Virus record (IMG/VR): IMGVR_UViG_3300035703_000260
Coordinates: 1 to 34,862 of that record
DNA: 34,862 nucleotides
DNA from: a virus
Direction: 5' to 3' (one strand)
Part shown: piece after piece, positions 1-34,862 of the stretch
How positions within the stretch are numbered: position 1 is the first letter of the stretch
Layout: every line of letters begins with the position of its first letter
Made by a program: the position numbers and the translations under genes
The notes under the pieces: generated by a model
Told to the model about the DNA's origin: nothing
The model's input: the letters and a program-made list of their open reading frames with translations, nothing else
Databases searched by the model: none

Positions 1-117
1 TGGACACTCGTATGGATGATCATATTGAGTGGCATATGAAGAAGGGCAAGTGAATGGGTTGTGTCGCCGGTCAGTACAACATTGTTGCGGATCAGGGTGC
101 GACGTTCTCTCGTAATT
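1..117. repeat. Terminal direct repeat, copy 1 (circular closure)
   Basis: Bases 1-117 are identical to 34746-34862. Bases 1-53 are the 3' end of the gene that begins at 34595 (its stop is 51-53), and bases 54-117 are the start of the next gene. An exact repeat cutting through two genes at arbitrary points is what an assembler leaves when it closes a circle. It is therefore read as an assembly overlap, not a biological terminal repeat. The genome unit is 34,745 bp. Confidence 0.9.
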
Positions 118-407
118 TGCATTGGGAAGATTCGTCGGGGAACCCGATTAATGTCACCGGATATTCCGCTCGTATGCAGGTTCGTGAACGGTTCGTGTCG
201 GCGACGCCGGTGCTTAGTTTGGTGTCACCGACCAACATTGCTTTGGGTGGGAGTTCCGGGACTGTAGTTGTGACTGTGTCAGCAACAGCGATGGCTGGTG
301 TCGCTGCCGGCGATTACGTGTACGACTTGGAGATGGTTGCGAGTAATGGTGTCGTGACGAGGCTTTTGCAGGGGACGTTCAAGGTTCGTCCTGAGGTGAC
401 TCGATGA
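54..407 (+). CDS. Baseplate/tail-associated structural protein (BppU N-terminal-like)
   Basis: This 117-residue protein sits directly upstream of the collagen-like fibre and overlaps it by ATGA. Its opening ([17 protein letters not shown], then a Val-Thr-Gly-Tyr-x-Ala-Arg-Met block) and its end ([14 protein letters not shown]) match a small beta-rich protein commonly found beside phage fibre genes, resembling the N-terminal part of BppU-type baseplate proteins. It has no signal peptide or membrane segment. The ATG at 54 follows the previous stop (51-53) directly, with purine-rich AAGAAGGG at 39-46 as ribosome site. The likely role is attaching the fibre to the tail tip; that role is inferred from position and family resemblance. 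The first 64 bases are repeated at the right end of the window. Confidence 0.7.
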
Positions 408-3376
408 GTGTTGACTCCAACGATGAACCGTATGTGGTGGTTGTCGATGAGACCGTCAACACGGTTGTTGTCGAGGATGCGTCGAATACGGTTGTTGTTG
501 AGCAGCTGTCGAATGAGGTGACTGTTGTTGCTCCTGGTGCTGCCGGAGCGCTCGGATATTACGGGGCGTTTTTCTCCGATCAGGATCAGCAGGCCGCAGC
601 GATCAATACTGCGACTGCGATGACGTTGAACAACACAGCTGAGGCGAACGGCATCAGTATTGTTTCGAACTCGAGGATCACGTTCGCCTATCCGGGCACA
701 TATGATCTGCAGTTTTCTGCGCAACTGCATCATCGTGGTGGTGGCGGCAACGGTCTTGAGATCGATATCTGGTTGGCGAAGAATGGTACGCCGGTTGCTG
801 ATTCGGCAACGAAACTGGTGATCCCGAAGAACGAGTATCAGGTTGCAGCATGGGATTTCCTGCTGACAGTCGAGGCCGGCGACTATCTCGAACTCATCTA
901 CCGGGTGACGAACGTCGACATTGTTCTTGAGCATGGTGTCGCTGACGGCGTACCGGTTGACACTCCGTCGTTGATTGTGAACGTGATGCAGGTTATGTAC
1001 ACGCAGGTTGGGCCGCAGGGTGCGACTGGTGCTCAGGGTGCGCAAGGTCCGCAGGGTGCGACCGGTACCGGTGTGACGATTCTCGGTTCGTATGACACCT
1101 ATGCGGAGTTGATTGCTGCTCATCCGACCGGGAATCCTGGTGACGGGTATCTGGTTGCCGGCGACCTGTATGTGTGGAGCGCTGTCAACAACATGTGGGA
1201 AAACGTCGGGAACATTGAAGGCCCGCAAGGACCACAAGGTGCTCAGGGTGCTCAGGGTCCTCAAGGTGCGCAGGGAGCTCAAGGTGGCCAAGGTCCGCAA
1301 GGTATCGCCGGGCCACAAGGATCTACAGGTGCTCAAGGACCTCAAGGTGCGCAGGGACCTCAAGGAGCACAAGGATCGCAGGGGGCTCAAGGTGCAACCG
1401 GGGCGCAGGGTGTTCAGGGTGCGACCGGTGCGCAAGGACCGCAAGGCGATACAGGCCCCCAGGGTGCTCAAGGTGCGACTGGCGCTCAAGGTGTTCAGGG
1501 TGCAACTGGAGCACAGGGACCACAAGGAGATACGGGTTCTCAGGGTGCTCAAGGTTCGACCGGTGCCCAGGGACCACAAGGAGCACAAGGCTCGACCGGA
1601 CCGCAAGGCCCACAAGGTGATACCGGCCCACAAGGTGCTCAAGGAGCAACCGGTGCTCAAGGCGCTCAAGGTGCGACAGGAGCACAAGGGCCTCAAGGCG
1701 ACACGGGTCCGCAGGGAGCGACTGGCGCTCAAGGACCTCAAGGTGCTCAGGGCGCTACCGGCCCTCAAGGACCCCAAGGAGACACTGGCGCTCAAGGCCC
1801 TCAAGGCGCAACTGGTTCTCAGGGTCCTCAAGGAGCTCAGGGTGCGACTGGTCCTCAAGGACCGCAGGGTGACACTGGAGCACAAGGACCACAGGGAGCG
1901 CAAGGAGTCCAAGGCGCTACCGGTGCTCAAGGCCCACAAGGAGCGACTGGTGCCACCGGCCCTCAAGGCCCACAAGGCGATACTGGAGCACAAGGACCGC
2001 AAGGCGCGCAAGGCGCAACTGGTGCGACAGGACCTCAAGGACCACAAGGACCCCAGGGTGATACTGGTGCTCAAGGACCTCAAGGCGCTACCGGGGCACA
2101 AGGCCCACAGGGTGCTCAAGGACCACAGGGCGCTCAAGGTGCACAAGGACCCCAAGGGGCACAGGGAGCTACTGGATCTCAAGGACCACAGGGTGCTCAA
2201 GGCCCGCAGGGTTCAGCTGACTCGGGGACGCTAACCACAAAAGGCGATCTGCTTACTCGTTCTTCGAGTGCGTTGGTTCGTTTGGGTGTCGGCTCGAACG
2301 GGGATGCGCTTCTTGCTGATTCAGGCACTACGGAGGGTTTGCGTTGGCAGGGTCAACAGATCGCCGGCAAGAACAAGATTATTAACGGCAATATGCAGAT
2401 TGCTCAGCGTGGCACATCGTTCACCTCGACTGGCGGCGCGAACAACGACGATACCTACAATCTTGATCGCTGGTATGTGCTGTCGGACGGTAACGACGCC
2501 GTTGATATCACTCAATCTACGGAAGCTCCGACTGGCGGGTTGAACTCGATTGCTTTAGATGTTGAGACGGTCAACAAGAAGTTCGGTATCGCTCAGATCA
2601 TTGAGCAGAAGAACTGTATCGGTTTGATTGGTGAGACGGTCACATTGTCGTTCATGGCAAAAGTGTCCTCGACAACGAAATTGGACAATGTGAAAGCCGC
2701 CATCATCGCCTGGTCTGGTACTGCCGATACGGTGACGTCGGATGTTGTATCAGCGTGGGGTGCTGAGGGGACAAACCCGACATTGGCGTCCAGCCTGACT
2801 TATGAGAACAGTCCGGCAAACCTGAACGTGACGACCTCTTGGGCAAGATACTCGATCACCGCTGCGGTGGATACAGCCTCGACAAAAAACATCATTGTGT
2901 TCATTTGGTCTGATGTGACTGACACAACGCTCGGTGACTTTCTGTATATCACCGATGTGCAGTTAGAATACGGGTCAGTGGCAACACGGTTCACTTCTAA
3001 TTCTGGTACTTTTCAGGCTGAACTCGCGGCATGTCAACGATATTTCTGTAAATCATTTCCGTTAACTGTGATTCCAGCCAATAACGAATCTTCTGGGAGC
3101 ATCGCCGTATTTTTTAATACGACTTTGGGTAACAATTATTCTGAAATAATTACTTATCCAGTACAGATGCGCGCCACACCGTCAATTACTTTGTATAACC
3201 CTGGGAATGGGACTGCGAACTCCTGGATTACATACAACAGCTCTACAATAATTTCAAGTGGAGATACTGGTGTTAGCGCAAACAATATTAACGAATACTC
3301 GTTTAGAGGCTATAAGGCATCTTCGACGACTATTACTTTTGCGGATGCTCAGTGGACGGCAGCGATTGAATTATGA
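404..3376 (+). CDS. Collagen-like tail fibre / receptor-binding protein
   Basis: This 990-residue modular fibre is the most repetitive gene in the genome. Residues 1-45 are Val-rich with imperfect repeats. Residues about 50-205 look like a C1q/TNF-type beta-jellyroll ([13 protein letters not shown] onward). A short Gly-X-Y stretch follows, then a small globular module around residues 225-270 ([20 protein letters not shown]). Residues 273 to about 605 are roughly 110 uninterrupted Gly-X-Y triplets, mostly GPQ, GAQ, GAT and GDT. The C-terminal 385 residues begin [20 protein letters not shown] and contain [17 protein letters not shown], a signature seen in other phage fibre tips. The collagen part should trimerise into a rod and the tip should contact the host. 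The last 400 bases are visibly more AT-rich than the rest, suggesting exchange of the tip. Start ATG 404 overlaps the upstream stop. Confidence 0.88.
1220..2212 (+). repeat. Tandem Gly-X-Y coding repeat
   Basis: About 110 tandem 9-bp units encode the collagen-like rod. Codons are varied (GGT/GGC/GGA, CAA/CAG, GCT/GCG/GCA), so the repeat is stronger in protein than in DNA, which should reduce recombination between units. The low stop-codon density of this repeat creates long spurious reading frames on both strands. Confidence 0.9.
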
Positions 3377-3534
3377 GTACATATAAAATTATTGAAGATC
3401 TATTTTCAAAGAAAATAGTTTTGTTCCACCCTGATATTGGTTTTATTCCCGAAGACGAAGCAAACATGGACTACCAGTCGTATCTTGCGTGGCTTGCTGA
3501 GGGGAACACTCCTGAACCGTGGCAACCTGAATGA
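3373..3534 (+). CDS. Small fibre-adjacent protein
   Basis: This 53-residue protein is fused by an ATGA overlap to the fibre gene and by a second ATGA overlap to the next gene. It ends [17 protein letters not shown], and a Tyr-x-x-Trp-Leu-Ala-Glu-Gly-Asn-x-Pro segment is common in tiny proteins next to phage tail-fibre genes, including fibre-assembly proteins. Its first half is as AT-rich as the fibre tip, so it may have moved together with that tip. A fibre chaperone or accessory role is inferred from position and this motif only. Confidence 0.65.
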
Positions 3535-3641
3535 TCGCGTGTGATTACTGCGGTCGAGAGTACGACCCGATCGCGTCCCGCTGGCTGTGCCCTCATTGCC
3601 ATATGAAGAATCATTGCTGTGAGGGTGCTGCTTGCGAGTAG
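3531..3641 (+). CDS. Tiny zinc-ribbon-like protein
   Basis: This 36-residue reading frame starts at the ATG overlapping the previous stop. It encodes CDYCGREYD, then CPHCH, then HCCEGAACE. Two Cys-x2-Cys pairs spaced about 16 residues apart suggest one structural zinc site, and the Cys-Cys-Glu-Gly-Ala tail recurs in small actinophage proteins as far as I recall. It is too short for most gene callers. Function is unknown. The tight coupling to the fibre genes and the conserved cysteine pattern support it as real. Confidence 0.6.
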   Translation: MIACDYCGREYDPIASRWLCPHCHMKNHCCEGAACE

Positions 3642-3650
3642 TCTGCCGAC

Positions 3651-4424
3651 ATGATCTCGGTTGTCACTTGCACCTATAACACTCCGCATGATGTGCTCGC
3701 TCGAACCTGGGCCAGCCTAAAAGCTCAAACCTATCAAGACTGGGAATGGGTCATTATTGACGATTCACCGGGCTGGGATACGTGGAGGCAGATGTACGGT
3801 TTCTGCGCTGACGAGCGGTTCAAAGCGAGGATTTATCGTGCGCATGTGCCTTCGGGCGGGAATATCGGTCAGGTGAAACATGATGCGTTCATGCTCGCCT
3901 ACGGTGACATTCTTGTTGAGCTTGATCATGATGACGAGTTGGTTCCGACCGCGCTCGAGGTGATCGCTCAGGAGTTCCAGGCTGGCGCAGAGTTCGTGTA
4001 TTCGGACTGGTGTGAGATCCTTCCGGACGGGCAGTCGGGTCGTTACCCGGAAGGGTGGGCTTTCGGGTATGGGGGCGAGTATTGGGCTGATGATTTGCAG
4101 TTGTGGGTGATGAAAGCGCCAACGATCAATCGCACGACGTTGAGCCATATTGTGTCTGCGCCGAATCATGTTCGAGCCTGGTCGGCTGACCTGTATCGGC
4201 GTATCGGCGGTCACAACATCAATTTGAGCATCGCTGACGATTACGAACTGGTGGTTCGGACAGCGTTGGAAACAGATCTTGTGCATATACCGAAAATGCT
4301 GTATAAACAGCATATTGGTAGTCATACGGCTCAAAGGCAAAGAAATGCGCTCATTCAGGCTTTGGTGAGGAAGATCAGCGACGAATACTCGGAGCGGCTG
4401 GACGCAAAGTTCGGTTCTTTGTAA
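3651..4424 (+). CDS. Family 2 glycosyltransferase
   Basis: This 257-residue GT-A-fold glycosyltransferase begins MISVVTCTYNTPHDVLART, the classical GT2 N-terminal beta strand and nucleotide-binding start. It continues with WVIIDDSPGWDTW and has the metal-binding acidic cluster ELDHDDE at residues 90-96, followed by an acceptor-domain segment (FVYSDW). No membrane segment is visible, so it should be soluble and use a host sugar nucleotide. It lies 3' of the fibre genes and apart from the other glycosyltransferases at 24-27 kb. Fibre or other tail proteins are the natural candidate acceptors, though that is inference. Ten bases separate it from the upstream stop, with only a weak ribosome site. 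Confidence 0.85.
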   Translation: MISVVTCTYNTPHDVLARTWASLKAQTYQDWEWVIIDDSPGWDTWRQMYGFCADERFKARIYRAHVPSGGNIGQVKHDAFMLAYGDILVELDHDDELVPTALEVIAQEFQAGAEFVYSDWCEILPDGQSGRYPEGWAFGYGGEYWADDLQLWVMKAPTINRTTLSHIVSAPNHVRAWSADLYRRIGGHNINLSIADDYELVVRTALETDLVHIPKMLYKQHIGSHTAQRQRNALIQALVRKISDEYSERLDAKFGSL

Positions 4425-4471
4425 TCGTCTGCCCGGTTAGGCTTCCCGGTGAGGACTAACGGAGGGTGATC

Positions 4472-4705
4472 ATGGGTCTTTTGGATGAGATCGCGACCGT
4501 CAATCAGGGTGTGACAGTCTGCAAGTTCGGTCGATGGTTCGAGGCGCAAGACGCGAAATATCAGGTCGAGTTAGCGGATGCGCTCAATTCTGAATTTCCA
4601 ACGAACACGATCTGGCGGGTTCTGATCAGTAAGCATGGGCGTTTCGTGTCTGCTCAAGCGTTCGCGAAACATCGTCATCAAAGGTGTGCCTGTGTCTCTT
4701 CGTGA
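4472..4705 (+). CDS. Small putative helix-turn-helix protein
   Basis: This 77-residue protein starts MGLLDEIATVNQG, contains FGRWFEAQDAKYQVEL and NTIWRVLISKHG, and ends HRHQRCACVSS. This arrangement resembles small actinophage proteins with a winged-helix or HTH-like centre and a Cys-x-Cys tail. The ATG at 4472 is preferred over GTG 4466 because GGAGGG (4461-4466) lies five bases before it. The gene overlaps the start of the metallophosphoesterase. It could be a regulator or DNA-binding adaptor; the family assignment is by resemblance only. Confidence 0.6.
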   Translation: MGLLDEIATVNQGVTVCKFGRWFEAQDAKYQVELADALNSEFPTNTIWRVLISKHGRFVSAQAFAKHRHQRCACVSS

Positions 4706-5753
4706 CGAACTCGAGCATCAGTCTGATCGTGCCCAGTTGGAGTTGGTGAAGGTTCGCCGGCAACGGGACAGCCTGCAGGGTGAGGTGTTGCAGCTCACGG
4801 AGAAGGTTGCTGATCTTGAGCGCACGTTGGGTTTCGTGGATCAGGTGCAGGATTCGTTTCTTGAGCCTCCATCGTGGTTGAGCCCGAAGCAGTCCAATAA
4901 GAAGAAGCATGCGACGCTGACCCTTCTGTTGAGCGACACGCATTTTGATGAGGTTGTGCTACCTGAAGAGGTTGGTGGCCTGAACAAATATGATCGGCAT
5001 ATCGCTGAGTTCCGGTTGAAACTGTGGGCTGAGAATGCGATCAAAATGGCACGCCACTATCTGTCAGGCGTCACCTACGACGGGGTTGTTGTCATGTTGG
5101 GTGGCGACATTTTTTCCGGTGACATCCATGAGGAGTTAGCACAGACGAACGAGGACACGATGCTCGGTTCGTTGCTGCACTGGTCGGAACAGATTTGTGC
5201 GGCGCTGCTGATGTTTGCTGACGAGTTCGGGAAGGTGCATGTTCCGTGTGTTGTCGGGAACCATGGTCGCATGTCGAGGAAGCCGAGAATGAAGTTGCGT
5301 GCCCGCACCAACTTTGACTGGCTGCTCGGCAAGATGATTGAACGTCATCTGGGTCATGACAAGCGGTTCACGTTTCAGATCAGTGAGAACGCTGACACGA
5401 TGGTGCAGATCTATCAGCATGGGCATCTGCTCACTCACGGTGATCAGGTCAGCGGTGGTGGCGGTATCGGTGGTATCTGGCCGCCGATTATGCGGATGCG
5501 AGCAAGGAAAGCTCAGCGGGCGATGGACATCGGCCAGCCGTTCGAGACACTGTGGATGGGACATTGGCATCAGTACATCTCCACCCCATACATGATCGTC
5601 AACGGTTCCACGAAAGGTTTGGATGAGTACGCATGGCTGAACAACTTCGGTTTCGAGGTGCCGCAGCAGGCTTTGGCGATCGTCACCCCGGAGCACAACA
5701 TCACAATTCAAGCGCCAATTTTTTGTCAGGATAAGGCTCGTGAACGTTGGTAG
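4692..5753 (+). CDS. Calcineurin-like metallophosphoesterase with N-terminal coiled coil
   Basis: Five metallophosphoesterase motifs are intact: SDTH (residues 81-84), GGD (137-139), GNHGR (189-193), THGD (248-251) and GHWH (290-293). These supply the two-metal site of the calcineurin-like/Mre11-like fold. Residues about 1-45 (SLRDELEHQSDRAQLELVK onward) form a heptad-like coiled coil. The protein is 353 residues from GTG 4692, which has AAAGG seven bases upstream. A longer start at ATG 4635 would overlap the previous gene more and lacks a ribosome site. Similar phage proteins are annotated as phosphoesterases or DNA-repair nucleases; the substrate cannot be told from sequence. Confidence 0.8.
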   Translation: MSLRDELEHQSDRAQLELVKVRRQRDSLQGEVLQLTEKVADLERTLGFVDQVQDSFLEPPSWLSPKQSNKKKHATLTLLLSDTHFDEVVLPEEVGGLNKYDRHIAEFRLKLWAENAIKMARHYLSGVTYDGVVVMLGGDIFSGDIHEELAQTNEDTMLGSLLHWSEQICAALLMFADEFGKVHVPCVVGNHGRMSRKPRMKLRARTNFDWLLGKMIERHLGHDKRFTFQISENADTMVQIYQHGHLLTHGDQVSGGGGIGGIWPPIMRMRARKAQRAMDIGQPFETLWMGHWHQYISTPYMIVNGSTKGLDEYAWLNNFGFEVPQQALAIVTPEHNITIQAPIFCQDKARERW

Positions 5754-5754
5754 T

Positions 5755-6279
5755 ATGGTGATTATGGAACAACAAGAAACAAAAGAAGAACGTAAGAAAA
5801 GAAAAGCTCGCGAAGCGTCTAAACGATGGCGAGAAAAAAATAGGACATATCACCAGCAATATCAGAGGATGTATGCAAAACGAATTGAATATCCAATGTG
5901 TCCTTTTTGCGGTAAAAAAATGGGCAAGATGACCGCCAAAAGATGTATCAAATGCCATGTTGGTGAAAGTCATTCGGCGTGGAAGGGCGGCAAATGGAAG
6001 ACCACGCAAGGTTATGTAAAAGTGCTTGTTCCAGAAGGAACACCAGGAAGGAACAAGAGTCGCTACATTCTTGAACATCGTCTTGTTATGCAGAATCATC
6101 TTGGTCGGGAATTGTTTCCTGGTGAAACTGTTCATCACATAAACGGCATTCGTGACGACAACCGTATTGAAAATTTAGAGTTATGGGTTTCACGTCAACC
6201 AGCAGGTCAACGTGTGGATCAACTTGTCCAATGGGCAAAAGAAATTTTGGCGACATACGAAAAATTGGAAGATAATTAA
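5755..6279 (+). CDS. HNH endonuclease (free-standing, homing-type)
   Basis: The N-terminal quarter is very Lys/Arg-rich (KEERKKRKAREASKRWREK). A Cys-x2-Cys pair (MCPFCGKK) and a second (CIKCH) form a probable zinc ribbon. The HNH core follows: EHRLVMQNHLGRELFPGE, then VHHINGIRDDNRIENLEL. This is the pattern of free-standing phage HNH homing enzymes that nick DNA next to their insertion site. The gene is visibly more A-rich than its neighbours, indicating separate ancestry. Starts at GTG 5740 and ATG 5764 are also possible; ATG 5755 lies just after the upstream stop. Confidence 0.82.
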   Translation: MVIMEQQETKEERKKRKAREASKRWREKNRTYHQQYQRMYAKRIEYPMCPFCGKKMGKMTAKRCIKCHVGESHSAWKGGKWKTTQGYVKVLVPEGTPGRNKSRYILEHRLVMQNHLGRELFPGETVHHINGIRDDNRIENLELWVSRQPAGQRVDQLVQWAKEILATYEKLEDN

Positions 6280-6281
6280 CA

Positions 6282-6530
6282 ATGCCTGATTATGAGCCGG
6301 TTGAGGCAGCACATCTCTGGCCACAAGCCCTGTTTGATCAGTGGCCTGACACCGTCCCGATGCATGGGATCACGATCCTTGATGCGCTGCGGCCTGAAGG
6401 CAACCGGGCCGTCCATGTTGTTCATGACACCGGTGCGCCAGTCTGGGTTCTTGTCGGGCTTCTCAAATGTGTTCTGGCTGATCTCGAGGCCCGCTGGATC
6501 GGAGAAGGATATGAAGACAGTGACGTTTGA
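6282..6530 (+). CDS. Hypothetical protein
   Basis: This 82-residue acidic protein begins two bases after the HNH stop and overlaps the next gene by 20 bases. I do not recognise the family. It contains VHVVHDTGAPVWVLVGLLKC followed by a short helix, and has no signal peptide or clear membrane span. Base composition returns here to that of the phage, so it belongs to the pre-insertion backbone around the HNH gene. Confidence 0.55.
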   Translation: MPDYEPVEAAHLWPQALFDQWPDTVPMHGITILDALRPEGNRAVHVVHDTGAPVWVLVGLLKCVLADLEARWIGEGYEDSDV

Positions 6531-6783
6531 ATATGTGACTGTCCTGTGGTGTGATGCTCATGCTGTCACCGACACCTGGACGTTGATTGATGAGCTCGAT
6601 AAAACTGAATGTCTTGTGGAGTCGGCAGGGTTTCTGATTCGGGATGGGAAACCCGGACATATCGTTTTGGCTCAAAGTATGATTTCTGATGAAGAAACTG
6701 TGGATAGTGTGCTCGCAATCCCTGTTGGGATGGTGCGCAATATTCACAGTTTGAGTCGTGGGGAAGCGATTCCTCACTTATAA
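6511..6783 (+). CDS. Conserved phage hypothetical protein
   Basis: The 90-residue product starts MKTVTFEYVTVLWCDAHAVT and ends IPVGMVRNIHSLSRGEAIPH. Segments such as LWCDAH, GFLIRDGKPGHIVLAQS and IPVGMVR resemble a small protein shared by many actinophages, with no known role. The start at ATG 6511 is set by GGAGAAGG at 6501-6508. It is the last gene before the probable transcription boundary at 6784-6913. Confidence 0.68.
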   Translation: MKTVTFEYVTVLWCDAHAVTDTWTLIDELDKTECLVESAGFLIRDGKPGHIVLAQSMISDEETVDSVLAIPVGMVRNIHSLSRGEAIPHL

Positions 6784-6814
6784 ACCTCACCTTGTTGCTG
6801 CCGGTGTAGGCGTC

Positions 6815-6849
6815 CAGCCCTGATCGCTCCCCTCCGGCGGTTAGGGCTG
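6815..6849 (+). terminator. Possible hairpin terminator
   Basis: CAGCCCT at 6815-6821 pairs with AGGGCTG at 6843-6849 around a 21-base loop. It lies 32 bases past the stop at 6783 and just before a promoter-like sequence. There is no clear U-tract, so termination would be weak or Rho-assisted; an RNA control element is equally possible. Confidence 0.3.
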
Positions 6850-6863
6850 TTGACGTTAAAGAC

Positions 6864-6892
6864 TTGCATCATCCGAGCAGGCTGGTTAGGGT
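6864..6892 (+). promoter_or_regulatory. Putative sigma-70-type promoter
   Basis: TTGCAT (6864-6869) and TAGGGT (6887-6892) are separated by exactly 17 bases. TAnnnT -10 elements are typical of actinobacterial housekeeping promoters. It stands 21 bases before the first start codon (6914), in one of the few real gaps of the genome. It would drive the small-protein, lysozyme and recombination genes. Confidence 0.42.
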
Positions 6893-6913
6893 GGCAGGCG
6901 TGGAGGGAGAACC

Positions 6914-7012
6914 ATGCTTGTAGATACTGTTCTTGTGTACGCCATCCTCGGTGCTTTCACGGCGCTCTGGATCTTCGATTTCTGGGTTGCAGGTCGTTCC
7001 GATGATGAATGA
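6914..7012 (+). CDS. Small single-pass membrane protein
   Basis: This 32-residue frame has one of the best ribosome sites in the window (GGAGGGAG at 6902-6909, four bases before ATG 6914). It encodes a single hydrophobic span (TVLVYAILGAFTALWIFDFW) followed by a short charged tail (AGRSDDE). It overlaps the next gene. A holin-like or membrane accessory role is possible, given the lytic enzyme that follows, but is only inferred. Confidence 0.6.
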   Translation: MLVDTVLVYAILGAFTALWIFDFWVAGRSDDE

Positions 7013-7160
7013 CCGCCCTGTGAAATGTGTGAGCTGCCAACTCACCTTCCTATCCGTGAACGTCTATCTGCATCCGACCCATCGTTGTGTGCGGTCGAGG
7101 CACCCTTCAGCGCGACATCTGAAGCTGATGCAGACAGACGGAGAGAAAGGATCATCATGA
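7002..7160 (+). CDS. Small zinc-binding-type hypothetical protein
   Basis: The 52-residue product (ATG 7002, or 7005) contains CVSC and HPTHRC, a Cys2-His-Cys-like pattern that could hold zinc. It overlaps the upstream membrane protein and ends in an ATGA overlap with the lytic enzyme, so it is probably translated by coupling. Its own ribosome site is weak. Function is unknown. Confidence 0.5.
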   Translation: MMNDRPVKCVSCQLTFLSVNVYLHPTHRCVRSRHPSARHLKLMQTDGEKGSS

Positions 7161-7639
7161 TTGGTTCGTTGATGACATCAGCAATATTGAGTTTGATTCC
7201 ATTCCCGATCGCCGAGGAAAGCGAACTGCCGGCAGAGCCTGTCTACGAGTCATACCCGTATTTGGGGACTGTGGAGATGGATGCAGCGTTCCTCGAGATC
7301 ATCTTGAAAGATGGTTGTCCGCAGTGGATGGGGACAGCGTTGACGGCCGGCTGGCAACCACAGGATCTTCCACGCTTGTCGAGGATCATGTTTCGGGAGT
7401 CACGCTGTCTGCCGGACGCATGCGGGGAAACAGACTCACCTCAATACCGGAAATGCCGGGATTGGGGTCTGATGCAAATCAACGACTACTCATGGAAACG
7501 AATCATTCGTGGCATGGGGTTGAGCATGGAGCAGATGCATGATCCGTATTGGAATCTGTGGTTTGCTCGCTGGCTGTTCGAGTACAGCCTGGATCGCAAT
7601 GGTGACGGTTGGGTTCCTTGGAAGTTCCCGGCACATTGA
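7157..7639 (+). CDS. SLT/lysozyme-fold transglycosylase, probably exported
   Basis: This 160-residue protein starts MIGSLMTSAILSLIPFPIAE, a possible signal or anchor sequence. A lysozyme-like domain follows: FRESRC carries the candidate catalytic Glu81, then a Cys-rich loop, then WGLMQIND, the glycine-loop signature of soluble lytic transglycosylases, and a C-terminal WVPWKFP. It should cleave the peptidoglycan glycan strand. It lies far from the lysis cassette at 33-34.8 kb, so it may act in egress with a different timing or as a virion-associated enzyme. GAGAAAGG at 7143-7150 supports the ATG at 7157. Confidence 0.75.
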   Translation: MIGSLMTSAILSLIPFPIAEESELPAEPVYESYPYLGTVEMDAAFLEIILKDGCPQWMGTALTAGWQPQDLPRLSRIMFRESRCLPDACGETDSPQYRKCRDWGLMQINDYSWKRIIRGMGLSMEQMHDPYWNLWFARWLFEYSLDRNGDGWVPWKFPAH

Positions 7640-7689
7640 CACACCCTGCCGGTAGAACATCGGCAACAAACAAACCCTGGAGGGCAAAA

Positions 7690-8028
7690 ATGATTACTGC
7701 TTATATGACTCGCAATTGGCAATGCACCATGCAAGCCGACGATTCCATTGTCGAGTTCTTGTTTGACCACATTAAGAAAGAAATGATTGTGGCTCGCAAA
7801 AACTCTGATGGAACTGAAATTGTGTCAGCAACGGAAACATGGGACTGTGAAACGAATTCAGTTTGGGACGTCAAATTTGCTGACGGAACAATGATTCTGT
7901 TTCTTTGGTATGCCGGTGAATCATGCAAAGTGATGCACCGTCTACCTGGCGACATGTTCTTTCATCACAGTTACTACTGCCCAGAAATCACTCCGTTCCC
8001 CTCGCTTCTCAAGAATTGCGAGGTCTGA
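7690..8028 (+). CDS. Hypothetical protein
   Basis: This 112-residue protein is rich in beta-strand-like segments and aromatic residues (MITAYMTRNWQC, VWDVKFADGTMILFLWYAG). It has several cysteines but no recognisable motif or membrane span. GGAGGG at 7679-7684 gives a strong start at ATG 7690. It is slightly AT-rich compared with the exonuclease that follows three bases later. I do not recognise it. Confidence 0.6.
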   Translation: MITAYMTRNWQCTMQADDSIVEFLFDHIKKEMIVARKNSDGTEIVSATETWDCETNSVWDVKFADGTMILFLWYAGESCKVMHRLPGDMFFHHSYYCPEITPFPSLLKNCEV

Positions 8029-8030
8029 TC

Positions 8031-9557
8031 ATGGCAGAAGATTTCACTCGTGACCGTTGGGGTCGCCCTCTCATCATCCCCGCTGATGGTGGGAAGGCGA
8101 TCGCCTACGGCCGATTCTCATCGCACGGTTCAGTGCTCGAGGACAAGTTTGCGTTGGAGAAATGGAAGATTCGCACCTCAGCAATCGGATTGACGAAACG
8201 TTCGGATTTGTTCGCACAGTTGGCAGCGTGCCCACCGGAAGACTCGAAACGGATTGATGAGATCATGAGTCAGGCGTTGGAGGCTGGTGGAGGATCAGTC
8301 GGCGCCAACTTGGGGACAGCGTTGCACGAGTTCACTCAGCGGGTCGACCTGGGTGAGATCAGCCTGGAGGAAATCAGCGAACCATGGCGTTCCGATGTCG
8401 AGGCATATCTGGAGGCGCTCAAGGCACACAAGCTTGGTGTCATCCGTGAACTGATCGAAGTGAACCTGGTGAATGATGAGCTGATGCTGGCCGGCACCGC
8501 CGACCGCTTCTACCGGCATCCGAGCCTCGGTGTGATCTGTGCTGATATTAAAACTGGGAAGCAGATCAGCAAGAACCCGCTCGCCTATGCAGTCCAGTTG
8601 GCCGCCTATGCGAACTCGATGTTGTACGACATTGAAACCGGTAGCCGTCAGCCGATCGCCGATCAGATGGAGCTGCGCACCGGATACATCATTCATATCC
8701 CCGCCAATCAGGGTCGATGCGACATCTATGAGGTTGATCTGATGGAAGCAATGGCGGCAGCCCGGCTCGCCACCACAGTGAAGCGATGGCAGAAACGGGA
8801 TGATCTGGTACGGAATCTCGGACCAGTCAAACCAGCCGCAAAGAAGGCTCCGAAGCCGGCTGAGACACCCTCAGAATCGCCTGTGAGCGCCGTCAACCTG
8901 GAAAGAAACGAATGGGTGCGAGGACGACTCCAGCCTGTTCTGAACGCATGCAAAACGGAACTGGTTGCCCTCTGGCCCGACGGTGTCCTCACACCATCCA
9001 AAGCCGGCAACTGGACTGACCTCGAGATCGACCGGATCGTTGATGTGATCGCCCTTCTGGAACGGGAACACAATCTGGGTTTCTATCCGTCTGATCCGAC
9101 AGCCCCCAAACTGGATCTGCCCGTTTTCAGTTTCATGCAACCAAAAATTGATGAAGGCGGCATCGAAGACGACATGATCGTCATCGGTGTCAAACATCGG
9201 CTCGCCGAACTCAGCGCAGCAAACCTGGCTTTCGTCGAAAACCTGTTGGCTGACGCCAAACGGAACAACACCCCGATCAGCCTGAAAAAGAAGACGGTCC
9301 GCCAGATCCGCATCCTTGACGCCATCATCAGCCTCTCCCATTTGCACGGTGGGGATGATGAGGACACGGCTTTGATCAGGACAATTGTTGAAACGATCCG
9401 TTCCCCCTTGCCAGATAAACCGCTCGGTCATATTGTGGGAACATTCACCATTCACGAAGCCGAAAGGCTTGAAAAACTCGCCCAGAAAGTTCATTCTGGC
9501 GAAGCCGTCATCGACATCAACGATGACGGCACGATCACCTTCAAGGAGGATAAATGA
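8031..9557 (+). CDS. PD-(D/E)XK exonuclease, RecB/Cas4 type
   Basis: This 508-residue protein has the RecB/Cas4-family nuclease order: LHEFT with His99, GTADRF with Asp158, ADIKTGK with Asp172-Ile-Lys174, and QLAAYA with Gln189. Together these form the metal-dependent active site. The region after residue 270 is Lys/Pro-rich (AAKKAPKPAETPS) and leads into a 200-residue helical C-terminal part that I cannot assign. In phages this type of nuclease acts in recombination by resecting DNA ends. It overlaps the SSB-like gene by ATGA, a natural pair. GAGG eight bases upstream fixes ATG 8031 over longer in-frame extensions. Confidence 0.82.
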   Translation: MAEDFTRDRWGRPLIIPADGGKAIAYGRFSSHGSVLEDKFALEKWKIRTSAIGLTKRSDLFAQLAACPPEDSKRIDEIMSQALEAGGGSVGANLGTALHEFTQRVDLGEISLEEISEPWRSDVEAYLEALKAHKLGVIRELIEVNLVNDELMLAGTADRFYRHPSLGVICADIKTGKQISKNPLAYAVQLAAYANSMLYDIETGSRQPIADQMELRTGYIIHIPANQGRCDIYEVDLMEAMAAARLATTVKRWQKRDDLVRNLGPVKPAAKKAPKPAETPSESPVSAVNLERNEWVRGRLQPVLNACKTELVALWPDGVLTPSKAGNWTDLEIDRIVDVIALLEREHNLGFYPSDPTAPKLDLPVFSFMQPKIDEGGIEDDMIVIGVKHRLAELSAANLAFVENLLADAKRNNTPISLKKKTVRQIRILDAIISLSHLHGGDDEDTALIRTIVETIRSPLPDKPLGHIVGTFTIHEAERLEKLAQKVHSGEAVIDINDDGTITFKEDK

Positions 9558-9895
9558 GTTACTGGGATGAACCAGGAATCGCCATCGTTTCCGATTATGT
9601 GAAGTTCGAAAACGTTGGTGACACGATCAGCGGAGTCATCATCGACCTCGGCATCCAAACATGGCAGGACGGCTCCAAGTCACCGAAACTGACGTTGCGC
9701 ACAGCTGACGGTGACAAGGTTCTCACCGCCAGCCAGGTGCAGTTGAAGCAGAAGATGGCTGAACTGCGACCTGAGGTTGGCGACACCATCAAAGTCACCC
9801 TCGAGGGTGTGGAGAAGCTGCAGGGCGGCAAGACGATGAAAAAGTTCCAGGTGGCCGTCAAGAAGACAACGCAGACGGCCGTCGACGATTTCTGA
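9554..9895 (+). CDS. SSB-like / OB-fold DNA-binding protein
   Basis: This 113-residue protein looks like one beta-barrel: VKFENVGDTISGVIIDLG, then KLTLRTADGDKVLTAS, then VGDTIKVTLEGVEKLQGG, ending in acidic DDF. An acidic C-terminal tip is typical of single-strand-binding proteins that recruit partners. Translation is coupled to the exonuclease by ATGA with AAGGAGG just upstream (9543-9549). It probably coats the 3' strand exposed by the exonuclease. The OB assignment is by pattern, not by alignment. Confidence 0.6.
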   Translation: MSYWDEPGIAIVSDYVKFENVGDTISGVIIDLGIQTWQDGSKSPKLTLRTADGDKVLTASQVQLKQKMAELRPEVGDTIKVTLEGVEKLQGGKTMKKFQVAVKKTTQTAVDDF

Positions 9896-9927
9896 CCTGC
9901 CAATAGGTAAGGCTCAGATCCCCTTCG

Positions 9928-9989
9928 GCAGACGGTTCTGCATCTCACGTTTCTCCCCCTTTGGTGAGACTCCCCCGTTCGACACGGGG
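9928..9989 (+). promoter_or_regulatory. Structured intergenic leader with consecutive hairpins
   Basis: Three inverted repeats lie in the 104-base gap. GCAGA/TCTGC is at 9928-9932 and 9937-9941. TCTCAC/GTGAGA is at 9943-9948 and 9964-9969. CCCCGT/ACGGGG with a 5-base loop is at 9973-9978 and 9984-9989. The last hairpin ends two bases before the ribosome site GAAGGG (9991-9996) of the next gene. No U-tract follows, so RNA-level control or processing fits better than simple termination. Confidence 0.35.
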
Positions 9990-9999
9990 CGAAGGGACT

Positions 10000-10134
10000 A
10001 TGACAAAAAAAGACATTCAAGCAATCAGAAAGGTTCTGCGGCATATCGCCACCTCAGACCCTGCACTGCAACAGGAAATCCTCCGCATCGACGCCATCCT
10101 CGAAGCGGAACTCAAACCGAAGGACACCAAATGA
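10000..10134 (+). CDS. Small hypothetical protein
   Basis: This 44-residue, mostly helical protein (MTKKDIQAIRKVLRHIATSD) starts at ATG 10000 with GAAGGG at 9991-9996. It is joined to the next gene by ATGA. The helical, charged character would suit a small inhibitor or adaptor, but no family is recognised. Confidence 0.6.
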   Translation: MTKKDIQAIRKVLRHIATSDPALQQEILRIDAILEAELKPKDTK

Positions 10135-10376
10135 GCGACAACCCTGAACTCTCCTACTACCAGTCTGTCGTCGACGACCTGCGGGTAGCCAACGAACGTT
10201 TCCATGAGGAACTCAACACGCTGAAAGAGGAAGTGGTGATTCTGCGACGCATCACCGCCACCGCCACCTTTTACATCACCAGTCTCGATGAGGACAACAA
10301 TCTGGATGAAGGCGACCTGCTTCTTGACCTCAACCGACAAATTAAGCGATATCAAACATGGAGGAAAGATCACTGA
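10131..10376 (+). CDS. Coiled-coil hypothetical protein
   Basis: The 81-residue acidic product contains a heptad-like stretch (VDDLRVANERFHEELNTLKE) and a second helix near the end. It has no cysteine or membrane segment. It lies in a tight chain of small genes with coupled starts, and its stop overlaps the next ATG as TGATG. Function unknown. Confidence 0.6.
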   Translation: MSDNPELSYYQSVVDDLRVANERFHEELNTLKEEVVILRRITATATFYITSLDEDNNLDEGDLLLDLNRQIKRYQTWRKDH

Positions 10377-10552
10377 TGTACATCTGGATCGTGTTCATCA
10401 TCACACTCATCAGCCATATCGGGCTTGTGATCATGTTCGACAAGCAGCGCAAACAGCTCGAATCCCTGAGAGGCACATTGCATCGTCAGCGTCGCACCAT
10501 CCAAGATTTGGAATCTCAGGTTCGGCTCGCCTCGAGAAGCCTGTTCAAGTGA
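10376..10552 (+). CDS. Small membrane protein with cytoplasmic coiled coil
   Basis: The 58-residue product has an N-terminal membrane span (MYIWIVFIITLISHIGLVIM) and a basic, coiled-coil-like tail (RKQLESLRGTLHRQRR). ATG 10376 is chosen over 10358 because GGAGGAAAG (10360-10368) is its ribosome site and would lie inside the coding region otherwise. It may be an inner-membrane factor of early infection; this is inference. Confidence 0.6.
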   Translation: MYIWIVFIITLISHIGLVIMFDKQRKQLESLRGTLHRQRRTIQDLESQVRLASRSLFK

Positions 10553-10560
10553 AGGTGTTC

Positions 10561-10650
10561 ATGTATTTCGCCGGCCTGATCGTCGGATCAGTCATCGGTG
10601 CACTCTCGGTGCTGATCGCCGGATTCTTCATCGATCATCGGGACAGGTAA
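10561..10650 (+). CDS. Tiny membrane protein
   Basis: This 29-residue frame (or 33 residues from GTG 10549) encodes one glycine-containing hydrophobic span (FAGLIVGSVIGALSVLIAGF) ending HRDR. GAAGG at 10551-10555 precedes ATG 10561. Its stop overlaps the start of the WhiB gene (TAATG). It lies between two confident genes and fills the gap exactly, which supports it. Confidence 0.5.
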   Translation: MYFAGLIVGSVIGALSVLIAGFFIDHRDR

Positions 10651-10958
10651 TGGCGTTGATTGACACCGACACTATTGATCGCAGTTTCATGAACCGAGCT
10701 GCCTGCAAAGGGATGGACCCGGAAATGTTCATGCCTGTTCGAGGAGAAAACCTGAAGATTCGAGCAGCGAAAGTGATCTGCAAACAATGCCCAGTCCAAT
10801 CAGAATGCGCCGAATACGGGTTGCAGCTCGCCATGATCTACGACACCCACGGCATTTTCGGTGGACTCACCAGATCGGAACGGGAAACGATCCTGCGTGA
10901 ACGAGGACGAAAAATGGTGACCTGGAGCGGCGCACGATTGAAGAAGGTCCCTCAGTGA
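10650..10958 (+). CDS. WhiB-family iron-sulfur regulator
   Basis: This 102-residue protein has the four WhiB cysteines: Cys19 (RAACKG), Cys44, Cys47 and Cys53 (ICKQCPVQSEC), which bind a 4Fe-4S cluster. The G-[IV]-x-G-G-x-[TS] signature follows (HGIFGGLT), then a basic C-terminal segment (RERGRKMVTW). WhiB proteins are confined to Actinobacteria and their phages, where they bind the housekeeping sigma factor and redirect or block transcription. It is therefore strong host evidence. It overlaps the resolvase-like gene through GTGA. Confidence 0.9.
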   Translation: MALIDTDTIDRSFMNRAACKGMDPEMFMPVRGENLKIRAAKVICKQCPVQSECAEYGLQLAMIYDTHGIFGGLTRSERETILRERGRKMVTWSGARLKKVPQ

Positions 10959-11287
10959 GCAACCCGCAGAAAGCCAAAGGCGACCGGGCCGAACTCGAGT
11001 TGTCCCGCATCCTCTCGGACTTGCTCGGTTTCCGGGTGCGCCGCAAGTTGGGTGCCGGCCGAGCAGACGACACCGGCGACCTCGACGGCCTCCCCGACTG
11101 CACCGCACAAGCCAAGAATTACAGCGACGTCATGCGAGCCATCAACCAAGGCTTAAAAGATCTAGATCAGCAGCAACGCAACTCCGGCGACACCCACGCT
11201 GTCCTCTTCATTCGACGTCGAGGCGGGCAATGGATCGCCATCCAAACAGTTGAGCAATGGTCAACAACATTCAGGGAAACACTCTGA
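10955..11287 (+). CDS. Holliday-junction-resolvase-like PD-(D/E)XK nuclease
   Basis: The 110-residue protein begins KAKGDRAELELSRIL, then RRKLGAGRADDTGDLDGL and CTAQAKNYSD. A Glu at 13 or 15, Asp42 or Asp44, and Gln52-Ala-Lys54 match the spacing of Hjc-type resolvases and related small nucleases, with Gln in place of the usual Glu of ExK. It would resolve branched DNA before packaging. GTG 10955 overlaps the WhiB stop and has AAGAAGG upstream. Confidence 0.68.
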   Translation: MSNPQKAKGDRAELELSRILSDLLGFRVRRKLGAGRADDTGDLDGLPDCTAQAKNYSDVMRAINQGLKDLDQQQRNSGDTHAVLFIRRRGGQWIAIQTVEQWSTTFRETL

Positions 11288-11305
11288 CAACCCTTGGAGG
11301 GGACA

Positions 11306-11617
11306 ATGAGAAACAGAATATGGGCGGGAAACGTCCGCAACACCGACGACCGTGTCGAGGTCCGCTACTTCGTCGATGACGACGAACTGATGGTGAACCG
11401 TTACACCAAAGACGGACTTGAGGATGCGGTCAAAATTGAGGACCGCCCATCCAGCAAAGACTGTCGAATTTGGGTTGTCACCTTCGACAACCACGACCAG
11501 CTGCTCATCAACTGGTGGACCGAAGAAGACGAAGTCACCGTCGCCTACAGGCCCATCTTCGGATCATCGTGGCATGCACCCGCGACCCTCAGCGACACCG
11601 ACAAGGACGCAGCATGA
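11306..11617 (+). CDS. Hypothetical protein
   Basis: This 103-residue acidic protein alternates charged and aromatic residues (VEVRYFVDDDELMVNRYTKD, LLINWWTEEDEVTVAYRP), suggesting a small beta-sheet fold. ATG 11306 is placed by GGAGGGG at 11297-11303. It overlaps the next gene by ATGA. I do not recognise it. Confidence 0.6.
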   Translation: MRNRIWAGNVRNTDDRVEVRYFVDDDELMVNRYTKDGLEDAVKIEDRPSSKDCRIWVVTFDNHDQLLINWWTEEDEVTVAYRPIFGSSWHAPATLSDTDKDAA

Positions 11618-11829
11618 AGGTCCCGAAATGCTCCGAATGCGACATCTTCAGGCCCGGCTTCTGTCCACGATGCACCTATCTGATGGACAACATGAGACGC
11701 TGGCGCAGAGTCGCGGAACAGTTGCATGCTGAGAACTGCAAGCATCGCAAATCTGATTCCGGTGCAGGATGCAACACATTCCTCGAGGGCATCTACAACG
11801 AGCTTCGAGAGAAGGATGGCGCATCATGA
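11614..11829 (+). CDS. Small zinc-ribbon hypothetical protein
   Basis: The 71-residue product opens with two Cys-x2-Cys pairs (CSECDIFRPGFCPRC) forming a likely zinc ribbon. A basic helix (MRRWRRVAEQLHAENCKHRK) and an acidic tail follow. Such small ribbon proteins can bind DNA, RNA or host polymerase. ATGA overlaps on both sides make it part of the co-translated chain. Confidence 0.6.
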   Translation: MKVPKCSECDIFRPGFCPRCTYLMDNMRRWRRVAEQLHAENCKHRKSDSGAGCNTFLEGIYNELREKDGAS

Positions 11830-12119
11830 ATGTCCGTCGAGCTCTTCTTACTGAAGCAACAAGACTCATCACCGATGAACGAAACAATCAGTATGGGCCA
11901 CCAACACAAGACTTCGATAGGACAGCAATCATGTGGACCGCCTATCTGGACGGTCGACGCATCCTCGAAGCCCACGATGTCGCAGCCATGATGATCCTTC
12001 TGAAACTCTCGAGGATCAGTTGGGACCCGACAAACCGTGACTCATGGGTTGACATTGCCGGCTATTCAGCCTGCGGATATGAATGCGTGACATACAAAAA
12101 CAAGGAGGAACAGCAATGA
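11826..12119 (+). CDS. DUF6378-like phage protein
   Basis: This 97-residue protein reads LLTEATRLITDERNNQYGPP, then FDRTAIMWTAYL, then HDVAAMMILLKLSRI and DSWVDIAGYSACGYE. This matches, from memory, a helical family widespread in phages (DUF6378), often near nucleotide-metabolism or recombination genes. Its conserved Asp, His and Tyr residues suggest a metal- or nucleotide-binding helical bundle, but no activity is established. ATG 11826 overlaps the previous stop. Confidence 0.72.
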   Translation: MNVRRALLTEATRLITDERNNQYGPPTQDFDRTAIMWTAYLDGRRILEAHDVAAMMILLKLSRISWDPTNRDSWVDIAGYSACGYECVTYKNKEEQQ

Positions 12120-12343
12120 ACGAAGACCTGGAAACCGAAGTGCGCCAGTTGCGTCGACGTATCCATGAACTGGAGACGAAGATCGGCTGGTACAAAGCCG
12201 TCAACGCACAACTGCGAGATGACCTGATCGAAGCGAACGCTGATTTTCAGGCTCTCGCCCGCACACCCGCACCGACGTTTGATCCGTTGGATGCCATCGT
12301 CCTCGGTCTGAGACGAGAGAACAATGCTCGAAAGTCTCACTGA
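12116..12343 (+). CDS. Coiled-coil hypothetical protein
   Basis: The 75-residue product has a strong coiled coil in residues 5-45 (ETEVRQLRRRIHELETKIGW). The ribosome site AAGGAGGAA at 12102-12110 is near perfect. Its 3' end overlaps the next gene by 20 bases. No family recognised. Confidence 0.62.
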   Translation: MNEDLETEVRQLRRRIHELETKIGWYKAVNAQLRDDLIEANADFQALARTPAPTFDPLDAIVLGLRRENNARKSH

Positions 12344-12518
12344 CTTCCTGATCGCCATCGGAGTGCTATGGCTTCTTTGCATCGCCATGCCACTCCTCGC
12401 ACAGATCAGACACAACTCGCCGCTCGACGACGACATCCATCAGGACTGGCAGGATGTTCGCACCGCCATCCGAATCCAACACTCAATCATCAAAAACAAA
12501 ATTAGGAGGAACAAATGA
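12324..12518 (+). CDS. Small membrane protein
   Basis: The 64-residue product has one N-terminal membrane span (LTDFLIAIGVLWLLCIAMPL) and a soluble tail ending in a basic stretch (KNKIRRNK). It overlaps the genes on both sides. It is one of several single-pass membrane proteins in this small-gene block, which may act at the host membrane early in infection. Confidence 0.58.
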   Translation: MLESLTDFLIAIGVLWLLCIAMPLLAQIRHNSPLDDDIHQDWQDVRTAIRIQHSIIKNKIRRNK

Positions 12519-12991
12519 AAGCCAACACACTCACCCAGGTCGCGTTGATCGCCGGGATCGCCACCGCCGCCACCGCCATCTACGTCGGTGTTTCCGCAGA
12601 CCCGGAACCGCAGATCATTCGTGAGGTCGTCTATCTGCCGGCGCCAACCACCTCGAGCACATCCACCACAACAACATCCACAACCACCACCACAACGACG
12701 CTTCCCCCGAAGCCTGCTGCACCAGCGAAATCACAGTTGGTCCGCAAAGTTGATGAGATCTACCCCGGGGCTTCCGAAAAGTATGGTGCCGCAACAATTG
12801 AGAAGGCCGGAAAGTTCGCCTGCAAACGATGGAACGAAACCCAGATCACCCGACTCAACGTCATCCGGGATGTCATGGAATACGTCAGCATCGATGATCT
12901 CGGATTCGGTCACGCTGTTGCTGAAGCTGTCGTCTGGACGATCTGCTGGGAAACGACATCATTCCCGAACGGCCCAAGAGAGTACCGATGA
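12515..12991 (+). CDS. Membrane-anchored or secreted protein with Thr-rich linker
   Basis: This 158-residue protein has an N-terminal hydrophobic signal or anchor (LTQVALIAGIATAATAIYVG). A linker of almost only Thr and Ser follows at residues about 46-64, ending LPPKPAAPAKS. The C-terminal domain contains KFACKRW and AVVWTICWE, two cysteines that could form a disulfide outside the cell. Thr runs ending Leu-Pro-Pro are frequent in exported proteins of Acidimicrobiia, a weak host clue. Function is unknown; surface modification or superinfection exclusion is possible. AGGAGG upstream supports ATG 12515. Confidence 0.62.
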   Translation: MKANTLTQVALIAGIATAATAIYVGVSADPEPQIIREVVYLPAPTTSSTSTTTTSTTTTTTTLPPKPAAPAKSQLVRKVDEIYPGASEKYGAATIEKAGKFACKRWNETQITRLNVIRDVMEYVSIDDLGFGHAVAEAVVWTICWETTSFPNGPREYR

Positions 12992-13500
12992 ATCGTTTCG
13001 TCGCTGTCGTCAACCCGACATTCACCCAGGCACTCTGCAAACAGCATGACAACAACCTCTGGTTTGATGCTGACACCCAGAAAGAGGCGATCAGCATCTG
13101 CCAGACATGCCCAGAATTGGAAGCCTGTCGCACATATGCGCTGACATTGCCGGTGGACACGGAAGGGGTGTTCGCCGGCCTCACAGCCAAACAACTGAAA
13201 CCATTACGCAAAGCAAACAACAATCCGCCCGTCATCGACCACGGCACACCAGCTGGGTATGACCAACATAAGCGACATGGCATCCCAGCCTGTCAAGCCT
13301 GCCTACAAGCCCACGCCGGATACAAAACCGATCGCATCAAGGAATACAAACGACGTCAGAAAAACACTGTGCCCGGCAACTTCGAACACGGAACAGCCTC
13401 CGGATACACCAAGCACTACCTGTACGGCATCCCTGTTTGCGACGACTGCAAACGAGCCAAAGCCGAATACATGCGCAAACGGTACACACCGAAAAACTAA
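12988..13500 (+). CDS. WhiB-like protein with two C-terminal zinc-knuckle-like repeats
   Basis: Residues 1-75 are a WhiB-type domain with Cys17, Cys38, Cys41 and Cys47 and a GVFAGLT signature. Residues 85-125 and 134-170 are two copies of one unit: HGTPAGYDQHKRHGIPACQA and HGTASGYTKHYLYGIPVCDD, each with His residues and a Cys-x2-Cys pair followed by a basic helix. Each unit could hold zinc and bind DNA. A usual WhiB is 80-120 residues, so this 170-residue form is a fusion of an iron-sulfur regulator with an extra nucleic-acid-binding module. It immediately precedes the replication gene. Confidence 0.78.
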   Translation: MNRFVAVVNPTFTQALCKQHDNNLWFDADTQKEAISICQTCPELEACRTYALTLPVDTEGVFAGLTAKQLKPLRKANNNPPVIDHGTPAGYDQHKRHGIPACQACLQAHAGYKTDRIKEYKRRQKNTVPGNFEHGTASGYTKHYLYGIPVCDDCKRAKAEYMRKRYTPKN

Positions 13501-13521
13501 CCTCAACAAACCCTCGCAGAA

Positions 13522-16257
13522 ATGGCAGCAACCATGAGCACCCTCGACGACGCACTCCATTACGCCACCCTCGGCTTCCATGTGATCCCCATCAAACCCG
13601 GCCAGAAACATCCTGGTATCCCACAATGGCAAGACATCGCCAGCAATGATCCGGACACGATCCACAGCTGGTGGACAGGCCAATACAGCAACTATGGGAT
13701 CGGGATCGCACCACGACAACTCGGCGACAAATACCTGTTCGTCATCGACATCGATGAACATGATCCGGCGCAGTCAGGCTCCGACACACTCAACCAGCTC
13801 GAGAACACTCACGGTCCCCTACCCGACACCGTCACCTGCCTGACACCATCCGGCGGACGGCACCTCTACTACTACGCCCCACACCCGATCCTTAACGATC
13901 AGTCAGGGAAGTTGGGTGTCGGCATTGACATCCGAGGTATCGGTGGACAAGTGCTCTGCCCACCAACATTGCACCCTGAACTGCACAAGCCGTATCTGTG
14001 GGAGTTGGACAGGGAACCGGGCGTGTATCCGATCGGAGACGCCCCCCAATGGCTCCTCGACATGCTCACACCCAAAGAACCAGTCAAAGCCCCCAGAATC
14101 GAAAATAGAGGCATCTGGGACGAACTGGACGACAGTCCAGCAGCCAGATACAACGCGAGCACAACCTGGCAGCAGCTCCTCGAAGCGGACGGCTGGAAAC
14201 TAGACCGCACGGACCAAACCGGGGAACAACACTGGACCAGACCAGGAAAAGACACTCGAACCGGCACATCAGCCACCGTCGGATATGACGGGCGAGACAT
14301 GCTCCGAGTCTTCACCTCGAGCCTCCCCTGGCTCCCCGAAGGCGCCTACAGCAGATTCGGATACACGGCCTGCAGCCAGCATGGAGGCGACAGGCAAGCA
14401 TTCGCTCGCACACTCATCAGCCAGCCAGAAGCCCCCATCATGACCGCCACCGCTGTCGACGAACCATGGCCGCCCATCATCCCGTTACACACCAACCTCA
14501 CACCACCCGCATTCCCCAAACACGTACTGCCCAGTTGGATCACCAACCACACCCAGCAGATCGCCGACGACATCCAAGTCACCTACGACCTACCAGCCAA
14601 CCTCGCCCTCGGCGCACTGTCCATCTGCACCATCGGCAACACCACCATCCACTACCCACGGCAACGATGGACCCAACCACTCAACCTGTACATCGCCGTC
14701 GCCCTCCCACCCTCCGCCGGCAAATCACCCGCCAAAAACGCGATCTTCAGACCGCTCGAGGAATATGAGCAAGAAAAACTGCAAACAGCGAAACAGAATC
14801 GAACACTCGTCGACTCCGACCGCAAAACCCTCGAAAAACGCCTCCGAGACTTGGAAGACAAGAAAGCCCGCGCAACCGGCCCAACTGACGAAATCGATAG
14901 CAACCGATATCAAACCATCCTCGACCTCGCCAACCTCCCCAACCCGCCAGCCGGAAGACTCCTCGTCGACGACGCCACCACCGAAGCCCTAGGACAAACA
15001 CTCTCCGACAACGGAGGAGCAATCGCCGTCGTCAGCGCAGAAGGCGGCCTCTTCGACCGCATCGCCGGCATGTACAACGACGGCACAGCCAACCTCGACC
15101 TCTATCTAGAAGCCTGGTCCGGTGGCAGATACATCGTCGACCGCATCAAACGAGAATCAATCCAAATCCCCAACGCCCACCTCTGCATCACCACCACCAT
15201 CCAACCCCAAACCTTGGATGAGATCGGAGCCCGCAAACAATTCGCCGGCCGAGGACTCACAGCACGATTCCTCCTCACCCTCCCCCAATCCAACGTCGGC
15301 ACCCGCAACCGGCTCGCCCACACCACCGGCAACACCCAAGACGAACAGCTCTACAACCAGACAATCATCAACATCGCCCGCCAACACCAAACCACCAAAA
15401 CCCAGCTCACCATCGACGACCAAGCATCCGACATGTACGCCAACTGGGACCAGCAACTCGAAAACCAGCTAGCCCCAGACCAGCCGCTCGAACATCTCGC
15501 AGAATGGGTCGGCAAACTCCGAGCCAACGTCCTCCGACTCGCCGGCCTCCTCCACATCGCCTGGCATCAACCAGGCACCAGCATCAACCAGCAGACAATG
15601 GCCGACGCCATCGAACTCGGCAACTACTACCTTGACCACATGCTCACCATCAGCGACCGATGGGGCGTCGACGAAACCACCGCCAAAACCAAAAAGATCG
15701 TCGACTGGATCTGCCGCACAAAACCAGCCAGCCTCACCATCCGAGATCTCATGAGACACAACCGCAGACTTCTCAACACCGCTGATGAAACCATCCCCAT
15801 CCTGCAGCTGCTCATGGACAAGGGGTACATTCGAGCGAACTTCGAAGGCCCGATCCTCCTCGGGCAGCGAGGCAAAACACCCCAAGAGTTCACCATCAAC
15901 CCCACCCTGTGTGACGAACGTCAAATGTCACCAAATGTCGCGCAACCGCTCGAGGAAATGTCGCGCCATGTCACCGGAGCAAATGTCGCGCATGTCACCG
16001 GGAATTTAAATGTCGCGCATGTCGCGCATGTCACCGGGATTTTGGAGCAAAAACAGCCCGAACCTGTGGATAACTCAGGGGAACCTGTGGATAACTCAGA
16101 TGAAATGTCGCGCATGTCGCGCATGTCGCCTAAGGGGGGAATTGAACACTCCCTCTCTTTAGAAGAAAAAGAAACTAAACCCCCCACCCCCGGTGACATG
16201 GGTGACATGGACGACATTTCCATCCGGGCCATCCTCACCCTCCTCGAAGACGACTAG
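13522..16257 (+). CDS. Primase-polymerase / DUF3987 helicase fusion
   Basis: This 911-residue protein carries an N-terminal bifunctional primase-polymerase domain (residues about 5-175): ALHYATLGFHVIPIKPG, the catalytic Asp pair in VIDIDEH (residues 74-80), GGRHLYYY near 111, and VGIDIRGIGGQVLCPP. A linker leads to a DUF3987 domain from about residue 330, with a P-loop-like ALPPSAGKSPAK near 394-405 and an acidic region VVSAEGGLFDRIAG. The order primase then helicase is typical of self-sufficient phage initiation proteins. Residues 800-900 are low-complexity (NVAHVTG, EPVDNS and EMSRMS repeats) because the underlying DNA holds an origin-like repeat cluster. Start may be 13522 or 13534; neither has a strong ribosome site. 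Confidence 0.85.
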   Translation: MAATMSTLDDALHYATLGFHVIPIKPGQKHPGIPQWQDIASNDPDTIHSWWTGQYSNYGIGIAPRQLGDKYLFVIDIDEHDPAQSGSDTLNQLENTHGPLPDTVTCLTPSGGRHLYYYAPHPILNDQSGKLGVGIDIRGIGGQVLCPPTLHPELHKPYLWELDREPGVYPIGDAPQWLLDMLTPKEPVKAPRIENRGIWDELDDSPAARYNASTTWQQLLEADGWKLDRTDQTGEQHWTRPGKDTRTGTSATVGYDGRDMLRVFTSSLPWLPEGAYSRFGYTACSQHGGDRQAFARTLISQPEAPIMTATAVDEPWPPIIPLHTNLTPPAFPKHVLPSWITNHTQQIADDIQVTYDLPANLALGALSICTIGNTTIHYPRQRWTQPLNLYIAVALPPSAGKSPAKNAIFRPLEEYEQEKLQTAKQNRTLVDSDRKTLEKRLRDLEDKKARATGPTDEIDSNRYQTILDLANLPNPPAGRLLVDDATTEALGQTLSDNGGAIAVVSAEGGLFDRIAGMYNDGTANLDLYLEAWSGGRYIVDRIKRESIQIPNAHLCITTTIQPQTLDEIGARKQFAGRGLTARFLLTLPQSNVGTRNRLAHTTGNTQDEQLYNQTIINIARQHQTTKTQLTIDDQASDMYANWDQQLENQLAPDQPLEHLAEWVGKLRANVLRLAGLLHIAWHQPGTSINQQTMADAIELGNYYLDHMLTISDRWGVDETTAKTKKIVDWICRTKPASLTIRDLMRHNRRLLNTADETIPILQLLMDKGYIRANFEGPILLGQRGKTPQEFTINPTLCDERQMSPNVAQPLEEMSRHVTGANVAHVTGNLNVAHVAHVTGILEQKQPEPVDNSGEPVDNSDEMSRMSRMSPKGGIEHSLSLEEKETKPPTPGDMGDMDDISIRAILTLLEDD
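15925..16217 (+). other. Candidate replication origin: iteron cluster plus DnaA boxes
   Basis: ATGTC occurs twelve times in + orientation between 15925 and 16127 (15925, 15935, 15958, 15968, 15983, 15992, 16010, 16019, 16028, 16105, 16114, 16123), many 9-10 bases apart. It is mostly within ATGTCGCGC or ATGTCACCGG. Three inverted copies (GACAT) follow at 16195-16199, 16204-16208 and 16213-16217. Two perfect DnaA boxes (TGTGGATAA) lie in the middle at 16065-16073 and 16086-16094. Short AT-rich patches are at 16001-16011 and 16157-16179. Iterons, DnaA boxes and AT-rich DNA inside an initiator gene recall the lambda origin within gene O. Function is inferred. Confidence 0.6.
16060..16100 (+). repeat. 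Two 21-bp direct repeats each holding a DnaA box
   Basis: The unit GAACCTGTGGATAACTCAG occurs twice with a 21-base period, close to two helical turns, so both TTATCCACA boxes would face the same side of the DNA. In protein it encodes EPVDNS twice. Confidence 0.8.
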
Positions 16258-16261
16258 CGCC

Positions 16262-16945
16262 ATGGATCACCAACAACGCCATCCCGCATACCGCGGACCA
16301 TGGGCAACCGTCCGAAAAACCATCCTCGAACGAGACGCCTACACCTGCCAGATTCGAGGCCCACGCTGCACCACCCAAGCCAACACCGTCGACCACATCA
16401 TCCCCGTCAACTCAGGCGGCGCATGGTGGGACCCCGACAACCTCCGAGCCACCTGCCGCAACTGCAACCTCGACCGCATCGACCGCAAAAAAACAGAAGC
16501 CTGGCGCAACAGCCACACCCGCATCACCCTCATCATCGGACCACCAGGCACAGACAAAACAAAGGATCTTGACGCCCAACCAGGAGACCTCATCATCGAC
16601 TACGACAGCATCAACGCAGCCCTCGGTGTTGAAGCCCACCCCGATCTCCACGGCCCAGCATTAAAGGCGAGGGGCGCAATCCTGGGGGAGCTTAAAGCGG
16701 GGAGGGTCAAATCCCGGCGGGCGTTCATCATCTCGAGCAACCCTCAAGCTGAGAGCATGTTCCCCTATCACACAGTCAAGGTCGTCGACCCCGGTGTTGA
16801 CCAGGCCCTCCGGAACATTCAGGGTGGGGGAACTTCGGGGACTGGGGGATCATCGGAGGGTAGACAAGCGAGGCTCGTGAGGGAGTGGTACCGGGTGAGG
16901 AAGGGTGACGCCGGTGGCGCCCAGACCAACAGCAGAAGTTGGTGA
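16262..16945 (+). CDS. HNH endonuclease fused to a degenerate P-loop domain
   Basis: Residues about 20-80 are an HNH nuclease: CQIRGPRC, VDHIIPVNSGG, then WWDPDNLRATCRNCNLDR. From residue 92 a second domain starts with a Walker A-like strand-loop (TLIIGPPGTDKTKD) followed by LIIDYDSINAAL, as in small AAA or polynucleotide-kinase-like proteins. The Walker Gly before the Lys is Asp here. The C-terminal 40 residues are Gly/Ser/Arg-rich. HNH proteins next to terminase are required for end-specific DNA packaging in several phage groups, so a packaging role is likely. Strand composition flips inside this gene near 16.66 kb. Confidence 0.75.
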   Translation: MDHQQRHPAYRGPWATVRKTILERDAYTCQIRGPRCTTQANTVDHIIPVNSGGAWWDPDNLRATCRNCNLDRIDRKKTEAWRNSHTRITLIIGPPGTDKTKDLDAQPGDLIIDYDSINAALGVEAHPDLHGPALKARGAILGELKAGRVKSRRAFIISSNPQAESMFPYHTVKVVDPGVDQALRNIQGGGTSGTGGSSEGRQARLVREWYRVRKGDAGGAQTNSRSW

Positions 16946-17023
16946 AGTTATATTGATCCTGTCGCCCCACCACCGGTCAGGGTAGGAGGGGGGATATACC
17001 TACACGGTTTATGGCACGGCTAA

Positions 17024-17052
17024 ATGACCCCGGCTCTTTTCCTTTTTATATA
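17024..17052 (+). promoter_or_regulatory. Putative promoter of the terminase/head operon
   Basis: ATGACC (17024-17029) and TATATA (17047-17052) are 17 bases apart in a 139-base gap that is unusually T/A-rich near its end. It precedes the terminase small-subunit gene and would drive the whole late block. The rest of the gap (16946-17023) holds a G-run (GGAGGGGGG near 16985) and no gene; a packaging site is conceivable there but not shown. Confidence 0.35.
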
Positions 17053-17084
17053 TGAAGGAACAAACATTATGAAAGAAAACTGAA

Positions 17085-17399
17085 ATGTTGAACCGAGAAG
17101 CAGTCGAACAAACTGTCGGAGCTTTGCAATCCGACGGCAAACTGCGCCCAGAACACGCAGCACTTGTAACAATGGTTCTCGGGTTAGCGTCAAGCGTTGA
17201 CGTTGAACCGCAGAACGCATCGTTGTGGCGTGAGTTTCGTGCAGCGCTGGAAAGTTTGAGACAGATCGCATCGGAGGGCGAAGAGAATGAAGACGAGATC
17301 AGCGCCATCATCGCGGCGCTCAGAGGCGCAGCCCAGGTACGCAACCCCGAGAACTCCAAGCCGGTTAACGCTCGGCCCCGAAGTCGAAAAACTGGCTGA
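17085..17399 (+). CDS. Probable terminase small subunit
   Basis: The 104-residue protein is helical: REAVEQTVGALQSDGKLRP, then LASSVDVEPQNASLWREFRA, and a basic tail (NARPRSRKTG). The segment with Pro-x-Asn-Ala-x-Leu-Trp-Arg-Glu resembles small actinophage terminase subunits. Position directly upstream of, and 113 bases overlapping with, the large subunit supports it. It would recognise the packaging site. Its own ribosome site is poor; two mini reading frames (17052-17072, 17069-17083) lie just upstream. Confidence 0.65.
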   Translation: MLNREAVEQTVGALQSDGKLRPEHAALVTMVLGLASSVDVEPQNASLWREFRAALESLRQIASEGEENEDEISAIIAALRGAAQVRNPENSKPVNARPRSRKTG

Positions 17400-18720
17400 G
17401 CAGCTCGGCAGACCGTTGATGCCTTGGCAGTCTCATGCTGCGCATCTCGGTTTGGAAATGGTTGAGAACGATGCGGGTCTGCTGGTGCCGGCTTTTCGTG
17501 AAGTGATTTGCACGGTGATGCGCCAGTCCGGTAAGTCGACGTTGTTGTTTTCGATGTTTGCGCATCGGGCGACGATGTGGCATGAGCTTCCGCAACGATG
17601 CGTGTACACAGCGCAGGATGGTGCTGCGGCACGCAAGAAGTTGATTGATGACATGGCGCCGATGTATGAGGGTTCGGTGCTGTTCAAACGGCTTGTCGGT
17701 CGGGTGTTCAAGGGTGTCGGCAACGAGGGGATCGATTTCAAGACTGGTTCAACGATCCGCACGGTCGGCTCGAGCGAGGCGGCCGGTCACGGTATGACGT
17801 CAACCGGTTTGGCTGGGATTGACGAGTCGTTCGCTGATCTTGATTTTCGTCGTGAGCAGGCGTTGCAGCCGTCGATGGCGACGGTCGCTGACGCGCAAAC
17901 GTGGAATGTGTCGACGGCTGGTACTGAGCGGTCGGTGTATTTGCAGAAGAAGATTTCTGACGGCCGGTCTGCTGTTGCTGAGCGCCGTACTCGAGGTCTC
18001 GCCTATATCGAGTATTCGATTCCGGATGATGCGGATTGTGATGATCCGGAAACGTGGTGGACGTTTATGCCGGCGTTGGGTTGGACGATCAGTGAGGATG
18101 TTGTTCGTCATGCTCGGGAGACGATGCCGGATGGTGAGTGGCGTAGGTCGTTCGGGAATCAGTGGACTGTGTCGGATGAGCGTGTGATTCCGTTGTCGGT
18201 TTGGGATAAGGCGTGTTCGGATTCTGTGTCTCCGCAGGGGAAGTTGCGTTTCGGGTTTGATGTGAATTCGGAGCGGTCGGCTGCGGCGATTGTTGCTGCG
18301 GATGATCGTGGCGAATGTGAACTTGTTGAGTATCGGGATGGGTTGGGTTGGTGTGTGGATCGGCTGGTGGAGTTGGCTCGTAAGTGGGAGGCGCCGATCG
18401 TGTTGGATTCGTTTGGTCCGGCCGGGTCGTTTGCTGATGAGCTGGTTGGGCGTGGGGTTAACGTGGTCCGTTATTCGACTCGTGAGATGGCGTATGCGTG
18501 CGGTCAGTTGTTCGATCGTTTGGCTGATGGTCGTGTGAAGGTGTTTCCTCATCCGGTGTTGGATGCTGCGGTGGCTGGTGCTCGTCGCCGGTCGACGTCT
18601 GATGCTTGGGTGTGGGCGCGTAAGGATGGGGATACGGATGTGTCAGCGCTGGTTGCTTTAACGTTGGCGGCTGATGTGAAAGCAGCTGCGGCTGCGGAAG
18701 TGTGGGTGGATTTTGATTAA
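17287..18720 (+). CDS. terL: Terminase large subunit
   Basis: This 477-residue motor-nuclease has a Walker A-like VMRQSGKST (residues 76-84), a Walker B LAGIDES (175-181), and a C-terminal RNase H-fold nuclease beginning RFGFDVNSERSAAAIV (near 320) with later acidic residues (VLDSFGP, DAWVWARKDGD). It pumps DNA into proheads and cuts concatemers. ATG 17287 is supported by GGAGGG at 17275-17280, even though it starts 113 bases inside the small-subunit gene in another frame. Codon use here is strikingly G/T-rich compared with genes before 16.6 kb. Confidence 0.92.
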   Translation: MKTRSAPSSRRSEAQPRYATPRTPSRLTLGPEVEKLAEQLGRPLMPWQSHAAHLGLEMVENDAGLLVPAFREVICTVMRQSGKSTLLFSMFAHRATMWHELPQRCVYTAQDGAAARKKLIDDMAPMYEGSVLFKRLVGRVFKGVGNEGIDFKTGSTIRTVGSSEAAGHGMTSTGLAGIDESFADLDFRREQALQPSMATVADAQTWNVSTAGTERSVYLQKKISDGRSAVAERRTRGLAYIEYSIPDDADCDDPETWWTFMPALGWTISEDVVRHARETMPDGEWRRSFGNQWTVSDERVIPLSVWDKACSDSVSPQGKLRFGFDVNSERSAAAIVAADDRGECELVEYRDGLGWCVDRLVELARKWEAPIVLDSFGPAGSFADELVGRGVNVVRYSTREMAYACGQLFDRLADGRVKVFPHPVLDAAVAGARRRSTSDAWVWARKDGDTDVSALVALTLAADVKAAAAAEVWVDFD

Positions 18721-18865
18721 GCGTTGGTTTGGTTCAATGTTGCAGGTTGCAGGGTTGGGTGTTGCGTCATGGTCGGCGTTCATGCTTCATCCGAGTGCTG
18801 GTGGGCTAGTCTTATCCACAGGACTGTTGATATTTGGGTTGGCTATCGAGAAGTCAGGTGACTAG
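18713..18865 (+). CDS. Small membrane protein between terminase and portal
   Basis: This reading frame starts at TTG 18713 (or ATG 18737), overlaps the terminase stop, and ends in a TAGTG overlap with the portal start. It encodes about 50 residues with two hydrophobic stretches (GLGVASWSAFML and GGLVLSTGLLIFGLAIE). It fills the terminase-portal gap exactly. No ribosome site of note. It contains a perfect DnaA-box sequence at 18812-18820, likely by chance. Confidence 0.45.
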   Translation: MIKRWFGSMLQVAGLGVASWSAFMLHPSAGGLVLSTGLLIFGLAIEKSGD

Positions 18866-20163
18866 TGCTCGGGAATTTGCGTCGTCGTGCAGAGGAGGAA
18901 CGAAACCAGTTTTCGTGGCCTGATTACATGCGTCTTTGGGAACAGTTTTCGTTCAACGGAATTCAGTATGTGACTCCGAGCGGGAATCTTCATGAGTTGA
19001 CGGCGTTGCAGGGCGGATCAAATCCGATTGTGGCTGCATGCATCAGTGTTCGGGCCATGGTGTTTTCTGAGGTTCGGTTTCTGTTTCAGCAGTTTCAGTC
19101 TGGTCGGCCCGGGAACTTTTTTGGGACTCCGGAGTTGTCGATTTTGGAGCGTCCTTGGCAGTCGGCGACAACCGGTGATCTTCTGGCACGGATGGAAGTT
19201 GATGCTTCGTTGTACGGGAACTCATATTGGGTTTTGGTGAATGGTGAGTTGATCCGGTTGAATCCGGCTCGAGTTGTGATCGCATCGGCTGATGTTGTTG
19301 ATCCGCAATCCGGTTTGCCGTTCGGTCGACGTCTCGTCGGCTACTCGGTTGTTAACGATCAGCATAAAGAGATCGCGTTCTTTTTGCCGTCTGAGGTGGC
19401 GCATTATCGGCCGCTCGCTGATCCGGATCATCCGTTCCGAGGTCGGTCTTGGTTGTCGACGGTGATGCCGGATGTGAGCGCTGACGGTGAGATGACAACC
19501 TATAAGCATGCGTTTCTGCGGAACTCTGCGACACCGAACATGGTCGTGAAGTTCGATCCGGGTGTATCCGAGGAGGCGTACAAGAAGTTCAAGGAGCGTC
19601 TCGAGGCCCGCCATCAGGGTGCGAATCAAGCATTCAAAACTTTGTATCTCGGCTCCGGTGCGGACATCAAACTCGTCGGAGCCAACCTCGAGCAGTTGAA
19701 CTTTAAAGCTGTCCAGGGTGCAGGCGAGACTCGTATCGCAGCTGCCGCTGGTGTGCCGGCTGCAATTCTAGGTATTTCCGAGGGTCTCGCCGGTTCAGCG
19801 TTGAACGCCGGCAACTATACGGCGACACGCCGCCGGTTCGCTGATGGGACGATGCGCCCGTTGTGGCGGTCGGCTGCTGGTGCGCTCGAGAATCTGGTGC
19901 GCCCGCCGAGTGGTGGTGTGCGCTTGTGGTATGACGATCGTGATGTGTCGTTCTTGCAGGAGGATGTGCTCGACAATGCTGAGATTCGGTCTAAGGATGC
20001 GACGACGATGCGAACGCTGGTTGACGGCGGTTTTGATCCTGATTCGGTTATCGCTGCGGTCACAACGGGTGATATGAGCCTCCTTACCCATTCGGGGACT
20101 TTGTCTGTGCAGTTGCAGCCTCCGTCGGACACTCCTTCCGACAGCGATGAGGACAACGCCTGA
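18865..20163 (+). CDS. Portal protein, HK97 family
   Basis: The 432-residue protein shows the order of HK97-type portals. First comes an N-terminal NPIVAACISVRAMVFSEVRF. It is followed by LLARMEVDASLYGNSYWVLV, a central SDGEMTTYKHAFLRNSATPN-like segment, and VKFDPGVSEEAYKKFKERLE. Next is the GISEGLAGSALNAGNYTATR stretch before the channel helix. It ends in an acidic, Ser/Pro-rich tail (SDTPSDSDEDNA). It forms the dodecameric DNA entry ring at one capsid vertex. GTG 18865 overlaps the upstream TAG, and its stop overlaps the protease start (TGATG). Confidence 0.92.
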   Translation: MLGNLRRRAEEERNQFSWPDYMRLWEQFSFNGIQYVTPSGNLHELTALQGGSNPIVAACISVRAMVFSEVRFLFQQFQSGRPGNFFGTPELSILERPWQSATTGDLLARMEVDASLYGNSYWVLVNGELIRLNPARVVIASADVVDPQSGLPFGRRLVGYSVVNDQHKEIAFFLPSEVAHYRPLADPDHPFRGRSWLSTVMPDVSADGEMTTYKHAFLRNSATPNMVVKFDPGVSEEAYKKFKERLEARHQGANQAFKTLYLGSGADIKLVGANLEQLNFKAVQGAGETRIAAAAGVPAAILGISEGLAGSALNAGNYTATRRRFADGTMRPLWRSAAGALENLVRPPSGGVRLWYDDRDVSFLQEDVLDNAEIRSKDATTMRTLVDGGFDPDSVIAAVTTGDMSLLTHSGTLSVQLQPPSDTPSDSDEDNA

Positions 20164-21644
20164 TGCCGTACTTCATCACGAACGATTCAGCAGACTGTGA
20201 GGGTTGGGCTGTCATCAAAGACGACGGTGAAGTCATGGGCTGTCACAGCTCCAAGCAGGATGCTGTCGACCAGATGGTTGCGATCTCGCTCGCTGAAGAT
20301 ATCGCTCCTGGCGGTGAACGCATGTTGAAACGTGCGCTTCCGGACAACTACAGGCCGGCAATATCCGATGATGTTCCTGAAGGTCGTGCGTGCGGCAACT
20401 GTTTGCATTACAACGAGTCGATGATCAATGAGGATGGTGAGCGGGTTTGGTGCAACCTGTGGGAAGACTGGGTGCGCGGCGATTACTATTGCAATCGTTG
20501 GGAACCATCAGCCCGCTACAACGACGACGATGACGAAGAGAAACGTCAGGTTGAACTTAACGTGCCCGGCTACATCCGATCGGCGGCAGCTCGAGGTTTG
20601 GAATTGCGCGCTGAGGGCTATGGTGGCGACGGGCTGGTCGAGAGGACGATCCGGGAAGCACGACTGATGGCTGACGGCCAGATCAGCGAAGACAAAGTCA
20701 TTCGTGCGAACGCATGGGGATCACGTCACGCTGTTGATCTAGATGCACCGCAGAACTCGAACGCTGAAAATGAGGACTGGCCTGGTGCTGGTGCTGTCGC
20801 CCACTACCTGTGGGGAATCAACCCGCTGAATCCGGGGCCGGCACGTGACTGGTTCGCCAGAAAAGCAGAACAAATTCAAGCTGAACGATCTGAAAACCAG
20901 GAGGGGTTGACAGAAAAGGAAAAGGACATGGAAGACACAGAGTTCCGATTTGAAGCCCCTCGAGACAATCTTGTTCGCAAAGTTGAGTTCCGTGCGGAAC
21001 CATCCTCGGACGGTCTCACCCTTGAAGGGTATGCGGCTGTGTTCAACGAATGGACCGAAATAGATTCGTATGAAGGCACGTTTCAGGAGCGCATCGCCCC
21101 CGGTGCTTTCAAAAAGACGATCTCTGAGCGCATGCCAGTTCTCCAATTTGATCATGGCACGCATCCGCTGATCGGCTCCATCCCTCTCGGTGTCATTACG
21201 AACCTGCGCGAAGACTCACACGGTCTGCGTGTCAAAGCACGACTCTCCGATAACTGGCTTGTCGAACCGGTGCGTGACGCGATCCGTGACGGGGCGATCC
21301 AAGGAATGTCATTCCGTTTTCGTGTCATCAACGACAAATGGACGCGAGGCAAGAATGGTCCAGAGCGGACTATCAACGAGATAGCCTTGTATGAGGCCGG
21401 GCCTGTGGTATTCCCGGCTTATGAGCAAACCTCAGTTGGGGTGCGAAGCCGAGAAGTTCTCACTTCGCTCGCTGATCCTGAGGTGCGAGGCGAAATCGCC
21501 AAGCTGCTCGCCTTTGGCACCGATCCGTCGGTCGCTGAAACCACAGAAGAAGTCGAGCCGCAAGAGCACTCGATCAGAACACAAGCCCAACGTCAGGCAC
21601 TTGCCCGACTTACCCTGGAAAAGGATTCACATGAACATTCATGA
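20163..21644 (+). CDS. Prohead protease (S78) with large N-terminal extension
   Basis: The C-terminal half (residues about 256-440) is an HK97-type S78 protease: LEGYAAVFNEWTEIDSY, FDHGTHPLIGS with His331, GMSFRF with Ser383, and EIALYEAGPVVFPAYEQ. It matures the head by trimming capsid delta domains. The first 255 residues are extra. They contain a Cys-rich module (CGNCLHYNE, VWCNLWEDW, DYYCNRWEP) with four cysteines that may bind metal, and a helical module (YIRSAAARGLELRAEGYGG to VAHYLWGINPL). A usual S78 protease is about 200-250 residues, so this is a two- or three-domain fusion. It overlaps the capsid gene by 14 bases. Confidence 0.88.
   Translation: MPYFITNDSADCEGWAVIKDDGEVMGCHSSKQDAVDQMVAISLAEDIAPGGERMLKRALPDNYRPAISDDVPEGRACGNCLHYNESMINEDGERVWCNLWEDWVRGDYYCNRWEPSARYNDDDDEEKRQVELNVPGYIRSAAARGLELRAEGYGGDGLVERTIREARLMADGQISEDKVIRANAWGSRHAVDLDAPQNSNAENEDWPGAGAVAHYLWGINPLNPGPARDWFARKAEQIQAERSENQEGLTEKEKDMEDTEFRFEAPRDNLVRKVEFRAEPSSDGLTLEGYAAVFNEWTEIDSYEGTFQERIAPGAFKKTISERMPVLQFDHGTHPLIGSIPLGVITNLREDSHGLRVKARLSDNWLVEPVRDAIRDGAIQGMSFRFRVINDKWTRGKNGPERTINEIALYEAGPVVFPAYEQTSVGVRSREVLTSLADPEVRGEIAKLLAFGTDPSVAETTEEVEPQEHSIRTQAQRQALARLTLEKDSHEHS
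20928..21644 (+). CDS. Likely internal start producing the protease domain alone
   Basis: An in-frame ATG at 20928 (Met256) begins MEDTEFRFEAPRDNLVRKVE exactly where the S78 protease fold should start. It has purine-rich AAAAGGAAAAGG at 20914-20925 immediately before it. A product from here would be 238 residues, the normal length for this family. Full-length protein could be a minor scaffold-linked form and the short protein the free protease. This is inference from sequence; both frames are the same. Confidence 0.45.
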   Translation: MEDTEFRFEAPRDNLVRKVEFRAEPSSDGLTLEGYAAVFNEWTEIDSYEGTFQERIAPGAFKKTISERMPVLQFDHGTHPLIGSIPLGVITNLREDSHGLRVKARLSDNWLVEPVRDAIRDGAIQGMSFRFRVINDKWTRGKNGPERTINEIALYEAGPVVFPAYEQTSVGVRSREVLTSLADPEVRGEIAKLLAFGTDPSVAETTEEVEPQEHSIRTQAQRQALARLTLEKDSHEHS

Positions 21645-23019
21645 GCTCCGTTCGAAGGTTGCGGCGCTGAAGGCTGAAATCGAGTCTCTCGCTGCAATTG
21701 AGAACATCACCCCCGAAGATGACGCCCGCCTGTCGGCCGTCCTGGACGAGTTCGATGCCCGCAAGGGTGAACTGTCCGAAGTTGAAGCCCGCCAGTCTCG
21801 CATCGATGCCGCCAAGAGCGCTGTCGTTGAGCGTGCGGCCGGCTTCGACGCACCGCAGATCATGCGTGCAACGGAAACCAAGATTGACGTTCGCTCGGCC
21901 AGCCGTGGCGAAGTTCGTGATGCAGCCCTCAAGGTTCTCGAGCAGAACTCTCGTGGACTTCGTTCGCATCAGGTTGACAACGTTGACAAGCTGATCAACA
22001 CCCGCTCCGAGCTGATGGATGGTGGCATTGTCGCCAAGCGTCTCCTCCTCACCGAGAATGACGCTTATCGTTCGGCTTTCGTGAAGGCGTCGACTCAGCA
22101 GGGTCCTGCGTTCACGAACGAAGAGGCGAATGCGATCAACGAGTTCCGTGCCGCGGCGATCAGCCCCGACTCGGCCGGCGGCTTCGGCCTTCCGGTGCTC
22201 ATCGATCCGTCAATCATCTTGACCTCCGGTGCTGCTGACGCTCCGATCCTCAACATCGCACGCGTGGTCACGATCACGACCGATGAGTGGAAGGGTGTTT
22301 CGTCCGCTGGTGTCGCATGGTCATACGATGCTGAGGCTTCGGCAGTTTCGGATGATGCTCCGACGCTCGCCCAGCCGAACGTCGTCACCTACAAGGCTGC
22401 AGGATTCATTCCTTACAGCCTCGAGGTCGGCATGGACTACCCGGGCTTCGCTGAGGAAATGCGCCGTCTGCTTGACGCAGGCTACGTTGACCTCGTCGCC
22501 AAGCAGACGATGACAGGAACCACCCCGGTCGGTATCTTCACCGCACTCGACGCCAACACGAACGTCGAAGTTGTCGTGACCACCGATGGTGCGTTCGGCG
22601 CTGTTGACCTGCTGAAGGTGTGGGGCGAACTGCCGGAGCGTTACCGCAGCCGTGCAACGTGGGTCATGTCGACCGACGTCGAGAATGAGATCCGTACGTT
22701 CTCCTCGACCTCGAGCGGCGCCTACTACACGGTGAACTTGCGTGAAGGTGGCACTGGCACTCTGTTCGGCCGTCCGGTTGTTCTGAGCGATTACGCTCCG
22801 ACGTTCACCGGAACGACAGGTGCCGCTAACATCCTCTGCGTCGGTGACTTCAGCAACTATGTCATCGCTCAGCGTGCTGGAATGACGCTGGAATTCATCC
22901 CGCAGTTGTTTGACACGACGACTGGTCGTCCGACCGGCAGTCGAGGCTGGTACGCATACGCTCGTCACGGCTTCGATTCCGTGAACGACCTGGCGTTCCG
23001 TCTGCTCCAGAACACCTGA
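21631..23019 (+). CDS. Major capsid protein, HK97 fold
   Basis: This 462-residue protein starts with a charged coiled coil (HELRSKVAALKAEIESLAAI onward to about residue 55), the delta-domain scaffold removed by the protease. The HK97-fold body includes SPDSAGGFGLPVLIDPSIIL, a long E-loop/P-domain region, WGELPERYRSRATWVMS and an ending SRGWYAYARHGFDSVNDLAF. ATG 21631 has GGAAAAGG at 21617-21624. Codon use is unusually C-ending and even compared with flanking genes, as expected for a highly expressed gene. A strong terminator follows. Confidence 0.93.
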   Translation: MNIHELRSKVAALKAEIESLAAIENITPEDDARLSAVLDEFDARKGELSEVEARQSRIDAAKSAVVERAAGFDAPQIMRATETKIDVRSASRGEVRDAALKVLEQNSRGLRSHQVDNVDKLINTRSELMDGGIVAKRLLLTENDAYRSAFVKASTQQGPAFTNEEANAINEFRAAAISPDSAGGFGLPVLIDPSIILTSGAADAPILNIARVVTITTDEWKGVSSAGVAWSYDAEASAVSDDAPTLAQPNVVTYKAAGFIPYSLEVGMDYPGFAEEMRRLLDAGYVDLVAKQTMTGTTPVGIFTALDANTNVEVVVTTDGAFGAVDLLKVWGELPERYRSRATWVMSTDVENEIRTFSSTSSGAYYTVNLREGGTGTLFGRPVVLSDYAPTFTGTTGAANILCVGDFSNYVIAQRAGMTLEFIPQLFDTTTGRPTGSRGWYAYARHGFDSVNDLAFRLLQNT

Positions 23020-23038
23020 TCAATCCAGTAAAAGCGTC

Positions 23039-23078
23039 GGCCCTCGGCACTTCGGTGTCGGGGGCCTTCGCCATTTTC
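23039..23078 (+). terminator. Intrinsic terminator after the capsid gene
   Basis: A 12-base-pair stem with two G-U pairs (arms 23039-23050 and 23055-23066) closes on a stabilising C(TTCG)G tetraloop and is followed by a T-containing tail. It begins 19 bases after the capsid stop. It should end or attenuate the head operon, allowing separate control of the FAS1 gene. Confidence 0.85.
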
Positions 23079-23096
23079 ATGACAGTTCCATGACAT

Positions 23097-23126
23097 TTGC
23101 TGACAGTCGGTTTGGCTCCTTATAGA
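23097..23126 (+). promoter_or_regulatory. Putative promoter of the FAS1 gene
   Basis: TTGCTG (23097-23102) and TATAGA (23121-23126) are 18 bases apart, between a terminator and a gene. AGTCGG and neighbouring repeated GACA words may be regulator contacts. The start codon lies 51 bases further on. Confidence 0.45.
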
Positions 23127-23177
23127 GTCCCGGTTGATCAATCATCCTGATGCTCACGCATCTGACGGAAGGTAACA

Positions 23178-23810
23178 ATGAAGAAGATCCTTATTGGAAT
23201 GCTCGCCGGTGCAGCTGCTGTCTGCGCCAGTGTTATTCCTGTTTCGGCAGGTTACGGTGATTCGACTGTTTGGGAAGGCATTGATGCCGGCCTTTGCAGC
23301 GATGATGGTGGCAAACTGTTTGAGCAGATTGTGCTGATTGCAGGCGCAACCGGTGCTCTTGACACTGATGGGAACGGAAAGCCGAATTACACGGTTTTTG
23401 CTCCTGTCGAGTCGGTGCTTGCTGGTGTCCTTGATGATCTAAATCTTGAGATCAGCGACATTTCGGCGAATCCTGCTATCGCAAAAACGATCGTGAATGA
23501 TCATGTTGCGCGTGGTTCGTTTGATCAGAATGAGTTGGAAGACACAGATTTGACTCGTATCACGATGCTGTCTGGTTATGTTGCGACTGTGTTCGGGTCG
23601 TCTGATCCGGTGTCACGTTCGGTTCCTGGCGATGTGTATGTTGCTGGTGCGTTGATCGTGTCTGGTGCAGATTTGGCGAACGGCTGGCTGTATTGCATCA
23701 ATGGTTTCATTGATGTGACTCCGCAGGTTCCGACGAATGGTGTTGATGTTGGTGGGGCTCCTGCTGCTGCGAATGCGGTTGCAAAGGATGGTCTTCCCGA
23801 CACTCTGTGA
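23178..23810 (+). CDS. Secreted fasciclin (FAS1) domain protein
   Basis: This 210-residue protein has a textbook signal peptide (MKKILIGMLAGAAAVCASVI, with probable cleavage after PVSA). One FAS1 domain follows: a first helix region, the H1-like YTVFAPVESVLAGVL, IVNDHVARGSFD as the H2-like motif, an ITMLSGYVATVFG strand, and a final GWLYCINGFIDVTPQ. Two mature-chain cysteines (AGLCS, LYCIN) may form a disulfide. FAS1 domains mediate adhesion at cell surfaces. In this phage it is enclosed by its own promoter and terminator between capsid and glycosylation genes, so it is probably expressed independently. It may be secreted from the host or attached to the virion. GAAGG upstream supports ATG 23178. 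Confidence 0.8.
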   Translation: MKKILIGMLAGAAAVCASVIPVSAGYGDSTVWEGIDAGLCSDDGGKLFEQIVLIAGATGALDTDGNGKPNYTVFAPVESVLAGVLDDLNLEISDISANPAIAKTIVNDHVARGSFDQNELEDTDLTRITMLSGYVATVFGSSDPVSRSVPGDVYVAGALIVSGADLANGWLYCINGFIDVTPQVPTNGVDVGGAPAAANAVAKDGLPDTL

Positions 23811-23827
23811 TCCCATCGGTAGTGGGA

Positions 23828-23861
23828 GAAAGCCCCCGGCATTTCGGTGTCGGGGGCTTTC
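23828..23861 (+). terminator. Intrinsic terminator after the FAS1 gene
   Basis: A 14-base-pair stem (arms 23828-23841 and 23848-23861, one G-U pair) starts 17 bases after the FAS1 stop. The A-run on one side and T-run on the other make it potentially bidirectional. Its core CCCCCGGCA...TGTCGGGGG resembles the terminator at 23039, so the FAS1 unit is bracketed by related hairpins. Confidence 0.85.
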
Positions 23862-23884
23862 GCTGTTTGTAAGCCTGTTTTGGT

Positions 23885-23890
23885 TATAGT
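23885..23890 (+). promoter_or_regulatory. Putative -10 element restarting head-operon transcription
   Basis: TATAGT (within GGTTATAGT) lies 24 bases after the second terminator and 39 bases before the next start codon. No good -35 is seen at 16-18 bases upstream (GCTGTT at 23862). Its place straight after a terminator suggests it restarts transcription for the glycosylation and connector genes. Confidence 0.35.
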
Positions 23891-23928
23891 GGGCGTGCCG
23901 GGGACGGCTCGGCATTTGGAGGTGCCTG

Positions 23929-24198
23929 ATGGCTGATGTTGTGTTTTCGTTGTCGACTTGTACGACTGTTGATCCGTCGACTGGGATGAAGGTTCGTTTG
24001 TCTGCTGGTGAGGCATGGTGGGCGTCTGATCCGTTTGTGAAGCGGATGTCTCATTTGTTTTCTGATGTGCCGGCTGTGGTGAATGGTGTGCGTGCGGTGA
24101 AGCCGGTTCCGGCTCAGAAGGTTGTGGCGCCTCAGGTAGAGAGTGCGTCGGCTGTTCCGGGTGTGAAGCGTCAGGTGAAGCGTGCAACCGAAAAGTGA
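23929..24198 (+). CDS. Hypothetical protein, head gene block
   Basis: This 89-residue protein begins MADVVFSLSTCTTVDPSTGM and ends in a basic Pro/Val-rich tail (RQVKRATEK). It has a short aromatic segment (GEAWWASDPFVKRMSHLF). GGAGGTG at 23920-23926 is a strong ribosome site. Short proteins of this kind occur after capsid genes as minor head proteins, but I cannot assign a family. It overlaps the next gene by 17 bases. Confidence 0.6.
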   Translation: MADVVFSLSTCTTVDPSTGMKVRLSAGEAWWASDPFVKRMSHLFSDVPAVVNGVRAVKPVPAQKVVAPQVESASAVPGVKRQVKRATEK

Positions 24199-25564
24199 TG
24201 TTCTTGTCGGATATTTGCATCCGCATGAGGTGAGCACTTCATTTCATAAAAGCTTGATGGGGCTTGTCGGTTTCGATATGGCTCGTGATCGACGTTTGAA
24301 TGGTTGGGCGTCGATCAAGTGTGCTTCGGGTGGTATCCCTGAGGGCCGGAATCAGTTGGCGAAAGCTTTGCTTGATTCTGAGTGTGAGTGGCTGTTCATG
24401 GTTGATGCGGATATGGGTTTTGAGCCTGTCGGCTTGTATCAGCTGTTGTCAATTGCTGATCCGATGAATAAGCCGATTGTGGGCGGTTTGTGTTTCGCTC
24501 AACGTGAGGCTTTTGATGATGGGTCGAATGGTTTTCGGTGTGTGCCTCGACCGACGATCTTTGATTGGGTTCAGCATGATGATGGGCATTGGCGGTTCAC
24601 TGGCCGGTCGCATTTTCCGGTGAATTCGCTGGTGGAGTGTGCTGCGACTGGTGGCGCTTTTATTGTGATTCATCGTTCAGTGTTTGAGCGGATCAGGGAT
24701 TCTGAGGGTGAATGCTGGTTTGATCGGGTGCGTGGCACTGACGGTTCTTTGATTGGTGAGGACATCAGTTTTTTTGTGCGTTGTCAGGCTTTGGATATCC
24801 CGTTGTTTGTGCATACGGGGATTCGGACGACTCATCTGAAGAATTTATGGTTGGGTGAGTCGGATTTCTGGCAGTCGTTTTATGCTCCGCCGGCAACAAA
24901 GTTGGTGGATGTGATTGTGCCGGTGTTGCATCGGCCGCAGAATGTGAAACCGTTCATGGAGTCGCTGCGCGCTTCAACGGGTTTGGCTCGAGCATGGTTT
25001 GTTTGTGAGGAAGGTGATGATGTTGAGGCTGATGAGGTTTTGGCTCATGGTGGGCATGTTCTGGTGTGTTCTGGAACTTTTGCTCAGAAGGCGAACTTTG
25101 CGTTCGACCGTCTCACGGCAGACAGTGAGGCTGAGTGGGTTTTCTTGGCCGGTGATGATGTCAAGTTCCGACCGGGTTGGTTAGATCATTGTTTTCAGGT
25201 TGCTGACCGTTATGGCGCGAAGGTTGTTGGGACGAATGATCTTGCGAATCCTCGTGTGATGCGCGGTGAGCATGCGACACACATGCTTGTTGAGCGTGAG
25301 TATGTGATGGAGAAGGGTGCTTCATGGGATGGGCCTGGGGTGCTCTGCCATGAGGGGTATCATCATTGGTTTGTTGATGATGAGCTGGTGACTGTTGCGA
25401 AGCAGCATGGTGTGTTTCAGGTTGCTTTGGGGTCTGAGGTTGAGCATGTTCATCCGATGATCGGTAAGGCCCCGAATGACGATGTTTATGATCGTGGGGC
25501 TGCAAAATCTGATGAGGATGAGAAGCTGTTTAAGGCTCGATATCGGAAGTTTGCTGGCCGGTGA
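24182..25564 (+). CDS. Two-domain glycosyltransferase
   Basis: The 460-residue protein has two GT-A-like halves. Residues about 1-235 contain GIPEGRNQLAKALLDSE and the metal-binding LFMVDADMGF (Asp75-Ala-Asp77), then GGAFIVIHRSVFERI and EDISFFVRC, as in Anp1/GT2-like enzymes. From residue 241 a second unit begins VDVIVPVLHRPQNVKPFMES, with a possible acidic site FLAGDDVKF (Asp325, Asp326) and VLCHEGYHHWFVDDELVT. Two units in one chain could add two sugars in sequence. No membrane segment, so it likely acts on cytoplasmic virion proteins. GTG 24182 overlaps the upstream gene and AGGTGAAG lies just before it. Confidence 0.8.
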   Translation: MQPKSDVLVGYLHPHEVSTSFHKSLMGLVGFDMARDRRLNGWASIKCASGGIPEGRNQLAKALLDSECEWLFMVDADMGFEPVGLYQLLSIADPMNKPIVGGLCFAQREAFDDGSNGFRCVPRPTIFDWVQHDDGHWRFTGRSHFPVNSLVECAATGGAFIVIHRSVFERIRDSEGECWFDRVRGTDGSLIGEDISFFVRCQALDIPLFVHTGIRTTHLKNLWLGESDFWQSFYAPPATKLVDVIVPVLHRPQNVKPFMESLRASTGLARAWFVCEEGDDVEADEVLAHGGHVLVCSGTFAQKANFAFDRLTADSEAEWVFLAGDDVKFRPGWLDHCFQVADRYGAKVVGTNDLANPRVMRGEHATHMLVEREYVMEKGASWDGPGVLCHEGYHHWFVDDELVTVAKQHGVFQVALGSEVEHVHPMIGKAPNDDVYDRGAAKSDEDEKLFKARYRKFAGR

Positions 25565-26208
25565 GAGTTGCTGTTGTTTCAGCGGTGTTCGGCGGATATG
25601 ACGAGCCGGTGTGGGTTGAGCAAAGTGTTGTTTGTCATCATGTGATGGTCACTGATGGTTCGGTGAATGTGCCTCGCCAGTTCGAGCATGTGCATGTGGA
25701 TCGTGGTGATGTTGATCCTCGGTTGGCTGCGAAGTTCCCGAAGTGCTGTCCGTGGGAGTTTGCTGATGCTGATGTGTTTGTCTGGTTGGACGGATCAATG
25801 GTTCCGGACGGGATGCTTGTTGAGCGGATGATCGATGATTTGGGTGATGGTGATGTGGCGTTCCATCCGCATCCTGACCGGTCGTCAATTGTTGCTGAGG
25901 CTTCGGTGTCTATGGCTTTACGCAAGTATGAGGGTTATGACGTGATCGGTCAGGTTGAGTCGTATTTGGATGCTGGTCATCCTGACGATTGGGGTTTGTG
26001 GGCTGCCGGCATTTTCATTATGCGTGATTCGGTGCGGGTGCGTCAGTTCGGTCAGTTGTGGCTGGATGAGATCCACAGGTGGACTGTGCAGGATCAATTG
26101 TCGTTGCCGTTTGCGTTGCGTCGATGTGGTGTTGATGTTCGTTCGTTGTCTGGCGGGTTGCGTGATAATCCGTTGTTTCGGATTCGGCGGCATGCGGATC
26201 GAACGTGA
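25561..26208 (+). CDS. TOD1/DUF616-like glycosyltransferase
   Basis: The 215-residue protein begins MRVAVVSAVFGGYDEPVWVE, then has CCPWEFADADVFVWLDGSMV with Asp77 in the Trp-Leu-Asp-Gly-Ser motif. Later come AFHPHPDRSSIVAEA and DDWGLWAAGIFIMRDS, and WTVQDQLSLPFALRR. This order matches the TOD1/MUCI70-type (DUF616) glycosyltransferase-like family. It is joined by GTGA overlaps to the enzymes on both sides, so these genes are made together. Acceptor and sugar are unknown. Confidence 0.75.
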   Translation: MRVAVVSAVFGGYDEPVWVEQSVVCHHVMVTDGSVNVPRQFEHVHVDRGDVDPRLAAKFPKCCPWEFADADVFVWLDGSMVPDGMLVERMIDDLGDGDVAFHPHPDRSSIVAEASVSMALRKYEGYDVIGQVESYLDAGHPDDWGLWAAGIFIMRDSVRVRQFGQLWLDEIHRWTVQDQLSLPFALRRCGVDVRSLSGGLRDNPLFRIRRHADRT

Positions 26209-26819
26209 GCACGGTCGGTGTTTTCGGGATTCAGTTTAGGGGCTGGTATGAGGATTGGATTGAAGGCTGGTTTGATGCTTGCCTGTCTGCTGGTTTTGAT
26301 CAGGTGGTGTTGGCGTCTGACACGATGAGATCGGTGCCGGCTGGTGTGCAGCTGGTTGTGTGCCCTCCGTGCGATCAGAAATATCCGATCCCGTATTTCT
26401 CGAATTGTGCTGTTGAGGCTTTGGGAACGGATTGGTGTTGGAACATGGATATCGATGATCTTGTTTTCCCGTCGGCTTTGCGGGAGATCAGGGTTGTTGA
26501 TGCTGATGTGTATGCGGCCGGTTTGGTGACTTCGACTGGTGTGAAAGCGTTGCCAGGAGGGTTGAACTGGGAGCAGGTTGCCGGGTCAAGATTGAATTTG
26601 GTGAATGCTGGTTCAGCGTTCAGGAAATGGTTGTGGGCTGAGGTTGGCGGCTATCCGGATATCGGTTTTCATGATTGGGGTTTATGGCGTCTGATGGGTC
26701 GAGCTGAGGCTAGGTTTGCTTCGTCCGGTCAGCCTGATTACTGGTATCGAACGGGACATAATTCGGTGTCAAAGAATTTTGATGTGGAGTTGTTCACTGA
26801 GGAGTTGATGAGCTTGTGA
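26205..26819 (+). CDS. Glycosyltransferase (GT-A-like)
   Basis: The 204-residue protein has a putative metal-binding motif NMDIDDLVF (Asp82-Ile-Asp84-Asp85) after a Rossmann-like N-terminal half (VGVFGIQFRGWYEDWIEGWF, QVVLASDTMRS). A C-terminal acceptor part follows (GGYPDIGFHDWGLWRLMGRA, DYWYRTGHNSVSKNF). It is shorter than most GT2 enzymes but keeps the expected order. GTG 26205 and GTG 26816 overlaps couple it to its neighbours. Confidence 0.72.
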   Translation: MSTVGVFGIQFRGWYEDWIEGWFDACLSAGFDQVVLASDTMRSVPAGVQLVVCPPCDQKYPIPYFSNCAVEALGTDWCWNMDIDDLVFPSALREIRVVDADVYAAGLVTSTGVKALPGGLNWEQVAGSRLNLVNAGSAFRKWLWAEVGGYPDIGFHDWGLWRLMGRAEARFASSGQPDYWYRTGHNSVSKNFDVELFTEELMSL

Positions 26820-27364
26820 GTTTGTTGCAGGAGTGTTTTCGCCGGTCTCAGTCGGGGTCGGATATTCATGCGCATTTGCCTCGCCTGTTTGAGTTGGCGT
26901 CAAAACCGCATGTGAAGGTGATCGAGTTGGGTGTGCGTGGTGGTGATTCGACGGCATCGTTTTTGGCGGCTGCTGAGGAGCAGGGTGGTGAGGTGTGGTC
27001 GGTTGATATTGCTGATCCTCGTGTGCCGACCGGCTGGCGTGATCTGCCGTTCTGGTATTTGACGGTCGGTGATGATTTGGAGGTCGCCGATCAGTTGCCG
27101 GACAATGTGGATATTGTTTTCATTGATACTTCGCATACATATGAGCAGACGAAACGTGAGCTCGAGTTGTATGTGGGGAAGGTGAAGCCGGGCGGTGTGA
27201 TCGTGTTGCATGATACGGAGTTGAAACGACCGGAGGCTTCACCGTCATCTGACCCTGATTTTCCGGTGGCTGAGGCTGTTAGAGAGTTCGTGTCTGCTGG
27301 CCCGTATCGGTCGGTGGAGTGGGTTGAGGGTTGTTACGGGCTGGGGATTATCACTGTCGGGTAG
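26816..27364 (+). CDS. SAM-dependent methyltransferase
   Basis: This 182-residue class I methyltransferase has the SAM-binding motif I VIELGVRGGDST (residues 35-46), an acidic strand end EVWSVDIADP, a DIVFIDTSHTYEQTKRELE block and PGGVIVLHDTE. The pattern fits Methyltransf_24/CmcI-like proteins that methylate sugars or small molecules. As the last gene of the glycosylation set it probably caps a virion glycan by O-methylation, which can block further extension or antibody and nuclease recognition. That use is inferred from context. Confidence 0.82.
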   Translation: MSLLQECFRRSQSGSDIHAHLPRLFELASKPHVKVIELGVRGGDSTASFLAAAEEQGGEVWSVDIADPRVPTGWRDLPFWYLTVGDDLEVADQLPDNVDIVFIDTSHTYEQTKRELELYVGKVKPGGVIVLHDTELKRPEASPSSDPDFPVAEAVREFVSAGPYRSVEWVEGCYGLGIITVG

Positions 27365-27391
27365 TGTTATGTCTGGTCGAAAGGTTGTGCT

Positions 27392-28003
27392 GTGGCGAAT
27401 CTCTGCGATTCTGATGATGTGAAAGAGGCGTTGGGGATACCGATCCCTGACAGTGTTGATGATGTGCGGATCGAGTTGGCGTGTTCTGCTGCGACACAAA
27501 TGATTCAGCAGTATTGTCAGCGTCAATTCACGACTGACGATTCGGCGTCTGCTCGTGTGTATACACCGGAATCATGGGATTTGGTGTTCACCGAGGATTT
27601 CTATACGACAACAAGTTTGGTGATTCAGACTGATCCGGGTTTGGATGGCACTTGGTCGCAAACGTGGACGACTTCCGATTATCAGTTGGAGCCGTTGAAT
27701 CAGGAGACGTACGGTGAGGCGTGGCCGTACCATACGGTTCGAGCGATCAACAGTCTCTGGTTCCCGCAGGATTACGGTCGGGTGACGGTGAAGGTGACTG
27801 CGAAGTGGGGTTGGGCTGCGGTGCCGTCTGCGGTGAAGCAGGCTGCGATCTTGCAGGCGATCACGATCTTCAAGTCTGCTGATGCGCCGTTCGGTGCGAC
27901 CCCGTTTGCTGATACTGGGATTCTTCGGTTGAGGTCGGCGTTGCATCCGACAGCTGCCGCGCTGGTGCAGAACTATCGGAAGGACCCGGTCGGGATTCTC
28001 TGA
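27392..28003 (+). CDS. Head-tail adaptor (HK97 gp6-like connector)
   Basis: The 203-residue protein begins MANLCDSDDVKEALGIPIPD, followed by ELACSAATQMIQQYCQRQF, typical of the helical start of gp6/gp15-type adaptors. A beta region (SLVIQTDPGLDGTWSQTW) and a C-terminal helix AVKQAAILQAITIFKSADAP follow. It docks beneath the portal ring. GTG 27392 has AAAGG at 27380-27384. Its stop overlaps the next start as TGATG. Confidence 0.72.
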   Translation: MANLCDSDDVKEALGIPIPDSVDDVRIELACSAATQMIQQYCQRQFTTDDSASARVYTPESWDLVFTEDFYTTTSLVIQTDPGLDGTWSQTWTTSDYQLEPLNQETYGEAWPYHTVRAINSLWFPQDYGRVTVKVTAKWGWAAVPSAVKQAAILQAITIFKSADAPFGATPFADTGILRLRSALHPTAAALVQNYRKDPVGIL

Positions 28004-28413
28004 TGGCTGTCGCAACCGTTTCCGAAGTATCGAAAGCTTTGCGCACGGCGCTCGCCGAGATTGATGGTTTGCGGGTGATCGAGTTCATCCCGGATTCGTT
28101 GAACCCACCGATGGCGACCGTCGGTATCGACAATGTTGTTTATCATGGGGCGTTCGGCGCCGGAAACCCGCTGTACCTGTTCACGGTCAGTGTCGTGGTC
28201 GCCAGGGCGTCAGATCGAATCGCCCAGCAGCGCCTGGACAACTTCCTGTCGTGGGATGGTGGGCAGTCGATCAGAGCTGCGATTGAGAAGGACCCGACAT
28301 TATGTGACACGGTCCAAACCTGTCAGGTGACTTCCGGTGGGAATGTCACCTCAATCAATGTTCAGGAAGTCATTTATCTGTCTGTTGAGTTCAATGTTGA
28401 GGTGTATCCGTGA
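28003..28413 (+). CDS. Tail terminator / head-tail joining protein
   Basis: The 136-residue protein begins with a helix (TVSEVSKALRTALAEIDGLR) and continues with a beta sheet containing LYLFTVSVVVARASDRIAQQ, an arrangement typical of tail terminators that cap the tail tube. It lies between the adaptor and the tail tube gene, the expected place. The alternative is a head-completion stopper protein. Confidence 0.62.
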   Translation: MAVATVSEVSKALRTALAEIDGLRVIEFIPDSLNPPMATVGIDNVVYHGAFGAGNPLYLFTVSVVVARASDRIAQQRLDNFLSWDGGQSIRAAIEKDPTLCDTVQTCQVTSGGNVTSINVQEVIYLSVEFNVEVYP

Positions 28414-28574
28414 AATACAAGATTGTGAGCGGTCGGCTGACTGGCGCAGGCCGGATTGTGGATTCTGCTGAGTTGGCTGGGTGTAATATTGATGCGTTGC
28501 TCGATGCGGGTCATATTGTGCCGGTCGAGGCTAAGATCAAACCAGACGTCAAATCTGAGAGTGCAGAGGACTGA
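28410..28574 (+). CDS. Small head-tail region protein
   Basis: The 54-residue product starts at GTG 28410 (GTGA overlap) and reads KYKIVSGRLTGAGRIVDSAE, then IDALLDAGHIVPVEAKIKPD. Short proteins with an xxLLxxGxIxP segment are common between connectors and the tail tube in actinophages. It could be a connector accessory. Two bases separate it from the major tail gene. Confidence 0.6.
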   Translation: MKYKIVSGRLTGAGRIVDSAELAGCNIDALLDAGHIVPVEAKIKPDVKSESAED

Positions 28575-28576
28575 AT

Positions 28577-28984
28577 ATGGCCAAGCTTGTTTTCAACAAT
28601 CCGAAGATCACGATCAACTCGGTTGATCTGACCGATCGGATCGCCCAGGTGTCGCTCAACATGTCGTTCGCCGAAGTGGAAACGACCGCTTTCGGGAATA
28701 CGGCTGTGACGCGGGTTGCAGGCCTCGGTGACCATTCGTTCTCCGCATCATTCCACCAGGATTATGCGTCCAGCGAGGTTGAGCAGACGATCTATCCGCT
28801 GTTGGGTACGACGACTGAAATCACGGTGAAGCCGGTGAACATCACGACCGCAACCGATAATCCGTTGTACACGTTCACGGTTCTCGTGTCCGAGTGGGCG
28901 CCTGTCGCCGGTTCTGTCGGTGATCTGTTGACGGCTGATGTGTCGTGGCCTGTTTCGGGTGGTATTACGAAGACCACTGTCTGA
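28577..28984 (+). CDS. Major tail tube protein
   Basis: This 135-residue beta-rich protein (ITINSVDLTDRIAQVSLNMS, VAGLGDHSFSASFHQDYAS, and NPLYTFTVLVSEWAPVAGSV) has the size and strand pattern of a compact siphovirus tail tube subunit. It forms the hexameric tube through which DNA passes. Position before the tail assembly chaperone fits. The context GCAGAGGA upstream gives a ribosome site. Confidence 0.82.
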   Translation: MAKLVFNNPKITINSVDLTDRIAQVSLNMSFAEVETTAFGNTAVTRVAGLGDHSFSASFHQDYASSEVEQTIYPLLGTTTEITVKPVNITTATDNPLYTFTVLVSEWAPVAGSVGDLLTADVSWPVSGGITKTTV

Positions 28985-29005
28985 TCTGACTGAGGAGGGC
29001 AGCAA

Positions 29006-29314
29006 ATGAGTGGTGTTTCTGGTGTCGGTTTGCGTGTTGAGCATGCCGGCGAAATGATTGATGTGAAGGTGACTCCTCGAGCCGCCGTCAACTTTGAACG
29101 TCATTTCAAGATGCCGTTCAGCAAAATCTTTCGTGACGATCTGTCGATGGAGCATGTGTATTGGTTGGCGTGGGAATGTGTGCGCCTGTCCGGTCGTGTT
29201 GTGAAACCGTTTGACGGGTGGCTTGAGGATTTGGAGAATGTCGGCTGGCAGTTTGAGGATGAGGAGCCGGCCCCTTTAGACGACGGCGCATCAGCGACTC
29301 TTACATCGGATTAG
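29006..29314 (+). CDS. Tail assembly chaperone, short form
   Basis: The 102-residue protein (VEHAGEMIDVKVTPRAAVNF, then PFSKIFRDDLSMEHVYWLAW) lies between the tail tube and tape measure genes, where siphoviruses encode the G/GT chaperone pair. It coats the tape measure during tail assembly. GAGGAGGGC at 28992-29000 is a strong ribosome site. It carries a slippery heptamer near its 3' end from which a longer frameshift product is made. Confidence 0.8.
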   Translation: MSGVSGVGLRVEHAGEMIDVKVTPRAAVNFERHFKMPFSKIFRDDLSMEHVYWLAWECVRLSGRVVKPFDGWLEDLENVGWQFEDEEPAPLDDGASATLTSD

Positions 29315-29445
29315 TCGCGCAGGTCTCGGTGGAGACTGGTATCGGGCCGAATGATTTGCTGGATGCGCCATCCGAGGTGTTTGAGGCGATCGTGGACTAT
29401 CTGCGTCAGAAGACGATTGACTACAATAAGTCAGCAAAAGGATGA
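29006..29445 (+). CDS. Tail assembly chaperone, -1 frameshift product
   Basis: Reading 29006-29278 and then 29278-29445 in the -1 frame gives a 146-residue fusion. The added part reads RRRRISDSYIGLVAQVSVET, then PSEVFEAIVDYLRQKTIDYN, which fills the gap up to the next gene with helical, chaperone-like sequence and no stop codon. This is the standard GT arrangement of siphoviruses. The zero-frame stop (29312-29314) lies inside it. Confidence 0.75.
29272..29278 (+). promoter_or_regulatory. Programmed -1 frameshift slippery heptamer
   Basis: CCCTTTA stands in the exact zero-frame phase X-XXY-YYZ (codons CCT-TTA). A slip of both tRNAs would reread CCC-TTT and enter the open -1 frame. It lies 34 bases before the zero-frame stop of the tail chaperone. 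Confidence 0.72.
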
Positions 29446-29448
29446 TTC

Positions 29449-29829
29449 ATGGCTGGCTCTCCCAACGTTGAAATTGAAGGTTTGAATAAGCTTCTGCGAG
29501 CGTTGGAAAAACTGGATGAGGCCGCCAAAGATAACTTGAAAGAGATCGGGTACAAGGTCGGTGAACTCGTCGCTCAGCAGGCTCGTGAAGAGGTTCCTGT
29601 GTTGTCGGGGGCTTTGCGTGGGACGATCAGGCCGGCGAGGTCGGCTCGAGGTGCGAAGGTTCGTGCCGGTTCAACTCGGGTGCCGTATGCGGGTCCGATT
29701 CATTTCGGGTGGCGTTCCCGGAATATTCGTCCGAACCAGTTCTTGTATCGGGCTGTGGATAAGAATGTGGATCGTGCCCTCGACATGTACCTTGAAGAGG
29801 TGTACAAGATTTGGAATAGGAACGTCTGA
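29449..29829 (+). CDS. HK97 gp10-like tail completion protein
   Basis: The 126-residue protein has the signature VEIEGLNKLLRALEKLDEAA, QQAREEVPVLSGALRGTIRP, and VPYAGPIHFGWRSRNIRPNQ to FLYRAVDKN. This is the HK97 gp10/minor tail completion family, which usually sits just before the tail tube gene. Here it lies between the chaperone and tape measure. It begins three bases after the frameshift product's stop. Its stop overlaps the tape measure start. Confidence 0.8.
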   Translation: MAGSPNVEIEGLNKLLRALEKLDEAAKDNLKEIGYKVGELVAQQAREEVPVLSGALRGTIRPARSARGAKVRAGSTRVPYAGPIHFGWRSRNIRPNQFLYRAVDKNVDRALDMYLEEVYKIWNRNV

Positions 29830-31565
29830 TGGCCGCTAAAACCGCTTCTCTTTCCGTCAACATTATTGCTGATGCAGCGAAGGCTCGAGCCGGCCTCAAG
29901 GAGGCTGAGACAGCGTTCGGGAAGTTTCGTCGTGAGGTCGGCGAAGCCCAAGGCGCAATGGGGAAATTTCAGACGATCTCAAGTTCTGCTTTCGGTTATG
30001 TGAAAGCGAACGCGTTGGCGTTTGCGACGAGCGCAGCTGCCGCTATCGGTGCTTTCGCTGTCAAATCTGTGAAGGATTTCCAGGATTTGGCGTTGGCTGC
30101 CGGCAAGTTTGGTGATGCGACCGGGTTGACCTCGGAGCAGGCGTCAAGGTTTATTGAGGTTGCCGGTGATGTTGGTGTCGAGGCTGGCACTATTGAGAAG
30201 GCTCTCGGTTTCATGAACAAAACGTTGGGGAACTCTCCTCAACTGTTTGAGAAGTTGGGTGTGGAGATTGAGCGCACGTCGTCTGGTGCAGCCGATGTGA
30301 ATGGAACGTTTTTGAATGTTGTTCGCCGGTTGAACGAGATTGATGATCCGGCGAAACGTGCTGCTGCTGCGACCCAGTTGTTGGGTCGTGGTTGGATGGA
30401 GTTGTCTGAGATCGTCGGCATGGGTGCTGATGAGTTGTCGGCCAGTTTGGCGTCGGTCGCTGATTCAAAAGTGATTGATGATGAGGAGGTTCGCAAGGCC
30501 CGAGAGTTCCGTGCTGCGATTGATGAGTTGACGGACAGGTTTGAGGGGTTTGCGAATCAGTTGGGTGAGTCGGTTGTGCCGGCTTTGACTGAGGTGTTGA
30601 AGTTTGTTGATTTGATTTCTGGTGGGGATATTTCTGGTGGCGCTTTGACTCGGATCGCTGAACAATTTGATGATGACGATTTCATCAACAATGTGAAGGC
30701 GATTAAGGATGAGCAGAACTTTTTGAATGAGGCATGGAAGCAGGGTTATCGGGCGCAGATTGATGCTCAGAGTGCTTCGGCCAAGTTGAAGATTTCAATG
30801 GAGCAGCAGGCTGCTGCCGTTGAGGCTGCTCGACTTGAGTGGGATGCGTTCCGGACTGGTTTGAACATCAGGGCTGAGTCGATTCGTTTGACGCAGGATA
30901 TTGAGGATTTCCGTACGAAGTGGGCTGGGACGACGGAGGAGGCGAAACGGAAGAGTCGTGAGTATCAGCTGGAGTTGATTGCGATTCAAACCCAGTTGGC
31001 GAATTCGGCGTTGGCGATCGCTGGTTTGGCGACGGTTGCGCAGAATACGCGTATCCGGTTGTTGATTGAGACTGGCCAGTTGGAGCGGGCGTTGTCGTTG
31101 ATTGGGGCGATTCAGGCTGGGATGAATAATCTTGCTGGTTCTGTGACGCCGGATCGTGTGGAACGGATTTTGGGTCAGGCCCCACCACCGCCACCTCGAG
31201 CTGCTGCTCCTCCACCGAAGGCTCCTGCGAAGGCTCCTGCGAAAGCGCCTGCTAAGACCCCGCCGAAACCTGTTCCGGGGAAGACTGTTCAGACGAGACG
31301 TATCCCTGGTTTGGCTGCGGGTGGAACGTTGCTGTCATCTGGTGGTGTGATTGTCGGCGAGTTCGGCCCGGAACTGTTGAACCTTCCTCGAGGTGCATCA
31401 GTAACACCGAACATCCCTCAACGGATGGCTGGTGGCGGTCAGACGATCATCAACATCCAAGTTCAGGCCGGGCTGGTGTCGTCACCGGATCAGGTTGGGA
31501 AACAGATTATTGAGGCGATCAAACGAGCTGAGCGTCGTTCAGGTCAGGTGTTTGTGAACACATGA
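29829..31565 (+). CDS. Tape measure protein
   Basis: This 578-residue, mostly helical protein begins LSVNIIADAAKARAGLKEAE and has an Ala-rich hydrophobic stretch (YVKANALAFATSAAAAIGAF). Long helical regions follow, then a Pro/Ala/Lys repeat zone (PPPPPRAAAPPPKAPAKAPA) and a C-terminal IINIQVQAGLVSSPDQVGKQ. At the usual 0.15 nm per residue it would set a tail of roughly 85-90 nm, an estimate from the general rule. The Pro-Ala-Lys zone is often the flexible or cleaved end. It overlaps the next gene by ATGA. Confidence 0.85.
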   Translation: MAAKTASLSVNIIADAAKARAGLKEAETAFGKFRREVGEAQGAMGKFQTISSSAFGYVKANALAFATSAAAAIGAFAVKSVKDFQDLALAAGKFGDATGLTSEQASRFIEVAGDVGVEAGTIEKALGFMNKTLGNSPQLFEKLGVEIERTSSGAADVNGTFLNVVRRLNEIDDPAKRAAAATQLLGRGWMELSEIVGMGADELSASLASVADSKVIDDEEVRKAREFRAAIDELTDRFEGFANQLGESVVPALTEVLKFVDLISGGDISGGALTRIAEQFDDDDFINNVKAIKDEQNFLNEAWKQGYRAQIDAQSASAKLKISMEQQAAAVEAARLEWDAFRTGLNIRAESIRLTQDIEDFRTKWAGTTEEAKRKSREYQLELIAIQTQLANSALAIAGLATVAQNTRIRLLIETGQLERALSLIGAIQAGMNNLAGSVTPDRVERILGQAPPPPPRAAAPPPKAPAKAPAKAPAKTPPKPVPGKTVQTRRIPGLAAGGTLLSSGGVIVGEFGPELLNLPRGASVTPNIPQRMAGGGQTIINIQVQAGLVSSPDQVGKQIIEAIKRAERRSGQVFVNT

Positions 31566-32695
31566 GCACTCCTGACGTTGAACTTTATTATTGGACTGGC
31601 TCCAATTACACGTCGTTCAATGCGCCTATCCAGTCGATGACAATCTCTCGAGGCCGGTCACGACAATTGAACCGGTATGAGTCCGGGTCGGCGACAATCA
31701 ACTTCTATAACGCTGACCGCAAACTTGACCCGTTGAACACATCGTCTCCGTACAACAGTCTTATTGTTCCTCGAGTTGAGTTTCAGATCAAAGCGGATTC
31801 AACACCAATTTTTACTGGTGTTGTCACCGACTGGGATTTGTCATATGACATCACCGGTCAGGATACGGCGACAGCATATTGCTCTGATGCGATGACTGTT
31901 CTCGCAAACTATGTTTTCACGTCACCAACTTCTTTCCTTGGGGGTTCTTGCGGGGATCGTTTTCAGGATGTGTTGGATCATTTCAATTATCCGGGTGCAA
32001 CAGATTTGGATCCTGGGAACGCAAATTTGGCTGCTGATGTCGTGGAACCTGATGTCCAATGCATTGACTATCTGTTTAATATTGCGCAGTCTGACGCCGG
32101 AAACTTTTTTATTGCTGCCGACGGTGATGTGACGTTCGCTGGTCGTTACGGTGGAAGCCTGACAGCGGAGGTCGCTTTTGCTGATGACGGTACTGGGATC
32201 GAATATTCAGCGTTGCAGAATCAATATGGTGATGAGCTTCTTTTCAATCAGGTGTATGTTGCGTCTTCTGCCGGTTCCACAACATTGCAGAACACAACAT
32301 CAATCAATTCTTTTGGTTTGAGTGTTTTGTCGTTGCCTGATTTAGAAAATGCGTTTGTTGTTGATCTGATCGGTATCGCTACTTATTATTTGGATTATTA
32401 CGGTGAGCCTGCTGTGAGGTTTACTGGGTTGCAGGTCGAGTTGGCCGGTTTGAGTTCAGCTGATGTTGAGGATATTTTGGGTTTGGATTTGGCTGATCCT
32501 GTGACTGTGAAACGATCGTTTGCGGTTGGTTCTCCGTCTTCAGTGACACAGAATTTGGTTGTGACTGGTATCAACCATCAAATTCGTCCTGGTTCCCATG
32601 TTGTAAAATTTACGTTTGAGCCGTCAACATATTTTGATCGTTTTGTTCTGGATAGTTCAACTGCTGGTATTTTGAATACCGATTTGTTGGGTTAG
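31562..32695 (+). CDS. Minor tail / baseplate hub protein
   Basis: The 377-residue protein follows the tape measure gene and is rich in beta structure: SMTISRGRSRQLNRYESGSA, FYNADRKLDPLNTSSPYNSL, PIFTGVVTDWDLSYD, and FFIAADGDVTFAGRYGG. The N-terminal pattern is typical of minor tail proteins that join the tube end to the receptor-binding structure. No enzymatic motif seen. The 3' part is AT-richer than the neighbours. Confidence 0.72.
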   Translation: MSTPDVELYYWTGSNYTSFNAPIQSMTISRGRSRQLNRYESGSATINFYNADRKLDPLNTSSPYNSLIVPRVEFQIKADSTPIFTGVVTDWDLSYDITGQDTATAYCSDAMTVLANYVFTSPTSFLGGSCGDRFQDVLDHFNYPGATDLDPGNANLAADVVEPDVQCIDYLFNIAQSDAGNFFIAADGDVTFAGRYGGSLTAEVAFADDGTGIEYSALQNQYGDELLFNQVYVASSAGSTTLQNTTSINSFGLSVLSLPDLENAFVVDLIGIATYYLDYYGEPAVRFTGLQVELAGLSSADVEDILGLDLADPVTVKRSFAVGSPSSVTQNLVVTGINHQIRPGSHVVKFTFEPSTYFDRFVLDSSTAGILNTDLLG

Positions 32696-32704
32696 GAGAA
32701 GCTG

Positions 32705-33199
32705 ATGGCAACTTTTGGGACGTTTACTTCTGGGCAGGTGTTGACTGCTGCAGAGTTGAATAGTGCTGGTGCTTGGCAGGCTTACACTCCAACTTGGACT
32801 CAGTCGGCGACGATCACGAAAACTGTTGATTGGGCGAGGTATACACAGTTGGGGAAGTGGGTCCATGGTTCGGTCAAGATGACAGCTTCTTCTGCCGGGA
32901 CTGCGAACAATAAGATGCTGGTTGGTTTGCCTGTGAATGCGAGCGCCGACAATTTCATTGTTGGTTCAATGGTGATGAAATTTGTGGGAGGAGCAGCGGA
33001 GCATTACTGGTTTTATACCGCCCTATATGATTCAGCGAGTTCACTAGCGTTTTCTCCAGCAGAATCAGGTAACAATATTTACAGAAGTAATGATAAAAGA
33101 TTCGGTCAGGATTTCACGATTGGTGGTACAGCAAAAACTGGGGTCACGATTGCTTCCGGTGACATCATTTGGATCCAATTTTCTTACGAGGCTTCATGA
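32705..33199 (+). CDS. Minor tail / tip structural protein
   Basis: The 164-residue protein starts FGTFTSGQVLTAAELNSAGA, then WQAYTPTWTQSATITKTVDW, then YTQLGKWVHGSVKMTASSAG. This tandem (anchor followed by a Trp-rich beta domain) is frequent in small phage tip and fibre proteins. Bases 32990-33150 are visibly AT-rich, again suggesting exchange of the exposed domain. Ribosome site GGAGAAG (32695-32701) precedes ATG 32705. Confidence 0.65.
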   Translation: MATFGTFTSGQVLTAAELNSAGAWQAYTPTWTQSATITKTVDWARYTQLGKWVHGSVKMTASSAGTANNKMLVGLPVNASADNFIVGSMVMKFVGGAAEHYWFYTALYDSASSLAFSPAESGNNIYRSNDKRFGQDFTIGGTAKTGVTIASGDIIWIQFSYEAS

Positions 33200-33888
33200 T
33201 GTTGTTTCCGTCCGGTTATGGCTCGACGATGGTCGATATTGATGAGTTGTTTAGGCGGCATCATCAGGCGAAGATGCATCCTGAGTACGCTCGACGGCTC
33301 AGAGCGTGGTTGATCAGCCATGAGGGGCGGATTGGTATTGGTGGTTCGTGGCGGGCTGTTCAGCCGGTGAAACCTGGTTTCGCCCCTCCGGGTAAGAGTT
33401 TTCATGAGAGTCAGCAGTTCAAGTCTGGTTCCTGGTTTGCTGCGGTGGATTTGGTGCATGTGAATCCTGGTGGGAAGCATCGTGCGCCGAAATGGGATGA
33501 GGTGCCGAAGAAGGGTTCTCCCGAGGCGAAACGGTGGGGGTTGCATTGTAATGTGACGAGGCCGTCGGAGCCGTGGCATTTGCAGCCGATCGAGATTGAT
33601 GGGTTTCGTGGTTGGGTGCGTGCCGGCCGTCCGGAACCTCAAGCCGGGTATCCGCTCCCTGGTGCAGCTCCGGCCCCGGCTCCTGCTGGTCCGGTGTATC
33701 CGGGTCAGCCGTTGCGTCTCGGCTCTCGAGGTGAAGCCGTCAAACACGTTCAGCGTGTCGTCGGCGCAACCCAGGACGGCGATTACGGTCTGGCGACGGA
33801 GCGTCGAGTGAAAGCGTGGCAGAAGCAGCGTGGCATGTTCGTTGATGGTGTTGTCGGGCCGGTGACATGGAAAGCCATGTTTGGGTGA
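33196..33888 (+). CDS. Endolysin: M15-like peptidase plus peptidoglycan-binding domain
   Basis: The 230-residue protein has a VanY/M15-type N-terminal domain with SFHESQQF (His70), AAVDLV (Asp85) and SEPWHLQP (Glu125, His128), the zinc ligands and catalytic Glu of D-Ala-D-Ala-type or L-Ala-D-Glu peptidases. A Pro/Ala linker (GAAPAPAPAGP) leads to a PG_binding_1 domain (residues about 165-230; LRLGSRGEAVKHVQRVVGAT, DGVVGPVTWKAMFG). It should cut peptide stems of the wall during lysis. ATG 33196 overlaps the upstream stop. Holin candidates follow. Confidence 0.82.
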   Translation: MMLFPSGYGSTMVDIDELFRRHHQAKMHPEYARRLRAWLISHEGRIGIGGSWRAVQPVKPGFAPPGKSFHESQQFKSGSWFAAVDLVHVNPGGKHRAPKWDEVPKKGSPEAKRWGLHCNVTRPSEPWHLQPIEIDGFRGWVRAGRPEPQAGYPLPGAAPAPAPAGPVYPGQPLRLGSRGEAVKHVQRVVGATQDGDYGLATERRVKAWQKQRGMFVDGVVGPVTWKAMFG

Positions 33889-34133
33889 TCATCGTGGATG
33901 AGCCTGAGCTGATTCGGGAGGCATACCGGAGAGCTTGGCGCTATCGGCTGGACAAGATCGCCGATTACATGTTCCTCGATCATCCTGATTTGGACTCGAA
34001 CCAGGATTCGGTGCTGCTCACCGAGGAGGATCTAAACGAGTTGCATTGGTTGGATTCGGAGATCGGTATTGAGCATGTGACTGGCAGGCATCGGTCTGGC
34101 TGTCCGACCGGTTGCATGTACAGGGAACGCTGA
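33885..34133 (+). CDS. Hypothetical protein in lysis cassette
   Basis: The 82-residue acidic product starts at GTG 33885, which overlaps the endolysin stop as GTGA, the same junction used across this genome. A longer start at ATG 33867 is possible. It reads DEPELIREAYRRAWRYRLDK, then TEEDLNELHWLDSEIGIEHV, with two cysteines near the end. No family recognised; it may assist the endolysin or neighbour membrane proteins. Confidence 0.55.
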   Translation: MIIVDEPELIREAYRRAWRYRLDKIADYMFLDHPDLDSNQDSVLLTEEDLNELHWLDSEIGIEHVTGRHRSGCPTGCMYRER

Positions 34134-34375
34134 TGCCACCCTGGAAACATCGACGCCGACTGATCTACGCCACCTGCTGTCTTGCTGCAGGAATGATCAT
34201 TTTTGCTGCTGCAACATGGCGTTCTGATACTGGTGTATCAACACAACTGATCGTCGGTGGGGTTTCGCTATTATCGATAGTAATAACCGCATACACCGGC
34301 TTCGCAACATTCGAGGACACTCGACTTTGGGGCCAGCAAATACGAGAAGAGGATGAGCATGTTGAACAAGGATGA
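34133..34375 (+). CDS. Holin candidate (two membrane spans)
   Basis: The 80-residue protein has two hydrophobic spans (LIYATCCLAAGMIIFAAATW and LIVGGVSLLSIVITAYTGFA) separated by a short polar loop, preceded by a basic N-terminus (KHRRR) and followed by an acidic tail. Two spans and small size next to an endolysin are the classical holin profile. TGATG couples it to the previous gene. Whether it or the next membrane protein forms the lesion is not decided by sequence. Confidence 0.6.
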   Translation: MPPWKHRRRLIYATCCLAAGMIIFAAATWRSDTGVSTQLIVGGVSLLSIVITAYTGFATFEDTRLWGQQIREEDEHVEQG

Positions 34376-34598
34376 TCTGCTGGTTTCGTTGCGTCGCACA
34401 TTGGTGCCGATGATTGTCGGTTTGGTTGCCGGCTCGTTTCTGGGTGGATATGTGAATCCAGATGCGTTGGATGAGGTTGTGACCGGCGCTGTCACAGCTG
34501 TGTATTACCTGGTGGTTCGACTGTTGGAGTCGAAGGTTCCGGCGTTCGGTGTGCTTCTCGGTTCGAGGAAGCAGCCTGTGTATCTTGATCCGAAATGA
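34353..34598 (+). CDS. Holin-like actinophage membrane protein
   Basis: The 81-residue product contains LRRTLVPMIVGLVAGSFLGG, then VVTGAVTAVYYLVVRLLESK and a short basic tail (GSRKQPVYLDPK). The layout Arg-Thr-x-Val-Pro before the first span and Tyr-Tyr-Leu-x-x-Arg-x-x-Glu in the second is familiar from actinophage lysis cassettes. GAAGAGG precedes ATG 34353. It overlaps the genes on both sides. Confidence 0.65.
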   Translation: MSMLNKDDLLVSLRRTLVPMIVGLVAGSFLGGYVNPDALDEVVTGAVTAVYYLVVRLLESKVPAFGVLLGSRKQPVYLDPK

Positions 34599-34798
34599 TC
34601 TGGGAGTTTGTGATCGGCCCGGTTGCGGTCGCTCTCATCGGTGGTCCTTTGATGGTCGTGTTCCGTCGGTTTGATCGTCGCAACACCGAGCAGCACGGTG
34701 AGAATCTGAACGTGTTGAGGTCGATTGAAGGCAAAATTGAGAAGTTGGACACTCGTATGGATGATCATATTGAGTGGCATATGAAGAAGGGCAAGTGA
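34595..34798 (+). CDS. Small membrane protein with coiled-coil tail
   Basis: The 67-residue product has one N-terminal span (FVIGPVAVALIGGPLMVVF) and a cytoplasmic coiled coil (NVLRSIEGKIEKLDTRMDDH). This is typical of third members of lysis cassettes, sometimes called holin-like or antiholin. Its last 53 bases are repeated at the start of the window. It ends directly before the baseplate gene of the next turn. Confidence 0.6.
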   Translation: MIWEFVIGPVAVALIGGPLMVVFRRFDRRNTEQHGENLNVLRSIEGKIEKLDTRMDDHIEWHMKKGK

Positions 34799-34862
34799 AT
34801 GGGTTGTGTCGCCGGTCAGTACAACATTGTTGCGGATCAGGGTGCGACGTTCTCTCGTAATT
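34746..34862. repeat. Terminal direct repeat, copy 2 (circular closure)
   Basis: Identical to 1-117. Bases 34799-34862 are the truncated start of the baseplate-type gene that is complete at 54-407, so this end should be trimmed before circularising. Confidence 0.9.

Follow-up and report, generated by a model that had tools for sequence, protein, structure and literature searches.

A putative iteron/DnaA-box replication origin translated as the tail of its own PrimPol-helicase initiator gene in a virus record

The repeat array at the 3' end of a primase-helicase gene in an IMG/VR virus record is, on our reading of its sequence, very probably a phage replication origin that doubles as coding sequence for the C-terminal tail of its initiator. 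Most likely, it is an iteron/DnaA origin that lies within a gene and is recognised by that gene's own product. We computed its repeat architecture, DNA conservation, position across lineages and enrichment in DnaA boxes, together with the predicted domain order of the initiator.

Genome Context and the Initiator Gene

The window, by which we mean the whole stretch of DNA analysed, is the 34,862-base virus record IMGVR_UViG_3300035703_000260 of IMG/VR. It carries a 117-base end repeat and is therefore probably a complete circle. Two WhiB-like transcription factor genes (10650-10958 and 12988-13500) point to an actinobacterial host, and a tail-fibre gene at 404-3376 bears long collagen-like repeats with 9- and 27-nt periods. 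A scan of the large ORFs of the window returned no match to a stand-alone DNA polymerase, and to that extent an earlier suggestion of a phage without its own polymerase holds. An HNH/small-terminase-like ORF lies 3' of the array, and TerL starts at 17287.

The array makes up the final ~110 codons (the last 330 bases) of the initiator gene, just beyond the conserved domains (Table 1). The match to the PHROG DNA helicase profile (5e-77) ends at residue 796, before the tail, and the encoded C-terminal tail is floppy and of low complexity. A replicative-helicase ATPase domain is present according to Pfam and PHROG, with an MCM-like fold suggested by an AF2 model of residues 315-800 that is of moderate confidence (mean pLDDT 65). 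The best alignment of this model was to MCM helicases (SsoMCM, Z 14.3, with the second aligner only), and a Foldseek search with it gave no match at E ≤ 0.001. As modelled, the fold is like that of MCM helicases carrying a winged helix at the C terminus, and a C-terminal dsDNA-binding domain is predicted in the form of a winged helix directly 5' of the array (order helix-strand-helix-helix-strand-strand; local pLDDT ~80). Published predictions assign helicase function to DUF3987 where it is fused to primases, and origin reading to winged helices (PMC5862659). Pfam matches were confined to PrimPol and DUF3987, with no homology to lambda O or SPP1 gp38. NCBIfam gave no match to the initiator, and PDB sequence searches with the protein or with an alignment found no relative.

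Table 1. Positions in the window of the initiator gene, its domains and the elements of the array.
Feature	Position	Strand	Evidence
PrimPol-helicase initiator gene, 911 aa, array in 3' end	13522..16257	+	Pfam PF09250 1e-37, PF13148 4e-87
PrimPol (archaeo-eukaryotic primase) domain, residues 11-177	13552..14052	+	Pfam
DUF3987 helicase domain, residues 352-711, predicted MCM-like AAA+ fold	14575..15654	+	Pfam; AF2 model vs SsoMCM
Predicted winged-helix domain, residues 718-792, candidate iteron reader	15673..15897	+	AF2 model
Distal iteron block, nine direct ATGTC copies, ATGTCRC core	15925..16032	+	sequence
DnaA box 1, TTATCCACA, extended GTTATCCACAGG	16065..16073	-	perfect match
DnaA box 2, TTATCCACA, extended GTTATCCACAGG	16086..16094	-	perfect match
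Core palindrome: left iteron arm, G-run, AT-rich loop, C-run, right inverted arm	16102..16220	.	inverted repeat
Proximal direct iterons, three ATGTC, 9-nt spacing, palindrome left arm	16105..16127	+	sequence
AT-rich 40-nt segment, 28/40 A/T, candidate DNA unwinding element	16140..16179	.	sequence; mostly unpaired in fold
Three inverted iterons, 9-nt spacing, in palindrome right arm	16195..16217	-	sequence

Anatomy of the Array

Within 293 nt (15925-16217) the array holds 15 copies of ATGTC or its complement GACAT, 12 direct and 3 inverted, spaced mostly 9-10 nt apart. Elsewhere in the window, no 293-nt stretch has more than 5 copies, and the window mean is 0.68. A preliminary description of this DNA had given the same count and coordinates, the 9-10 base rhythm, three inverted copies closing the array and two perfect TTATCCACA boxes 21 bases apart, all of which we recovered. 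It had not described that the inverted copies form the right arm of a palindrome with an AT-rich loop inside. The arms of this palindrome (16102-16139 and 16183-16220) are separated by 43 nt. Folded as a single strand, the core (16100-16222) forms an iteron-paired stem around the AT-rich loop, at -29.5 kcal/mol and z -6.95. Folds of the corresponding single-stranded DNA in related loci, compared with shuffles, gave z -8.3 in L002, -4.9 in L016 and -3.9 in L015, with a weaker value of -2.7 in L017.

The Array Across Wider Relatives

An alignment search of viral contigs yielded 63 related loci. Among the complete-gene loci, which come from metagenomic phages and form 13 protein clusters, the densest short-repeat stretch is the 3' end of the PrimPol gene in 10 clusters, and three have no clear repeat maximum there; these lineage counts are not fully independent, because some loci are close relatives. 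The iteron word itself differs across lineages: ATGTCGC, CATGTCA, CATGCGCGC, GTACGCATG, GGGAACCAC, GCGCCCC, TGACGCA, CGGCACA and TGTCCCC. Within the DUF3987 class the order of elements is kept, with direct iterons followed by an AT-rich segment with CTCTCTCT or similar, CCCCCCACCCCC and inverted iterons, and both palindrome arms bear the same lineage-specific word, that is, they change together. Relatives with an AAA_25 helicase and no DUF3987 often have iterons plus a palindrome with iteron ends, the array lying in the coding end of the gene or just 3' of it.

Nine annotated phage and plasmid records with related proteins were also fetched. In eight of these (Albanese, prophiGD12-2, NatCom_43819, P7132, Javan191, a Streptomyces plasmid, Dulem virus 32 and a Tsukamurella plasmid) repeats peak in a stretch whose centre lies 94-170 nt past the gene end and which in most cases surrounds AT-rich DNA; only Judy departs from this. 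The arrangement in these eight is intergenic, just after the stop codon, whereas the array of the window lies inside the frame. In the Tsukamurella plasmid the first three repeats are coding (GQKGQKGQK) and the remainder follow the stop, a layout that, from its sequence, is possibly intermediate between coding and intergenic arrays.

A search of genome contigs with the initiator protein and with an alignment found no relatives. Of two DNA patterns searched, TGTCRCCTAAGGGGG added only five unrelated contigs to those known, and CCCCCCACCCCCGRTGACA returned only contigs already known. Five related contigs (L013, L014, L016, L025 and L027) terminate inside or just past the array, probably because assembly broke at repeats or hairpins. 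The viral contig L011, which is not otherwise related, has TTGTCACC/GGTGACA repeats running both ways around an AT-rich stretch at ~4027-4041, with a DnaA box nearby, and this could be another origin of similar style.

DnaA Boxes

Perfect DnaA boxes were counted in 19 related contigs, in which a 600-nt zone spanning the PrimPol gene end amounts to 1.8% of the sequence. Fifteen of the 19 boxes found fall at the gene end, a density ~200 times that elsewhere; the binomial p of 3e-23 is too strong, given that there are close relatives among the contigs. At least one perfect box lies near the gene end in 9 of the 19 contigs. The other 10 have none there, so DnaA is not universal. Away from the gene end, boxes occur only in the window and its near-identical relative; the window has two, at 18812, between the TerL and portal genes, and at 29754. 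In the array of the window, the clustered consensus boxes adjoin the AT-rich element, as in DnaA-assisted origins.

The exact tandem DnaA-box pattern had no match in viral contigs. The stretch that contains the tandem boxes (16063-16097) matches mostly noncoding DNA of Klebsiella and Proteus phages in 18 records, which suggests, at the sequence level, that tandem DnaA boxes occur in unrelated phages.

GC Skew, the Genome End and Alternative Functions

The largest minus-to-plus GC-skew step of the genome lies no more than 1 kb from the gene end in 14 of 19 contigs and is absent from its vicinity in five (contigs without end repeats were treated as circles). Gene orientation does not explain the step, because all large genes share one direction. 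The switch falls 0-1 kb past the gene end, close to a putative physical genome end. In one clear case, both ends of a near-identical contig, G001, map to 17029-17039 of the window, 0.8 kb past the array; given these positions, skew alone cannot separate an origin from a genome end. The interval 17029-17039, between the HNH/small-terminase-like ORF and TerL, is likely a physical genome end (cos), and the end of G001 shows the apparent start of a sequencing adapter.

Repeats ~1 kb before the terminase large-subunit gene, with a small-terminase-like ORF after them and a physical DNA end suggested nearby by G001, might instead be a cos or pac site, to which terminase binds for packaging. We consider this very unlikely. 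The array tracks the PrimPol or helicase gene rather than terminase and has other neighbours in prophiGD12-2 and P7132, the Streptomyces plasmid and the Tsukamurella plasmid segment share the layout with no terminase annotated in the stretches examined, and DnaA boxes are unexpected in such a site. Less probable again is a regulatory or partition site, such as an autorepressor operator, an attenuator hairpin or centromere-like repeats. Inverted repeats and hairpins are known from sites of this kind and the array does lie at a gene end, but the DnaA-box enrichment, the AT-rich loop and the consistent linkage to PrimPol/helicase genes fit an origin better, and the larger ORFs that were scanned included no recognisable partition gene.

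Selection on DNA and on the Encoded Tail

We simulated the array 20,000 times with the protein fixed and synonymous codons redrawn from the initiator gene's own usage. At least 15 ATGTC copies arose in 0.005% of simulations and two DnaA boxes in none (maximum one), and the 147 repeated 9-mer pairs of the array compare with a simulated maximum of 72. Array and boxes are far beyond chance even with the protein held fixed.

The iterons of the window fall in phase 0, where they encode MS, and in phase 1, where they encode HV or NV. Two or three reading frames are used by the iterons of each coding-embedded lineage examined, and one DNA word yields MSR, HVA or GDM depending on frame or strand. TAAGGGGGGAA is kept in L013, and in L015 it recurs as TAAGGGGGGAAT, read in another frame. 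Two relatives, L001 (93% identical to the window in the best segment) and L002 (64%), retain the DNA words, DnaA boxes and core with a changed peptide; the comparison proposed in the preliminary description, a search for relatives with conserved DNA repeats and drifting protein, thus came out favourably. In L002, whose gene body is 73% identical, ~50 consecutive nt of the core are identical, the HVAHV peptide is absent with the DNA words still present, and the two DnaA boxes stand in opposite orientations. Between the window and L001 we counted 124 silent and 38 replacing changes in the body, compared to 3 silent and 11 replacing in the tail (Fisher p = 6e-5), and the comparison with L002 shows a similar shift from silent to replacing changes in the tail (p = 9e-4). 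Indels in the tails of relatives add or remove whole codons, which indicates continued translation of the tail.

Judged from these alignments, selection in the tail acts on DNA rather than on the peptide, as had been suggested earlier, with iterons in two frames and silent changes unusually rare. The converse, that the low-complexity tail is selected for its peptide and the DNA repeats are a by-product, is scarcely credible and the least probable of the readings considered: the open frame, the whole-codon indels and the frame-preserving 9-nt spacing agree with it, but the same word encodes three different peptides, L002 loses the peptide repeats and retains the DNA words, silent changes in the tail are depleted relative to replacements, and codon-preserving simulations reproduce neither repeats nor boxes.

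A Proposed Mechanism and Its Implications

The proposal of a hybrid iteron/DnaA origin in a PrimPol phage is supported, in that the architecture recurs in further lineages, built on another word, and boxes are concentrated at the gene end. We infer the binding, melting, loading and priming steps as follows. The PrimPol-DUF3987 protein would bind the ATGTCRC iterons via its C-terminal winged helix, and host DnaA would bind the two GTTATCCACAGG boxes and aid melting or loading. The AT-rich segment between the inverted iteron arms would open, possibly as a hairpin or cruciform, with helicase rings loading on either side of it. The PrimPol domain would then prime and a host polymerase would extend, since no phage-encoded polymerase was found.

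More broadly, PrimPol actinophages may possess a class of 'translated origins', in which the origin has been absorbed into the initiator frame, reader and origin form one cassette, the word turns over rapidly (~nine words), the arms change with the reader, and DnaA recruitment is gained or lost; we regard the prospects of this generalisation as evenly balanced. For uncultured phages and plasmids, the origin reading offers an origin-finding rule, namely to inspect the 3' end of the PrimPol/initiator-helicase gene. It would also provide a natural series of initiator-iteron pairs with differing words for coevolution studies, and such pairs could serve as mutually compatible replicons for actinobacterial vectors. 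A single DNA stretch would be able to act as coding sequence and origin simultaneously.

Comparison With Known Systems

Origins within initiator genes are known from lambda, whose ori lies inside gene O (PMC6022878), and from SPP1, whose oriL lies inside gene 38 (PMC6316719); as in the window, iterons and an AT-rich element sit within the initiator coding sequence. Lambda O and SPP1 gp38 are not PrimPol-helicases, however, and recruit a separate helicase loader and helicase, and the iterons of the window differ in lying at the very 3' end of the gene, in opposed arms on the two sides of the AT-rich core. The parallel to lambda gene O drawn in the preliminary description is therefore apt for position and fails for protein family, where the SaPI/SCCmec initiator helicases and pRN1 are closer. 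According to excerpts of its description (PMC4234260), pRN1 requires a stem-loop just after its PrimPol-helicase gene orf904; it differs in being an archaeal plasmid with an SF3 helicase and a noncoding stem-loop, and the excerpts report neither DnaA boxes nor iteron arms. We found no description combining iterons, an in-gene origin and a prim-pol in the open-access literature, although such a description may still exist.

SaPI Rep and SCCmec Cch2 each use a C-terminal domain to recognise iterons that lie just 3' of their own genes, and the repeats bound there by Cch2 are direct (PMC7581432). They share with the window an initiator helicase, a C-terminal DNA-binding domain (predicted in the window) and iterons at the 3' end of the initiator's own gene, and their primase is encoded alongside or fused, as in the window. 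Multiple short repeats likewise follow directly after the helicase-winged-helix region of the window. The SaPI/SCCmec origin is intergenic, after the stop, whereas the array of the window lies inside the frame and includes DnaA boxes, and the helicase family is DUF3987 in the window compared to DUF927 or D5 in SaPI/SCCmec. An origin inside the initiator gene (lambda, SPP1) or at the end of a PrimPol-helicase gene (pRN1, SaPI/SCCmec) is thus already known. What is new is the combination, a putative inverted-iteron, DnaA-box origin that in its entirety encodes a PrimPol-helicase tail and whose iteron word turns over rapidly across lineages.
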